From the NCBI RefSeq assembly GCF_016887565.1, contig NZ_CP069396.1, positions 9,654,001 to 9,718,000 on the forward strand: 64,000 nt of DNA, read 5' to 3'. Of the stretch, positions 1 to 64,000 are shown in pieces (within the stretch, counting starts at the first letter, position 1; each line of letters starts with the position of its first letter). Below the pieces are notes generated by a model, which saw nothing but the letters and a program-made list of their open reading frames with translations, had not been told where the DNA came from and did no database searches. The DNA is from Archangium violaceum. Its GTDB lineage: Bacteria > Myxococcota > Myxococcia > Myxococcales > Myxococcaceae. The translations under genes were made by a program, and so were the position numbers.

Positions 1-3000
1 GTGTCGTCGAAGAGCGCGCTCGTATTCGTGCCGTCACTCGACGTGGCCTCGCCGCCCTTCGCGGTATCGCGCAGTGGCCGCGGGACATCGCCATCGGTGG
101 TGATCGAGGGCGGTGCGTCCCCGGCGCCGGTCCCCCACGCGGAGGGCGAAGGGCCCATGTCGAAGTCGAGCGTGGCGCCAGCGGTGAGCAGCGCATGCGG
201 CAGCCAGGTCTTCGTATACGCCTGCCCATTGACCTTCAGCGCCTGCACGTAGACGTTCCTCGGGCTGTTGTTCGGCGCGTTGATCGTGATGTCCTTGCCG
301 TTCTCGAGGTGGATGATCGCCCGCGTGAAGAGCGGTGAGCCGATGGCGTAGTTCTCGCTCCCCACCCCGAGCGGATAGAAGCCGAGCGCACTGAAGAGCT
401 GCCACGCCGACATCGCGCCGTTGTCCTCATCGCCGATGTAGCCCTGGCCGATGTTGCTCCCGACCCAGAGGCGCGCGAGCGCGTCACGCACCTTCTCCTG
501 CGTCTTCGCCGGCTGCCCGGCGTGGAGGTACATGTACGGGATGTGGAACGAGGGCTGGTTGCTCAGGCCAAGCTGGCCCATGCGCACATCTCGCGCCTCG
601 CGCATCTCGTGGATCACTCCGCCGTAGGAGCCGCCGAGGCTCGCGGTCTCCGGCGTGGCGAAGAACTGGTCGAGCTTCATGCCGAGCTGCGCCCTGCCAC
701 CGTACAGGTTGGCCAGGCCGAGGCCATCGTACGGCGCGTCGAAGGTGGTGTTCCAGCCGTTGGTCTCGGTGTAGTCGTGGCCCCAGATGCGCGGGTCGTA
801 CTCGTCCGCCGGCGTCGCGAACACGCCCCCCTCCGTCTTGCCCTGGAAGAACTGGATCGACGGGTCGAACAGGTTCACGTAGTTCCGCGCGCGATCGAGG
901 AAGTACTCCGCGTTCTCGACGTACTCCTGGTGACGCGGGTTGCTCGTGTCCGAGGCCAGCGCGCTCGCCATGTTCGCGATGCCGAAGTCGTTCAGATAGC
1001 CGGCCATCGCCCACGACAGGCCGTAGCCAGTCGAGGTCGGCGTATAGCCGAGGAAGATCGACGACTCGAGCCCCTTGCGCCCGACGCCACTGTTGGTCGG
1101 CAGGACCATCGCGTTGCGCAGGGCCGCGTCGTAGATCGCCTCCGCGTCGAAGTTCCGGACGCCCTTCACGTAGGCGTCGGCGAAGGCGACATCGGAGCTC
1201 GTGCCGGTCATGAGATCGGCATAGCCGGGCGAGGACCAGCGCGCGATCCAGCCGCCTTCCTTGTAGTGCTGCGCGAAGCCGTCGATCAGCTCGCCCGCGG
1301 TACCCGGCGTGAACAGTGCATAGGCCGGCCAGGTCGCCCGGTAGGTGTCCCAGAAGCCATTGTTCACGTAGATCTTGCCGCTCACGACCTTGGCGCCCGT
1401 CTGCGTGGGCGTGCTGTTGCCGACCGGCGCCGCCACCGGGCTCGCGTGCGCGTAGACGGGCGCGTCCGCCGTGCCGGTGTTCTCGAATCCCGAGTTCGGA
1501 TAGAGGAACAGCCGATACAGGTTGGAATAGATCGTGGTGAGCTGATCCTCATTGGCGCCCTGGACCTCGATGATGCCGAGCTTCTTGTCCCAGAGCTTCC
1601 GCGCGCGCGCCTTCACGTCGTCGAAGCCGTCGGCGTCCGCGATCTCGAGCGCGAGGTTCTTCCTGGCCTGCTCGACGCTGATGAGAGAGGTGGCGATGCG
1701 CATGGTCACGGTGCGGTCGTCCGCCGGGACGGTGAAGCGGAAGTAGCCGGTCACGTTCGCGCCCCCACCGTCGGGGAGCATGCCGCTCGCGGCCACCGGC
1801 CTGTCGAACGTGGCGTAGATGAAGATCCGCGTGGCCCCCACCGAGAACCCGCTGCGCGCGTCGGAGTAGCCCGTCACCACACGCGCGGCGGCGTCGAGGG
1901 TGAGCCCACCGTTGTTGTTGATGTTGTCGAAGATGAGGCTCGCGTCGTCGCCGGGGAACGTGAAGCGGAAGACAGCGGCGTGATCGGTGGGCGTCAGCTC
2001 GGCCCGGATGCCGTTGTCGAACTTCACGCCGTAGTAGTAGGGCCGTGCGAGCTCGTTCTCGTGCTGGAACGAGAGGCCGCGCGCGGTGCGGCCTGCGTTC
2101 GGCGCGTCCTTGGCCGCCGAAGGCATGACCTGGAAGCTCTGACGGTCACCCATCCACGGGCTCGGCTGGTGGCTCAGGGAGAGCGCCTGGAGCACCGGGT
2201 GGTTGTTCGCGTCGTTGCGGCGGTGGTACTCGTAGATCCAGCTCGTCGAGCCCGCGTTCGTCACCGGGGTCCAGAAGTTGAAACCATGCGGGACCGCCGT
2301 CGCGGGGAAGTTGTTGCCGCGCGAATAGCCGCCACTCGAGTTGGTGCCGCGCAGGGTGGTCACGTAATCCGACAGGTGCTCGGGCGTCGTGTGAACGGGC
2401 CTGCCCGTGATCCGCACGTCGTCGATCCAGCCGCCGAAGACGGAAACCGGCCCCCGCGGTTGGTCGTAGCCGATCAGGATGCGCTTGATCCTCTTGCCGG
2501 CGGCGACGTCACCGATGCGTGCGACCTTGTAGTTCCACTCGCCGGGGTAGAGCGTACGCGACGCCCCCTGCCCCGCCGGGCTCAGCACCGCGTGGTGCTG
2601 GTCGACGGCGTTCAGCTCGCTCAGGTAGGTGCCGTCGTCGAAGGCGAGATCGAGCGCCGCGTAGGTGCTCGGGTAGGAGGAGTCGTTCGTCGCCTCGTCG
2701 ACGAAGATCAGATACGACAGCTCCGTCGTCGGCGTGACCCGCACGTCGACGTCGAAGATCTTGTTGTAGGAGTAGCCACGGCCGTTCGCCGTGACCGCAC
2801 CCGCGAAGCGGAATGCGTGCGTGCCGGTGAACCCAGCACCGAGTTTGGCGTTCCACGAGGCGCCAGGGCCGCTGCCCACGACGCTCTTCATGTCGGTCAC
2901 CGGCGGAGGCGTGTCGTCACCATTGGAGAGCTGGAGCTCGGCGATCTGCAGGAGGCCTCCGCTGTGGTTGGCGGTGACGTTGAGCCGGTAATAGCGATAG

Positions 3001-3647
3001 GGGGTGGTGTTGGTGAACTCGTAGGTGTTGGTCTCGAAGCGGGCGGAGAACGACTCGTTGCTGCGCTGGTCGAGCACGGTCCAGCTCGTTCCGTTCTGCG
3101 AGCCTTCGAGGCGCCAGGCGGCGGGGTCGCGCTCGGGCGCGTCGTTGGCGGAGGAGATGGCGTAGCGCTTCACGGCAATGGGCTGCGCGAGCTTGCAGAA
3201 CACCCAGCCGGTGCTCGTGAACACCAGCCACTTGGAGGTCAGCTCCCCGTCGATGAGTTTGGTCGCGATCTCGTCAGGAGCGTTCTCGCCGCTCGCGAAC
3301 ACCTCGGTCACCTGATCCATGATGTTGCCGCGGATCCGCGTGTCCGGCTGCCCGGTGACCCCGGAGGACTTCTTCTGCCCCTTCGTGTCGGTCTCGACCG
3401 TGGAGATCCAGGTGGGCTGGGGATCCGTGTCCTCGAACGACGAATGGAAATCCAGGGGAGTGTCGGGTGCTCCACCATCGGTGGAGGCGTCAGGAATATC
3501 GCCCGCGTCGATGCCGGCGTCCGTCTCGATGCCAGCGTCCGCTTCGATACCAGCGTCCGCCTCGGGGGAGGGAGAAGGGCCGCAACCGATAATCGAGACA
3601 TCAACGGTGGCGAGCAGGAGTGTGAGATACAGAGTGCGAGCGGTCAT
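1..3647 (-). CDS. GH92 alpha-mannosidase lipoprotein (partial, runs off left edge)
   Basis: The minus-strand frame starting at ATG 3647 stays open to the window edge (about 1215 codons), so the C-terminus is missing. The N-terminus is a signal peptide with a lipobox ending IIGC at Cys22, followed by a low-complexity linker rich in Asp-Ala-Gly-Ile steps. Residues about 100-240 look like an F5/8 type C (discoidin) carbohydrate-binding domain. A jelly-roll-like segment typical of GH92 proteins follows (about 270-420), then the (alpha/alpha)6 catalytic region. Near residue 1070 the run GYIGDEDNGAMSAWQ followed by SALGFYP matches the conserved GH92 motif that carries the candidate catalytic acidic residues. 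Predicted role: a surface-attached, calcium-dependent exo-alpha-mannosidase attacking mannan or N-glycans, which would suit a predatory or saprophytic myxobacterium. It diverges from the aldo/keto reductase across 165 bp. The long open frame on the opposite strand is antisense and not a gene. Confidence 0.87.
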   Translation of the reverse strand, partial: MTARTLYLTLLLATVDVSIIGCGPSPSPEADAGIEADAGIETDAGIDAGDIPDASTDGGAPDTPLDFHSSFEDTDPQPTWISTVETDTKGQKKSSGVTGQPDTRIRGNIMDQVTEVFASGENAPDEIATKLIDGELTSKWLVFTSTGWVFCKLAQPIAVKRYAISSANDAPERDPAAWRLEGSQNGTSWTVLDQRSNESFSARFETNTYEFTNTTPYRYYRLNVTANHSGGLLQIAELQLSNGDDTPPPVTDMKSVVGSGPGASWNAKLGAGFTGTHAFRFAGAVTANGRGYSYNKIFDVDVRVTPTTELSYLIFVDEATNDSSYPSTYAALDLAFDDGTYLSELNAVDQHHAVLSPAGQGASRTLYPGEWNYKVARIGDVAAGKRIKRILIGYDQPRGPVSVFGGWIDDVRITGRPVHTTPEHLSDYVTTLRGTNSSGGYSRGNNFPATAVPHGFNFWTPVTNAGSTSWIYEYHRRNDANNHPVLQALSLSHQPSPWMGDRQSFQVMPSAAKDAPNAGRTARGLSFQHENELARPYYYGVKFDNGIRAELTPTDHAAVFRFTFPGDDASLIFDNINNNGGLTLDAAARVVTGYSDARSGFSVGATRIFIYATFDRPVAASGMLPDGGGANVTGYFRFTVPADDRTVTMRIATSLISVEQARKNLALEIADADGFDDVKARARKLWDKKLGIIEVQGANEDQLTTIYSNLYRLFLYPNSGFENTGTADAPVYAHASPVAAPVGNSTPTQTGAKVVSGKIYVNNGFWDTYRATWPAYALFTPGTAGELIDGFAQHYKEGGWIARWSSPGYADLMTGTSSDVAFADAYVKGVRNFDAEAIYDAALRNAMVLPTNSGVGRKGLESSIFLGYTPTSTGYGLSWAMAGYLNDFGIANMASALASDTSNPRHQEYVENAEYFLDRARNYVNLFDPSIQFFQGKTEGGVFATPADEYDPRIWGHDYTETNGWNTTFDAPYDGLGLANLYGGRAQLGMKLDQFFATPETASLGGSYGGVIHEMREARDVRMGQLGLSNQPSFHIPYMYLHAGQPAKTQEKVRDALARLWVGSNIGQGYIGDEDNGAMSAWQLFSALGFYPLGVGSENYAIGSPLFTRAIIHLENGKDITINAPNNSPRNVYVQALKVNGQAYTKTWLPHALLTAGATLDFDMGPSPSAWGTGAGDAPPSITTDGDVPRPLRDTAKGGEATSSDGTNTSALFDD

Positions 3648-3812
3648 TCGTAAGTAAACCCTTCGGGACCTTGGGGGGAGCCGTTCATCCTAGACGAAGC
3701 GCGCTTTCGGGCTCGCCGCGAAGTGCGACGGCCGCTCCGCTCATTTGACGAGCCGGGATGAGGGAAACGCATTACATCCCCGCCGCTTCTTCACGTGAGG
3801 TGGGACAAACGC

Positions 3813-4835
3813 ATGAATTACCGGATGCTGGGCCGTACGGGCCTCTATGTCTCGGAGCTGTGTTTCGGAGCGATGACGTTCGGCGGCGAGGGCTTCTGGA
3901 AGGTGGTGGGCTCCCAGGGGCAGGAGGAGGCGGACAAGCTGGTGGGCCGCTGCCTGGAGGCGGGCATCAACTTCTTCGACACCGCGGACGTCTATTCCAA
4001 CGGTGTCTCCGAGCAGCTGCTCGGCAAGGCGCTGGGAGCGCGGCGCAAGGACGTCGTGCTGGCCACCAAGGTGCGTGGACGCGCCGGCCCTGGCGTCAAC
4101 GACGTGGGCCTGTCCCGCGGCCACATCATGGACTCGGTGCACGCGAGCCTGAAGCGGCTGGGCACCGACTACATCGACCTGTACCAGATCCACGGCTACG
4201 ACGTGGCCACGCCCCTCGACGAGACCCTGCGCGCGCTCGATGACCTCGTGCGCCAGGGCAAGGTGCGCTACCTGGGCGCCTCCAACCTGGCGGCGTGGCA
4301 GCTCATGAAGGCGCTCGGCATCAGCGAGCACCGGGGCCTGTCTCGCTTCGAGTCGTTGCAGGCGTACTACAGCATCGCGGGCCGGGACCTGGAGCGCGAG
4401 CTGGTGCCGCTGATGAAGGACCAGCACGTGGGGCTGATGGTGTGGAGCCCCCTGGCCGGTGGCTTCCTAAGTGGCAAGTTCCGCCGCGACCAGCAGGGGC
4501 CCGAGGGCTCCCGGCGCGCCTCCTTCGACTTCCCACCCGTGGACCGCGAGCGCGCCTACAACGTCATCGACGTGATGGACGGCATCGCCCGGGAGCACCA
4601 GAGCTCCGTGGCGCGCGTGGCCCTGGCCTGGCTGCTTCACCAGCCCCACGTCACGACGATCATCATCGGCGCCAAGACGGCCGAGCAGCTCGAGGACAAC
4701 CTGGAGGCCCCCAAGCTGAAGCTGTCGGCCGAGCAGCTCGCCGCGCTCGACAAGGCCTCCACCCTGCCCCCGGAGTACCCGGGCTGGATGGTGCAGCGCC
4801 AGAACGAGGACCGCATCCCCAAGCCGCAGCCCTGA
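3813..4835 (+). CDS. Aldo/keto reductase
   Basis: This 340-residue protein has the aldo/keto reductase (beta/alpha)8 signature from its start (GRTGLYVSELCFGAMTFGG). The catalytic tetrad can be placed as Asp56, Tyr61, Lys86 and His127 (motifs DTADVYSNG, LATKVRG and QIHGYD). It ends with the family's cofactor region (IIIGAKTAEQLEDNLEA). It should reduce carbonyl substrates with NADPH in the cytoplasm; the substrate cannot be told. It resembles the YghZ/GSP69-like group. A GTG at 3795 is in frame, but ATG 3813 is preceded at a good distance by GAGGTGG, so I chose 3813. It stands alone, divergent from the GH92 gene. Confidence 0.92.
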   Translation: MNYRMLGRTGLYVSELCFGAMTFGGEGFWKVVGSQGQEEADKLVGRCLEAGINFFDTADVYSNGVSEQLLGKALGARRKDVVLATKVRGRAGPGVNDVGLSRGHIMDSVHASLKRLGTDYIDLYQIHGYDVATPLDETLRALDDLVRQGKVRYLGASNLAAWQLMKALGISEHRGLSRFESLQAYYSIAGRDLERELVPLMKDQHVGLMVWSPLAGGFLSGKFRRDQQGPEGSRRASFDFPPVDRERAYNVIDVMDGIAREHQSSVARVALAWLLHQPHVTTIIIGAKTAEQLEDNLEAPKLKLSAEQLAALDKASTLPPEYPGWMVQRQNEDRIPKPQP

Positions 4836-4955
4836 GCACGCCGTCCCACCCGTGAGCCGATCCGCTCGGAGTGAGACGGTGAAGCACGGCCGTCCCGAGG
4901 GAAACACCGTCGGCACGCGTGTTGCTCTTGTCGCGCCGCGTGGACGGAGGGCGGG

Positions 4956-5732
4956 ATGGAGAGGATGGCGGCGGTGGCGATGGTGGAGTGGGCGGAGTCC
5001 GCGGGCGATGGGTCGGTGAGGGAGGAGAAGGAGACGCTTCTGGAGGCGGAGAGCCCCCGGGAGCGCCTCTTCAGGTTGGGGGCGGCGGCCCTCACCGACC
5101 CGGAGCTTCTCTCCGTATTGCTGGGCTCGGGCTCGCGCACGCGGGCGCTGGCGGAAGCACTGCTCGCCACGAGCGGTGGGCTCAAGGCACTGGTGCAGAG
5201 GGATCCGCACGAGCTTTGCACACGCATGGGACCGGCGCGGACGGCGCAGCTGCTGGCGGCGCTGGAGCTGGGGCGTCGCGCCCAGCGCGTCACCGAGCGG
5301 CGGCCCCGCCTGCGCACCCCGAAGGAAATTCACGCCTACCTCGCGCCCAACCTGAGCGCGCTGCGGCGCGAGGTGTTCCACGTGCTGTGCTTCAACGCGC
5401 GCAACGTGCTGCTGCTCGATGCCCGCGTGGCCGAGGGCACCATCAACGCGTGCCCCGTGGACCCTCGCGAGGTCTTCGCCGCGGCCATCAGCTCGCGCGC
5501 CACCGCCATCGTGCTGGCCCACAACCACCCCTCGGGAGACCCGGAGCCCTCGGGGCAGGACCTGGGCCTCACCGCCCAGCTCATCGAGGCGGGCCGGGTG
5601 CTGGGCATCAAGGTGTTGGATCACGTGGTGGTGGGAGACGGGACGTACTGCTCGCTGCTCGAGCGGGGCGAGATGCCGCTGCTGGGCGCGGAGACGAGGG
5701 GACCATGGAGCATGGAAGGAGGACGTGGATGA
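4956..5732 (+). CDS. radC: RadC family JAMM-domain protein
   Basis: The 258-residue protein has the RadC layout. An N-terminal helix-hairpin-helix-like region (SPRERLFRLGAAALTDPELLSVLLGSG) is followed by an MPN/JAMM metalloprotease-like domain with the zinc motif HNHPSGDPEPSGQD starting at His189. ATG 4956 has GGAGGG seven to eleven bases upstream. The family was long called a DNA repair protein, but its biochemical role is unsettled. Its stop codon overlaps the start of the next gene (ATGATG at 5729-5734), so the two are translationally coupled. Confidence 0.9.
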   Translation: MERMAAVAMVEWAESAGDGSVREEKETLLEAESPRERLFRLGAAALTDPELLSVLLGSGSRTRALAEALLATSGGLKALVQRDPHELCTRMGPARTAQLLAALELGRRAQRVTERRPRLRTPKEIHAYLAPNLSALRREVFHVLCFNARNVLLLDARVAEGTINACPVDPREVFAAAISSRATAIVLAHNHPSGDPEPSGQDLGLTAQLIEAGRVLGIKVLDHVVVGDGTYCSLLERGEMPLLGAETRGPWSMEGGRG

Positions 5733-6034
5733 TGCTGGGAGCGGTGGGCGTGGTGGCGTGTGGCGGTGAAGCGGTGCAGGTGGAGCTGCTGGAGGACGAG
5801 GTGGCACAGGTGGTGCCCCTGGGCGGAGGCCCGGCGCGCACGGTGCCTCGCTCCACCCTCCCCTCGAATGTGCGGGAGGGAGACGTGGTGCGGGACGGCC
5901 GCCTGGATGCCGAGCTGGGAGCCCGGCTGGCCCGGGAGGTGGCCGAATGGCGGGCGCGCCTGGCCGTTCCAGTACCTATCGGGCTGGACCTCGACTCAGG
6001 AGCCTCTGGGTCGTTGACGACCGGGAAGGAGTAG
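5729..6034 (+). CDS. DUF3006-like small protein
   Basis: About 101 residues. The segment VELLEDEVAQVVPL followed by RTVPRSTLPSNVREGDVVRDGRLD matches the DUF3006 pattern (a short beta-rich domain with the phrase IPRSLLPEGVKEGDVL). A charged helix (ARLAREVAEWRARLA) follows. The function of the family is unknown. The start is ambiguous: ATG 5705 is upstream in frame, but ATG 5729/5732 sits right after AAGGAGGA and overlaps the radC stop, so I prefer 5729. A Cys near the N-terminus (VVACGG) might suggest a lipoprotein, but the preceding hydrophobic stretch is too short to be convincing. It overlaps the recQ leader. Confidence 0.6.
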   Translation: MMLGAVGVVACGGEAVQVELLEDEVAQVVPLGGGPARTVPRSTLPSNVREGDVVRDGRLDAELGARLAREVAEWRARLAVPVPIGLDLDSGASGSLTTGKE

Positions 6035-6039
6035 TGAAT

Positions 6040-8112
6040 ATGCGGCGGATGCCGGTGGCCCTGCCCTACTTCGAGCAAGCCCAGGAGGGTCTGGTCCGCC
6101 ATTTCGGCCTGAGCGAGTTCAGGCCCGGGCAGGCCCAGGTCATCAGCTCCGTGCTGAGCGGGCGCAACACCGTGGTGGTGATGCCCACCGGCGCGGGCAA
6201 GAGCCTGTGCTACCAGCTCCCCGCCATGCTGCTGCCCGGGGTGACGCTCGTCATCTCCCCCCTCATCGCGCTGATGAAGGATCAGGTGGAGCAGCTCACC
6301 GCGCGTGGCATCTCCGCCACGTTCATCAACTCGTCCCTGTCGGACATGGAGCGCGCGGACCGCATCCGCCGCATGCGCGCGGGCGACTTCAAGCTCGTCT
6401 ACGTGGCGCCCGAGCGCTTCCGCAGCCCAAGCTTCCTGGACGCCCTCACCCAGGTGGGGGTGGAGCTGCTCGCGGTGGACGAGGCCCACTGCATCTCCCA
6501 GTGGGGCCATGACTTCCGGCCGGACTACGCGCAGCTCGGACAGGTGCGCAAGCGTCTGCGCCCCCCGCGCACCGTGGCCCTCACCGCCACCGCCACCCCC
6601 GAGGTGCGCGACGACATCATCCGCTCCCTGCTGATGAAGGATCCGCAGGTGTTCGCCGAGGGCTTCGACCGGCCCAACCTCTTCCTCGAGGTGTTCGACG
6701 TGGGCGGGGACGAGGAGAAGCGCCGGGCGTGCGCGGGGCTCTCGTCCCTGGGCGGCGGCAGCGGCATCATCTACTGCTCCACCCGCAAGTCGGCGGAGAA
6801 CATGCACTCCTCGCTGCTCGAGCGGGGGGTGAACGCCATCCTCTACCACGCGGGCATGGAGGACGACGCGCGGCACCGCGCCCAGGACGAGTTCATGTCC
6901 GCCAAGGAGGCGGTGGCGGTGGCCACCAATGCCTTCGGCATGGGCATCGACAAGCCGGACATCCGCTTCGTCGCCCACGCCAACATCCCCAAGGCGGTGG
7001 AGGCCTATTACCAGGAGATCGGCCGCGCGGGCCGAGACCGGGGACCGGCCTTCGCCGCGCTCCTCTTCAACCACGCGGACGTCTACACGCAGGAGCGGCT
7101 CATCGAGAGCAACCACCCCTCCGAGGCCGTCATCTCGGACCTGTGGAACGTGCTGCGAAGCATGCCCGAGTACGACAAGGGCCAGTACGTGCTGGCCGCC
7201 CAGGTGGGCGCGAGTGAATTCGAAGTCTCCGCCGCGCTGCGCATCCTGGAGCGTGAGGGGAAGATCGAACGCGGCAGCCGCGGCGAGGGCGAGTACGGCA
7301 TCACCCTGACGGAGAAGGCAGCCCAGGCGCAGCCGCATGCCCCGGATGCCCGGAGGCTGCTGGCCTCGCTGCTGGAGACGTTCCCCGTGGGGCGCTCGGC
7401 CACCACCGAGCTGCCCATCCTCGCGCGGCGCACCGGGCTCTCCAGTGATGAGCTGCAGCACGCACTGAAGCTGTTGGAGCGGGCCGGGGCGCTGCAGGTG
7501 CGCCGTCCCTTCTCCGGGCGCACCATCCGCGCGCTGCAACAGGTGCCCTTCCGCGAGCTGGGCGTGGACCTGAGCAAGGTGCGCGAGCAGGAGCGGCGCT
7601 CCATGCTGCTGCTCAAGCGGATGACGGACTACGCCTACACGAAGCGCTGCCGGCGCGCCTTCCTGCTCCAATACTTCGGACAGCAGGACGTGGAGGCCAC
7701 CTGCGGCAACTGCGACACGTGCGCCGGGAGCCGGTTGAGGCGGCTGGAGGGGCTCGGCCGCTCCTCCACCTCCGTGTCCCGCGCCGCGCCCGCGCCAGCA
7801 CCGGGGCAGCCCAGGGGCTTCAGCGAGCTGGCCGCCACCGAGCTGCGCCGCTGGCGCAAGGAGCTCGCCCGCGAGCTGGAGATGCCTCCCTTCCTCATCT
7901 TCAATGACGAGACGCTGCGCGGGCTCGCCGCGGCCCTGCCCATCGACCGCGAGTCCTTCCTGACGGTGAAGGGCACGGGGGAGAGCCGCTGGGAGCGCTT
8001 CGGCCCCAAGGTGGTGGAGATCTGCCTCATGGCCCGAGCCGCTGGCCATGAGCCCATCCCGGTGGCCCCGGTACCGCCCCGGGTGCGCAAGGCCCGGAGC
8101 GCCCGCCGCTGA
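6040..8112 (+). CDS. recQ: ATP-dependent DNA helicase RecQ
   Basis: This 690-residue protein is a full RecQ helicase. Motif I is PTGAGKSLCYQLPA (Lys about 53), motif II is DEAHCISQWGHDFRPDY (about 147), motif III TALTATAT, and motif VI contains QEIGRAGRDR. The RQC zinc site is CRRAFLLQYFG followed by CGNCDTC, and a C-terminal HRDC domain is visible (about 580-660). It unwinds DNA 3' to 5' in recombination and fork repair, in the cytoplasm. ATG 6040 was chosen because AAGGAG lies about 9 bases upstream; GTG 6034 is possible but too close to that site. It follows radC and the DUF3006 gene almost without gaps, so the three probably form an operon. Confidence 0.94.
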   Translation: MRRMPVALPYFEQAQEGLVRHFGLSEFRPGQAQVISSVLSGRNTVVVMPTGAGKSLCYQLPAMLLPGVTLVISPLIALMKDQVEQLTARGISATFINSSLSDMERADRIRRMRAGDFKLVYVAPERFRSPSFLDALTQVGVELLAVDEAHCISQWGHDFRPDYAQLGQVRKRLRPPRTVALTATATPEVRDDIIRSLLMKDPQVFAEGFDRPNLFLEVFDVGGDEEKRRACAGLSSLGGGSGIIYCSTRKSAENMHSSLLERGVNAILYHAGMEDDARHRAQDEFMSAKEAVAVATNAFGMGIDKPDIRFVAHANIPKAVEAYYQEIGRAGRDRGPAFAALLFNHADVYTQERLIESNHPSEAVISDLWNVLRSMPEYDKGQYVLAAQVGASEFEVSAALRILEREGKIERGSRGEGEYGITLTEKAAQAQPHAPDARRLLASLLETFPVGRSATTELPILARRTGLSSDELQHALKLLERAGALQVRRPFSGRTIRALQQVPFRELGVDLSKVREQERRSMLLLKRMTDYAYTKRCRRAFLLQYFGQQDVEATCGNCDTCAGSRLRRLEGLGRSSTSVSRAAPAPAPGQPRGFSELAATELRRWRKELARELEMPPFLIFNDETLRGLAAALPIDRESFLTVKGTGESRWERFGPKVVEICLMARAAGHEPIPVAPVPPRVRKARSARR

Positions 8113-8187
8113 GGACAGGGGCCCGGGACAGGGGGTCTTCCTCGCGTCAGGGGCGGCTCCCGTGCAGAATCGGACCCGGAGACGCCC

Positions 8188-9006
8188 ATGACATCCCTTC
8201 CATCCCCGACCCTGGAGCCGCGTGTCCTCGCGCAGCGCTTCGAGCTCGCCCAGGCGGAGCAGACCGATCGAACGCCCCACCCCACTCGCGAGGGAGTCCC
8301 AGCACTCCACATCGCGGGCGGACGGGCCATCTTCTTCGGGCCGCGCTCACCTGACTCGGTGGCGATCGGCGTGGGGCTCGCGGCGCCCGTGAGCACGGAG
8401 GAGCTCGACCAGATCGAGGCCTTCCTCGGCCAGGGAGGAGGCGCCGTGCGCATCGAGCTCAACCCGTTCTGCGATCCCTCGCTCGCCGCCAGCCTGGCCA
8501 CCCGGGGCTACCGGGTCGAGCAGTTCCAGCAGGTCTGGTGGAATCAGCTCTCGCCCGTGCCGCCCCAGCTCCCCCCGGGCGTCGAGGTGCGCCCCATCCT
8601 TCCGGACGAGGAGCGCACCTGGGCCCGGCTCTTCTTCTACTCCTACGTGGGCTGGCCCGCGTTCTCCGAGGCGGACCTGGCCCCGGGGCTGGCCATCGTC
8701 CGCACCGAGGGGAACACCTGCTTCTTCGCGCTGGTGAACGGGGAGCCCCAGGCCGTGGGCGTGTTCTCCCAGACGGGGGGCGTGGCCGTGCTGTCGGGCG
8801 ATGGCATCCCCCGGCCGTTCCGCGGCAATGGGCTCCAGGTCCCGTTCGTCCAGGCCCGGCTGGCCTGGGCGGCTCAACACGGCTGCGAGCTGATGTGTGC
8901 CGCGACGGAGCCCCTGACGGCCTCGGCGCGCACCTGCGAGAAGGTGGGCTTGCGCTGCGCGTACCCCAAGCTCGTCATGGTGCGCGAGCCGGCCACCTGG
9001 GCCTGA
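8188..9006 (+). CDS. GNAT-fold N-acetyltransferase-like protein
   Basis: A 272-residue protein. Its C-terminal half carries the acetyl-CoA-binding GNAT motif A (IPRPFRGNGLQVPFVQARLAWA) and then the beta strand and helix typical of motif B (CAATEPLTASARTCEKVGLR). The N-terminal 130 residues look like a second, degenerate GNAT unit. The substrate is unknown. ATG 8188 follows a weak CGGAG. It lies 75 bp downstream of recQ on the same strand and may be cotranscribed, though a functional link is not evident. Confidence 0.75.
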   Translation: MTSLPSPTLEPRVLAQRFELAQAEQTDRTPHPTREGVPALHIAGGRAIFFGPRSPDSVAIGVGLAAPVSTEELDQIEAFLGQGGGAVRIELNPFCDPSLAASLATRGYRVEQFQQVWWNQLSPVPPQLPPGVEVRPILPDEERTWARLFFYSYVGWPAFSEADLAPGLAIVRTEGNTCFFALVNGEPQAVGVFSQTGGVAVLSGDGIPRPFRGNGLQVPFVQARLAWAAQHGCELMCAATEPLTASARTCEKVGLRCAYPKLVMVREPATWA

Positions 9007-9028
9007 GCGGGCGGGGCCTCGCCCGGGG

Positions 9029-9403
9029 TTAACGCCGGGAGGCCTGGCGCACGACGAGGCCGCGCAGCGTGCCCATGAACAGGCCCACCACCACCGCGAG
9101 CAGGAAGATGATGACGATGGTGGTGACGCCGAAGACGAGGCGCAGGCGGAACTCGGAGATCTGCCCGTTGAAGTAGGCGTCGCGCAGCGGCTGCATCAGC
9201 CCCACCAGCTCCAGCGCCCGGGCCGGCAGCGAGTCGAGCGACAACGAGAACTGCAGCAGGAAGGGGGAGCCCGGCCACAAGCGCCGCGCGCCCTCCACCA
9301 CGATGCCCACCATCAGGTAGAGCACGGAGAGCAGGAAGGCATTGCCGCCCATGATGCGCATGAGCGGCAGGGGCGGCAGCTCGGGCGGGGGGGATTGCCT
9401 CAC
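9029..9403 (-). CDS. Small two-helix membrane protein
   Basis: A 124-residue hypothetical protein with two hydrophobic segments (about 19-38, NAFLLSVLYLMVGIVVEG, and about 90-112, VFGVTTIVIIFLLAVVVGLFMG) separated by an amphipathic region. It is probably an inner-membrane protein. The GTG start lies one base after the stop of the upstream TPR gene, so it is almost certainly cotranscribed and may be that protein's membrane partner. No recognised domain. An in-frame ATG about 14 codons in is an alternative start. Confidence 0.7.
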   Translation of the reverse strand: MRQSPPPELPPLPLMRIMGGNAFLLSVLYLMVGIVVEGARRLWPGSPFLLQFSLSLDSLPARALELVGLMQPLRDAYFNGQISEFRLRLVFGVTTIVIIFLLAVVVGLFMGTLRGLVVRQASRR

Positions 9404-9404
9404 G

Positions 9405-12400
9405 CTACCTGCCCCCTGCCCGGCGCACGAGGGCCGGCAGGGCCTTCCTCACCCGGCCCGCCTCCGGAGAGGCCGGGGCCAGCTTCAGGAAGGTCTGGTA
9501 CGCCTGCACCGCCCGCGTCACCTCCGCGGGGTTGCGCACGAGCGCGTCCGCCTGGGCCAGCCAGACCAGTCCGTCCACGGGCTCCAGCTCCACCGCGCGG
9601 GCGAGCGCCTTCATCGCCGCCGCCTCGTCCCGCTGTTTGAGCGCCACCTGCCCCAGCACCAGGTGGTTGCGTCCGGAGAAGGGCGCCAGCCGCACCGCCT
9701 CGTCCGCGGCCGCGCGCGCATCCTTCGTCGCTCCGGCGGTGAGCAGCACCCGCGCCATGGCCGCCTGGGCGAACGCCTTGTCCCAGACGGTGGGCGCCTT
9801 GTCCGCGATGGCCTGCAGCGCCTTCGCCGCGGCCCGCCCACCCGAGTCCTTCACCCAGTGCTCGCCCACCTGGCCGCACGGAGAGTCCGGCCCCTCGCGC
9901 CGCGCCGCCTCGAAGGCCTTCTCCGCGTTGGTCTCCAGTCCCTGGCGCAGGAAGGCCAGGGCGATGTCGCAGAAGGTCTCCGCCGATCTGGCGTCCAGCC
10001 GGTTGGCGTTCTCCAGCGCGCCGAAGCCGCCCTTGGTGTCCCCCAGGGCGAAGAGCACGTCCGAGCGCACGCGGTGCGCCTCGGGATCGTTGGCCACCAG
10101 CTTCACCGCGCGCCCGGACGCCGCCTCCGCGTCCTTCATCCGCCCGGCGTGGTACAGCGCCATCGCGAAGCCCTTGTGGGCCGTGGCCGCGCCCGGGTTG
10201 TCCAGCTGCCACTCCTCGAACTGCTTGAGGGCCTCGTTGGTGCGGCCCAGCGCCAGCAGCGCCCGGCCGAGCGCCTCGCGCGCCTCGCCGTGCGCGGCAT
10301 TGCGCTCCACCGCCTGCGTCAGCGGCTTCATCGCCAGGTCCGGCAGCCCCCGGGAGATGAGGAGCCGGCCCAGCGCGCACGGGGCCTCGTAGTCCCGCGC
10401 GTCCTCGGCCACGGCCGCCTCGAACAGGGAGCTCGCCTTGTCCAGGGCCTTGTCCTGCAAGTACATCTGCCCCAGCGCCGTGCGCACCTCGGCCTTGGCC
10501 CGCTTCGTCGCCGCGAGCGTCTTCTCCAGCGCCTCGCGCGCCCGGTCCCGCTCGCCCTCGGCCGCGTCCGCCTGGGCCAGGTAGACGATGGCCTCGGGGG
10601 GATAGTGGTCCTCCACGCGCGTGCGGGCCACCTCCACCCGGACGCGCTTCCAGTCGCCCAGCCGCGCGTACGCCGCGGTGCGCACCAGCGCCACCTGGCG
10701 GCCCTCACCCTCCACCCGGGTGAGCACCTCGCGCTCGCGGTCACGGTCCAGCATGGCCCAACCCAGGCCCGCCATCGCGTCCTCGCTGTCGGGCTTCAGT
10801 TTGAGCGCCTCCTCGAAGGCGCGCTGGGCGGCGGACATGTCACCGGCCGCGCGGTTCGCCTCGCCGAGCGCGAGGAAGGTCTCGTAGGCCAGCGGGCCCT
10901 TCATCCCCTCGGCCAGCAGCGTCCGCGCGTCGCGGGCCTTGCCGAGCGCCGTCATCAACCGGCCCTGCACCAGCCGCTGGCGATCTCGCAGCGACACGGG
11001 CAGCGCCGGGTCCCTGGCCAGCTCCTGCGCGTCCGAGAAGGCCGAGTCCAGCTCCTGGCCGAGCTCCAGCCGTCCCTCGGCGACGCCGAGCCGCGCCACC
11101 GGGTGCTCCGGGGCCAGCTTCGCGGCGGTGGTGTACACCGCGAGGGCATTCACCGGATCCCCCGCGTCCCGGTAGTACGCGCCGAGCGACACCAGGGCGC
11201 GCACGTTGCGGGGCGACAGCTTCAGGGCGCGCGAGAAGCGCTCCAGGGCCTCCTTGGCCTTGCCCTGCTCCAGCAGGATGCCGGCGGCCAGCGCCTGGGC
11301 CTCCGAGGTCTCCACCTTCGCGCCCAGGAGGGCCCGGCGGGCGGAGTCGCGGCCCTGGGTGTCGGCCACCAGCACGTCCACCACCAGGGCGAGCCCCGGC
11401 TGCTCCGCGCGCACGCCCGGGTGGTTCAGCGCGTCGAGCGCCTGCGTGCGCTCCCCGGCGGCGCCACTGTCGGCGTAGCGCAAGGCGTGGGTGTAGGCCG
11501 TGAGGGCCCAGGCCCGGGTGTTGTCCTCATCCAGCCGCACCACGTGGGTGAGCAGCGAGAGCGCCTCCTGCCGGGAGGGCTCCATGTCCTTCTCGATGAG
11601 CCGGGCGACATGGTCCAACGACGCGGCGAGCGCCTCGCCGCCCTGCTTCGCCCGGATGACGAGGAACACGCCGAACAGCACCACCAGGGCGCCCACCGCC
11701 GCCATCGCCTTCAGCGTGCGGCCGGAGAAGATGGTGCCGGTGCCCTTGGGGAGGAGCTTCTCGCGCAGCTCCCGCTCGTAGGCCGCGGTGAGGGCCGCCA
11801 CGTCCTGGACGGGCAGGCGGGCCACCGGGGCGGCGACCGGCACGGGTGCCACCCGGTTCTCCGCCGTCGCCTCGGGCAGTTCCTCGAGCAGCCCGCGCCG
11901 GTTCCCCGCGGCCGTGAGACGCTCGGTGAGGGCCTGCGGAGGAGGCGAGAGGACGGGCCCGCGCTTCTCCTCCAGGGGAGGAAGATCCGCGAGCAGGCTC
12001 CCTTCACCCGACGCGGTGGACTCCTCCGACGCGGCGTCCCCTCCACTCCCAGCCTCGGAGGAAGCCTCCACGGGCGTGGCCGGCGGCTCCTCGTCGAAGG
12101 GCAGCTCCACCTCGGCGGTCAGGATCGACGAGACATCCACGGACCCAGCCGCCTCCGGAGCGCTCACGCCCAGGGCCTCGTCCGGAATGGCCACGTCCGC
12201 CAGATCCAACACCGGCCCGGAGTTGTCCTCCGGGGCCGGGGTGGGCGCCGGCTCGGCGGGAGCCGTCACCACCTCGGAGGCCAGGGCTTCCAGGACGGGC
12301 TCCTGGGGAGCCTCCGCGGCCGCCGCGTCGGGGGACGCGTCCGACCCGGACGCCTCGGCCTGCTCGGAGCCCTCGGCCCTGGCGGCGGCCTCCTCCGCGG

Positions 12401-12854
12401 ACTGGGGCTCCAGGGCGTTCAGGTCGCCGAAGGCCGGCGCGGGCCCGCCCGCGAGCGCGGCCTGGGCCTGCTCCATCCACCCGCGCACGCGGCCGTCATT
12501 GGGCTGCAGCGCCAGCGCCTTGCGCAGGATGGGCAGCGCCGAACGGTAGAGGCCCCGCTGCAGCAACACCTCGGCGATGAGGTTGTAGGCGTGCGGGTTC
12601 TCCTTGTCGATCGCGACGGCCTGATCGAACTGGGCCATCGCCTCGGCGGGACGCCCCATGAGGATGAGGGCCTTGCCCCACAGCACCCGCCCCGTCACCG
12701 AGTTGGGGTGATGGGAGATGCCCTGCTCGCACACGGCGATGGCCCGGGCGTGCTCGCCCTTGGCGACCAAGGCCTTGGCCAGCTCGACGAAAACAGAAGA
12801 TGCAGGATCCTGGGCGAGGAGCTGCTCGTAGCGCTCCACCAACGATTTGGCCAT
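9405..12854 (-). CDS. Large TPR-repeat membrane protein
   Basis: About 1149 residues. The N-terminal third holds TPRs (for example RAIAVCEQGISHHPNSVTGRVLWGKAL). An acidic Pro/Glu/Ala-rich linker follows (about 130-360), then one transmembrane helix at about 383-402 (AAVGALVVLFGVFLVIR), then some 20 further TPRs to the C-terminus. This topology puts TPR scaffolds on both sides of the inner membrane and resembles myxobacterial gliding and envelope TPR proteins, though I cannot assign a named orthologue. I chose ATG 12854 (MAKSLVERYEQLL) rather than 12869 because the residues between do not look like part of the fold. The next gene starts one base after its stop. Confidence 0.83.
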   Translation of the reverse strand: MAKSLVERYEQLLAQDPASSVFVELAKALVAKGEHARAIAVCEQGISHHPNSVTGRVLWGKALILMGRPAEAMAQFDQAVAIDKENPHAYNLIAEVLLQRGLYRSALPILRKALALQPNDGRVRGWMEQAQAALAGGPAPAFGDLNALEPQSAEEAAARAEGSEQAEASGSDASPDAAAAEAPQEPVLEALASEVVTAPAEPAPTPAPEDNSGPVLDLADVAIPDEALGVSAPEAAGSVDVSSILTAEVELPFDEEPPATPVEASSEAGSGGDAASEESTASGEGSLLADLPPLEEKRGPVLSPPPQALTERLTAAGNRRGLLEELPEATAENRVAPVPVAAPVARLPVQDVAALTAAYERELREKLLPKGTGTIFSGRTLKAMAAVGALVVLFGVFLVIRAKQGGEALAASLDHVARLIEKDMEPSRQEALSLLTHVVRLDEDNTRAWALTAYTHALRYADSGAAGERTQALDALNHPGVRAEQPGLALVVDVLVADTQGRDSARRALLGAKVETSEAQALAAGILLEQGKAKEALERFSRALKLSPRNVRALVSLGAYYRDAGDPVNALAVYTTAAKLAPEHPVARLGVAEGRLELGQELDSAFSDAQELARDPALPVSLRDRQRLVQGRLMTALGKARDARTLLAEGMKGPLAYETFLALGEANRAAGDMSAAQRAFEEALKLKPDSEDAMAGLGWAMLDRDREREVLTRVEGEGRQVALVRTAAYARLGDWKRVRVEVARTRVEDHYPPEAIVYLAQADAAEGERDRAREALEKTLAATKRAKAEVRTALGQMYLQDKALDKASSLFEAAVAEDARDYEAPCALGRLLISRGLPDLAMKPLTQAVERNAAHGEAREALGRALLALGRTNEALKQFEEWQLDNPGAATAHKGFAMALYHAGRMKDAEAASGRAVKLVANDPEAHRVRSDVLFALGDTKGGFGALENANRLDARSAETFCDIALAFLRQGLETNAEKAFEAARREGPDSPCGQVGEHWVKDSGGRAAAKALQAIADKAPTVWDKAFAQAAMARVLLTAGATKDARAAADEAVRLAPFSGRNHLVLGQVALKQRDEAAAMKALARAVELEPVDGLVWLAQADALVRNPAEVTRAVQAYQTFLKLAPASPEAGRVRKALPALVRRAGGR

Positions 12855-12889
12855 GCGGCCCGGGACCATAGCACCGGGTCCCCTTCCGT

Positions 12890-12918
12890 TTCGCCCCCTC
12901 TGGAATGGGTGCTAGCGT
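12890..12918 (+). promoter_or_regulatory. Possible sigma-70 promoter for the small lipoprotein gene
   Basis: TTCGCC, then 17 bp, then TAGCGT at 12913-12918. The -35 is poor (about 3 of 6). The -10 has the TAGNNT form seen repeatedly in this window. It would start transcription at or next to GTG 12926, giving a leaderless or nearly leaderless message. Confidence 0.35.
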
Positions 12919-12925
12919 CCTCCAG

Positions 12926-13345
12926 GTGATTCGCCTGCTTGCTTTACTCCTGGTGTTCGTCCTGGGTGGGGCGTGTGCCCACACGAAGAAGACGTCGGAC
13001 CTTCAGACCCTGCGTCCCGTGGTGGAGGGATTCCACCAGCGGGTGCGCTGGAAGGACTACCGGTACGCCATCCGCTACATCGTCCCCGAGCGGCGCCAGG
13101 ACTTCGAGAAGGCGCGCCGGGAGCAGCATGACGAGAGGGACCTGTCCATCACCGACTACGAGATCGAAGACGTCCAGCTCGTGGAGGAAGGGCAGCGGGC
13201 CATCGTCACCAGCCGCATGGAGTGGATGCGCCTGCCCTCGGTGACCCAGCAGAGCGACACCGTCACCTCGGAGTTCATCTACCGGGACGGCACGTGGCTG
13301 CTGGAGAAGCAACGCGGGGGCCCCTTCGACGGCGAGCTGCCCTAA
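12926..13345 (+). CDS. Small lipoprotein of unknown function
   Basis: About 139 residues. It has a signal peptide (VIRLLALLLVFVLGGAC) with a lipobox-like LGGAC, then a mixed alpha/beta domain of the NTF2/DUF4878-like size. This contains charged helices (FEKARREQHDERDLSITDYEIEDVQLVEEGQ) and ends in a strand-rich part (TVTSEFIYRDGTWLLEKQ). The pattern of an altered-by-phosphorylation-or-stress secretory domain that reports 'verify with required input' resembles many myxobacterial lipoproteins of unknown role. An ATG at 12905 is in frame and would add seven residues. I prefer GTG 12926 because a TAGNNT -10 element overlaps the upstream start. Its stop codon runs into the A-tract of the converging terminator. 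Confidence 0.68.
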   Translation: MIRLLALLLVFVLGGACAHTKKTSDLQTLRPVVEGFHQRVRWKDYRYAIRYIVPERRQDFEKARREQHDERDLSITDYEIEDVQLVEEGQRAIVTSRMEWMRLPSVTQQSDTVTSEFIYRDGTWLLEKQRGGPFDGELP

Positions 13346-13388
13346 AAAAAAACCGCCCACCGCCTCGGGGCCGGCCGAAGCGGTGGGC
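13344..13388 (-). terminator. Strong Rho-independent terminator (minus strand)
   Basis: The arms CGCCCACCGC (13353-13362) and GCGGTGGGCG (13379-13388) form a perfect 10 bp GC-rich stem. Read on the minus strand it is followed by nine U residues (A-run 13344-13352). The plus strand has no T-run after the hairpin, so it ends minus-strand transcription, most simply that of the candidate sRNA starting near 13471. Confidence 0.9.
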
Positions 13389-13471
13389 GTCGGAGGCTCC
13401 CCAATGGAACCTCCTAACCAGGTTCGCGGGGTGAGGGGCTGAAGTGGCCCGCCCTCACCGCGCTTCATGCC
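13344..13471 (-). ncRNA. Candidate sigma-54-driven small RNA with three stem-loops (Pxr-like?)
   Basis: Transcription from the sigma-54 promoter at 13482-13498 would begin near 13471 and stop at the terminator, giving about 128 nt. The RNA can fold into three hairpins. The first pairs GGUGAGGG with CCCUCACC (about 13433-13458). The second pairs GGAGGUUCC with GGAGCCUCC around a short loop (about 13392-13414). The third is the terminator stem. No open frame of note lies inside. Myxobacteria of this suborder are known to encode Pxr, a sigma-54-dependent sRNA with stem-loops that restrains development. Identity with Pxr is only a possibility here; I cannot align them. Confidence 0.6.
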
Positions 13472-13481
13472 TGGCCTATAG

Positions 13482-13498
13482 AGCAATGCGAGTGCCAA
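13482..13498 (-). promoter_or_regulatory. Sigma-54 (-24/-12) promoter
   Basis: On the minus strand the sequence TTGGCACTCGCATTGCT matches the sigma-54 consensus (TGGCAC, N5, TTGCW) with the invariant GG and GC exactly 10 bp apart. Start is expected near 13471. No coding gene starts downstream before the terminator at 13344, which is why I assign it to a small RNA. Confidence 0.78.
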
Positions 13499-13582
13499 CC
13501 TCTCGACGGCCCGGTCTCCTCGTGAGATCAAGGGGTTGCACGCATCCCCCCTGTGAACCCCCGTGCCAGAAATGCCACGGCC

Positions 13583-13600
13583 CCTGACACGCATGTCAGG
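13583..13600. promoter_or_regulatory. Palindromic enhancer-like site 1
   Basis: CCTGACACGCATGTCAGG is an imperfect 18 bp palindrome (TGACAC / RTGTCA arms). It lies about 110-130 bp upstream of the predicted sigma-54 start, the usual distance for an enhancer-binding-protein site. Confidence 0.5.
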
Positions 13601-13631
13601 AGCCGCTTGGAACGACACCGCTGTCCGCCCA

Positions 13632-13645
13632 TGACACGTGTGTCA
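13632..13645. promoter_or_regulatory. Palindromic enhancer-like site 2
   Basis: TGACACGTGTGTCA has perfect TGACAC/GTGTCA arms and shares 12 of 14 bases with site 1. Its centre is 47 bp from that of site 1 and about 168 bp upstream of the predicted sigma-54 start. It sits just after the stop codon of the SDR gene. Confidence 0.5.
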
Positions 13646-13650
13646 GGGGG

Positions 13651-14595
13651 CTACTCGCCGACGACGGAGCGGATCGTGTCCCGCATGGAGTAGCGGGGAG
13701 ACCAGGACACGTCCTTGCGCCAGCGCGAGCCGTCCACGTTGCAGAGGAACTGGATGTGATCCAGCTCGGGCGGCGGGAAGTTGGCCAGCCGGTACTTGAA
13801 GAGCAGGCCGAGGAGCGGCCGGGCCACGGGGTGCGGCACGGGGATGGGGCCGTGGCCGAGCTCCCGGTGAATGGAGGACAGGGGCACCTCGCCGGGGCCC
13901 ACCACGTTGTAGACGCCCTTGGGCTCGGGACGCAGGGCGGCCTCCACCATGGCGCGCGCTACGTCCTCCACGTGGATGAGCTGCACCATGGGGTCGAACC
14001 CCGCCAGCACCCAGGGGTGGCGCAGCCGCAGGTAGTTGCTGGGGGCGTTCTTGATGGTGGGGCCCACGATGTGGACGGGCCGGAGGATGACCGTCTGGAC
14101 GTCGGGGTGCTTCCAGAAGAAGCCATGCGCGAGCATGTCGACTTCGATGAGGTCACGCACCCCCGAGAAGCGGCTGGCCGCCATGAGCGGCGCGTCCTCG
14201 GTGAGGAAGTTGGAGTTGTCCGGGCTGGGGCCGTAGACGTTGGCCGAGGAGAGGACGACCACCTTGGGCACGCGGTAGCGGGCGCAGTACTCGAGCAGGC
14301 GCGTGGTGCCCACCACGTTGAAGGAGTGGTGCTCCTCCTCGCTCATGCGCGGGTCGTGCATGATGCCCATGTGGATGACCGCGCGGATGTCGTTCTTGCG
14401 GAAGACGTCCTCCGCCTTCTTCTTGCGCAGGTCCAACTGGTGCATCTCGACGTCCTTGGGCCGGCCCACGAAGGGGCGCCGGTCGATGCCGATGATGCGC
14501 TCGTGCTTGTGCAGCAACTTGGCCAGGGTCCGGCCCAGGTTGCCGCTGATGCCGGTGACGACGACGGCCGGTCTCTTGGAAGGATCCTGATTCAT
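13651..14595 (-). CDS. NAD-dependent epimerase/dehydratase (extended SDR) with altered active site
   Basis: A 314-residue Rossmann protein with the dinucleotide motif TGISGNLG at about 15-22, then DRRPF, LDLRK and VIHMGIMHDPR, typical of extended SDRs. After the catalytic Ser strand (VVVLSSANVYGPSP) the usual YxxxK should appear, but the aligned stretch reads ASRFSGVRDLIEVDML, so Phe and Arg seem to replace Tyr and Lys. This would make it an atypical or non-catalytic SDR, for example an NAD-binding regulator. ATG 14595 overlaps nothing; the acyltransferase gene lies immediately downstream of its start on the same strand and ends 17 bp before it, so the two probably form an operon. Confidence 0.82.
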   Translation of the reverse strand: MNQDPSKRPAVVVTGISGNLGRTLAKLLHKHERIIGIDRRPFVGRPKDVEMHQLDLRKKKAEDVFRKNDIRAVIHMGIMHDPRMSEEEHHSFNVVGTTRLLEYCARYRVPKVVVLSSANVYGPSPDNSNFLTEDAPLMAASRFSGVRDLIEVDMLAHGFFWKHPDVQTVILRPVHIVGPTIKNAPSNYLRLRHPWVLAGFDPMVQLIHVEDVARAMVEAALRPEPKGVYNVVGPGEVPLSSIHRELGHGPIPVPHPVARPLLGLLFKYRLANFPPPELDHIQFLCNVDGSRWRKDVSWSPRYSMRDTIRSVVGE

Positions 14596-14612
14596 GGCGC
14601 GAGTGCCGGGCT

Positions 14613-15467
14613 CTACCAGAAGACGCCCTGGCGCTCCTTGAGTCCCTGGTTGAGCATGGCCTGGATGGCGGACTTCACGGTGCGAACCTTCTTGTCCAGC
14701 TCGGAGTCCTCGTCGTCCGCGCGGCCGGTGAAGCGCAGCGGGTCTCCGAAGTAGATGCGGTACTTGGTGGGCAGCGGCAGGGGCATCCCGGTGACGGTGA
14801 GGGGGAAGGAGGGAAAGCCGAGCAGTTTGGCCAGGGGCTTGACGTCCACGAGGGCCGGGGCCTGCTCCTCGGCGCCCACCACGGCGATGGGGACGATGGG
14901 GGTGTCCGTCTCCAGGGCCAGACGCATGAAGCCCAGGCCGAAGTCCTGGAGCTGGTAGCGCTGGGGCCAGAGCTTGCCCAGGCCGCGAACGCCCTCGGGG
15001 AAGACGAGGATGGCCTCATCGGACTCCAGCAGGCGCCGGCAGTTCTCCGGGGTGCCGACGATCTGCCCCACCCGGGCCATGAAGGTGGAGACGTACGGCA
15101 GCGTGGGCACCCACTTCTCCACCATGCTGCGGATGGCGCGCGGCGGGTCGGCCTCCAACAGCAGGGCCACGCCGATCATCGCCCCGTCCATGGGTAGCTG
15201 GCCGGAGTGGTTGGAGATGAAGAGCACGCGCCCCTTGGGCACCTTCTCGATGCCGTAGGTCTCCACGCGGTGGTAGTTGCGGTACAGCCAGAAGAAGGGG
15301 GCGAGCGCCGACAGGCTGTAGTCGAGGTTGAAGCCGAAAGGATCCACCCCGTACTCGTTGCCGGTGCGGGCGAGCGCCTCCAGGCGCGCCTTGCGCTCCG
15401 GGCCCATCATGCGCTCCGTCCACTCCCGGAGCTCCTGCTTCACCTTGTCGCCGAGCTGCTCGAGCAT
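14613..15467 (-). CDS. PlsC-type lysophospholipid acyltransferase family protein
   Basis: A 284-residue protein with the acyltransferase motifs NHSGQLPMD (HX4D, catalytic His and Asp) and FPEGVRG (motif III, phosphate binding), followed by PIVPIAVVGAEE (motif IV). It probably transfers an acyl chain to a glycerolipid at the inner membrane; the hydrophobic stretch LSALAPFFWLYRNY precedes the motif. I chose ATG 15467 (MLEQLGDKVKQELREW). The frame stays open further upstream but overlaps the divergent DUF2252 gene. It is followed by the SDR gene. Confidence 0.85.
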   Translation of the reverse strand: MLEQLGDKVKQELREWTERMMGPERKARLEALARTGNEYGVDPFGFNLDYSLSALAPFFWLYRNYHRVETYGIEKVPKGRVLFISNHSGQLPMDGAMIGVALLLEADPPRAIRSMVEKWVPTLPYVSTFMARVGQIVGTPENCRRLLESDEAILVFPEGVRGLGKLWPQRYQLQDFGLGFMRLALETDTPIVPIAVVGAEEQAPALVDVKPLAKLLGFPSFPLTVTGMPLPLPTKYRIYFGDPLRFTGRADDEDSELDKKVRTVKSAIQAMLNQGLKERQGVFW

Positions 15468-15587
15468 GGAGCGTGTGTCTACACCATCGCCCCCGCCTCC
15501 GGGAGGGGAACGCGGCCGGAGGGCCGCTCCGTTGCCATCCCGAAGACGCCTCCGGTGACATTCGAGCGTCCCGCACTCCATCCCGGC

Positions 15588-16844
15588 ATGCGTGGCTCCT
15601 CCTCCCGGCCCACCGGCGAACCCCCGCCCCGCCCTCCGGAGCGGGCCGTGGCCTTCACCCACGACTACAACACGCGGCTGGAGCTCCCGGCGAGACGGTT
15701 GGAGGAGAAGGAGGTATTGATGAGGGAGAGCGCCTCCGCCTTCTTCCGGGCGATGCCGGCGCTCTTCCACGAGGACCTGCGCGGACCGTGGCGTGACGCC
15801 TCGCGGTTGTTGGACCACCCCGCGCCCTGGATTCCCGTGGTGGGAGACATGCACATCGGAAACCTCGGGACCGTCCGCGGCCCCGAGGGCAAGGCGGTGT
15901 GGGGACTCAACGACTTCGACCAGGCCGCCCCCGGCTCACCCGAGGTGGACCTCACGCGACTGGCCACCAGCGCCGTCCTCACCGCGCGCGAGGCCGGGTT
16001 GGGAGCCAGGCGCCAGGAGAAGGCCGTCGAGGCGCTCGGCCAGGCGTACTTCGGCGAGTTGGAGCGGCTCACCCGGGGAGGAAAGAACCCGGGCCCCTTT
16101 CTCGGCAAGAAGGAGGCGGAGGGCTCGGTGGAGGAGCTGATCGCCAGGGCCCGGGACGTCACGCCCGAACAGGGGCTGGAGAAGTACGTCCGCCTGGATG
16201 GGGAGAACGGGCCTCGCTTCCAGAGCAGTGACACGCTCCGGCCGGTATCGCCGGAGACGCGGGATGCCCTGGAGACCGCGCTCGGGCCCTATGAAGCGGG
16301 CCTGAGGGGAGTGGAGCGCGTCGCCCTGCCCCTGCGAGTGCTCGATTGGGCGCGGCGGCTCGATGCCGGGGGCAGCAGCTACGGTCTGGCTCGCTATTAC
16401 GCGCTCGTCCGCGCGAAGGATGCGGACGAGCCTCCCATCCTCCTGGAGCTGAAGGAGCTGCTCGCGCCGAGCCTCGAGTGGCCTCCCGTGCCCGCGGAGG
16501 GAGCATCCGTGGTGAGGTACCAGGAGGAATTCGGCGCGGACTGCAATCCGCTCACCGGCGCCGTGGCGGTGGACGGCCGAGCGTTCCTCATGCGCGAGTT
16601 GGAGCCGGAGAAGGCCCGGCTCGACGAAAAGGCGCTGAACAGCGACAAGGAGCTCCTCTCGGCCTTCGCGCAGGCGGCGGTGGTGCTGGCACGGGCACAT
16701 GCGAGCAGCCGGGCCCGGGCGGACGTGCTCGCGCATTGGGTGGGCGACGATGCGAAGGAAGCGACGAAGCGGCTCGTCTCCTTCGCGAGGGGTTACGCGG
16801 ACCAGGTCCAGGCGGACTGGCGGGCCTTCCGAGAGGGGAAGTAG
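15588..16844 (+). CDS. DUF2252 family protein
   Basis: A 418-residue protein matching DUF2252, a family with a distant protein-kinase/aminoglycoside-phosphotransferase fold. RESASAFFRAMPALFHEDL, VVGDMHIGNLGTVRGPEGKAVWGLNDFDQA (equivalent of the HxDxxxxN loop and the metal Asp) and FLMRELEPEKARLD are visible. Function is unknown. I chose ATG 15588; GTG 15555 is an alternative. It diverges from the acyltransferase and converges on the DUF4136 lipoprotein. Confidence 0.8.
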   Translation: MRGSSSRPTGEPPPRPPERAVAFTHDYNTRLELPARRLEEKEVLMRESASAFFRAMPALFHEDLRGPWRDASRLLDHPAPWIPVVGDMHIGNLGTVRGPEGKAVWGLNDFDQAAPGSPEVDLTRLATSAVLTAREAGLGARRQEKAVEALGQAYFGELERLTRGGKNPGPFLGKKEAEGSVEELIARARDVTPEQGLEKYVRLDGENGPRFQSSDTLRPVSPETRDALETALGPYEAGLRGVERVALPLRVLDWARRLDAGGSSYGLARYYALVRAKDADEPPILLELKELLAPSLEWPPVPAEGASVVRYQEEFGADCNPLTGAVAVDGRAFLMRELEPEKARLDEKALNSDKELLSAFAQAAVVLARAHASSRARADVLAHWVGDDAKEATKRLVSFARGYADQVQADWRAFREGK

Positions 16845-16850
16845 CTCCGG

Positions 16851-17447
16851 TCACTGCTTCCTGGGCTTCGGCGGGAAGCGCTCCAGCATCTCGTCGACGG
16901 CCCCGTTGATGAGCTTCTGGCTCTTCTCCGCGTTCATGTTGTCGGACAGCCGGGCCTGGGCCGAACCACGCCAGACGAGCTTGTTCGAGTCCGCGTCCAC
17001 GACATCGAGGATGAGCGTGCCCTGCTGGTACTCGCGGATGACGGTCTCGGGGGCGAGTCCCGAGCCACCGTATGCGACCGGACCATAGAAGGGGTCGTAC
17101 CAGGGGTCCCAGGCGTAGCCGTAGAACCTGTTGATGGTCTCCGCCTCGACCTTGTCCTGGATGGCGCCGTGCCAGCCCATCTGGAAGTCCGGGTTCTCGC
17201 CCGGCTCCACCTTCTTGTAGCCCCGAGACGCCAGCTCCTGGTCCACCGCCTGCTGGACGCGGGCCTGGATGATGGGGTTGTAGATGCGGGTGTCCGCGCC
17301 GTCCTTCATGGGCAGCCAGGCGTAGGTGCGGAAGGTCCGCAGCGCCTGCACGGCGTTGGGGTCGTAGTTCGTGCTCGTCTTGATGCCCGAGCAGGCGGCG
17401 AACCCCAGCACCAGCAGTGCTCCAACCAGACGCGATGACAAGGACAT
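16851..17447 (-). CDS. DUF4136 family lipoprotein
   Basis: A 198-residue lipoprotein. The signal peptide ends in GFAACSG with Cys about 19. The mature part shows the DUF4136 pattern: TFRTYAWLP, NPIIQARVQQAVDQELASRGYKKV, then GTLILDVVDADSNKLVWRGSAQARLSDN. These domains are usually OM-facing periplasmic lipoproteins of unknown role. ATG 17447 has a strong GGAGGAG upstream (17454-17460). It is convergent with the DUF2252 gene, six bases apart. Confidence 0.85.
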   Translation of the reverse strand: MSLSSRLVGALLVLGFAACSGIKTSTNYDPNAVQALRTFRTYAWLPMKDGADTRIYNPIIQARVQQAVDQELASRGYKKVEPGENPDFQMGWHGAIQDKVEAETINRFYGYAWDPWYDPFYGPVAYGGSGLAPETVIREYQQGTLILDVVDADSNKLVWRGSAQARLSDNMNAEKSQKLINGAVDEMLERFPPKPRKQ

Positions 17448-17603
17448 GTCCTTCTCCTCCTGCTCCAGGGACCTTTCACTCCTGGACGATAGGCATCCAG
17501 GAGGGTCCACACCCGAGCGACACTCGCCTGCCCCTCCGGTGGGTTCGGGCCCCCTGGGAGGGAGCCAGACGACCTGACGGCTACAAGGCTCCGCCCGTCC
17601 GGG

Positions 17604-17634
17604 GTATGACTGTCCGGCCGGCGACAGTGCATAC
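17604..17634. promoter_or_regulatory. Inverted repeat in the leader of the kinase gene
   Basis: GTATGACTGTC (17604-17614) and GACAGTGCATAC (17623-17634) form an inverted repeat with one extra base, ending about 15 bp before ATG 17650 and just before AGGAGG. It could be an operator or an mRNA hairpin that limits ribosome access. Confidence 0.4.
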
Positions 17635-17649
17635 TCAGGAGGCACACAC

Positions 17650-20814
<3,165 letters not shown>

Positions 20815-20842
20815 TGCCATGGGTTCAACCCGGGGACGAATA

Positions 20843-20875
20843 CCCTCACCCCGTCCCTCTCCCAGAGGGAGAGGG
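20843..20875 (+). repeat. REP-like palindromic element, copy 1
   Basis: The element reads CCCTCACCC, N3, CCCTCTCCC, N3, GGGAGAGGG, a 9 bp stem with a 3 nt loop plus a conserved flank. It sits between the convergent kinase and deacetylase genes. A second copy lies inverted at 60306-60338. Confidence 0.75.
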
Positions 20876-20899
20876 GTATTATTGGTGATGGATTGCTCT

Positions 20900-21844
20900 C
20901 TAGACGGTCGTGGAGAGGTGGGCGGCAGCGTCCCGCAGCGTCACCACGTCGTAGTCGGACTTCAGCCAGTCGAAGAGCGTCTTCAGTCTCTTCAGTTTGT
21001 GCCTGGCGGGCACCCGCAGGTCCCTCTGCTGGCGCACCAGCTCGGGCGGGATGCCGTCCTCCGCGTCCAGCACGTCCACCGCGTGCAGCTCGAAGTTGAA
21101 GAACGTGTCTCCCCCGAGCGCGCGGTACGCGGCTCGAATGGCCGGCAGCGGCAAGGTGATGGCGAAGGTGCCGATGAAGGGGAAGCGCACCCCGGGCGTC
21201 ACCGCCATGGGCAACTCCAGCACGGCCCCCGAGCCCCGCGAATAGGGCTGTGTCGGGTCCGGTCGATACGGCGTGCGTGGCGCGAGCAGCACGCGCGGTG
21301 AGTCCAGCACCGCCCGCGAGGGCCGCCCCAGCAGCGCCAGCGCCCCCATCACCGCCGCCTTCGCCGTGTAGTACGGGGCCGCGGGAAACGCCGACGAGCC
21401 GTAGCGATAGCCCCGCTCCACCGTGGCCGCGTACAGGGCCGCGTTGAGCGTGTAGCCCGGCGCACGGAAGCCCACCGGCCTCGCGCCCGTGGCCGCCTCG
21501 AGCACCTCGTCCGCGCGCCGCAGGTCCTCGCGGATGCTCTCGGGTGCGCGCCGCGTCAGCGCGTAGTCGTGCGAGAAGCTGTGACTCGCCACCTCCACGC
21601 CCGCCTCATGTGCCGAGCGCAGTGCCGCCGCGGCCCCCGTGTCCGCCTCCACGTCCTCGCCAATGGCGAAGAACGTCCCAGGGACGCCCACCGACTCCAG
21701 CAGCTCCCTCAACCGGGGCACCGCCTTCGTGTAGACGAGCCCCCGCGCCCGCGCGTCCAACAGCGACTCGGGCAGTCCGTGGATGCGGCAGTAGTGCGGC
21801 AGCGAGTCCAGGTCGACGGAGATGGATGCCAGCCGCCGTGCCAC
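20900..21844 (-). CDS. Polysaccharide deacetylase (NodB-like)
   Basis: A 314-residue protein with the NodB homology pattern: ISVDLDSL at the start (catalytic Asp region), TFFAIGEDVEA, the metal-binding motif SHSFSHDYALT, and GFRAPGYTLN. No signal peptide is visible, so it probably acts in the cytoplasm or on a lipid-linked glycan at the membrane. It is the last of three minus-strand genes (FAD oxidoreductase, GT2, deacetylase) that look like one glycan-modifying operon, and its start lies 10 bp beyond the GT2 stop. Confidence 0.87.
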   Translation of the reverse strand: MARRLASISVDLDSLPHYCRIHGLPESLLDARARGLVYTKAVPRLRELLESVGVPGTFFAIGEDVEADTGAAAALRSAHEAGVEVASHSFSHDYALTRRAPESIREDLRRADEVLEAATGARPVGFRAPGYTLNAALYAATVERGYRYGSSAFPAAPYYTAKAAVMGALALLGRPSRAVLDSPRVLLAPRTPYRPDPTQPYSRGSGAVLELPMAVTPGVRFPFIGTFAITLPLPAIRAAYRALGGDTFFNFELHAVDVLDAEDGIPPELVRQQRDLRVPARHKLKRLKTLFDWLKSDYDVVTLRDAAAHLSTTV

Positions 21845-21854
21845 CCTCGCCTCC

Positions 21855-22571
21855 TCAGGTGCCGCGAATGCGGATGACGTAGAACAGCTTGCCCACGTTC
21901 TTCAGCACGTTGGGCACGCGCTTGAAGAGGTGGATGGAGGGCTGGCGCTTCTCGTGGAGTTGGATGGGGATCTCCACCACCCGCAGCCCCTCGCGCCAGG
22001 CACGGATGACGAACTCGCTGGCGAACACGTCCATGTCCACCAGGCACTTGGCCACCACCGGTAGCAGCGCCTCGCGCCGGAAGGCCTTCAGCCCGTGCGT
22101 GTCCGTGCCCTGGAAACCCAGCGCCACCCGCAGCAATCCGTTGTGCACCCGCGTGGCCACGCGCCGCACCAGGGGCCTCTGGTCACTCGCGCCCTTGGCG
22201 GCCTTCGAGCCCACCACCATGTCCACCCCGCCCTTCTCCAGCAGCGGCAGCGCGGAGTCGTAGAAGCTCAGGTCGCACAGGTCGATCTCATCGCAGAAGA
22301 CGAACGCGCCCCGCGCCTTCTCGATGCCGGCCTTCAACGCCGTGCCGTAGTTGGGCCGCTCCGAGTGGAACCAGCGCAGGCGCGGGCTCTTCGCGCACAT
22401 CTCCTCGAGAATCCGGGGCGTGGCGTCACGTGAGCCGTTCTCCGCGAAGATGACCTCGTAGTCCCACCCCCGCGCGTCGAGCCCCTGGGTGAGCTCCGCC
22501 GCGGCGGACGCGATGATGGAGGCCTCGTTGTAGACGGGGATGACGATGGACAGGTACGGGGACGCGGCCAT
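21855..22571 (-). CDS. Family 2 glycosyltransferase
   Basis: A 238-residue GT2/DPM-type glycosyltransferase: LSIVIPVYNEA, YEVIFAENGSRDATPRIL, ERPNYGTALKAGIEKARG and the DxD-like FCDEIDLCD, then GTDTHGLKAFRREAL. It lacks C-terminal transmembrane helices and would use a nucleotide sugar to glycosylate a lipid carrier or nascent chain. A TTG further upstream (22619) is in frame, but ATG 22571 gives the family's usual N-terminus. It sits between the FAD oxidoreductase and the deacetylase. Confidence 0.88.
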   Translation of the reverse strand: MAASPYLSIVIPVYNEASIIASAAAELTQGLDARGWDYEVIFAENGSRDATPRILEEMCAKSPRLRWFHSERPNYGTALKAGIEKARGAFVFCDEIDLCDLSFYDSALPLLEKGGVDMVVGSKAAKGASDQRPLVRRVATRVHNGLLRVALGFQGTDTHGLKAFRREALLPVVAKCLVDMDVFASEFVIRAWREGLRVVEIPIQLHEKRQPSIHLFKRVPNVLKNVGKLFYVIRIRGT

Positions 22572-22641
22572 GGGCAACTGCGTCGCGTAGCACGCCCCCG
22601 GGGTCCCGTCGACGATCAAACACCCGCTCCACCCCCCTCCG

Positions 22642-23955
22642 TCAGCCGTTCAACCGGCGCGCGCAGGCCCTCCCGGCGAGGATGGCGTCCTCCATGGACG
22701 AGTACTCCCACTGTCCGTAGCGCCCCGCGGGGAGGATGCCCGCGTGCTCCAGGAACTCGAGGATCCGCGTCTTCGCCGGCCCGTACGCGTCATCATAGAG
22801 GACGTACGCGTGGGGAATCTCCCGCGCCCGGGTGAAGAGGATGTCCTCCGCCGAGTGCACCATCTGCGAGCCCACCAGGTCCTCCACCGCGTACCGCTCC
22901 GCCTGGGCCATGGAGAGCTCGCCGTGGTGGCTGTACTCCACGGAGAAGGTGGCGGTGTCCGGAGGCGCCAGCGGCGCGTACACCGCGGACGGCGCGCCGA
23001 TGCGGTACGACTTGAACTCGGGCTCGGGCAGGTAGATCCAATGCCACGGCTGGCGGTTCTTGCCCCGGGCGGCCACGCACACGTACGTCACCGTGGTGGC
23101 GCGCAGGCGGCCGGCGGCGGCCAGCACCTCGTCGGGCACGCCCGAGCCTCCCTTCGCCACCAGCCGCACCAGCCCTGGCAACGAGATGGAGGAGATGAGC
23201 TGCGAGTAGCCGAGCGTGCGCCCGTCCGACAACGTGACGCGCCGGGCCTTCCAGTCGATGGCGGTGGGCTCCGTGTTGACACTCAGCTCCCCGCCCCGCA
23301 GACCGGCGAGCATGGCCCGGGCGAGGCTCTCGATGCCGCCCTCGCGCGGATAGAGGAAGGAGGCGTTGTAGCCCAGCGCATCACTCCCCACGCCCAGCGC
23401 CCCATCCACCACTTCCTTCAGCGTGGGCCGGGGGACGAAGCGCCCCACCCAGGCGGCGGACAGCTCGGACGGGTCCACCGTCCAGAGCTTCTTGTTGTAG
23501 GGGATCATGAAGTTCTTCGCGAACCCCTCCCCCATGTAGCGCAGGATGAACTCGGTGAAGTTGCGAGGCTCGCGCTCGCGCAGCTCCCGGCCCTTCTCCC
23601 CGTAGATGGCCTCCACGTAGCCGATGAGGTTCTCCGCCACCACCTCGGCCGGCAGCCCGTGCGTGTTCACCTGGTACGGAAAGCGCGTGAACACGCCCCG
23701 CGAGAAGATGGCCGCCTTGCGCTGGATGGTGACCAGCTGGCCCGGGAGCCAGCGAGTGTTCACCAGTTCCTTGATCTCCGGGTCTCTCAGGTGCAACCAG
23801 TGCCCGGTGGGGTCGAAGTAGCACCCATCGAGGACCTCGGTCTTGATGAGACCGCCGACACGCTCGGACTTCTCGATGAGACGCCAGGGGCGCTGGAGGA
23901 AGTGGGCGGCGGACAGACCCGCGAGGCCCGCGCCGAGGATGACGATGGGTTCCAT
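22642..23955 (-). CDS. FAD-dependent amine-oxidase/UGM-like oxidoreductase
   Basis: A 437-residue flavoprotein with an N-terminal ADP-binding motif VILGAGLAGLSAAHFL, followed by EKSERVGGLIKTE (second FAD motif) and a C-terminal FAD-contacting region (AGRYGQWEYSSMEDAILAG). The middle part (FAKNFMIPYNKKLWTVDPSELS) resembles protoporphyrinogen-oxidase-like and UDP-galactopyranose-mutase-like proteins found in polysaccharide loci. A sugar or prenyl substrate is likely given the GT2 and deacetylase downstream. ATG 23955 was chosen as the start of the Rossmann strand (MEPIVILGAG). Confidence 0.83.
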   Translation of the reverse strand: MEPIVILGAGLAGLSAAHFLQRPWRLIEKSERVGGLIKTEVLDGCYFDPTGHWLHLRDPEIKELVNTRWLPGQLVTIQRKAAIFSRGVFTRFPYQVNTHGLPAEVVAENLIGYVEAIYGEKGRELREREPRNFTEFILRYMGEGFAKNFMIPYNKKLWTVDPSELSAAWVGRFVPRPTLKEVVDGALGVGSDALGYNASFLYPREGGIESLARAMLAGLRGGELSVNTEPTAIDWKARRVTLSDGRTLGYSQLISSISLPGLVRLVAKGGSGVPDEVLAAAGRLRATTVTYVCVAARGKNRQPWHWIYLPEPEFKSYRIGAPSAVYAPLAPPDTATFSVEYSHHGELSMAQAERYAVEDLVGSQMVHSAEDILFTRAREIPHAYVLYDDAYGPAKTRILEFLEHAGILPAGRYGQWEYSSMEDAILAGRACARRLNG

Positions 23956-24084
23956 GCCGTCCCCGGGTCTACCACCTTCGCCGCCACGTGGGGCAACGGA
24001 GGTGCGGCCACCGTCCACAGGCACGCGCTCCCCTGGCCGCCCGCCCTGCCGCCAGGGCGGTGTCCGATGCGGGTGTCTCGTTCT

Positions 24085-24112
24085 TTGCCGCCTGGAAAAT
24101 CCCTCTGATAAC
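24085..24112 (+). promoter_or_regulatory. Candidate sigma-70 promoter of the zinc-ribbon/TPR gene
   Basis: TTGCCG, 16 bp, GATAAC (4 of 6 in both hexamers) lies 60 bp before ATG 24172, in the divergent gap to the FAD oxidoreductase gene. Confidence 0.45.
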
Positions 24113-24171
24113 CTTCGCCGGTCGCGGGAGTGCGGCCGCTCGCGTCCGATGGCCCCCGCTGAAGGAAACCC

Positions 24172-29629
<5,458 letters not shown>

Positions 29630-29676
29630 TCATCCTCCCGCTGTCAGATGTCAGATTCCGGGGCCCCACAACGTTG

Positions 29677-29704
29677 TTGCAATGGGCCCCGGATGATGTA
29701 GAAG
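29677..29704 (+). promoter_or_regulatory. Candidate promoter of tRNA-Ser(TGA)
   Basis: TTGCAA, 16 bp, TAGAAG, ending 43 bp before the tRNA. Confidence 0.45.
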
Positions 29705-29747
29705 GGCGGCCCACGCAGTTCGGTGGCCCGCGCGGCTCCAAGCAGCT

Positions 29748-29834
29748 GGAGGAGTGGCCGAGCGGCTGAAGGCAGCGGTCTTGAAAACCGCAGGTGGCGA
29801 AAGCCTCCCGTAGGTTCGAATCCTACCTCCTCCG
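29748..29834 (+). tRNA. tRNA-Ser (anticodon TGA)
   Basis: Acceptor GGAGGAG pairs with CTCCTCC and the discriminator is G. The anticodon loop CTTGAAA carries TGA, there is a long class II variable arm, and the T-loop reads GGTTCGAATCC. CCA is not encoded. Confidence 0.96.
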
Positions 29835-29877
29835 TTTTTGTTCTTGCTGTACGCGGTTCTTTGACAGTACTGGCAGT

Positions 29878-29967
29878 GGAGAGATGGCCGAGAGGCTGAA
29901 GGCACAGGTTTGCTAAACCTGCATACTCGAAAGGGTATCGAGGGTTCGAATCCCTCTCTCTCCGCCA
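29878..29967 (+). tRNA. tRNA-Ser (anticodon GCT)
   Basis: Acceptor GGAGAGA pairs with TCTCTCC, discriminator G, and CCA is encoded. The anticodon loop TTGCTAA carries GCT, with a class II variable arm and a GGTTCGAATCC T-loop. Confidence 0.96.
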
Positions 29968-29975
29968 CTCATCTT

Positions 29976-30025
29976 GGTTGTGGTAGCGCGAAAGTGGTTG
30001 TGGTACAGAGTTCGCGGTTGTGGTA
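29976..30025 (+). repeat. Three direct repeats GGTTGTGGTA on an exact 20-bp period
   Basis: The 10-mer GGTTGTGGTA occurs at 29976, 29996 and 30016 with unrelated 10-base spacers, in the gap between tRNA-Ser(GCT) and tRNA-Arg(ACG). The 20-bp period keeps the copies on one face of the helix, so a protein-binding site upstream of tRNA-Arg is a possibility. Confidence 0.6.
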
Positions 30026-30047
30026 GAGCGGTAGAAGGAAACGGCAA

Positions 30048-30124
30048 GCTCCCTTAGCTCAGCTGGATAGAGCGTCGGACTACGAATCCGAAGGCCGGAG
30101 GTTCGAATCCTCCAGGGAGCGCCA
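30048..30124 (+). tRNA. tRNA-Arg (anticodon ACG)
   Basis: Acceptor GCTCCCT pairs with AGGGAGC, discriminator G, CCA encoded. The anticodon loop CTACGAA gives ACG, whose A34 is the standard target of TadA for conversion to inosine. Confidence 0.97.
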
Positions 30125-30148
30125 ACCTTTCCCCTCTCCACCTTTCCC

Positions 30149-30616
30149 ATGAGTCTGGACGAAGCTTTCATGCAGCAGGCCCTCGTGCTCGCGCGGGAAG
30201 CTGCTGGACTCGGGGAAGTTCCCGTCGGTGCCGTGGCCGTACACGATGGCAAGGTCATCGGAGTCGGCTTCAATCGTCGGGAGATCGACCGGAACCCCCT
30301 GGCTCACGCCGAAATCTTCGCGCTGGACGCAGCGGCCAAGGCGCTGGGAGCGTGGCGGCTCACGGGTGTCACCCTGTACGTGACGCTGGAGCCGTGCGCG
30401 ATGTGCGCCGGAGCCCTGGTCCAGTCCCGTGTGACGCGTCTGGTGTTCGGAACCTCGGATCCGAAAGCAGGCGCCGTCGGGTCGCTCTACAACCTGGCCG
30501 AGGAGCCCCGGCACAACCACCGGCTCCAGGTCATGAGTGGAGTGTTGGCGGACGAGTGCCGCCTCGTTTTGAAGGAATTCTTCGAGCGCCTGCGCGAGAA
30601 GAAACGCGAAAAGTGA
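30149..30616 (+). CDS. tadA: tRNA-specific adenosine deaminase
   Basis: A 155-residue cytidine-deaminase-fold enzyme with HAE (His53, Glu55) and PCAMC (Cys83, Cys86), the zinc site of TadA. AGALVQSRVTRLVFGTSDPKAGAVGS is the TadA-type continuation. It converts A34 of tRNA-Arg(ACG) to inosine so that one tRNA reads CGU, CGC and CGA. Its substrate tRNA ends 24 bp upstream, which supports the assignment over other deaminases. The ATG follows the tRNA 3' end directly and lacks a clear ribosome-binding site. Confidence 0.95.
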   Translation: MSLDEAFMQQALVLAREAAGLGEVPVGAVAVHDGKVIGVGFNRREIDRNPLAHAEIFALDAAAKALGAWRLTGVTLYVTLEPCAMCAGALVQSRVTRLVFGTSDPKAGAVGSLYNLAEEPRHNHRLQVMSGVLADECRLVLKEFFERLREKKREK

Positions 30617-30621
30617 ATATT

Positions 30622-30708
30622 GGAGAGCTGGCCGAGTGGTCGAAGGCACCTGACTCGAAATCAGGCATACCGGGAACGGTATCGTAGGTTCGAATCCTAC
30701 GCTCTCCG
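30622..30708 (+). tRNA. tRNA-Ser (anticodon CGA)
   Basis: Acceptor GGAGAGC pairs with GCTCTCC, discriminator G. The stem CTGA/TCAG holds the loop CTCGAAA with anticodon CGA; class II variable arm present; CCA not encoded. Confidence 0.95.
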
Positions 30709-30721
30709 CAGAGTGTCTCAT

Positions 30722-30808
30722 GGAGAGGTGGCCGAGCGGTTGAAGGCGCACGCCTGGAACGCGTGTATATCTGAAAGGGTATCGTGGGTTCGAATCCCAC
30801 CCTCTCCG
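30722..30808 (+). tRNA. tRNA-Ser (anticodon GGA)
   Basis: Acceptor GGAGAGG pairs with CCTCTCC, discriminator G. The stem CACGC/GCGTG holds the loop CTGGAAC with anticodon GGA; class II variable arm present; CCA not encoded. Confidence 0.95.
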
Positions 30809-30836
30809 TACGTGTTGTAGATTTTGAAGAGCTTGT

Positions 30837-30916
30837 GGTCGGGACAACGTGGGGACGTGAACCCCGCCAGGTCCGGAAGGAAGCAACGGTAGCGCACCTC
30901 CGCGTGTGTCCCGGCC
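30837..30916 (+). ncRNA. ffs: Signal recognition particle 4.5S RNA
   Basis: The hallmark domain IV sequence CAGGTCCGGAAGGAAGCA is at 30868-30885. The flanks GGTCGGGACA and TGTCCCGGCC pair to close the hairpin. It binds Ffh and targets nascent membrane proteins. The ends are estimates from pairing. It lies directly after the tRNA-Ser(GGA) gene and is followed by a terminator. Confidence 0.92.
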
Positions 30917-30925
30917 GTTCTTGTG

Positions 30926-30972
30926 AAGGAGCCGGGTCTTCTGAAAGGAAGACCCGGCTCCTTCTTTTTTTT
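30926..30972 (+). terminator. Rho-independent terminator of the tRNA/ffs block
   Basis: AAGGAGCCGGGTCTTC (30926-30941) and GAAGACCCGGCTCCTT (30948-30963) form a 16 bp stem with a six-base loop, followed by TTCTTTTTTTT. It is among the strongest in the window. Confidence 0.96.
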
Positions 30973-30978
30973 GCCCGC

Positions 30979-32424
30979 TCAGTCGCGAGCGAGCACCGTC
31001 TCCCGGCCCACCTGCTCCACCACCCGGAAGCCGGCCGCCTGGAGCTCGGCCACGGCCCGGCCCTCGAAGGTGACGGCGCGGTTGATGCGCCTGTCCCTCA
31101 TGGCCCCCTGGAAGTTCGCATCCGAGGGGTGGTCGCAGGTGCCCCAGGGGATGTTCTTGCCGATGTAGAAGAAGCCCCCGGAGCCCCACAGGCCCTCGTT
31201 GACGATGAGCAGTCCGCGGGCGCCGTCGTCCCGGGTCGCCGAGACGATGGCGCGGAACTGGTCTCCGCGCAGGTCCATCGGCGGGTAGAAGTGCGCGGGC
31301 ACCAGCGAGGCGAGCAGGGCCACCGCTCCCAGTCCCCACCGCGCGCGGGCCTCCGCCTGCCGCAGGACGAAAGCCGCCAGGGATGGGGCGGCGGCCAACA
31401 CGACGAGCACCAGCCCCGGGTAGAGGAAGCGCTCCTCCTTGTGGGCGGTGGCGATGATGGCGACGAGGTACACCGCCGCGCAGAAGAGCGGGAGCGACAT
31501 GGCGAGCCGCTGGCGGAGCGCGAGCAGCCCCAGGGGAGCCACGGCCCACACCCAGACGGGCAGTCCCGTGAGGAAGGGGTGCAGGTAGAAACCCGGAGGT
31601 GAGGCGCCGAACTGCCTCGCCGCCTGCCCGGAGAGGACGTTGAAGTCCACGTAGGCGAAGAAGGAGTGGAAGGGCTTGCCCCAGGTCGCCCAGTCGAGCG
31701 CGCCCAGGCCCAGCGCGACGCCCAGTCCCGCGAGGCAGGTGAAGGCGAGCACCCGCCAGCGCCGCGCCATAACCAGCCAGACGAGCGCCGTCAGCACCAT
31801 CACCGCCGAGCCGTAGCGCGCCACCACGGCGAGCCCCAGTGCCAGCCCGCCCACCAGGCCCGCTCGCACCGGACGCTCCTCACGGTCGAGCGCCTCCATG
31901 GCCACCACCAGGAAGGCGGTGGAGAGGGACTCGCCCAGCGTCCGGCCCGCGAAGACGAGCACCGGCCCGTAGAGTCCCACCGCCAGGAGAGAGAAGAGGC
32001 CTCCCACGTGGCCGGCCCGGCGCTCGGCGAAGCGGTACACGGCCCACGCCATCCACCCGTGCAGGGCAGCCTGGGGCACGGCGAGCAGCGCCCGGTACGC
32101 CACGGGGTGTGTGAGTCCCAACACGTCCGCCAGCCGCAGCAGCCACGCGGCCAGTCCGGGCGCGGCCCAGTTGCGCAGGCCCACCCTCCATTCCCAGGCC
32201 AGCACTCCGTACCCGTGCGCGCGGTACCAGGCCGGCTCGAGCAGCTGGTACACCTCGTCCGGGTGGATGCGCCCGAGCTGTGCCACCGCGATGACCGCGG
32301 GCAGCGCCCCCACCGCGCCCAGCAGCAGCACGAGCGGCCACCTCTGGCGCACCTCGGCGGAAGGCGCATCCGGGGTGGGGACGACGGAGGGCGGAGGAGC
32401 GGTGACGGGCGCGGGAGCGGTCAT
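30979..32424 (-). CDS. GT22-like (Alg9/PIG-B type) membrane glycosyltransferase
   Basis: A 481-residue polytopic membrane protein with 10 or more hydrophobic helices. Just after the first helix lies HPDEVYQLLEPAWYRAHGYGVLAWEWRVGLRNW, the HxEVxQ-type motif and TWEW-like sequence typical of GT22 mannosyltransferases that use polyprenol-linked sugars. The C-terminal soluble part (FFYIGKNIPWGTC) is family-like. It likely adds a hexose to a glycolipid or glycan on the periplasmic side. I chose ATG 32424; the frame stays open upstream but that region is antisense to dnaX. It is divergent from dnaX. Confidence 0.8.
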   Translation of the reverse strand: MTAPAPVTAPPPSVVPTPDAPSAEVRQRWPLVLLLGAVGALPAVIAVAQLGRIHPDEVYQLLEPAWYRAHGYGVLAWEWRVGLRNWAAPGLAAWLLRLADVLGLTHPVAYRALLAVPQAALHGWMAWAVYRFAERRAGHVGGLFSLLAVGLYGPVLVFAGRTLGESLSTAFLVVAMEALDREERPVRAGLVGGLALGLAVVARYGSAVMVLTALVWLVMARRWRVLAFTCLAGLGVALGLGALDWATWGKPFHSFFAYVDFNVLSGQAARQFGASPPGFYLHPFLTGLPVWVWAVAPLGLLALRQRLAMSLPLFCAAVYLVAIIATAHKEERFLYPGLVLVVLAAAPSLAAFVLRQAEARARWGLGAVALLASLVPAHFYPPMDLRGDQFRAIVSATRDDGARGLLIVNEGLWGSGGFFYIGKNIPWGTCDHPSDANFQGAMRDRRINRAVTFEGRAVAELQAAGFRVVEQVGRETVLARD

Positions 32425-32639
32425 CGGAGTGGGCTCGCGACTCTCCCCGCCCTCCACTGGAAGCGCAAGCCATGGGGCGTTCGTCCGCCCGCCCTGGGCT
32501 CGGCCGGTGTGCACCACGAGCGCATCGGACGCGGAGTGAAGCACCCGACTCCGTGCGTCCCATTCCTGGACGCCCGGAGATGACCCGAAAAGTAGAGCGA
32601 CGGTGCATGGAAATCGTGCGCCCGGGTGTTCTCCGTGTT

Positions 32640-32645
32640 TAGATT
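32640..32645 (+). promoter_or_regulatory. Candidate -10 element of dnaX
   Basis: TAGATT lies exactly 10 bases before ATG 32656, the same geometry as at serS; I see no good -35. Confidence 0.35.
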
Positions 32646-32655
32646 GCCGCCCCCC

Positions 32656-33870
32656 ATGAGCTACCTCGTCCTCGCCCGTAAATGGCGCCCGCAGACCTTC
32701 GACGACATGACTGGCCAGGAGCACGTGGTCAAGACGGTCGCCAACGCCATCAAGATGAACCGGGTGGCGCACGCCTACCTGTTCTGCGGCCCGCGAGGCG
32801 TGGGCAAGACGACCGCCGCCCGCCTGCTCGCCAAGGCGCTCAACTGCGAGAAGGGCCCCACCCCCGAGCCCTGCGGCAAGTGCCAGGCCTGCACGGAGAT
32901 CGCCGCCGGTACCTCCGTGGACGTGGCGGAGATCGACGGTGCCTCCAACAACGGCGTGGAGAACGTCCGGGAGATCCGCGAGAACGCCAAGTACCTGCCG
33001 CAGCGCGACAGGCACAAGATCTACATCATCGACGAGGTCCACATGCTCTCGGGAGCCGCGTTCAACGCGCTCCTGAAGACGCTGGAGGAGCCGCCCGGGC
33101 ACGTGAAGTTCATCTTCGCGACCACCGAGGCGCACAAGCTCCCGGACACCATCCTCTCGCGCTGCCAGCGCCACAACTTCCGGCGCATCTCCGCCAAGGT
33201 GATGCTCGATCGGCTCAAGTACATCTGCGAGCAGGAGAAGGTGGCCATCTCGGAGCGGGCGCTCTCCATGGTGGTGCGCCAGTCCGAGGGCGGCATGCGC
33301 GATGCGCTCAGCCTGCTCGATCAGATCTTCTCCGCCTGTGGCCCCGAGCCCAAGGACGAGGATGTCGCCGACGCGCTGGGCGCCATCGACCGCACGGTGG
33401 TGCAGGACTTCGCCGAGGCCCTGGTGCGCAAGGACGCGAAGCGCGTGCTGGAGCGCGTGGAGGAGGTCTTCAACCGCGGCACCGATCTCAAGCGGCTGAC
33501 CGAGGAGCTCGCGCTGCAGTTGCGTCACCTCTTCGTGGCCAAGACGCTGGGCGAGGCCCCTCCCGAGCTCGCCGAGTCCGAGCGCACCGCGCTCACCACG
33601 TTGGCCAAGGACGCGGACCCGGCGCAGATCTCCCGGCTCTTCGACATCGTCCACGGCTGCGTGTGGGAGGTGTCGCGCGCGCCACAGCCCCGGCTCGCGC
33701 TGGAGATGGCGCTGCTCAAGGCCATCCAGCTCTCGCCCGTCGGCTCCATCCCGGAGCTCATCGCCCGGGTGGACCGCCTCGCCTCGGGGCTCGGGCCCGA
33801 TGACGCTCGCAAAGCGGCTGCCGGAGCGCCCGGAGGTCGCTCCGGTCCCGCCAACTTTCGCGCCCACTGA
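32656..33870 (+). CDS. dnaX: DNA polymerase III gamma-type subunit (DnaX N-terminal part)
   Basis: This 404-residue frame encodes DnaX domains I-III. It shows RKWRPQTFDDMTGQEHV, Walker A GPRGVGKTT, the zinc site CEKGPTPEPCGKCQAC, Walker B IIDEVHML and the arginine-finger motif ILSRCQRHNFRR, then the collar domain. It loads the sliding clamp as part of the clamp-loader complex. The frame runs out at TGA 33870 after about 24 residues of unlikely sequence. A tau-type C-terminal domain continues in the +1 frame from about 33800. A stand-alone gamma-like product or a frameshifted tau are both possible. There is no E. coli-like A-AAA-AAG slippery site. Confidence 0.9.
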   Translation: MSYLVLARKWRPQTFDDMTGQEHVVKTVANAIKMNRVAHAYLFCGPRGVGKTTAARLLAKALNCEKGPTPEPCGKCQACTEIAAGTSVDVAEIDGASNNGVENVREIRENAKYLPQRDRHKIYIIDEVHMLSGAAFNALLKTLEEPPGHVKFIFATTEAHKLPDTILSRCQRHNFRRISAKVMLDRLKYICEQEKVAISERALSMVVRQSEGGMRDALSLLDQIFSACGPEPKDEDVADALGAIDRTVVQDFAEALVRKDAKRVLERVEEVFNRGTDLKRLTEELALQLRHLFVAKTLGEAPPELAESERTALTTLAKDADPAQISRLFDIVHGCVWEVSRAPQPRLALEMALLKAIQLSPVGSIPELIARVDRLASGLGPDDARKAAAGAPGGRSGPANFRAH

Positions 33871-34849
33871 GCGTCCGCCAGAGCCGCCCCGCCCCGCCCC
33901 CACGACTCGCGCGCCCGAGCCCGCCGTGCCCCCCACGGCGGCCGCGGCCCCGTCGCGCCCGTGGGAAGCCTCTCGCGTCCCGTCTCCCGGTGGCCCCCAG
34001 CCCACGCCCGTCCGCGCCCAGGCTCCCGCCAGCATGGAGCCACCGCGGCCTGTCTCCGCCCAGGCCCCTCGCCCGTTGGACGCGGCCCGGGCCCCCACAC
34101 CCGTGCCCTCGCAGCCCGTGGTGCGCGTGACGAACGTGCGTCCGCCGCCGTCGGCGCCCGCCCCGCGGCAGGAGGAGGACGAGCGGCTCTTCGCCGAGGA
34201 GGGCCCGGCCGATGGTTGTGCCTCGGGCGAGTGCCTGCCCGACGCGCCGCCCGTCCCTCTCGCCGAGCCGGAACCGGAGGTCGAGTCCGTCCGGCCCTTC
34301 GACGTCCACCACGCCTCGGGCACCGCGGCCCCCATGGCCGCCTCGGGTCGCGACAACCCCCGGCGTCCCCTCCAGGACCGGTGGCGCGCGGCGGTGGACA
34401 CCGTGCGCAACGCCTCCGGCCGGCACGCCAAGTCACTCGCGTGCGGCCGCCTGCTGTGGATTCGAGAGGGCGAGGTGGCGATCGGCTACACGCCCAAGGA
34501 CGGCTTCCACAAGACCACGGTCGCCGGCAACGGACGCGCCACGGTCGAGAAGGCCCTGTCCGAGCACTTCGGCCGCCCCACGAAGCTCGTGGTGCAGGAC
34601 GTCTCCGAGGCCGACAAGGTCGCTGGCCCCGATGCGGGCACGGGCGCGGGCCTCATCAGCATCGCCGAGCAGGACGCCCAGGAGCGCACCGCCTACGAGA
34701 AGAGCACCGAGGGCCGTGTCCGCGGTCACCCCGCCCTCCGGGCCGCGCTCAAGTTCCTGGGGGGAGAGATCGAACACATCCAGGTGTACGACCAGCCCGT
34801 GCGCCCGGTCTCCGCACCGACGAGCGACACTCCCGACGACAGCGCCTGA
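33800..34849 (+). CDS. DnaX tau-type C-terminal region in the +1 frame
   Basis: A 349-residue frame starting at ATG 33800, overlapping the preceding one by 71 bp. A long Pro/Ala-rich linker (about 10-190) leads to a folded end: RWRAAVDTVRNASGRHAKSLACGRLLW, then GHPALRAALKFLGGEIEHIQV, which resembles the C-terminal domain of DnaX tau. Third-position GC is high here, whereas the overlapping gamma frame drops in GC3 after about 33800, so the true coding frame switches near 33795-33805. No Shine-Dalgarno precedes ATG 33800. It is either reached by +1 frameshifting, translated on its own, or separated by a one-base error. Confidence 0.75.
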   Translation: MTLAKRLPERPEVAPVPPTFAPTERPPEPPRPAPTTRAPEPAVPPTAAAAPSRPWEASRVPSPGGPQPTPVRAQAPASMEPPRPVSAQAPRPLDAARAPTPVPSQPVVRVTNVRPPPSAPAPRQEEDERLFAEEGPADGCASGECLPDAPPVPLAEPEPEVESVRPFDVHHASGTAAPMAASGRDNPRRPLQDRWRAAVDTVRNASGRHAKSLACGRLLWIREGEVAIGYTPKDGFHKTTVAGNGRATVEKALSEHFGRPTKLVVQDVSEADKVAGPDAGTGAGLISIAEQDAQERTAYEKSTEGRVRGHPALRAALKFLGGEIEHIQVYDQPVRPVSAPTSDTPDDSA

Positions 34850-34874
34850 CAACGGACGCGTACGACGCTAGGGT
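34846..34874 (+). promoter_or_regulatory. Sigma-70 promoter of ybaB-recR
   Basis: CTGACA, 17 bp, TAGGGT, overlapping the end of the dnaX region, with a start about 57 bp before ATG 34938. It would allow ybaB-recR expression independent of dnaX. Confidence 0.5.
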
Positions 34875-34937
34875 GCGCCCTTCGACTTCATGCCGAGCGG
34901 TCCCCGATGCCCGCTCGCACGCCATACGAGGAAGCTC

Positions 34938-35255
34938 ATGCCCGGCATCGACCTGAACTATTTCATCCGTCAGGCCAACAAGCTCACGGAGAAGATCGAG
35001 CAGCGCAAGAAGGAGCTGGCCGAAGAGACCGTCGAGGCCAAGGCCGGTGACGGCCGCGTCACCGTGGTCGCCAACTGCGTCCAGGAGATCAAGAGCATCA
35101 AGATCGACAAGTCGCTCGTGGACCCCAACGACCTGGGCATGCTCGAGGACCTCGTCACCGCCGGCGTCAACGCCGCCCTGGCGAGCAGCCGTGAGAAGAT
35201 GCAGCGCGAGCTCGGCAAGATCTCCGGCGGCGTGAAGATCCCCGGCATTACTTGA
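34938..35255 (+). CDS. ybaB: YbaB/EbfC family nucleoid-associated protein
   Basis: A 105-residue protein of the YbaB/EbfC family. It has a central charged helix (NKLTEKIEQRKKELAEETVEAKAGDG), then VTVVANCVQEIKSIKIDKSLV and an acidic C-terminal helix region. These dimers bind DNA and help compact the nucleoid. I chose ATG 34938, preceded by GAGG, and not an ATG 48 bases upstream, because the family starts near here. It lies in the classical dnaX-ybaB-recR order, six bases before recR. Confidence 0.93.
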   Translation: MPGIDLNYFIRQANKLTEKIEQRKKELAEETVEAKAGDGRVTVVANCVQEIKSIKIDKSLVDPNDLGMLEDLVTAGVNAALASSREKMQRELGKISGGVKIPGIT

Positions 35256-35261
35256 TACCGG

Positions 35262-35855
35262 ATGACTCCCGACCCTCTCAACCGCCTGGTCGCCCAGCTC
35301 GCGAAGCTTCCCGGTATCGGGGAGAAGACCGCGCAGCGGCTGGCGTTCCACATCCTCCGCGCTCCGGGTGAGTACGCCCAGGAGCTGTCGCATGCCATCC
35401 GCGAGGTGAAGGAGAAGGTGCACCTGTGTGCCCGGTGCTTCTCCCTCACCGACTCGGAGCTGTGCGGCTTCTGCCGGGACAACAAGCGCGACGAGCGCGT
35501 CCTGTGCGTGGTGGAGACGTTCGCGGACCTGATGGCACTGGAGCGCACCCGCGAGTTCAAGGGCCGCTACCACGTGCTGCACGGTGTGCTCTCGCCATTG
35601 GACGGCGTGGGCCCCGAGCAGCTGCGCATCAAGGAGCTCCTGACGCGGCTCGGAGACGGGCACGTCGAGGAGATCATCCTCGCCACCAACCCGGACGTGG
35701 AGGGCGAGGCCACCGCGCTCTACCTCACCCGGATGCTCAAGCCGATGGGCATCCGTGTGAGCCGCATCGCCCAGGGTCTGCCCATGGGTGGAGATCTCGA
35801 GTACGCCGACCAGGCCACGCTGGCCAAGGCGCTCAGCGCCCGGCGCGAGCTGTGA
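35262..35855 (+). CDS. recR: Recombination protein RecR
   Basis: A 197-residue protein with an N-terminal helix-hairpin-helix (LAKLPGIGEKTAQRLAFHIL), a zinc finger (CARC and CGFC) at about 55-72, a Toprim domain (LCVVETFADLMALE, EIILATNPDVEGEATALYL) and a C-terminal Walker-B-like strand. RecR works with RecF and RecO to load RecA at gaps. Confidence 0.96.
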   Translation: MTPDPLNRLVAQLAKLPGIGEKTAQRLAFHILRAPGEYAQELSHAIREVKEKVHLCARCFSLTDSELCGFCRDNKRDERVLCVVETFADLMALERTREFKGRYHVLHGVLSPLDGVGPEQLRIKELLTRLGDGHVEEIILATNPDVEGEATALYLTRMLKPMGIRVSRIAQGLPMGGDLEYADQATLAKALSARREL

Positions 35856-35864
35856 GGCCCCCGG

Positions 35865-37652
<1,788 letters not shown>

Positions 37653-37661
37653 CTCAGGGCC

Positions 37662-39629
37662 TCACTTCAGCGTGCGCACCGTATATACGTCCGGTGCACC
37701 AGGGCGAGACATCTTGAATACGACGACGGGAGGCTGTCCCGCCGACGCCACCCAGGTATCGAACCGGTGTTTCGAGTCGAGTGCCAGGGGCTTGCCGTTC
37801 ACGGAGAGGCGTGCATCCACGGGGGCCACCCCGATCACGCGGACACGAGCTCCCGCGCGCTGCCCCTCTCGGGGCGCGCTGACGACGAGCGTTGGCACGG
37901 AATTGTCGAAGACAAGTTCCAGCTTGTTCATCCTCCCGCCACGCAACGGTTGCCCCTTGGGCCCCAGCGGGGTGATGGACCAGAGGAAGCTGCCCTCCTT
38001 CAGGAGACCCGCCTCGAGCGGCACGTGCGACGAGGCGGCGGAGCGCTCCGCCACGGGCTGCCCGAGGGCGCCGCTCCGGTACACCGCGACCTTGTAGGAG
38101 GCCGCGCCCGTCTCCGCCTGGCAGGTGAAGGTGATGGCCGGGGGCTTGTCCTGGAAGAAGATGGTCGTCTTCTCCGGCCCCTCGGGTACCCGGTTGCGCA
38201 GCCGATCCAGCTGGCCCTTGGGCGAGCGCTCCGGCCCGAAGGACGCATGGCCATGGGTCAGCTCCGAGCCGTCCGGCCGCCGCACCCTCCAGTACAGCGA
38301 GCCCTTCGCGGGGGCCTTCACGTTGACGAAGCCGCGGCGGGCCACACCCGACAGCACCGGCCGCTTGAAGTCGGAATCCGAGGCCACCTCCACCCGCACC
38401 TCGCCCTCCTCGTCCCACGTGAGGGCCACCTCGGACAGGCGCCGGTGGAACACCTGCTGGCCCTCGAGCGAGGCCAGCGCGACCGGCGCCCGCGCCAGCG
38501 ACTCGACGCGCGCGGCGGCCTCTCCCGCCACGGTGGCGCGCTCGCCCGCGCGCAGGGGCGCCCGGGCCTCGCCGCGCACCAGCGTCACGTCACCCGCTCG
38601 CGAGTCCACGGTGAAGCCGTCCCCGGTGCGCCGCACGTCGAGCCGGGCGGCCCCGTTGCTCTCCAGCAGGAGCCCCGGAAACACCACGCGGCTGACATGG
38701 CCCGGAGCCAGCGTCAGTCCCAGCTCGCCCCCGAGCAGATCCAACCGCGCCTCGTCCGTCATCCCGGAGCGGGCCACGCCCTCCACCACCAGCTCGCCGC
38801 CCTGCCCCAGCGCGAGCGTGGACTCCGAGCCCTCCAGGTTCAGCAGCGCCGTGCCCTGGCGCGCGCGCACGCTGTCGCCGGCCCCGAGCGCCTCGCCCTT
38901 CCGGTCCACCGCGCGCCACCGGGCACTGCCCTTCTGGCGCCACTCCGCGCGGCCCGTCCCGGCGTGCACCGTCACCTGCACGGGCGCCAGCTCCAGCACC
39001 CGCGTCGTCACGCCCTCGGCCTTCACCGAGACTTCCTGCCCCTGAGTAGCCCGCACCGTCTGCCCGTTCTTCGCCACCACCTCCACGGAGCCCAGGCGGA
39101 CTTCCACGTGGCTCTCGTCCTGGCCCACGTCCAACCGCACCTCGCTCTCCTCCGCGCCCAGGCGGGTGAGACCGAAGGGCGTGAGCAGGGTGAGATGGAC
39201 CCGCGGACCCGCCTTCCCTCCCGCCGCGACCGCCGGTACCCGCGACAGCACGATGCCGCGCGACACCATCACCACCACGCCGGTCGAGTCCTCGTCGAGG
39301 ATGAAGCGCGCCTGAGCGCCCACCTCCACCGTGCGCCCGTCGGCGAAAAGCACCCTGGCGCTCGCGTCGGCGCCCGTTTCCAACGCGTCACCGCGCAGCA
39401 GCGGTCCCTGGGTCGCGGGCGACTGCTTCCCTCCGCGCTCGAGCCACACCTCGCCTGACATCGACGCGAGCCGCGCGAGTTCCGCCACGCCCGCGTCCTC
39501 CGCCGCCGTCGCGGGGGCTGGCGTCACCGGCGTGGGAGCGGGAGCGGGAGGCAACGGCTCCTCCTCCCCGCACGCGGTGGCGAGCAGCAGACACAGCGCG
39601 GACGCGAGGAGAAAGCGGAAGGAACTCAC
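37662..39629 (-). CDS. FecR-domain lipoprotein or secreted protein
   Basis: A 655-residue exported protein. The signal peptide ends LLLATACGEEE with Cys20 as probable lipidation site, though the lipobox is poor. A Pro/Ala-rich linker is followed by a FecR-like beta domain (about 55-170: SGEVWLERGG, LLRGDALETGADASARVLFADGRTVEVG). More beta-rich modules follow, one resembling a FecR repeat (WRAVDRKGEALGAGDSVRARQGTALLNLEG), and Ig-like folds near the C-terminus. It likely acts as a periplasmic sensor or scaffold. The start overlaps the stop of the next upstream gene by 4 bp, and its stop lies 10 bp before the kinase start, so all three genes form one operon. Confidence 0.8.
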   Translation of the reverse strand: MSSFRFLLASALCLLLATACGEEEPLPPAPAPTPVTPAPATAAEDAGVAELARLASMSGEVWLERGGKQSPATQGPLLRGDALETGADASARVLFADGRTVEVGAQARFILDEDSTGVVVMVSRGIVLSRVPAVAAGGKAGPRVHLTLLTPFGLTRLGAEESEVRLDVGQDESHVEVRLGSVEVVAKNGQTVRATQGQEVSVKAEGVTTRVLELAPVQVTVHAGTGRAEWRQKGSARWRAVDRKGEALGAGDSVRARQGTALLNLEGSESTLALGQGGELVVEGVARSGMTDEARLDLLGGELGLTLAPGHVSRVVFPGLLLESNGAARLDVRRTGDGFTVDSRAGDVTLVRGEARAPLRAGERATVAGEAAARVESLARAPVALASLEGQQVFHRRLSEVALTWDEEGEVRVEVASDSDFKRPVLSGVARRGFVNVKAPAKGSLYWRVRRPDGSELTHGHASFGPERSPKGQLDRLRNRVPEGPEKTTIFFQDKPPAITFTCQAETGAASYKVAVYRSGALGQPVAERSAASSHVPLEAGLLKEGSFLWSITPLGPKGQPLRGGRMNKLELVFDNSVPTLVVSAPREGQRAGARVRVIGVAPVDARLSVNGKPLALDSKHRFDTWVASAGQPPVVVFKMSRPGAPDVYTVRTLK

Positions 39630-41125
39630 CGGGTCTTGGGGAAGAGATCGACGTTGAAGATGGCCTGCTCGCCGTCGCCCACGGTGACGACCTTCGTCTG
39701 GGACAGGTGGCCGGGAGCCGAGAAGACGAGACGATACCTACCTTGCTTGAGCTGGACCTGGAAAGTCCCCCTGGCGTCCGTGCGGCGGCGGAGCTTCGCC
39801 TCCGGAACGTAGAGCCAGGCCTGGAGTGGCTTTCCTCCACGGACGCTGCGCACCTGACCGGACAAGGTAGCGAGCGCTCCCTGGCGCGCATGGGTGAGTG
39901 ACACGGACAGTCGCGACACGAGGCCGGCGGCGATGACCACGGCCTCCTGCCCGGTGCGGAAGTCCGGGGCCGACACCTTCACCTCCACGGGACCCGGGGC
40001 GAGCCCCTTCAGGAGGGCCAGCCCCATGTCGTTGGTGGTGACCTCGGTACCGCCCACGGTGACGAGCGCGCCCGGCAGGGGCGTCCCATTGCGCCCATCC
40101 ACCACGAGCACCTCCAGGGAGCCCACGCGCGGCTCCTGAATCGCCCGCAGCACCAACTCCGAGCGCCCACCGGCCGTCACCGAGGTGCGCGCCTCCACGG
40201 GCAGATAGCCCTCCACGTCGACGCGAACGAGCACCTCGCCCGGCGGCAGCTCCACTCCCGTCAACCGCCCGTCCGCGCCGAGCACGCGCGGGGCCTGCTC
40301 CACGCCCCCCACCGTCAGCACCACGCTGGCCCCGGGCAGCGCCTTCCCCGAGTCCTCCTCCACCACCGCGAGGACGAGCTCCCCCAGTTCCGGCCGCGAG
40401 TCCCCACCGCCATGGGTGAGCTCGAACGCCAGTCCCGCGCGGCTGAGGACCTGCCATGACTCCAACCCGTCCGCCGTCGTCAGCCCGTCGCGCACGTACT
40501 GGTAGTCCAGCACCAGCGCCCCACCCCACTCGCCCCGCCGCAGCACCGGCACGATCAGCGCGCCACCGGCCGCGAAGCCCGTCGACGAAGCACCGAGGGC
40601 CACGGGCACCTCGCCACGCACCTCCGCGCGCAGGCGCCAGGGCAGCGGCACGAGGACGCGGGCTCCCACCAGCGCGGCATGGCGCGCCGAGGCCACGAGC
40701 CGCGCCCCTCCCTCGACACTGGAGAAGGTGGGCAGCTGCGCGAAGCCGTAGCCGGCGCTCACCTCGGCGCGCACCGGCCCCAGGGCGACACGCGCCGCCG
40801 GCCCCACCGAGGCCCGCAGCAACCCTCCCCCGGTGACGAGTTGCGTCTCCTTCGAGAGGCTGAGGCCCTCGCGCTGCACGCTGGCCCACGCCCCCCACCA
40901 GCCCCCGCCGAACACCGCGGCCCACAGCGCCACGTCATTGGGCGTCATGCCCCCATAGGACACCGCCGGCCCGGCCTCCTGGGCCCCCTCCCGGAAGGTC
41001 AACCCGTACCGAAGTCGGACCGTGGCGTGCTCCGCGGACGCTCCCTCGGCCCTGACGGTGATCGGCCCCCCGAGGGTGAGCACAAGTAGGAGAATGGAAA
41101 AAAAGGGGCGCGGAAGGAACGACAC
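39626..41125 (-). CDS. Secreted beta-rich protein with CarboxypepD_reg-like repeats
   Basis: About 499 residues from the GTG at 41125 (which decodes as Met-Ser-Phe-Leu). A signal peptide (FLPRPFFSILLLVLTLGGPITVRAEG) leads a region of amphipathic strands typical of an OM beta-barrel or OM-associated protein (about 30-225). Three CarboxypepD_reg/PEGA-like Ig domains follow (LVLAVVEEDSGKALPGASVVLTVGG, LEVLVVDGRNGTPLPGALVTVGG, LSGQVRSVRGGKPLQAWLYVP). ATG 41203 is in frame, but the near-consensus TATACT at 41132-41137 leaves GTG 41125 as the first codon of the transcript. It leads the three-gene run ending in the kinase. Confidence 0.75.
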   Translation of the reverse strand: MSFLPRPFFSILLLVLTLGGPITVRAEGASAEHATVRLRYGLTFREGAQEAGPAVSYGGMTPNDVALWAAVFGGGWWGAWASVQREGLSLSKETQLVTGGGLLRASVGPAARVALGPVRAEVSAGYGFAQLPTFSSVEGGARLVASARHAALVGARVLVPLPWRLRAEVRGEVPVALGASSTGFAAGGALIVPVLRRGEWGGALVLDYQYVRDGLTTADGLESWQVLSRAGLAFELTHGGGDSRPELGELVLAVVEEDSGKALPGASVVLTVGGVEQAPRVLGADGRLTGVELPPGEVLVRVDVEGYLPVEARTSVTAGGRSELVLRAIQEPRVGSLEVLVVDGRNGTPLPGALVTVGGTEVTTNDMGLALLKGLAPGPVEVKVSAPDFRTGQEAVVIAAGLVSRLSVSLTHARQGALATLSGQVRSVRGGKPLQAWLYVPEAKLRRRTDARGTFQVQLKQGRYRLVFSAPGHLSQTKVVTVGDGEQAIFNVDLFPKTR

Positions 41126-41131
41126 GGCCAG

Positions 41132-41137
41132 AGTATA
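41132..41137 (-). promoter_or_regulatory. -10 element of the CarboxypepD_reg/FecR/kinase operon
   Basis: TATACT on the minus strand, 6 bases before GTG 41125, with no good -35 seen. It implies a leaderless message. Confidence 0.4.
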
Positions 41138-41323
41138 GTGAAGACTCGACAGGTCCCCTCGAAACAGGAAGCGCCCGATTTTCCCCGACACACCTCCATG
41201 CACGACGCTCTCTCCGGCACGGCCCGGGCACCCCTACCCCAGGCGCTGGGCAGGCGGCCTCTGTGGGCATGTGCCTGCATGCCAGCCCCGGGAGCACGGG
41301 CTTCCACGGAAAGAGGTGGCTTC

Positions 41324-41352
41324 TTGCCGGGTTGAAAGGGCTTTGCTAAAGC
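41324..41352 (+). promoter_or_regulatory. Candidate mglBA promoter
   Basis: TTGCCG, 17 bp, TAAAGC with an extended TGC before the -10, about 105 bp upstream of mglB. The 332 bp divergent gap (41126-41457) also holds two small hairpins, GCTTT/AAAGC and CTCCC/GGGAG around 41342-41372, and otherwise no open frame I would call a gene. Confidence 0.4.
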
Positions 41353-41457
41353 TCCCCCGGTCGGGAGCGCCGCACCTAACCTCCGAAATTCATTCCGGAA
41401 ACCTTCGGGGGCCGCGGGAGTCAAGGTCGAGCGAGACGCTTAGGAGCGTAAACGCCC

Positions 41458-41937
41458 ATGGGCACGCAATTGGTGATGTATGAAGAGGAGTTCACCAAGA
41501 TCAACGCAGTTTGCGACCGGCTGACCAAGGACGCGAACGCGAAGGTGGTGTTCCTCGTCGACAAGAACGGGCAGCTCATCTCCTCCGCGGGTCAGACGCA
41601 GAACATCGATACCACCTCGCTGGCGTCTCTGACGGCCGGTAACGTGGCGGCGATGGGCGGTCTGGCGAAGTTGATCGGAGAGAACGAGTTCCCCCATCAG
41701 TTCCACGAGGGGGCGAAGGACTCGCTCTACATGACCATCGTCGGGAGCCGGGTGGTGCTCGTTGTCATCTTCGACAACCGGACCAGCCTCGGCCTGGTGC
41801 GCCTGCGCATCAAGAAGGCCAGTGACGAGCTGACCAAGATCTTCGAAACTCTGGTGAAGAAGACTGACGGTCCCGGGGTCGGCTCGCCGTTCGCCGAGAT
41901 TTCCGACGACGATATCGACAACCTCTTCAGCGAGTAA
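41458..41937 (+). CDS. mglB: Roadblock/LC7 protein MglB, GTPase-activating protein of MglA
   Basis: A 159-residue Roadblock/LC7-fold protein: YEEEFTKINAVCDRLTKDANAKVVFLVDKNGQLIS, SLASLTAGNVAAMGGLAKLIGE and VVLVVIFDNRTSLGLVRLRIKKA. It is the homodimeric GAP that acts on MglA and marks the lagging pole in Myxococcus. A C-terminal acidic tail (EISDDDIDNLFSE) is present, the type that helps recruit polarity partners. AGGAG stands 11 bases before the ATG, and mglA follows after 11 bp. Confidence 0.97.
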   Translation: MGTQLVMYEEEFTKINAVCDRLTKDANAKVVFLVDKNGQLISSAGQTQNIDTTSLASLTAGNVAAMGGLAKLIGENEFPHQFHEGAKDSLYMTIVGSRVVLVVIFDNRTSLGLVRLRIKKASDELTKIFETLVKKTDGPGVGSPFAEISDDDIDNLFSE

Positions 41938-41948
41938 CCCGGGAAGCC

Positions 41949-42536
41949 ATGTCCTTCATCAACTACTCGTCTCGCGAAATCAACTGCAAGATCGTCTACT
42001 ACGGTCCCGGGTTGTGCGGGAAGACGACGAACCTGCAGTACATCTACAACAAGACCGCCGCGGAGACGAAGGGCAAGCTCATCTCGCTCTCGACCGAGAC
42101 GGACCGCACGCTCTTCTTCGACTTCCTCCCGCTGTCGCTGGGTGAGATCCGCGGCTTCAAGACGCGCTTCCACCTGTACACGGTGCCGGGACAGGTCTTC
42201 TACGACGCCAGCCGCAAGCTCATCCTCAAGGGGGTGGACGGCGTGGTGTTCGTGGCCGACAGCCAGGTCGAGCGCATGGAGGCCAACATGGAGTCGTTGG
42301 AGAACCTCCGCGTCAACCTCGCCGAGCAGGGCTACGATCTGAACAAGATCCCCTACGTCATCCAGTACAACAAGCGGGACCTGCCCAACGCGGTGACCGT
42401 CGAGGAGATGCGCAAGACGCTCAACCAGCGCAACATCCCCGAGTACCAGGCGGTGGCCCCCACGGGCGTGGGCGTGTTCGACACGCTCAAGGCCGTGGCC
42501 AAGCTGGTGCTGACGGAGCTGAAAAAGGGCGGCTAG
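41949..42536 (+). CDS. mglA: Small Ras-like GTPase MglA
   Basis: A 195-residue GTPase. P-loop GPGLCGKTT (19-27), switch region GEIRGFKTRFHLYTVPGQ with Thr78 in place of the usual Asp of the PM3 motif, and NKRD as the base-recognition motif are all as in Myxococcus MglA. It cycles between leading pole (GTP) and cytoplasm to set cell polarity and drives focal-adhesion gliding machinery. It is followed after 45 bp by the envelope gene block. Confidence 0.98.
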   Translation: MSFINYSSREINCKIVYYGPGLCGKTTNLQYIYNKTAAETKGKLISLSTETDRTLFFDFLPLSLGEIRGFKTRFHLYTVPGQVFYDASRKLILKGVDGVVFVADSQVERMEANMESLENLRVNLAEQGYDLNKIPYVIQYNKRDLPNAVTVEEMRKTLNQRNIPEYQAVAPTGVGVFDTLKAVAKLVLTELKKGG

Positions 42537-42581
42537 AGACGTCTGGCGGTCTCACGGCCGCCAGCAGACGAGGTCGCTCCG

Positions 42582-43361
42582 GTGCGCTCCCCCTCCTCCA
42601 TCTCCGTGCTGGCGCTCGCCAGCACGTTTCTGTGGGCCCCTGCGTTCGCGCAGACGGGCCCCGCGCCCGTTGGGGCTCCCGCTCCGGCGACATCCACGGC
42701 GGCGCCAGCCCCCTCGGCTCCGGAGAGCAACCCCGGGCAGACGGCGGACGAGGCCTTCACCACGCGGGTGAGGACGCTCGAGGAGCAGGTCGTCGACCTG
42801 AAGGAGAAGATCTTCCGCTCCAAGGCCCGCCTGCAGCTGCTGCAGGAGACGGTGCTGGGAGGAGATCTCACCACCGGCTCGAGCGCGGTGCTCTTCCACC
42901 GCAACGAGATGGGTGACTCGTTCGTGCTGGAGTCGGTGGCGTACGCGCTGGACGGCGCGCCCATCTTCACCCGCGCGGACGAGAACGGGAGCCTGTCCGG
43001 GCAGGAGGAGCTGGAGATCTTCAAGGGCCGCATCGTGCCCGGCCAGCATCAGGTCGCCGTGCGGCTCGTCTACCGGGGCCATGGCTTCGGGGTGTTCAGC
43101 TACCTGGAGGGCTACCGCTTCAAGGTGCAGTCCAGCTACACCTTCAACGCGGAGCCGGGGAAGGTGACCACCGTGCGCGTGGTGGGCTTCGAGCAGGGAG
43201 GGCTGACCACGGATCTGAAGGATCGGCCCGCGGTGCGCTACGACGTCGAGTCGGAGCGCGACACGAGCTCGCAGACCGCCCCGGCCTCGGACGCCGCGCC
43301 CGCCGCTGGAGCCCCACCACCGCCTCCGACCGCCACGGCCCCCGCCGAGACGAAGAAGTAG
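42582..43361 (+). CDS. Exported coiled-coil protein in the mglBA cluster
   Basis: About 259 residues. A signal peptide (LALASTFLWAPAFA-Q) leads a Pro/Ala linker, a coiled coil (about 55-90, FTTRVRTLEEQVVDLKEKIFRSKARLQLLQETV) and a compact beta-rich domain (SSAVLFHRNEMGDSFVLESVAYALDGAPIF, GQHQVAVRLVYRGHG). It ends in a Pro/Ala-rich tail. A GTG start at 42582 is used. Homologues in myxobacteria are often misnamed dihydrolipoamide acetyltransferase because of the Pro/Ala runs. It is the third gene of the mglBA run, with 10 bp to the next one. By order it corresponds to what I recall as the gene after mglA in Myxococcus. Function unknown. Confidence 0.75.
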   Translation: MRSPSSISVLALASTFLWAPAFAQTGPAPVGAPAPATSTAAPAPSAPESNPGQTADEAFTTRVRTLEEQVVDLKEKIFRSKARLQLLQETVLGGDLTTGSSAVLFHRNEMGDSFVLESVAYALDGAPIFTRADENGSLSGQEELEIFKGRIVPGQHQVAVRLVYRGHGFGVFSYLEGYRFKVQSSYTFNAEPGKVTTVRVVGFEQGGLTTDLKDRPAVRYDVESERDTSSQTAPASDAAPAAGAPPPPPTATAPAETKK

Positions 43362-43371
43362 AGGGTCGGCC

Positions 43372-45738
43372 TTGAGCACGTCGCGCCTCCCAGCCCTCCT
43401 GCTCGCGGCGGCCACCTTCGCCGCCCCGGGGCCCTCGCGCGCCAAGGAGGCCGCGCCCGCCCCTGGCCCGTCCCCCCTCGAGCTGTCCACGCGGCTGGAG
43501 CAGGTCTCCGGACGGATCGGTGCGGCCGAGGAGGAGCTGCGCTTCGTCGAGGCGCAGTACACCGAGCGCCCCGAGCCGAGCGAGGACGAGGTGCTGCTGC
43601 GGCGCTTCTCCAACGGGGAGATCCAGTACCTGCTGAACGACTGGGACACCACGTCGGTGCTCTTCTACGACCTGGTGGGCGACCCGAAGTTCCGCGCCCA
43701 TGCGCGCTACCCGGACGCGCTCTTCTACCTGGCGGACTCGCTCTACCAGCAGAAGAACTACATCGCCGCGCGCATCTACCTGCGCGAGCTGCTCTCGCTC
43801 AAGGACACCCGCCGCTACCGGGACGCGCTCACGCGCTACCTGGAGATCGCCGGCAGGCTCAATCAGTTCACGGGGCTCGACGTGCACATCCAGAAGGCGC
43901 GGAGCCTGTCGGGTGGGCAGATGCCGCCGGAGCTGGAGTACGTCTACGCCAAGTGGCTCTTCAAGCGGACGGACCTGCCGGACAAGGAGCGGCGCGAGCG
44001 GACGCGCGCGGTCTTCCAGTCGCTGGCCAACACCCCTGGCGGACGCTTCCAGAAGCAGAGCGCGTACTTCCTCGGCGTGCTGTCCGTGCAGGAAGGCGAC
44101 TACGCGGGCGCCGTGGAGCGGTTCCGCCCCCTGGCCGCCAGTACCTCCGAGGAGCCGGAGCTCGCCGGGCTCGAGGACCTGGTCAACCTCTCCCTGGGAC
44201 GGCTCCTCTACGAGCTGGGCCGGCATGACGAGGCGCTCGACCATTACGGGCGGATCTCCCGCCAGAGCGAGTCCTTCGTCGAGTCGCTCTACGAGATCGC
44301 CTGGGTGCACGTGAAGAAGGGGGACTTCGAGCAGGCGAAGAACGCCATCGACATCCTCCTGCTGGTGGAGCCGGACGGGGCGCTGGCGCCCGACGCCCGG
44401 CTCCTGCAAGGCAACCTGCAGCTCAAGACGCAGCGCTACGAGGAGGCCACCTCCGCGTACGAGGGCGTCATCAGCACCTACAAGCCGGTGCGCGACCAGA
44501 TGGACGCGCTGCTGAAGGTGAACCAGGACCCCATCGCGTACTTCGACAACCTGCTGGCGCACAACGAGCGCACGCTGGACGTCACCATGCTGCTGCCACC
44601 GCTGGCGCTGAAGTCCGCCACCACCCAGAAGGAAGTGGCGGACGCGGTGCGGATGGTGAAGGACGTCGATGCCAGCCGCCAGGGCGTGGAAGACTCACGC
44701 ACCATCGCCCTGCACATCCTCCAGGCCCTGGACGAGCGCGGCCTCCAGGTGTTCCCCGTGCTGCAGGAGGGCTACATCCGGGCGGACGCGGTGGACAGCG
44801 CGCTCGCGAGGGCGGAGCAGCTCCTGGTGCAGGTGGAGAGTGACGTGCTGCAGAGCCGGCTCACGCCCGAGGCGCGCACCGCGCTGGAGAGCGTGCGCCA
44901 GGAGCGCGAGGTCCTGCGCGCGCGCTTCGCCAGCATCCCCGCCAGCCAGGAGGAGATCGAATCCCGACGCGAGCGGCTGCAGGCGCACGTGGACGAGCTG
45001 GACCGCGAGGCCTTCCGGCTGGGACACGAGCTGCAGAGCATGACGGCCATCTCCACCGCGATGCGCAAGTGGGTGCAGGACACGCGTGAGGAGCGCCGCA
45101 CCACGCCCGAGGACGAGAAGCAGTTCCTCGAGCAGCTCCGCGCGGAGGAGGAGAAGGTGGCGGTGCTCCAGGACGAGGTGCGGAAGCTGCGCTCGCTGTT
45201 GGCCGACGAGCGCACCTCCGCCAATGCCTTCGTCTCGGGCGAGGGCGTCATCCGCGCGAAGTACCGCGAGACGCTCGAGCGGGAGCACGCGTTGTTGATG
45301 ACGGCCGAGGGACGGCTGTCCGGGGACGACGCGGCGCTGGTGCAACGAACCCACGAGGTGCGCCAGCGCTCCGAGGCCCTGCGCCTCCGGGTGGAGAAGG
45401 CCCGGCAGGTGCTGCGCGCCCAGGTGGAGCGGCGTGGCAAGGTCATCCGGGACAAGGTGCTGGCCGAGCAGCAATTGCTGCGGGGCTACGACCAGGAGGT
45501 GGCCAGCGTGTCCGGCGACGCGCGCAACCTGGTGGGCCGCATCGCCTACGAGAGCTTCCAGAAGGTGCGCCAACAGTTCTATGAGCTCGTCCTGAAGGCG
45601 GACGTGGGACTGGTGGACGTGGCCTTCACGCGCAAGCAGGACAAGACGACGCAGATGCAGAAGCTGTCCGCGCAGCAGGGCGAGGAGCTGCGCGCCCTGG
45701 AGAAGGAATTCGAGGGAGTCCTCGAGGACGCCAAATAG
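43372..45738 (+). CDS. Exported TPR/coiled-coil protein
   Basis: A 788-residue periplasmic protein. A signal peptide (STSRLPALLLAAATFAAPGPSRA-K) is followed by TPR-like helices (about 60-410: YPDALFYLADSLYQQKNYIAARIYLRELLS) and a long coiled coil (about 450-770, ESRRERLQAHVDELDREAFRLGHELQS). A TTG start at 43372 is preceded by GAGGG. Its stop is followed directly by the ATG of the next gene, so they are coupled. No catalytic motif is seen; a scaffold in the periplasm is likely. Confidence 0.83.
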   Translation: MSTSRLPALLLAAATFAAPGPSRAKEAAPAPGPSPLELSTRLEQVSGRIGAAEEELRFVEAQYTERPEPSEDEVLLRRFSNGEIQYLLNDWDTTSVLFYDLVGDPKFRAHARYPDALFYLADSLYQQKNYIAARIYLRELLSLKDTRRYRDALTRYLEIAGRLNQFTGLDVHIQKARSLSGGQMPPELEYVYAKWLFKRTDLPDKERRERTRAVFQSLANTPGGRFQKQSAYFLGVLSVQEGDYAGAVERFRPLAASTSEEPELAGLEDLVNLSLGRLLYELGRHDEALDHYGRISRQSESFVESLYEIAWVHVKKGDFEQAKNAIDILLLVEPDGALAPDARLLQGNLQLKTQRYEEATSAYEGVISTYKPVRDQMDALLKVNQDPIAYFDNLLAHNERTLDVTMLLPPLALKSATTQKEVADAVRMVKDVDASRQGVEDSRTIALHILQALDERGLQVFPVLQEGYIRADAVDSALARAEQLLVQVESDVLQSRLTPEARTALESVRQEREVLRARFASIPASQEEIESRRERLQAHVDELDREAFRLGHELQSMTAISTAMRKWVQDTREERRTTPEDEKQFLEQLRAEEEKVAVLQDEVRKLRSLLADERTSANAFVSGEGVIRAKYRETLEREHALLMTAEGRLSGDDAALVQRTHEVRQRSEALRLRVEKARQVLRAQVERRGKVIRDKVLAEQQLLRGYDQEVASVSGDARNLVGRIAYESFQKVRQQFYELVLKADVGLVDVAFTRKQDKTTQMQKLSAQQGEELRALEKEFEGVLEDAK

Positions 45739-48700
45739 ATGCGCCGCCCCCTGCTGCTCACCCTGCTGACGCTGGCCACCGCGCGGGCCGCCGCCCAGGA
45801 CGCGGCACGTCCGGAGCCCGCCGCCGAGGCGGCCCCGGCTCCAGCGCCGGAGCAGCCGCGGGCACGCTCGCGCTTCGAGGGCCTGGGCCGCACGCCCGAG
45901 CAGGAGAAGCTGCTGGAGGAGCTGAGCGAGGCCGTCCAGCGCTACGAGGAGGAGTCGCGCGAGTTCCGGCAGGAGGTGCAGCAGCTCATCGAGCGCAAGT
46001 ACCAGCAGAAGCGCGACCAACTGTCGAAGTCGTACGAGAAGGCCATTTCCGAAGTGGAGGCGCGGCAGCGCCAGGATCGGCTGGAGGCCATCGCGCGCTT
46101 CGAGGAGTTCCTCCGGCGCTACCCCAACGAGCCGCGCTACACGCCGGACGTGATGTTCCGCCTGGCGGAGCTGTACTTCGAGCGCTCCAGCGATACGCAC
46201 ATGCTGGCCCAGCGCCAGCAAACGGAACAGCTGAACAACCTCCCCGAGGGCGCCGAGCCTCCGCCCGAGCCCCAACCGGACTTCAACCCGTCCATCGAGC
46301 TCTACAAGCAGCTCATCGCCCGCTTCCCGGACTACCGGCTCAACGACGGCGCCTGGTACCTGCTCGGCTACTGCCTGGAGCAGCAGAACGCCTTCGAGGA
46401 CAGCCGCGCCGCCTACCAGCAGCTCATCGCCCGCTACCCCACCAGCCGCTTCACCACCGAGGCCTGGGTACGCATCGGCGAGTACTACTTCGACGCCTAC
46501 AACGAGCCGGATGCGCTCGCCAAGGCGGCAGCGGCCTACGAGCAGGCCATCAAGAACACCTCGCACCCGCTCTACGACAAGGCCCTCTACAAGCTGGGGT
46601 GGACGTACTACCGCATGGACCTCTTCGACGAGGCGGTCACCCGCTTCGTCACGCTGATGGACTTCTACGAGGCCCAGCGCGCCGCCAAGGGCGACGAGGC
46701 GGGCGGTGGAGACCTGCGCAAGGAGGCGCTCCAGTACACCGCCATCTCCTTCGCCGACGAGACGTGGGGCGGCCTCGACAAGGCCCAGGCGTTCTTCGCG
46801 AGGATCGGCCCCCGGCCCTATGAGGCCGAGGTGTACCGCCGCCTGGGCGACGTCTACTTCGACCAGACCAACCACGACGCGGCCATCACCGCCTACCGGC
46901 TCGTGTTGCAGAAGGACCCGCTCGCGCCGGACGCGCCGCAGCTTCAGCAGAAGATCGTCCAGGCCTACCAGCGCGACCGCAAGCTGACGGAAGCCACCGC
47001 CGAGTCCCAGAAGCTCTCCGAGCTCTACTCGCCCGGCTCCGAGTGGTACCAGAAGTACCAGAACGAGCCGGATGTGCTGGCCGCCGCGGACGAGCTCGCC
47101 GAGAAGAGCCTCACCGCCAGCGCCTTCTACCACCACGAGCAGGCACGGGTGTTCAAGAAGGAGGGCAAGCTCGACGAGGCCACGGCGAGCTTCAAGACGG
47201 CCGCCATCGCCTACGGCAAGTACCTGCAGCGCTTCCCGCGCAGCAAGAACGCCTACGAGATGGAGTACTACTACGCCGACTGCCTCTACTTCTCGCTCCA
47301 GTTCGGCGAGGCGGCGAAGCACTACGAGGCCGTGCGTGACTCGACCCTGGGCAAGAAGTACTTCGCCGACTCGACCCAGAGCGCGGTGTTCTCCTGGCAG
47401 AAGCAGCTCGATGCGGACATCAAGGCCGGCAAGCAGCCTCCACGCCCCCCTCTGCTCTCCAAGGATCGCCCCGAGGGCCAGAAGGTGCAGCCCTCGCCGC
47501 TCTCCGACCTGGAAGAGAAGCTGGTGGCCGCTTCGGACGTGTACGTGGCGAAGCTGCCGAAGGACGAGCGCGCCCCCAAGGTCGCCTACACGGCGGCGGA
47601 GCTGTACTACGCCCACGACGACTTCCCCGAGGCACGCCGGCGCTTCGAGGCCATCATCCAGTCATACCCCCAGCACGAGGTGGCCCGCTTCTCCACCAAC
47701 CTCGTCGTGGAGACATTCCTCATCGACAAGGACTGGAGGGGCCTTGAGGAAGTCAGTGGCAAGCTCGCCGACAACAAGGGCGTCATCGACCCCAACAGCC
47801 ACATCCACAAGGAACTGGTCGGCCACAAGCTCTCCGGCCGCTTCAAGCTCGCCGACCAGTTGCTCGCCGAGGGCAAGTACGAGGAGGCCGCCGCCAAGTA
47901 CCTCCAGCTCGTGAACGAGGCCCCCCAACACGAGTTCGCCGACAAGGCCCTCAACAACGCCGCCGTGGCCTATGAGAAGACGCGCCGCTTCGACTCGGCC
48001 CTCAAGCTGTACGAGCGCGTCTTCCGCGAGTACCCCTCCTCGTCCCTGGCCGCCGGAGCGCTCTTCCGCGTGGCGGTGAACGCGGAGAGCTCGTACGACT
48101 TCGACAAGGCGGTGAACAGCTACCAGAAGCTGGTGAAGGACTACCCCGCCTCGAAGGACCGCGAGGCCGCGCTCTTCAACGCCGCGCGCCTGCTCGAGGG
48201 CCAGCAGCGCTACACCGAGGCCGCCGCCGCATTCCAGCGCTACGCCGACCTCTTCCCCAACGCCGAGGACGCCCCGCGCAACCAGTTCCAGGCCGCCGTC
48301 GTCCTGGAGAAGCAGGAGGACTGGAAGGGCGAAATCCGCACGCTGGAGGCCTTCGTCCGCAAGTTCGCCTCGCGGCCCGCGCAGGTGGAGCTCGTGGTGG
48401 ACGCGAAGCGCCGCATGGGCAACGCGTGGATGAAGCTGAAGAACGAAAAGGAGGCCCTGCGCGCCTACGAGTCCGCCGCCTCCGAGTTCGACCGCCGCAA
48501 GCTCCAACCGGATGCCCAGCCGCTCGCCGCGGACGCAGCCGCCTACAGCCGCTTCCAGCTCGCCGAGGCCGAGTTCCGCAAGTTCGACAAGCTCAAGATC
48601 GGTGGCAAGGGCAAAGCGCTCGAGCGCAGCTTCACGGACAAACGCGCCGGGGTGAAGTCCGTCAACGAGGCCTACGCCCGCGTCTTCCCCTACAAGCGCC

Positions 48701-49080
48701 TGGAGTGGACGCTCGCCGCGCTGTACCGCCGCGGCTACGCCCTGGAGCGCTTCGCCAACACCATCATCGAGACCCCCATCCCTCCGGACGTGAAGCGGCT
48801 CGGTGAGGAGGCGGTGGTGGCCTACCAGGACATGCTCTCGCAGCAGACGGCGGCGCTCGAGGACGGGGCCGTCGAGAGCTACACGGCCACCCTCCAGGAG
48901 GCGCGAAAGAACCGCCTCGCCAACGAGTGGACCAAGAAGACGCTCGAGGCGCTCAACCGCTTCCGGCCCAACGAGTACCCGGTGCTCAAGGAGGCGAAGA
49001 ACGCCATCGCCTCGGAGCCGCTCTATCCCGAGGGCTTGTTGGACGGTCCAGGCGCCTCCACCAAGGGAGGTGCGAAATGA
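45739..49080 (+). CDS. GltD/AgmU-like periplasmic TPR protein
   Basis: A 1113-residue protein with a signal peptide (RRPLLLTLLTLATARAAA-Q) and TPR/Sel1-like repeats through most of its length (for example RFEEFLRRYPNEPRYTPDVMFRLAELYFERS, and DKALNNAAVAYEKTRRFDSALKLYERV). In size, export signal and position just upstream of a GltE-like lipoprotein it matches GltD (AgmU) of the Myxococcus gliding machine and NfsD of the sporulation machine. The stop overlaps the next start (ATGA). Confidence 0.85.
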   Translation: MRRPLLLTLLTLATARAAAQDAARPEPAAEAAPAPAPEQPRARSRFEGLGRTPEQEKLLEELSEAVQRYEEESREFRQEVQQLIERKYQQKRDQLSKSYEKAISEVEARQRQDRLEAIARFEEFLRRYPNEPRYTPDVMFRLAELYFERSSDTHMLAQRQQTEQLNNLPEGAEPPPEPQPDFNPSIELYKQLIARFPDYRLNDGAWYLLGYCLEQQNAFEDSRAAYQQLIARYPTSRFTTEAWVRIGEYYFDAYNEPDALAKAAAAYEQAIKNTSHPLYDKALYKLGWTYYRMDLFDEAVTRFVTLMDFYEAQRAAKGDEAGGGDLRKEALQYTAISFADETWGGLDKAQAFFARIGPRPYEAEVYRRLGDVYFDQTNHDAAITAYRLVLQKDPLAPDAPQLQQKIVQAYQRDRKLTEATAESQKLSELYSPGSEWYQKYQNEPDVLAAADELAEKSLTASAFYHHEQARVFKKEGKLDEATASFKTAAIAYGKYLQRFPRSKNAYEMEYYYADCLYFSLQFGEAAKHYEAVRDSTLGKKYFADSTQSAVFSWQKQLDADIKAGKQPPRPPLLSKDRPEGQKVQPSPLSDLEEKLVAASDVYVAKLPKDERAPKVAYTAAELYYAHDDFPEARRRFEAIIQSYPQHEVARFSTNLVVETFLIDKDWRGLEEVSGKLADNKGVIDPNSHIHKELVGHKLSGRFKLADQLLAEGKYEEAAAKYLQLVNEAPQHEFADKALNNAAVAYEKTRRFDSALKLYERVFREYPSSSLAAGALFRVAVNAESSYDFDKAVNSYQKLVKDYPASKDREAALFNAARLLEGQQRYTEAAAAFQRYADLFPNAEDAPRNQFQAAVVLEKQEDWKGEIRTLEAFVRKFASRPAQVELVVDAKRRMGNAWMKLKNEKEALRAYESAASEFDRRKLQPDAQPLAADAAAYSRFQLAEAEFRKFDKLKIGGKGKALERSFTDKRAGVKSVNEAYARVFPYKRLEWTLAALYRRGYALERFANTIIETPIPPDVKRLGEEAVVAYQDMLSQQTAALEDGAVESYTATLQEARKNRLANEWTKKTLEALNRFRPNEYPVLKEAKNAIASEPLYPEGLLDGPGASTKGGAK

Positions 49081-50504
49081 GCATGCGCCGACTGCTCGCT
49101 CCATGCCTTCTGTTGCTCGCCTCCGCTTGCGCCACCACGCCCGATGCGGGTCCGGACACCAGGTCCCCCGCCACCGCTTCCGCCGTCTCCACTCCGGACA
49201 CGAGTCCCCCAGCCGGTGAGTCCAATAAGCAGACCGCTCCGGCTCCCGAGAAGGACACAGCCCAGAAGGCAACCCCACCTCCCGCGGATCTGCTGTCCGT
49301 GGCCCAGCGTGGCGAGCTGACCACCGCCGAGTCCGCGATGAGGACGAATGCGGACCAGCAGCCGAAGGACGCCACCGCCTGGACGAACCTCGGCATCGTC
49401 CAGGAGCGTCTGGGCAAGAACGACGAGGCCGAGCGCGCCTACCGTCAGGCCCTGGCACTGAAACCGGAGCAACAGGCCGCCTGGGACAACCTCACCCGCC
49501 TCCAGTGCCGTACCGGCCGCGCCGCCCAGGCCGAGGCGCGGCTCCGTGAGCAGCTCCAGGCGAAGCCCGACGCCATCGCCCCGCACATCGCGCTCGTGCA
49601 GGCGCTGTTGTGCCAGAAGAAGCTCGACGCGGCCGTCACCGAGGCCAAGCGTGTCCTCAAGGCCGACGAGCGCAACGTGCGCGCCATGCAACTGCTCGCC
49701 CAGGTGTACTACCGCGAGCGCAAGTACGAGCTGGCCAGGATGGTGCTCGACAACGCCCGGGAGATCGCCCCGGACGACCCCGCCACGCACAACGCCCTGG
49801 GGCTGGTGCTGCTCGGGCTCAAGGCGAAACCCGCCGCCCTGGAGTCCTTCAAGAAGGCCGCGGAGCTGAAGCCAGACTTCGCCGAGGCGCGCAACAACCT
49901 CGGCGCCCTGCTCAACGAGGCCGAGGACTACGCCGCCGCCAGCCAGGAGCTCGAGGCCGCCGTCCAGGCCGCGCCCGACTTCGTCTCCGCCCGGCTCAAC
50001 CTCGGCAACGCCTGGCGCGGCCAGGGGGACTTCGCCCGTGCACTCGCCGAGTACCAACAGGTGCTCCGCCTCGCGCCGGACCTGCCGGACACCTACTTCA
50101 ACCTCGCCATCCTCCACCTCGACGCCGAGCCACGGGACATGGACGCCACCGTCCGGCTCCAGACCGCCCTCACCTTCTTCGACCAGTACCGCTCCAAGGG
50201 CGGCCAGGACGAGCGCGTGGACGACTACGTCAAGGAGGCCAAGAAGGGTATCCAGCGGGAGGAGAAGCGCCGCGAACGCGAGAAGAAGGAGCAGCTCCGC
50301 AAGGCCCAGAAGGCCGAGGACGAACAGAAGAAGGCCGCCGAGGCCCAGGCGACAGACACCCAGCCCTCCAAGGCCGAGGCCCAGTCCAAGGCCGACGCTC
50401 CGGCACCCGATTCCGCCCAATCTCCTACACCTGCCCCCAAGAAGCGCACGCCCCCTGCCCGGCCGGCCCCGGGCTCGGGTAGAGTGGCCGAGGACAAGAA
50501 GTGA
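49077..50504 (+). CDS. GltE/AglT-like TPR lipoprotein
   Basis: A 475-residue lipoprotein: signal peptide with LLASAC (Cys18), then TPRs from about 70 to 350 (DATAWTNLGIVQERLGKNDEAERAYRQAL, ATHNALGLVLLGLKAKPAALESFKKAAEL). A charged Lys/Glu-rich coiled coil and Pro-rich tail close it. Architecture and position match GltE (AglT). It probably sits in the periplasm anchored to the outer membrane. Overlaps both neighbours by 4 bp. Confidence 0.85.
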   Translation: MSMRRLLAPCLLLLASACATTPDAGPDTRSPATASAVSTPDTSPPAGESNKQTAPAPEKDTAQKATPPPADLLSVAQRGELTTAESAMRTNADQQPKDATAWTNLGIVQERLGKNDEAERAYRQALALKPEQQAAWDNLTRLQCRTGRAAQAEARLREQLQAKPDAIAPHIALVQALLCQKKLDAAVTEAKRVLKADERNVRAMQLLAQVYYRERKYELARMVLDNAREIAPDDPATHNALGLVLLGLKAKPAALESFKKAAELKPDFAEARNNLGALLNEAEDYAAASQELEAAVQAAPDFVSARLNLGNAWRGQGDFARALAEYQQVLRLAPDLPDTYFNLAILHLDAEPRDMDATVRLQTALTFFDQYRSKGGQDERVDDYVKEAKKGIQREEKRREREKKEQLRKAQKAEDEQKKAAEAQATDTQPSKAEAQSKADAPAPDSAQSPTPAPKKRTPPARPAPGSGRVAEDKK

Positions 50505-50779
50505 GCCCTCCCATGCGCCCAGCCCTCGCCCTGCTGCTGCTGCTCGCCTCCGCGCCCGTGCTGGCGCAGGACCCGGCCGCCTCCAGCTCCGAGTCCAAGG
50601 ACAAGGAGACCAAGAAGAAGAAGGTCATCCGTCTGGACGCCATCACCGTCGAGGGCCGCATCCAGAAGCCCCAGGCCTTCTACGTTCTCCCTCGCGGCAA
50701 CCTGAACTTCGACGAGCTCAACAAGTCCGAGAGCTTCGTGCCCAAGGTCGTCAAGAGCGTGGAGAAGGAACCTTTCTAG
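50501..50779 (+). CDS. GltF-like small exported protein
   Basis: A 92-residue protein. The signal peptide (RPALALLLLLASAPVLA-Q) leads a conserved core KVIRLDAITVEGRIQKPQAFYVLPRGNLNFDELN and FVPKVVKSVEKEPF, like GltF and other small periplasmic partners in glt and nfs loci. The GTG at 50501 overlaps the upstream stop; ATG 50513 is an alternative start. Confidence 0.75.
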   Translation: MSPPMRPALALLLLLASAPVLAQDPAASSSESKDKETKKKKVIRLDAITVEGRIQKPQAFYVLPRGNLNFDELNKSESFVPKVVKSVEKEPF

Positions 50780-50805
50780 GGTAGGAAGGGTCCCAGAGAA
50801 GAAAC

Positions 50806-52161
50806 ATGGCTTCCCCTCAGCAGAGCCGGATCCTCCGTGTCGGTCTCGTCCAGGATGGGCGCATCCTCGAGGAGCGCCTCCTGCGCAAGCCCGGCAACTT
50901 CACCGTCGGCCAGGATCCGAAGAACTCCCTCGTCCTGCCCCTTCCGGACCTGCCGGCCAGCTTCCCCGTCTTCGAGTACAAGGCCAACCAGTACAACCTG
51001 GTCTTCACCGACGACATGCAGGGCCGGGTGAACCTCGGCTCCTCGGACGTGGACTTCCAGGCGCTGCGCAAGCAGGGCATGGCCATGGAGCGCGCGGACC
51101 AGTACGTCCTGCCCCTCCAGGAGAGTGCCCGCGGAGTCGTTCAGCTCGACAAGGACCTGCGCCTCTTCTTCCAGTTCGTCACGCCCCCTCCCGACTCCGA
51201 GAAGCTCAAGCTCCCTCCGGACCTCCAGGGCGGCAGCTGGCGGACCATGGACCGGATGTTCTTCGGCATCCTGGCCGCCTCGCTCCTGCTGCACTTCTCC
51301 GGCGCGGCGGTGATCATCGCGTCCAAGCCTCCACCCGAGCCCGAGCTCGAGCTGGATCAGCTGGATGACCGCTTCGCCCGCGTGTTCATTCCTCCGCCCA
51401 AGCAGGAGGAGCCCAAGAAGCAGGCCAACGAGACCGCCCAGGCCGCGGCCCCCGAGAAGAAGCCCGACAAGCAGAAGGCCACCGAAGAGAAGCCCGCGGA
51501 GACCGCGTCCAAGCCCTCCACCCCGGAGGAGGCCGCCGCCCGGCGCGCCGAGGTGGCGAAGAAGGTGGCCGGCAAGGGCCTCTTGAAGATCCTGGGCTCC
51601 TCGGGCGGTGGCGGTGGCGCGTTCTCGGACGTACTCGGTGGCAGCACCGGCGGCGGAGACATCGCGTCGGCGCTGGCCGGCGCGGGCGGCGTGGGCATCG
51701 CCAATCAGGCCGCGGTGGGCTCCGGCGGCCCGCGCGGCGGTGGCAGCGGCAGCGTGGCCGGCATCGGCGACCTCGGCACCAGCGGCGGCGGCAAGGTGGA
51801 CCTGGGCACCAAGAAGGAGGCCGAGATCTCCGGCCGTGTCACCAGCGCCACCCCCGAGGTGGACAGCGCCGACGTGGACCGCGACGCGCTCAGCCGCTAC
51901 ATCAAGGCCCGCCTCAAGGCCATCCAGAACTGCTACGAGAAGGAGCTCAAGCGCAACCCCAACCTCAAGGGCAAGGTGACGGTGCGCTTCAACATCATGC
52001 CTTCCGGGCGCGCCGGGGACATCGAAATCGAGGAAAACACCCTGGGCAGCGACGCGGTGGGCAGTTGCATCCGCACCGTCGTGCGCGGCTGGGTGTTCCC
52101 CTTCAAACCAGATGACGAAGTCTCGGTGGCCTACCCGTTCCTCTTCTCGCCCGGAGGATAG
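50806..52161 (+). CDS. GltG/PglI-like FHA and TonB-type transmembrane protein
   Basis: A 451-residue protein. An N-terminal cytoplasmic FHA-like domain (about 8-120: RILRVGLVQDGRILEERLL, FTVGQDPKNSLVLPLP) is followed by a transmembrane helix at about 151-173 (MFFGILAASLLLHFSGAAVIIAS). A linker rich in Glu/Lys/Ala and Gly comes next, then a C-terminal AgmX/PglI (TonB-like) domain (about 360-451: LSRYIKARLKAIQNCYEKELKRNP, TVRFNIMPSGRAGDIEIEENTLG, GWVFPF). This is the architecture of GltG, which spans the inner membrane and bridges cytoplasmic motor and periplasmic TPR proteins. It ends the run of GltD-E-F-G-like genes. Confidence 0.87.
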   Translation: MASPQQSRILRVGLVQDGRILEERLLRKPGNFTVGQDPKNSLVLPLPDLPASFPVFEYKANQYNLVFTDDMQGRVNLGSSDVDFQALRKQGMAMERADQYVLPLQESARGVVQLDKDLRLFFQFVTPPPDSEKLKLPPDLQGGSWRTMDRMFFGILAASLLLHFSGAAVIIASKPPPEPELELDQLDDRFARVFIPPPKQEEPKKQANETAQAAAPEKKPDKQKATEEKPAETASKPSTPEEAAARRAEVAKKVAGKGLLKILGSSGGGGGAFSDVLGGSTGGGDIASALAGAGGVGIANQAAVGSGGPRGGGSGSVAGIGDLGTSGGGKVDLGTKKEAEISGRVTSATPEVDSADVDRDALSRYIKARLKAIQNCYEKELKRNPNLKGKVTVRFNIMPSGRAGDIEIEENTLGSDAVGSCIRTVVRGWVFPFKPDDEVSVAYPFLFSPGG

Positions 52162-52200
52162 GCTCGGAGCGGCAACCTGAATCCCGGGGGGTCGGGAGAC

Positions 52201-52650
52201 ATGGAAAAGCTGGCCGTCATTTCATCCTCGCCGCTGTTCGAGATGCTCTCCAGCACGGAGCTGGCGCATCTGGCCGAGCTGGCCGAGCAGCGGCGCTACA
52301 CCGATGGGGAGCTCATCTTCGAGGAAGGTGAGCTGGGCGACAGCCTCTACGTCATCGTGCGCGGCGAGGTGGAGGTGGTGCGGCGCGATGGCGGCGGAGT
52401 GCCCCGGCCCCTCACGGTGCTCACCGCTCCGGACTTCTTCGGGGAGATGAGCCTCATCGACAAGGAGTACCGCTCCGCCACGGTGCGGGCACGCACGGAG
52501 GCGGTGCTGCTGCGGCTCACCACCCAGCATCTGTCCACCTTCCGTCAGACCCACCGCGACGGCTTCACCTTCGTCGTCATCAACATCGCGCGCATCCTGT
52601 CGGCGCGGGTGCGCGAGGCCAATGCCCGGCTCGCGGCCAGGCAGGCGTGA
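52201..52650 (+). CDS. Cyclic-nucleotide-binding-domain protein without HTH
   Basis: A 149-residue protein that is essentially one Crp-type cNMP-binding domain: LFEMLSSTELAHLAELAEQRRYTDGELIFEEGELGDSLYVIVRGEVEVV, then FFGEMSLIDKEYRSATVRARTEA with the phosphate-binding cassette and R at the usual place, and a C helix. No DNA-binding domain follows, so it is not a normal transcription factor; it may bind a nucleotide and dock to the neighbouring machine. It lies 39 bp after the GltG-like gene and is likely cotranscribed. Confidence 0.88.
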   Translation: MEKLAVISSSPLFEMLSSTELAHLAELAEQRRYTDGELIFEEGELGDSLYVIVRGEVEVVRRDGGGVPRPLTVLTAPDFFGEMSLIDKEYRSATVRARTEAVLLRLTTQHLSTFRQTHRDGFTFVVINIARILSARVREANARLAARQA

Positions 52651-52661
52651 GCGGCTCCGCG

Positions 52662-52690
52662 TTGACACCCCCGGCCCGGCTCTCTAGCGT
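52662..52690 (+). promoter_or_regulatory. Sigma-70 promoter
   Basis: TTGACA, exactly 17 bp, TAGCGT, about 35 bp before ATG 52725. The -35 is perfect, one of the best in the window, so the next gene has its own promoter independent of the mglBA run. Confidence 0.7.
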
Positions 52691-52724
52691 CGAGCCCGTG
52701 CGCCGCGCCCCAGGAGTGAAGGAC

Positions 52725-53267
52725 ATGCGCTACATCGGAATGCTGGCGGTGGTGCTCATGAGCGGGCTGGCGGTGGCACAGTCCGCTCCCCGTCCCGCGC
52801 CCATCCTGGAGAAGGCCAGCGACGTACCGGATCCGGACAAGCTCAAGCGCAGCACCCAGGCGCTCACCGGCATGCGCGACGTGCTCCGGGACGTGCTGGG
52901 CAAGCTCGAGGAGGCCCGGCGCGCCAAGGACGTGGTGAAGCTCAACTGCGTCAACGAGAAGCTCACTCAAATCAAGGGCCTGCTGCGCATCTCCGAGCAG
53001 GCCGATGTGGCGCTCCAGGAGGCCGTGGCCCGGCAGGAGGCCGCCTCCAGCCAGCACGAGTACACCAAGGTGATGATCGCCCAACAGAAGGTGACCCAGC
53101 TGCGCGGCGAGGCCGAGGAGTGCATCGGGGAGCTCGCCTTCCGCACGGACGAGAACCTGGCGGTGGAGGTGGAGGAGCCCAAGGATCTGCCCGGGGGAGA
53201 CCCCTCCCGGCCACGTCCCGTCGAGGACGTCGTCGTCCGTGCGCCCCCCGCCAGCCCCGTCAAATGA
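52725..53267 (+). CDS. Small exported coiled-coil protein
   Basis: A 180-residue protein with signal peptide RYIGMLAVVLMSGLAVA-Q. A helical region (about 35-130, KLKRSTQALTGMRDVLRDVLGKLEEARR, NEKLTQIKGLLRISEQADVALQEAVARQEAA) has two Cys (CVNEK, ECIGE) that could form a disulfide. A Pro-rich tail follows. No family is recognised. ATG 52725 follows AGGAG at the right distance, so the upstream in-frame GTG codons were not used. Confidence 0.78.
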   Translation: MRYIGMLAVVLMSGLAVAQSAPRPAPILEKASDVPDPDKLKRSTQALTGMRDVLRDVLGKLEEARRAKDVVKLNCVNEKLTQIKGLLRISEQADVALQEAVARQEAASSQHEYTKVMIAQQKVTQLRGEAEECIGELAFRTDENLAVEVEEPKDLPGGDPSRPRPVEDVVVRAPPASPVK

Positions 53268-53330
53268 TTCCAGCCCGGTTGCCGCCCCTACCTGCGAGCC
53301 TCCGAGGCCTCTGGGGCACGAGGAAGTCAT

Positions 53331-53360
53331 TTCAGGTGGTAGGGATGTGCGTGCTATGAC
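53331..53360 (+). promoter_or_regulatory. Possible sigma-70 promoter of the barrel/OPX pair
   Basis: TTCAGG, 18 bp, TATGAC, 27 bp before ATG 53388. Confidence 0.35.
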
Positions 53361-53387
53361 CGCGGGCTCGGGGTTTCGACCGTTTTC

Positions 53388-54665
53388 ATGACGCAGCCAG
53401 CCAACAAGAGGGCCCGGTCCAGGGTCGGATGCCTGCTGGCGATGGTGGCGCTGTGGCCCGTACTCGCGTTCGGACAGTCCTCGCCGATCGGCATGGGCGG
53501 CAACGGCCTCAAGGTAGGTGAGGGCCGACTGCACCCGACGTTCGACCTCGAGATGAGGGTGGACAGCGCGGCCGGCTATTTCCCGCCACCGGGTAACACG
53601 ACCCCCGGTGTGGTGACGGACACGCTCTCCGGCGAGGCCCTGCTGCACATCCGGCCCGGGTTCGTGCTGGAGCTGCCCGGCTCCACGGTGTCCGTGGACC
53701 TGAAGGGCTACGTGGACTACGTCCACTACACCGGCCTGCTGACGCCCGGTTCCACCGCCGTCTCCCACATCGAGGGGCTGGGGGATCTCAAGCTCACCTT
53801 CAACCGTGAATCGCCGGTGTCCGTGGAGGTGGGAGACCACTTCGAGCGCTCGGACCGCACGACCAGCGCGGCGATCGGCGCGGGCGTGCTGTCCCTCTTC
53901 AACGAGGCCCGGTTGGCCGTGCCGCTGCGGCCCGGCGGCGGCGCCCTGGAAGTGACGCCCCAGGTGTCGTGGGGCGTGGAGCTCTTCAAGCCGCTCGGAG
54001 GCCTCGCTCCGATAGGTTGCGACAACGCGCCCGTGTGCGACCCCACACAGGTGAACGGCTTCGACTACAGCAACCTGCGGGCGAGCCTGCAGGGCCGCTG
54101 GCGCTTCCTGCCGAAGACGGCGGTGGTGGTGGACGCCCAGTTCAACTACCGCAGCTACTTCCAGGAGAGAACCGATCCGGCCCTGCTGCTGCACGCGACG
54201 GCGGGTGTGGCGGGCCTGGTGACTCCGAAGATCTCCGTGACGGCCAAGGCGGGCTGGGGCAAGGACTTCGGCACCGCCCAGGGCAGCACCCTGCTCGCGC
54301 AGCTCGAGGGCACCTACCTCATGAGCCAGACGGCCAGCATCAAGGTCGGCTACGCGCGCGCCCTGGAGCCGGTGGCCACCTTCGGCCTGTTTCGCGATGA
54401 CCGGGGGTACCTGGAGGGACAGGCCCTGCTCGGCGGCCGACTCACGGTGCGGGGCACCACCTCCCTCGACTTCCTGAGCTTCGGGAACGCATCCCCCCGG
54501 AAGGACACCCTCTTCCGGCTGGACGTGGGCCCCCATTACCAGTTCGAGCGATGGCTCATCGGTGGGGTCGGCTACCTGTTGGCCATCCGGGAGTCCTCGG
54601 CGTCCGGAACGGGCATCAACTACTCCCGCCACGAAGGGTATCTTCGGGTGACCGTGACGTACTGA
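53388..54665 (+). CDS. Outer-membrane beta-barrel, WzpB-like
   Basis: A 425-residue protein. The signal peptide ([14 protein letters not shown]) leads about 16 amphipathic strands with alternating residues (for example [57 protein letters not shown]), and the chain ends in an aromatic residue ([10 protein letters not shown]), all marks of an OM barrel. It lies 10 bp before an OPX gene. In Myxococcus, short OPX proteins that lack an OM-spanning part need a partner barrel (Wzp family) to form the exit pore; WzpB/WzaB is, as I recall, such a pair near mglBA. This would make it the outer-membrane pore for the secreted biosurfactant polysaccharide. Assignment by architecture and order only. Confidence 0.75.
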
Positions 54666-54678
54666 GGCGGCCTCCGTG

Positions 54679-55296
54679 ATGCGCACCCCTTCCCTACTCG
54701 TGCTGCTGCTCGTCGCGCTGACCGCGTGCCGTACCACCGCGCCCGCCCCGACGACGCTCGACGCCTCGGCGGCCACCGCCGCGACCTCTGACTCCGACGG
54801 CTCCGAGACCCGCCGCACCCTGGGCGCCGGAGACCTGGTGGACGTGCGCGTCTACCAGGAGCCGGAGCACTCGGGGGTATGGGCCGTGTCCCCCGAGGGC
54901 ACCATCGACTACCCGCTGTGCGGGAAGATCCACCTGGCGGGCCTCACCTCCGGCACCGCCGCGGACGCGCTGCGCCAGTGTCTGGCCCGCTACCTGCGCC
55001 ACCCCGACGTGTCCGTCGCCATCCGCGAGTACAACTCCAAGAAGGTCTTCATCTTCGGCGAGGTGCAGAAGCCGGGCACGTTCACCTATGTGGAGGGGAT
55101 GACCATCATCGAGGCCATCACCATGGCCGGCGGTCTCACCAAGCTGGCCTCGCCCAACGGCACCCACGTGGCGCGTCAGGCCGAGGGCCAGCAGCAGAAG
55201 ATCCGCGTCCCGGTGAAGGACATCCGCGACGGGCTGGAGAAGAACTTCTCCCTGCGCCCGGGGGACATCGTCTTCGTGCCGGAGAGCTTCTTCTAG
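54679..55296 (+). CDS. OPX family polysaccharide export lipoprotein, WzaB-like
   Basis: A 205-residue lipoprotein: signal peptide with VALTAC (about Cys17), then the polysaccharide-export domain ([41 protein letters not shown]) and a SLBB-type domain ([39 protein letters not shown]). It is short and lacks the C-terminal helix that crosses the OM in Wza, so it belongs with the class that needs a partner barrel. ATG 54679 was chosen; a GTG three bases earlier is possible. It is the last gene before the convergent inositol monophosphatase gene. Confidence 0.88.
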
Positions 55297-55300
55297 GCGC

Positions 55301-56125
55301 TCAGGAGACCGGGGCCTTGGGCACCCAGCCGATGTCGGCGAGGAAGCCCTGGCTCTCGGTGAGGAGCTGCTGGGCCAGTCCCGGCGCGCAGGCGAGCACA
55401 TCCCCAATCCCCACCCGGAAGGGAGCGCCGTCGATGCGCACCATCGTCCCGCCCGCCTCCTGCACCAGCAGCGAGCCCGCCGCCACGTCCCAGGGCTTGA
55501 GGCCGAACTCGAAGAAGCCGTCGAAGCGGCCCGCGGCCACGTAGGCCAGGTCCAACGCGGCGCTGCCCGTGCGGCGCATGCCCTGCGCCCGGACGATGAA
55601 GCGCCGCAACAGGCCCACCGGTCCCTCGGGCCGCTGGTGCACGTCGTAGGGGAAGCCCGTGCACAGCAGGGAGTGCCCCAGCTCCGTGGTGCTCGAGGCT
55701 CGCAGCGGTTGGCCGTTGAGCGTGGCCCCCTCCCCTCGCGCGGCGGAGAAGAGCTCGTTCAACATGGGGTTGTAGATGGCCCCGGCGAGCACTCCGCCTG
55801 GCCCCTCCACTCCCACGCTCACGCAGAAGTGCGGCACCCGGTGCGCGTAGTTCGTCGTGCCATCCAGCGGATCGACGATCCACCGCAGGCCCGAGCCCTG
55901 CGAGGCCCCGCTCTCCTCGGCCAACACCGCATGGCCCGGGTAGTGCTGGCGGATGAAGCCGAGCACCGTCTCCTCGGCCGCCCGGTCCGCGTCGGTGACC
56001 AGGTCGATGCCTCCCTTGTATTCGATGATGCGCTCGCCCTGGAAACGCTCGGCGAGCACCCGTCCGGCGAGCCGGGCTCCCTCCTCGGCGATACGGCGCA
56101 GGGTGGCGGGCGACTCGTCGGACAT
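55301..56125 (-). CDS. Inositol monophosphatase family protein
   Basis: A 274-residue Mg-dependent phosphatase. The IMPase motifs are E-E-S-G in HAVLAEESGASQG, WIVDPLDGTTNYAHRVPHFCVSV and, near the C-terminus, LKPWDVAAGSLLVQEAGG. It hydrolyses inositol-1-phosphate or a related sugar phosphate; some homologues (SuhB) also act in rRNA antitermination, which cannot be told here. It is the last gene of the minus-strand run that starts with rsmB. Confidence 0.92.
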   Translation of the reverse strand: MSDESPATLRRIAEEGARLAGRVLAERFQGERIIEYKGGIDLVTDADRAAEETVLGFIRQHYPGHAVLAEESGASQGSGLRWIVDPLDGTTNYAHRVPHFCVSVGVEGPGGVLAGAIYNPMLNELFSAARGEGATLNGQPLRASSTTELGHSLLCTGFPYDVHQRPEGPVGLLRRFIVRAQGMRRTGSAALDLAYVAAGRFDGFFEFGLKPWDVAAGSLLVQEAGGTMVRIDGAPFRVGIGDVLACAPGLAQQLLTESQGFLADIGWVPKAPVS

Positions 56126-56140
56126 GGCGGCTCCTCCTTC

Positions 56141-56701
56141 TCAGTTCGCGGGCTCGGCGAGCAGGTGCTCGATCTCCGACTGGTACTTGGCGAGGAACTC
56201 CTCGGCGAAGCCCTCGTGGACGTAACGCACCATACCCTTGCGGTCGATGAGCACCGTGGTGGGCATGAGGCGGACCCGCAGCACCTTCTCCGACACCTCG
56301 GCGTTGGCGTCGAGGAGCACGGGCAGCGACACCTTCGTCTCCTTCAAGAAGGTGGGGATGGCGCGGGCATCCTCATCCACGTTGAGCGCATACACCTTCA
56401 GGCCGCGCGAGGCGTAGTGCTTCGCGAGATCCTCGTACATCGGGAGCGCGTCGCGGCAGGGCTCGCACCAGGTGGCCCACACGTCGAGCAGCACCACGCT
56501 GCCCCGGTCACTGGCGATGGCGTGGGGCTCGCCGCCCGGGTAGCGCTTCACGGAGAACTGGAGCGGCGCGGGCGCGGAGGACTCGGACGCCACCAGGGCA
56601 CTGGAGGCGGTGGCGGGAGCCGCGGGCCCGGTGAGCGGCGGCATCTTCGACGCGCAGCCGGACAGGGCGAGCGCGGCCAGGGTGAGGTGCAGGGGACGCA
56701 T
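56141..56701 (-). CDS. TlpA/ResA-like thioredoxin-fold lipoprotein
   Basis: A 186-residue protein. The signal peptide ends in ALSGC (Cys16). The mature domain has the redox motif ATWCEPCRDALPMYEDLAKHYASRG and RLMPTTVLIDRKGMVRYVHEGF with the cis-Pro, as in TlpA/ResA. It is a periplasmic thiol oxidoreductase, probably reducing. It starts 2 bp after the mpl stop. Confidence 0.9.
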   Translation of the reverse strand: MRPLHLTLAALALSGCASKMPPLTGPAAPATASSALVASESSAPAPLQFSVKRYPGGEPHAIASDRGSVVLLDVWATWCEPCRDALPMYEDLAKHYASRGLKVYALNVDEDARAIPTFLKETKVSLPVLLDANAEVSEKVLRVRLMPTTVLIDRKGMVRYVHEGFAEEFLAKYQSEIEHLLAEPAN

Positions 56702-56703
56702 GG

Positions 56704-58170
56704 CTACCGCTCCCCCCCGCGCGAGCGCAGCGCGACGAGCAGCTTGTCGATGAAGCCCCCGAAGGCGCCGTTGCTCATGACGAGCAGCACGTCCCCGTAC
56801 TTCGCCTCGCGCGCCACGCGCTCCACGAGCGAGGGCACGTCCGGGGCATGGTCGGCGGCGATGCCCTGGGCCTTCAGCTCCTCGCAGACGCGGGGCACGT
56901 CCAACTCCTCGCCGGTGGGCACCTTGTCATGACGCTCGGGCACCTTGAGGCTGGCCCGCGTCGCGCCGGTGAAGGAGTGCGCGTAGTCCTCCTGGTGGAT
57001 GTTGCGGCGGCTCGTGTTGGAGCGCGGCTCGAAGATGGCCCACAGCCGGCGCTCCGGGTAGCGGTGGCGGATGGCGGCGATCGTCTCGCGCACCGCCGTG
57101 GGGTGGTGCGCGAAGTCGTCCACCACGAGGATGCCGCCCGGCTCCCCGCGCACCTCCTGGCGGCGCTTCACCCCGCGGAAGGTGGCCAGTCCCTTGGCGA
57201 TCTCCCCGAAGGTGAGGCCCAGCCCGCGCGCCGCGGCGACGACCGCGAGCGTGTTCTCCACGTTGTGCATGCCGGAGAGCGGCAGCAGCGCGGTGCCCAG
57301 CGCGGTGCCGCGCTCGACGACCTCGAAGCGGGCACCCTCGGGGCCGAAGCGGATGCCGCGCGGGGTGTAGTCCGCCGCCGCGCCCTCCTTGGCCACGTAC
57401 GTCACCACCTGGCCCTGGCACGCCTTCGCCAGCTCCATGGCGTTGGGGTACGCGGTGCACACCACCAGCCGGCCGTCCTTCGGAATCAACCGGATGAACT
57501 TGTCGAAGGTGGCCTCGTAGTGCGGCAGGTCCTTGAAGATGTCCGCGTGGTCGAACTCCACGCTGGTGAGGATGGCCGTCTTCGGACGGTAGTGGAGGAA
57601 CTTGGAGCCCTTGTCCCAGTACGCGGTGTCGTACTCGTCACCCTCGACGACGAAGTGCTGCCCCTTCCCCACCCGGTAGTTGCCCGAGTAGTTCTGCGTG
57701 ACACCGCCCACCAGGAAGCTCGGATCCCTCCCGGCCTCCACCAGGACGTGCGCCATGAGCGAGGACGTGGTCGTCTTGCCGTGCGTGCCCGCCACCACGA
57801 CGGAGTGCGAGCGGTCCAGGAAGAGCGAGCCGAGCGCGGCCGGGAAGCTCATCTGGGGAATGCGGCGCTCGCGGACGGCGGTGGCCTCGGGGTTCACCCG
57901 GCGGATGACGTTGCCGATGATGACGAGGTCCGGCTTCGCGACGTCGAGGTTCTCCGGGCTGTACGGGGTGAGCGCCTGGATGCCCCAGTTGCGGAGCATG
58001 TCGCTCATGGGCGGGTAGACGTTCTCGTCGCTGCCGGTGACTTCGTACCCGGCGGACTTGAGCATGCCGGCGAACGAGCCCATGCCGGTGCCGGCCACGC
58101 CGACGAGGTGGATGCGGCGCACGGCGCCGGGGGAGATGGTTTCGAGGACGTTGCCGTTGTCGTCAGCCAT
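56704..58170 (-). CDS. mpl: UDP-N-acetylmuramate:L-alanyl-gamma-D-glutamyl-meso-diaminopimelate ligase
   Basis: A 488-residue Mur-ligase. An N-terminal nucleotide-binding domain (IHLVGVAGTGMGSFAGML), the ATP P-loop VVAGTHGKTTTSSLM, and EGDEYDTAYWDKGSKFLHY, a sequence that marks Mpl rather than MurC, are visible. The C-terminal domain has VVDDFAHHPTAVRETIAAIRHRYPERRLWAIFEPRSNTSRR. Mpl joins the recycled tripeptide L-Ala-D-Glu-mDAP to UDP-MurNAc. Its start overlaps the beta-lactamase-family gene by 8 bp. Confidence 0.94.
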   Translation of the reverse strand: MADDNGNVLETISPGAVRRIHLVGVAGTGMGSFAGMLKSAGYEVTGSDENVYPPMSDMLRNWGIQALTPYSPENLDVAKPDLVIIGNVIRRVNPEATAVRERRIPQMSFPAALGSLFLDRSHSVVVAGTHGKTTTSSLMAHVLVEAGRDPSFLVGGVTQNYSGNYRVGKGQHFVVEGDEYDTAYWDKGSKFLHYRPKTAILTSVEFDHADIFKDLPHYEATFDKFIRLIPKDGRLVVCTAYPNAMELAKACQGQVVTYVAKEGAAADYTPRGIRFGPEGARFEVVERGTALGTALLPLSGMHNVENTLAVVAAARGLGLTFGEIAKGLATFRGVKRRQEVRGEPGGILVVDDFAHHPTAVRETIAAIRHRYPERRLWAIFEPRSNTSRRNIHQEDYAHSFTGATRASLKVPERHDKVPTGEELDVPRVCEELKAQGIAADHAPDVPSLVERVAREAKYGDVLLVMSNGAFGGFIDKLLVALRSRGGER

Positions 58171-59338
58171 GTGCTTTCGGGGTCAGGTCGTTGAGGCCGA
58201 GTGCTTCCACGACGAGGTCGTGGAAGACGGGACGGAATTCGCGGATGCGCAGCTCCTTGCGGCCGTGCGCCACGCGGTTGGTGACGAGCGCCACCACGAG
58301 GGTGCGGCGCAGATCCACCCAGAGGCTCGTGCCGGTGAAGCCGAGGTGGCCCACCGCGCCCGGCGGAGTGTCGCCGATGAAGTGGCCCGCGCTGGACAGG
58401 CCCTGGGAGGGCGAGTCGAAGCCCATGGAGCGGGTGCTGCCCTGCACGATGGAATCCGACGCCAGCGCGCGGTGCCAGAGCGGCCCCGGAGCGAGGCTCG
58501 GGTCTCCCGCGCAGCCGGAGAGGACGGCCTGGCCGAAGCGGGCCACGTCCACCGCGGTGCCGAAGAGGCCGGCATGGCCACTCACGCCATCCATCACCCA
58601 GGCGTTGTCGTCATCCACCTCGCCGGGCACGGCGGGGCGCGAGGGCATCTCGCCCCATAGGCCCTCCTGACCGGGAGCGGGCTCGCGCGGCCGGGTGGCT
58701 CCGGTGGGCGCGACGCGGCCATCGGTGGGGAAGTCGGTGAGCCGGTGGAAGCGCGCGGAGAGACCCAGGGGCTCGGCGACATGGCGCGAGAAGAGGACAT
58801 CCAGGGACGCGCCCCCCACCCGGGCGAGGATCTCCCCCAGGAGGATGAAGCCCACGTCGCTGTAGGCGGTACCGGTGCGCGGAGGAATCGCGAGCGGGGT
58901 GCGCGCGGCGGCCTGGATGACCTGCTCGCGGACGCGGGCGCGGGTGGCCGAGGGACACGAGGGCTCGAGGAGCTCGGGGGCGGAGGAGAGCGCCTCGGCG
59001 AAGAAGGGCACGAAGGGCGGCAGGCCGGAGCGGTGGTAGAGCAGATCCGCCACCGTGGCGCCCGAGTCCCCCACGGGCGAGCCCGGGAAGAAGCGGGCCA
59101 CCGGAGTCTCCGGCCCCACCTTCCCCTCGGTCCAGAAGCGCAGGAAGAGCGAGGTGGTGCAGAGCACCTTGGTGACGGAGGCCAGGTCGAAGCGGGTGTC
59201 CCCGGTGACGTTGCCGGCCACACCGCCGAAGACCTGGACCCCCCGGTGCATCACCACGGCCTGGGCGGCCGGGAAGATGCCGAGCGTGACGGCCTCCTCG
59301 AGGGCACTCTGGAGATTGGCGATGGGGTGACTGCTCAT
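58163..59338 (-). CDS. Serine beta-lactamase-fold hydrolase (class C / EstB type)
   Basis: A 391-residue protein with the SxxK motif LASVTKVLCTTS and a YSD-type second motif (TAYSDVGFILLGEILARVGG) typical of class C-related esterases and DD-peptidases, then a C-terminal HLGFTGTSLWVDLR region (HTG-like third motif). No signal peptide is visible, so it probably acts in the cytoplasm. It lies between ldcA and mpl with 4 to 8 bp overlaps, which suggests a role in murein-peptide recycling (for example an amidase or peptidase step), but the substrate is not proven. Confidence 0.87.
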   Translation of the reverse strand: MSSHPIANLQSALEEAVTLGIFPAAQAVVMHRGVQVFGGVAGNVTGDTRFDLASVTKVLCTTSLFLRFWTEGKVGPETPVARFFPGSPVGDSGATVADLLYHRSGLPPFVPFFAEALSSAPELLEPSCPSATRARVREQVIQAAARTPLAIPPRTGTAYSDVGFILLGEILARVGGASLDVLFSRHVAEPLGLSARFHRLTDFPTDGRVAPTGATRPREPAPGQEGLWGEMPSRPAVPGEVDDDNAWVMDGVSGHAGLFGTAVDVARFGQAVLSGCAGDPSLAPGPLWHRALASDSIVQGSTRSMGFDSPSQGLSSAGHFIGDTPPGAVGHLGFTGTSLWVDLRRTLVVALVTNRVAHGRKELRIREFRPVFHDLVVEALGLNDLTPKAHG

Positions 59339-60246
59339 GCCTGCACCGCTCCTTCAAGGAAGGTGAGGCGCGCCACACCGGCATCCAACCGCACCTGGGT
59401 GCCCAGCGCGATGGGGTAGTTGGGGATGACGTGGCCGACCGGGAAGCCAGCGGCACAGGGCAGGCCCGTCTCCTCGGCGAGCGAGCGGAGCACGTCGGCG
59501 CTGCCGTAGGGGGCGGCCTTCTCATCGCAGTCGGTGAAGTCACCGAGCACGATGCCACGCACCCGCGAGAAGACGCCCGCGAGCCGCAGGTGCGTCCACA
59601 TGCGGTCGAGCCGGTAGGGGCGCTCGCCCACGTCCTCGAGGAAGAGGACGGCCCCATCGAGCGGGGGCATGTAGGGCGTGCCCAGCAACCGGGAGAACAC
59701 GGAGAGGTTGCCGCCGAGAAGCGGGCCCTCGACGACGCCGGGCACGTAGGAGGCCTTGCCCTCGAGGGGCGGAGGGGGCTCGGGGGATTCGAGGAGACGG
59801 AAGAGATACTCCAGGACCTCGGGAGGCTGCTTGCCCAGGTGGGTGATGACGGGCCCGTGGATGGTGACGCGGCCGAGCCCCTGGAGCGGCAGGTGGAGGG
59901 CGGTGATGTCCGAGAAGCCGACGAGCGCGGTGGGCGCGGTGTCCGCGAGCGGGAGCGACGGCAGGAGGCGCATGGCGCCATAGCCACCCCGGGCGCAGAA
60001 GACGGCGCGGGCGTCACGGTCTGTGAGGGCGCGGGCCAGCTCCTCGGCCCGGCGGGAATCGGAGCCGGCGAGATAACGCCAGGCCTCGAAGAGATCGGGC
60101 CGATGGACAGGCGAGTAGCGCTGTCCGATGACGCCGAGACCGACCTCGAAGCTGGGGAGATCGAAGGGTCCAGCGGGGGCGACGACGTGGACGGTGTCGC
60201 GAGGACGCAGCGGGAGGGGCTTGAGCCAACGCACGGGCGCCTTCAT
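59335..60246 (-). CDS. ldcA: LD-carboxypeptidase (S66 family)
   Basis: A 303-residue protein with S66 motifs: VHVVAPAGPFD at the start, VFCARGGYGAMRLLP, ALVGFSDITALHL with the catalytic Ser, GNLSVFSRLLGTPYMP with the catalytic Glu region later (FLEDVGERPYRLDRM) and the catalytic His in GFPVGHVIPNYPIALG. It removes the terminal D-Ala from recycled murein tetrapeptide in the cytoplasm, giving the tripeptide that Mpl uses. ATG 60246 starts the conserved fold. Overlaps the next gene (ATGA). Confidence 0.92.
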   Translation of the reverse strand: MKAPVRWLKPLPLRPRDTVHVVAPAGPFDLPSFEVGLGVIGQRYSPVHRPDLFEAWRYLAGSDSRRAEELARALTDRDARAVFCARGGYGAMRLLPSLPLADTAPTALVGFSDITALHLPLQGLGRVTIHGPVITHLGKQPPEVLEYLFRLLESPEPPPPLEGKASYVPGVVEGPLLGGNLSVFSRLLGTPYMPPLDGAVLFLEDVGERPYRLDRMWTHLRLAGVFSRVRGIVLGDFTDCDEKAAPYGSADVLRSLAEETGLPCAAGFPVGHVIPNYPIALGTQVRLDAGVARLTFLEGAVQA

Positions 60247-60305
60247 AGCACTCGGAGCGAGGGTGTCCGCGTGCTTCGAGCAGGACGTGTCCGAGTGACA
60301 ACCTC

Positions 60306-60338
60306 CCCTCTCCCCCCGGGAGAGGGCCAGGGTGAGGG
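60306..60338 (-). repeat. REP-like palindromic element, copy 2 (inverted)
   Basis: Read on the minus strand it has the same layout as the element at 20843-20875: CCCTCACCC, N3, CCCTCTCCC, N3, GGGAGAGGG. It lies between the rsmB stop and the ldcA start. Confidence 0.75.
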
Positions 60339-60364
60339 TGCCTGCCCCCTTGGGTTCCAACCCC

Positions 60365-61504
60365 CTACCCGTCCCCGCGTTCCAACACGGCGGCGAAGAA
60401 CCCATCGGTCCCGTGCAGATGCGGCGCACAGAACAAAAATCCATCCCGGACACACGAGGGGTCCAACCACCCGGCGCCGGGGGGCACGAGCCGGAACTCG
60501 GGGGCCTCGCGAAGGAACCCGAGCACCACCGCCTCGTTCTCGGCGCGATTGACGGTGCAGGTGGCGTAGACCAGCCGCCCGCCGGGGCGTACGAGCCGGC
60601 GAGCACGCCGGAGGATGTCCTGTTGCTCCCAAGGCAACACGGACAGGGACGAGGGCTCGAGACGGAAGCGCAGATCCGGCCCGCGCCGAAGGGAGCCCAG
60701 CTCCGAGCACGGGGCATCCACGAGCACCCGATCGGCGAGCACCCCCTCGGGAGGAGCCCGGAGCACCTGGACGATGGAGAGGCCCGCCCGGGCGGAGCGC
60801 AGCAGGAGCCGATCGAGCCGCTCGGCATCCGGGTCATACGCGAGGAGCCGACCCCGGTTCTCCATGGCGGCGCCGAGCTGGAGCGTCTTGCCCCCGGCCC
60901 CGGCGCACAGGTCGAGCACGGTCTCCCCGGGCCGGGCCTCGACGAGGAGCCCGAGGAGCTGACTGCCCTCGTCCTGCACTTCGAAGAGGCCCTCGCGCAG
61001 GGAGGTGAGCCCGTAGAGGTTGGGCCTGGGGCCCACGACGTGGAGCGCGAGGGGGCTGAGCGAGCCAGGGCGGGTCTCGACGCTCTCGGAGCGCAGCCGG
61101 TGCTCCAGGGCTTCACGAGTGGTGCGGAGCCGATTCACCCGGAGCGTGATGGGGCCGGGGACATTGAGGTGGGCGCAGAAGTCGCCAGCGGAGGGGCCGA
61201 GCTCCCGGGTGAAGTGCTCGGCGAGCCAGTCCGGCAGGGAGTACCGGAGGGCGAGGGACGGAGGCTCCTCGGAGACGAGGTCCAGGGGCGCCGCGAGTCC
61301 GGCGAGCCGGGCGGCCTCGCCGGCGGGGACACCGGCGAGCCGGTGCAGGAAGGCGAAGAGGAGCGCGGGAGGGGGTGCCTCGGGGTTGGCCAGGAGGAAC
61401 CCGAGACGACGCCGCCACAGGCCGACGTTGAAGACGACCTCGGCGAGGGCCTGACGCTGCTCGCGGGAGAGGAGCCGGTGGGCGCGGAGGGTGCGATCGA
61501 GCAC
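60365..61504 (-). CDS. 16S rRNA cytosine-C5 methyltransferase RsmB-like
   Basis: A 379-residue protein with an N-terminal NusB-like helical domain (ALAEVVFNVGLWRRRL) and a C-terminal SAM-dependent methyltransferase of the RsmB/NSUN type: LDLCAGAGGKTLQLGA, LVDAPCSELGSLRR with the catalytic PCS, then RLVYATCTVNRAENEAVV with the second catalytic Cys. It would methylate a cytosine in 16S rRNA. GTG 61504 is the first standard start, but the frame is open and coding-like upstream to a TAA near 61655, with CTG at 61628-61630, so the true N-terminus may be longer and use a rare start. Confidence 0.88.
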   Translation of the reverse strand: MLDRTLRAHRLLSREQRQALAEVVFNVGLWRRRLGFLLANPEAPPPALLFAFLHRLAGVPAGEAARLAGLAAPLDLVSEEPPSLALRYSLPDWLAEHFTRELGPSAGDFCAHLNVPGPITLRVNRLRTTREALEHRLRSESVETRPGSLSPLALHVVGPRPNLYGLTSLREGLFEVQDEGSQLLGLLVEARPGETVLDLCAGAGGKTLQLGAAMENRGRLLAYDPDAERLDRLLLRSARAGLSIVQVLRAPPEGVLADRVLVDAPCSELGSLRRGPDLRFRLEPSSLSVLPWEQQDILRRARRLVRPGGRLVYATCTVNRAENEAVVLGFLREAPEFRLVPPGAGWLDPSCVRDGFLFCAPHLHGTDGFFAAVLERGDG

Positions 61505-61623
61505 GCGCTCCGCGGCGCCGCCCGAGAGAACCTGGGAGAGGGCCTGGGTGACGATGGGAGCCAGTTCGTCGAGCGCCGACCAGGGAACCGAGCGAAGTCG
61601 TGAGAGCGGGTCAAAACGGGATG

Positions 61624-61652
61624 TTGACAGGACAGGCTCCGTTCTTTAGAAA
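61624..61652 (+). promoter_or_regulatory. Sigma-70 promoter of tRNA-Asn
   Basis: TTGACA, exactly 17 bp, TAGAAA; start expected near 61659, about 44 bp before the tRNA. Confidence 0.7.
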
Positions 61653-61702
61653 GCACCTCGTTGTCGCGGCGGGCACCAACAGCCGACGCGCAGCGGACAT
61701 AT

Positions 61703-61775
61703 TCCCCGATAGCTCAGCCGGTAGAGCGGGTGACTGTTAATCACTAGGTCCGAGGTTCGAGTCCTCGTCGGGGAG
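61703..61775 (+). tRNA. tRNA-Asn (anticodon GTT)
   Basis: Acceptor TCCCCGA pairs with TCGGGGA, discriminator G. The anticodon loop CTGTTAA carries GTT, with a T-loop GGTTCGAGTCC. CCA is not encoded. A recombinase gene follows, so the 3' half may serve as the attachment site of an integrated element. Confidence 0.97.
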
Positions 61776-61796
61776 CAAGATTCACCAGTAATTTCA

Positions 61797-61828
61797 GGGC
61801 CTTGAACGAAAGTTCAAGGCCCTTTTCA
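61797..61828 (+). terminator. Rho-independent terminator after tRNA-Asn
   Basis: GGGCCTTGAAC (61797-61807), loop GAAA, GTTCAAGGCCC (61812-61822), then TTTT: a perfect 11 bp stem with a stable tetraloop and T-tract. Confidence 0.88.
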
Positions 61829-62003
61829 TTTGCCCTCCCCTGCCCGTGGGCAAAATACGGGCAACCCCCCGGACGTTCTCCCCAATGGAGGGCGCGGGCG
61901 CATGGGTGAAAGCACGGGCAAGAGCCAGGACTACGCGGAGACGTAGGAGGGTGGGTTCATCCGCCACGACTCCAGGGGTCGCAAGGTCTACGTCATCCGC
62001 CGG

Positions 62004-62954
62004 ATGATCAACGGGCGGAACTACAAGGTCAGCACGCGGGCGACCACGCTCCGAGCGGCCATGGAACAGCTCAAGCGGTTCGAGACCGACCCGGAGCACT
62101 ACAACCCGGCGGGCTCGTCCCACGAGGAGCCCATCTACCTGGACGCGCCGCTCGCGGCTGAATTCCTCGCCTACTCGCGCGACGTGGACAAGAACAGCCC
62201 CACCTGGGTGAAGAAGCAGCAGGGCTACCTCGCGTGGTGGGTCGACCAACTCAAGAGCCGGGACCTGCGGAAGGTCACGCTCCTCGATGACATCCTCCCC
62301 GCCCTGGAGCGAGTGAAGGCCCGGGGTCATCGGATCGCGGTCCTCAAGCGCGTCTACTCGTGGTTGCGCAAGGTGAAGCACGTCCTCTCGGTGGCCGAGG
62401 ATCCGACCTTCGGGCGGCTCACCGTGCCCCAGGCCCGGCCCGAACAGTGGAAGCGGGACAAGGTGATTCCCCGGGAGCACTACCTCCTGGCCCGAGAGCA
62501 CCTTGCGCCTCACTGGCGCGATGGGATGGACGTGCAGGCGGGCACCGGCTGGCACGTCTCCGAACTGGTGCGCTTCGCCAAGATGGGGAGCGTGGAGCCG
62601 TACCGAGGCGAGGCCGAGGGGATCGCGGGCGTGCTGGTGTGTCCGCAGACCAAGAGCGGCGAGCCCTTGCGCACCGCCGTGTCCGCCGAGGTGCTGGAAG
62701 CCGGGAAGCGGCTGGTGGAGCGGGGCTCGTTCAGCTTCGAGAAGTACGCCCTGGCCATCAAGGGCGCCTGCAAGGTGGCGGGCATCCCGCTCTTCACGCC
62801 GGGACGGTTCCGGCATTCCGTCGCCACCTGGGCCATCGAGAAGGGAGCGGACCCAGCCTCGGTGGCGGCCTTCCTCAACCACAAGAGCCCAGCGACTACG
62901 CGGCGCTTCTACGCGACGCATGCCGTCCCAACGAAGGTTCCCACTCTATGTTGA
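62004..62954 (+). CDS. Tyrosine recombinase/integrase, 5' region interrupted by an amber codon
   Basis: The frame from ATG 62004 gives 316 residues. An N-terminal core-binding domain (FLAYSRDVDKNSPTWVKKQQGYLAWWVDQL) is followed by a catalytic domain with GRFRHSVATWAIEKGADPASVAAFLNHKSPATTRRFYATH (HxxR-type box, His and nucleophilic Tyr). The first catalytic Arg box reads AGTGWHVSELVRF with His in place of Arg, which is atypical. In the same frame, an upstream ATG at 61902 (MGESTGKSQDYAET) runs into TAG at 61944-61946 and then continues EGGFIRHDSRGRKVYVIRR into this gene. That makes the true gene probably start at 61902, with TAC or TAT mutated to TAG. It may be inactive, rely on restart at 62004, or be read through. 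Confidence 0.75.
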   Translation: MINGRNYKVSTRATTLRAAMEQLKRFETDPEHYNPAGSSHEEPIYLDAPLAAEFLAYSRDVDKNSPTWVKKQQGYLAWWVDQLKSRDLRKVTLLDDILPALERVKARGHRIAVLKRVYSWLRKVKHVLSVAEDPTFGRLTVPQARPEQWKRDKVIPREHYLLAREHLAPHWRDGMDVQAGTGWHVSELVRFAKMGSVEPYRGEAEGIAGVLVCPQTKSGEPLRTAVSAEVLEAGKRLVERGSFSFEKYALAIKGACKVAGIPLFTPGRFRHSVATWAIEKGADPASVAAFLNHKSPATTRRFYATHAVPTKVPTLC

Positions 62955-63084
62955 ATTCCACCATTGAGCCTGCCCCCTCCCGATGAACAGATGGCAGATT
63001 TCGTCAGGCCGGGGAGGCGGCGACGACAACTCGTGAAGAATCCCAGGATTCGAATTGTGTGACGGGAAATTGGAGGTGGGCACG

Positions 63085-63732
63085 ATGCCCTTGGACCTGC
63101 ACCAGTTGATGAAGGACCTGTCGGCTAGGCGAAGCGTATTTCACTCTGAAGCGGATTTTCAACATGCGCTGGCTTGGCAAATCCAGATGCAGCATCAAGA
63201 CCGGAAGATCCGGCTTGAGTATCCCGCCTTCGGGATCGGCAGACAGAATGATGCCCTCGACATCTGGGTGGAAGACACCGCAGGTTGTGTTAGTGCCATT
63301 GAGGTGAAGTACATTACGCATGACCTAAACGCTCTCATAAACGGCGAGTCCTTTGCTCTCGTTAACCAAGGGGCTACCTCTCAAAAGCGGTTTGACTACC
63401 TGGAAGATATTCGGCGCCTGGAGTCACTGCTAACGGGCCCGGCACGTTTGGTCGGGTATGCCCTGTTTCTGACGAACAACAACGTGTACTGGAACAGCGC
63501 TGCTCGCTCCGCTAAGACGGATGCGTTTCCGCATACCTTTCGAGAAGGCGAGACCGTCTCGGGACAGCTTGCCTGGAAGCCCGGCATCCCCAACGGGACC
63601 CGGGGGCCTCGCGCAGAGTCTTTAACGTTGACTGGGCGGTATACGATGAACTGGAGGCAGTACGCTACCGTACAGGGTACGGGTTATGGCGAGTTCCGTT
63701 ACGTCCTGGTCACGCTCCAGGGCTCCATTTGA
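63085..63732 (+). CDS. PD-(D/E)xK-like protein of the accessory island
   Basis: A 215-residue protein I do not recognise by name. The pattern FHSEADFQHALAWQI (Glu22), DALDIWV (Asp59), then AIEVKY (Glu73-x-Lys75) fits the PD-(D/E)xK nuclease core. The C-terminal half contains LTNNNVYWNSAARSAKTDAFPHTFREG and is unplaced. It could be a defence or restriction-type nuclease. ATG 63085 follows GGAGGTG at 7 bases and was preferred to a start 30 bases upstream. Codon use is less GC-biased than in the rest of the window, as expected for transferred DNA. Confidence 0.65.
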   Translation: MPLDLHQLMKDLSARRSVFHSEADFQHALAWQIQMQHQDRKIRLEYPAFGIGRQNDALDIWVEDTAGCVSAIEVKYITHDLNALINGESFALVNQGATSQKRFDYLEDIRRLESLLTGPARLVGYALFLTNNNVYWNSAARSAKTDAFPHTFREGETVSGQLAWKPGIPNGTRGPRAESLTLTGRYTMNWRQYATVQGTGYGEFRYVLVTLQGSI

Positions 63733-63798
63733 GGTGACATTACTTTCCAGAGGCCGCCCTTAGTACGACCCGGTCACTTCCCCAGGGGCACTGCGGCT

Positions 63799-63823
63799 CT
63801 CCGAGGGGAAATCCTCCTCGGAG
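63799..63823. terminator. Hairpin between convergent genes
   Basis: CTCCGAGG (63799-63806) pairs with CCTCGGAG (63816-63823) in an 8 bp stem; no T-tract on either side. It could weakly end both convergent transcripts. Confidence 0.35.
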
Positions 63824-63849
63824 GGCGCTCGAAGCGACCGGTAGTCTAG

Positions 63850-64000
63850 CTAGGTGCGCAGGCGCTGGCGTGGGCGCACTCTCAGCTTGGCCCTCAACTG
63901 GCTATAGAGCCGGGCTTCTTGGTGCGTAGCGTCCTCCAAGACGACCACCAGAGCATAGGGTTCTTCCTCCACTTCCCCAAGCGCCCAGTTCCGAACCTGG
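63850..64000 (-). CDS. C-terminal end of a gene running off the right edge
   Basis: On the minus strand a frame open from the edge ends at TAG 63850-63852. It encodes about 49 residues (QVRNWALGEVEEEPYALVVV, then EDATHQEARLYSQLRAKLRV and a basic tail). The alternation of a beta strand and an amphipathic helix looks protein-like, but there is no recognisable family and the fragment is short. Confidence 0.4.
   Translation of the reverse strand, partial: QVRNWALGEVEEEPYALVVVLEDATHQEARLYSQLRAKLRVRPRQRLRT

Follow-up and report, generated by a model that had tools for sequence, protein, structure and literature searches.

Pxr is a sigma-54-dependent small RNA (sRNA) that represses development in the suborder of myxobacteria considered here. 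Sigma-54 promoters are activated by a looping hexameric regulator, and in myxobacteria they often respond to starvation, development and motility signals relayed by two-component systems. Among other regulatory RNAs, CsrB/RsmZ and GlmY imitate or titrate protein binding sites. The locus that we describe lies in a 64,000-nucleotide stretch of DNA (hereafter, the window), and its predicted product resembles Pxr (RF01812) in being myxobacterial, in its sigma-54 promoter, in its length of about 110-130 nt with three hairpins, and in occurring as tandem copies in some genera (PMC5568312).

Sequence comparison bears out the finding: the locus is a gene for a short regulatory RNA rich in hairpins, shared by genomes across the Myxococcus family. 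Several marks of sigma-54-dependent sRNA genes were found at this locus, namely a GG-N10-GC promoter kept in relatives, phased enhancers, an intrinsic terminator and no conserved frame. The RNA gene, its predicted structure, its promoter, its enhancer with the phasing, and its non-identity with Pxr are all supported by the comparisons below. The family is real and well conserved, it is apparently undescribed, and it is not Pxr. Searches of Rfam 15 at gathering and at permissive thresholds gave ncS035 and Pxr as best matches, both far below their cut-offs, and in open-licence papers, a body that leaves most subscription papers uncovered, we found no description of this RNA. Among myxobacterial sRNAs, the papers found report functional work for Pxr alone, and the sRNA described here would thus be a second, highly conserved RNA gene.

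The RNA, its conserved core and its distribution

The features of the locus are collected in the table below. Elsewhere in the window, at 29747-30924, four serine tRNA genes and one arginine tRNA gene are clustered with a small SRP RNA gene.

Table. Features of the sRNA locus and its surroundings, in window coordinates
Feature	Position	Strand	Details
Predicted sRNA	13344..13471	minus	128 nt, predicted +1 to end of U tract; start inferred from the -12 position
Lineage-specific 5' hairpin SL1	about 13463-13426	minus	fold; leader comparison
Conserved 72-nt core unit (model R1)	13344..13415	minus	97 bits; 43-sequence alignment A1
Core hairpin SL-A	13392..13414	minus	9 pairs; invariant pentaloop AUNGG at 13405-13401
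Terminator hairpin SL-B	13354..13389	minus	15 pairs; invariant hexaloop CCGGCC at 13374-13369
Sigma-54 promoter (-24/-12) TGGCACTCGCATTGCT	13482..13497	minus	perfect TGGCAC-N5-TTGCW
Proximal enhancer palindrome TGACATGCGTGTCA	13585..13598	minus	87 bp before -24 box; centre near -120
Distal enhancer palindrome TGACACACGTGTCA (TGACA-N4-TGTCA)	13632..13645	minus	134 bp before -24 box; centre near -168
NAD-dependent epimerase/dehydratase family gene, upstream neighbour	13651..14595	minus	PF01370; conserved synteny, outside the RNA
Convergent small lipoprotein-like gene	12905..13345	plus	stop codon abuts sRNA 3' end

A first-pass annotation of the window had described a 128-nt segment able to form three hairpins and ending in a 10 bp stem followed by nine U. 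The segment does fold into three hairpins (-72.6 kcal/mol, z = -4.3), and none of 200 shuffled sequences folded as well, but the 5' hairpin is specific to certain lineages and the conserved core is confined to the last 72 nt, which comprise two hairpins, the second of them a terminator. The nine U were recovered by a terminator scan, whereas the stem before them has 15 pairs, the annotated 10 being its lower part.

The 43 distinct 72-nt cores could be aligned without gaps (alignment A1). The two-hairpin structure leaves 95.7% of the alignment cells paired, as against 37-60% for slid controls, and two-sided changes occur in 12 of the 24 pairs (6/9 in SL-A and 6/15 in SL-B), with a covariation score of 0.303 compared to 0.185 for shuffled and no more than 0.136 for slid alignments. 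An independent structure prediction arrived at nearly the same two hairpins. The SL-A loop sequence, CAUNGGGG, is present in 118 of 119 units and that of SL-B, CGGCCGGCCCCG, in all 119; the SL-A pentaloop has a computed unpaired probability of about 1, and within the core only these two loops are exposed, the RNA being almost fully paired. In two further families of the same order (f7 and f8) the stem round the first loop is altered, with GG-CC or CCCA-UGGG in place of CC-GG, while AUNGG is kept, and the terminator loop is the same as elsewhere. Invariant loops on changing stems are a sign of sequence-specific contact.

The region before the core is much more variable. A long leader (47-61 nt, with more than 30 nt before the core), usually able to form a hairpin, is found in 50 loci, and in the remaining ones the predicted start falls 2-13 nt before the core, giving an RNA of about 75-85 nt. 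Since the 5' hairpin is not universal, function must reside in the core. An ATG near the 5' end of the RNA in the window is absent from the Myxococcus and Corallococcus leaders, and the predicted transcript appears to hold no conserved coding frame, for which the short-leader lineages would leave little room. We also considered loop-loop pairing of the 5' hairpin (GGGCC) with the terminator loop and dropped it, complementarity of at least 5 nt being present in 87% of cases versus 74% with shuffled leaders.

By nucleotide search the intergenic region matches 95 of the 96 genomes of the family, in 26 of 26 genera, the most distant matches spanning only the last ~75 nt. The core model R1 likewise matches 95/96 genomes of this family (f1), together with one genome of f7 and five of f8, and the palindrome, promoter and core are all retained in these two families. 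Outside the order nothing convincing was obtained for R1 among the 195 genomes of the phylum search, and in family f3 (Anaeromyxobacter-like by its position in the order) there was one partial 28-bit match, no better than antisense. A scan of named genomes placed the RNA in Myxococcus (including M. xanthus strain AM003, which has two units), Pyxidicoccus, Corallococcus, Archangium, Hyalangium and Citreicoccus. One genome carries a second, diverged copy of the core (64 bits) in another genomic place, with an enhancer and promoter of its own (G001:C6:375227).

All 27 genomes of genus g19, which by the named scan takes in Myxococcus and Pyxidicoccus, have two to four adjacent core units arranged head to tail behind a single promoter, repeating every 71 nt or so. 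The inner units keep both loops and have an interrupted U tract (e.g. GGATTCTTGTA), which makes it plausible that they are read through to the last, stronger terminator. A three-unit array of the Myxococcus type is also borne by BNCN01000011.1, a record titled Comamonas sp. KCTC 72670; the title looks wrong.

Promoter, enhancer sites and candidate activators

The match to the sigma-54 consensus noted at first pass proved to be perfect, and TGGCAC-N5-TTGCW has one exact match in 64 kb. With up to one mismatch allowed the pattern occurs twice, 1.5 occurrences being expected, so that a match alone is weak and the case for the locus rests on conservation. Among 84 loci with enough upstream sequence, 63 agree with TGGCAC-N5-TTGCT at all 11 specified bases and 18 at 10, while the N5 varies; 81/84 promoters thus match at 10 or 11 of these bases.

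The two palindromes also stand as described, on the minus strand, about 120 and 168 bp upstream and identical at 12 of 14 positions. A proximal palindrome (at least 8 of 10 positions, 60-115 bp away) is present in 80/84 loci, i.e. 95%, as against 1% of shuffled upstream regions, and its half-site bases GAC/GTC do not vary in any of the 65 distinct matched cases, the central N4 being free. Its distance to the promoter takes only the values 76-77, 84-89 or 97-99 bp, classes that are one helical turn apart, with a best period near 10.5-11 bp, the three classes being linked to lineages and hence representing few independent events. A sigma-54 activator working by looping would be expected to give helical phasing of this kind. 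In many relatives a distal site recurs 45-47 bp farther upstream than the proximal palindrome, which leaves about 31-33 bp between them. Judging by this arrangement, transcription of the sRNA almost certainly depends on sigma-54 polymerase and on looping from the two enhancer sites. Weaker palindrome-like sequences (8/10) lie between and after the main sites of the window, GGACAGCGGTGTCG at 13613-13626 and TGGCATTTCTGGCA at 13564-13577 (minus strand), and are possibly extra contacts of the regulator. In two small genomes of genus g23 (G086 and G084; L114, L115) the palindrome has been lost, its place upstream being taken by direct repeats similar to TGTTGCATTTNGCA, which suggests a switch of activator.

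No gene for an enhancer-binding protein was seen near the sRNA in nine loci examined by a motif check that reached up to about 9 kb either side, contig ends permitting. The genome of the window contains nine perfect TGACA-N4-TGTCA sites, two of them at the sRNA locus; the other seven have no fitting sigma-54 promoter within reach, so that by this strict rule there is no further regulon member in that genome. A looser combination of palindrome and promoter had one other match there (8140566).

In the small f8 genomes the enhancer is retained and enhancer-binding proteins are few, and a phylogenetic profile based on small genomes narrowed the activator candidates, of which groups A and B were examined further; groups C-E yielded nothing. 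In group A (L283, L284, L285, L287) a conserved regulator gene is followed by a sigma-54 promoter and a gene for a secreted coiled-coil-like protein. This regulator was set aside, the promoter next to it having no TGACA-N4-TGTCA palindrome, and the group A enhancer, with its GAAAATCC elements, looks different from that of the sRNA. In group B (L296, L297, L298) a conserved enhancer-binding-protein gene precedes TGACA-N3-GTC palindromes and a sigma-54 promoter leading into a gspC-like (type II secretion) gene, and it is likely that type II secretion is controlled by this neighbouring regulator. With half-sites (TGACA...GTC) like those of the sRNA but one base closer (3 bp apart, not 4), the group B regulator is the nearest lead for the activator; we found no evidence of its acting on the sRNA.

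Pairs of palindrome and promoter occur in other places in some lineages. In three Corallococcus genomes (L182, L183, L184) a TGACA-N4-TGTCA-like site and a sigma-54 promoter ending in CCCGACAGTTGCT, spaced 87 or 98 bp, lie before a gene for a secreted metalloprotease-like protein. The same arrangement (87 or 97-99 bp) is found in four genomes of genus g3 (L178, L179, L180, L181) before a small gene whose product starts with MGRTK, MGRNK or MGHSK. In f8, lipoprotein genes near the sRNA are likewise preceded by the palindrome and a suitably spaced sigma-54 promoter. Because several of these pairs have the same spacings, the regulator of the sRNA may have extra targets in some lineages.

Possible modes of action

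With a probability of roughly 0.7, we read the locus as encoding a stand-alone, trans-acting sRNA that is controlled by an NtrC-type activator looping to a sigma-54 promoter and that pairs with mRNAs, starting from its loops, without Hfq. An activated NtrC-type enhancer-binding protein would bind both TGACA-N4-TGTCA sites, loop over about 90 bp of DNA and drive sigma-54 RNA polymerase from TGGCAC-N5-TTGCT. Transcription would stop at the strong intrinsic terminator, and the product would be an almost fully paired RNA presenting the invariant loops AUNGG and CCGGCC, through both of which it would act without Hfq, most probably by loop-initiated pairing with mRNAs. That mode appears the likeliest because Hfq (PF17209) gave no match in five genomes, among them that of the window, whereas it did in 5 of 14 control genomes, and because only the two loops are exposed. 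The transcript, its activation by an enhancer-binding protein, its action in trans and the pairing through loops are thus what we infer.

One may also consider that the RNA is a decoy, whose AUNGG and CCGGCC hairpins imitate or titrate the site of an RNA-binding protein, the number of units setting the dose. This is the main rival to mRNA pairing, and we regard it as possible if doubtful. Outside the loops and the lineage-specific leader the RNA has no long unpaired seed, a feature equally compatible with protein binding and with pairing, and both the almost complete structuring of the RNA, with invariant loops on covarying stems, and the g19 arrays, where two to four units behind one promoter multiply the binding sites, favour a decoy. 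However, the loops do not contain the GGA of CsrA sites, and tandem units could equally raise the dose of a pairing RNA. That the family constitutes a new class of sigma-54-controlled decoys working without Hfq, in which the module binds an RNA-binding protein and the Myxococcus arrays of two to four raise the dose, seems to us rather unlikely.

Other explanations would tie the RNA to its neighbours. In the loci fetched from relatives the gene order is acyltransferase-like gene, epimerase, sRNA, convergent lipoprotein and TPR protein; the lipoprotein gene, for which Pfam gave no match in the window, is present in 86 of 91 loci. The core, promoter and palindrome persist in f8 loci where the customary neighbours are missing, so that the RNA is separable from those genes. 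Action in cis as an antisense regulator of the lipoprotein gene, through overlap of that gene's mRNA tail with the sRNA, would account for the abutting of the sRNA 3' end and the lipoprotein stop codon, as well as for the convergent arrangement, with the lipoprotein gene downstream of the sRNA, in 85 of the 91 loci. It is nevertheless very unlikely, given that the f7 and f8 loci checked have no match to that gene and yet keep the core, and that invariant loops on changing stems would be left unexplained. Even less probable is that the hairpins are merely the 3' untranslated region and terminator of the epimerase gene, which lies upstream on the same strand in 80/91 loci and whose read-through transcripts would end at the sRNA terminator: a footprinted sigma-54 promoter and phased enhancers stand between that gene and the hairpins, neither SL-A nor invariant loops would be required for termination, and f8 has promoter and core with no epimerase nearby. 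The least credible reading, a homologue or paralogue of Pxr, has in its favour the shared promoter type, size and three-hairpin outline and an end-to-end alignment with the Pxr model, and is countered by the scores, the separate pxr genes and the differing control elements and loops given in the next section.

The sRNA gene is present in Myxococcus xanthus itself and offers a ready experimental object. Its orphan enhancer sequence is now defined and offers a handle for finding the activator, and the arrays of one to four units form a natural series for studying how the number of copies of an RNA module evolves in a bacterium that seems to lack Hfq.

Comparison with known systems

The first-pass annotation had offered two options, a homologue of Pxr and a different member. 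The second stands. The Pxr model aligns end to end with the locus (13344-13465) at 21.8 bits, far below its gathering score of 80, while the window's genome has four tandem pxr genes 1.2 Mb away (G000:C1:10863439-10864470, 82-97 bits), and R1 does not exceed 18.3 bits in the pxr loci that were searched. These true copies are adjoined by an enhancer-binding-protein gene (10864734-10866122). They lie about 300 bp apart (G000:C1:10862900-10866900, L122), same-genus relatives having two to five, and the four-copy array resembles the tandem pxr paralogues described in Cystobacter (PMC5568312). The -12 box of the sRNA is TTGCT, whereas the promoters of the 30 pxr loci that we read have TGGCA[C/T]-N5-CTGCT, and TGACA-N4-TGTCA is absent from all 30. 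Pxr lies downstream of pxrR (of the two-component genes pxrR/pxrK), the sRNA downstream of an epimerase gene, and the latter has its own enhancer palindrome and different invariant loops. By model score the two are not homologous.

GlmY of enterobacteria, activated by QseF/GlrR, is likewise a sigma-54-driven sRNA gene with several palindromic upstream sites and an NtrC-type regulator (PMC6075780). The QseF consensus, TGT-N12-ACA (PMC6075780) or TGTC-N10-GACA (PMC8745638), differs from TGACA-N4-TGTCA, and neither form is found at the sRNA. The regulator genes of GlmY are adjacent to it, in contrast to what was seen at our locus; sequence relationship was compared through Rfam only.

The promoters controlled by NmpR in M. 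xanthus share with the sRNA an NtrC-like regulator and paired palindromes before a sigma-54 promoter (PMC11841059). NmpR as the activator is ruled out by its site, GCGCA-N5-TGCGC, and its paired sites are mostly 14-15 bp apart (PMC11841059), a much shorter interval than that between the two palindromes described here.

Finally, CsrB/RsmZ RNAs are similar in their repeated hairpins, in a fixed loop sequence and in the variable number of hairpin copies. The loops of the sRNA, AUNGG and CCGGCC, differ from theirs in having no GGA core, and what is repeated is a two-hairpin unit that ends in a terminator.
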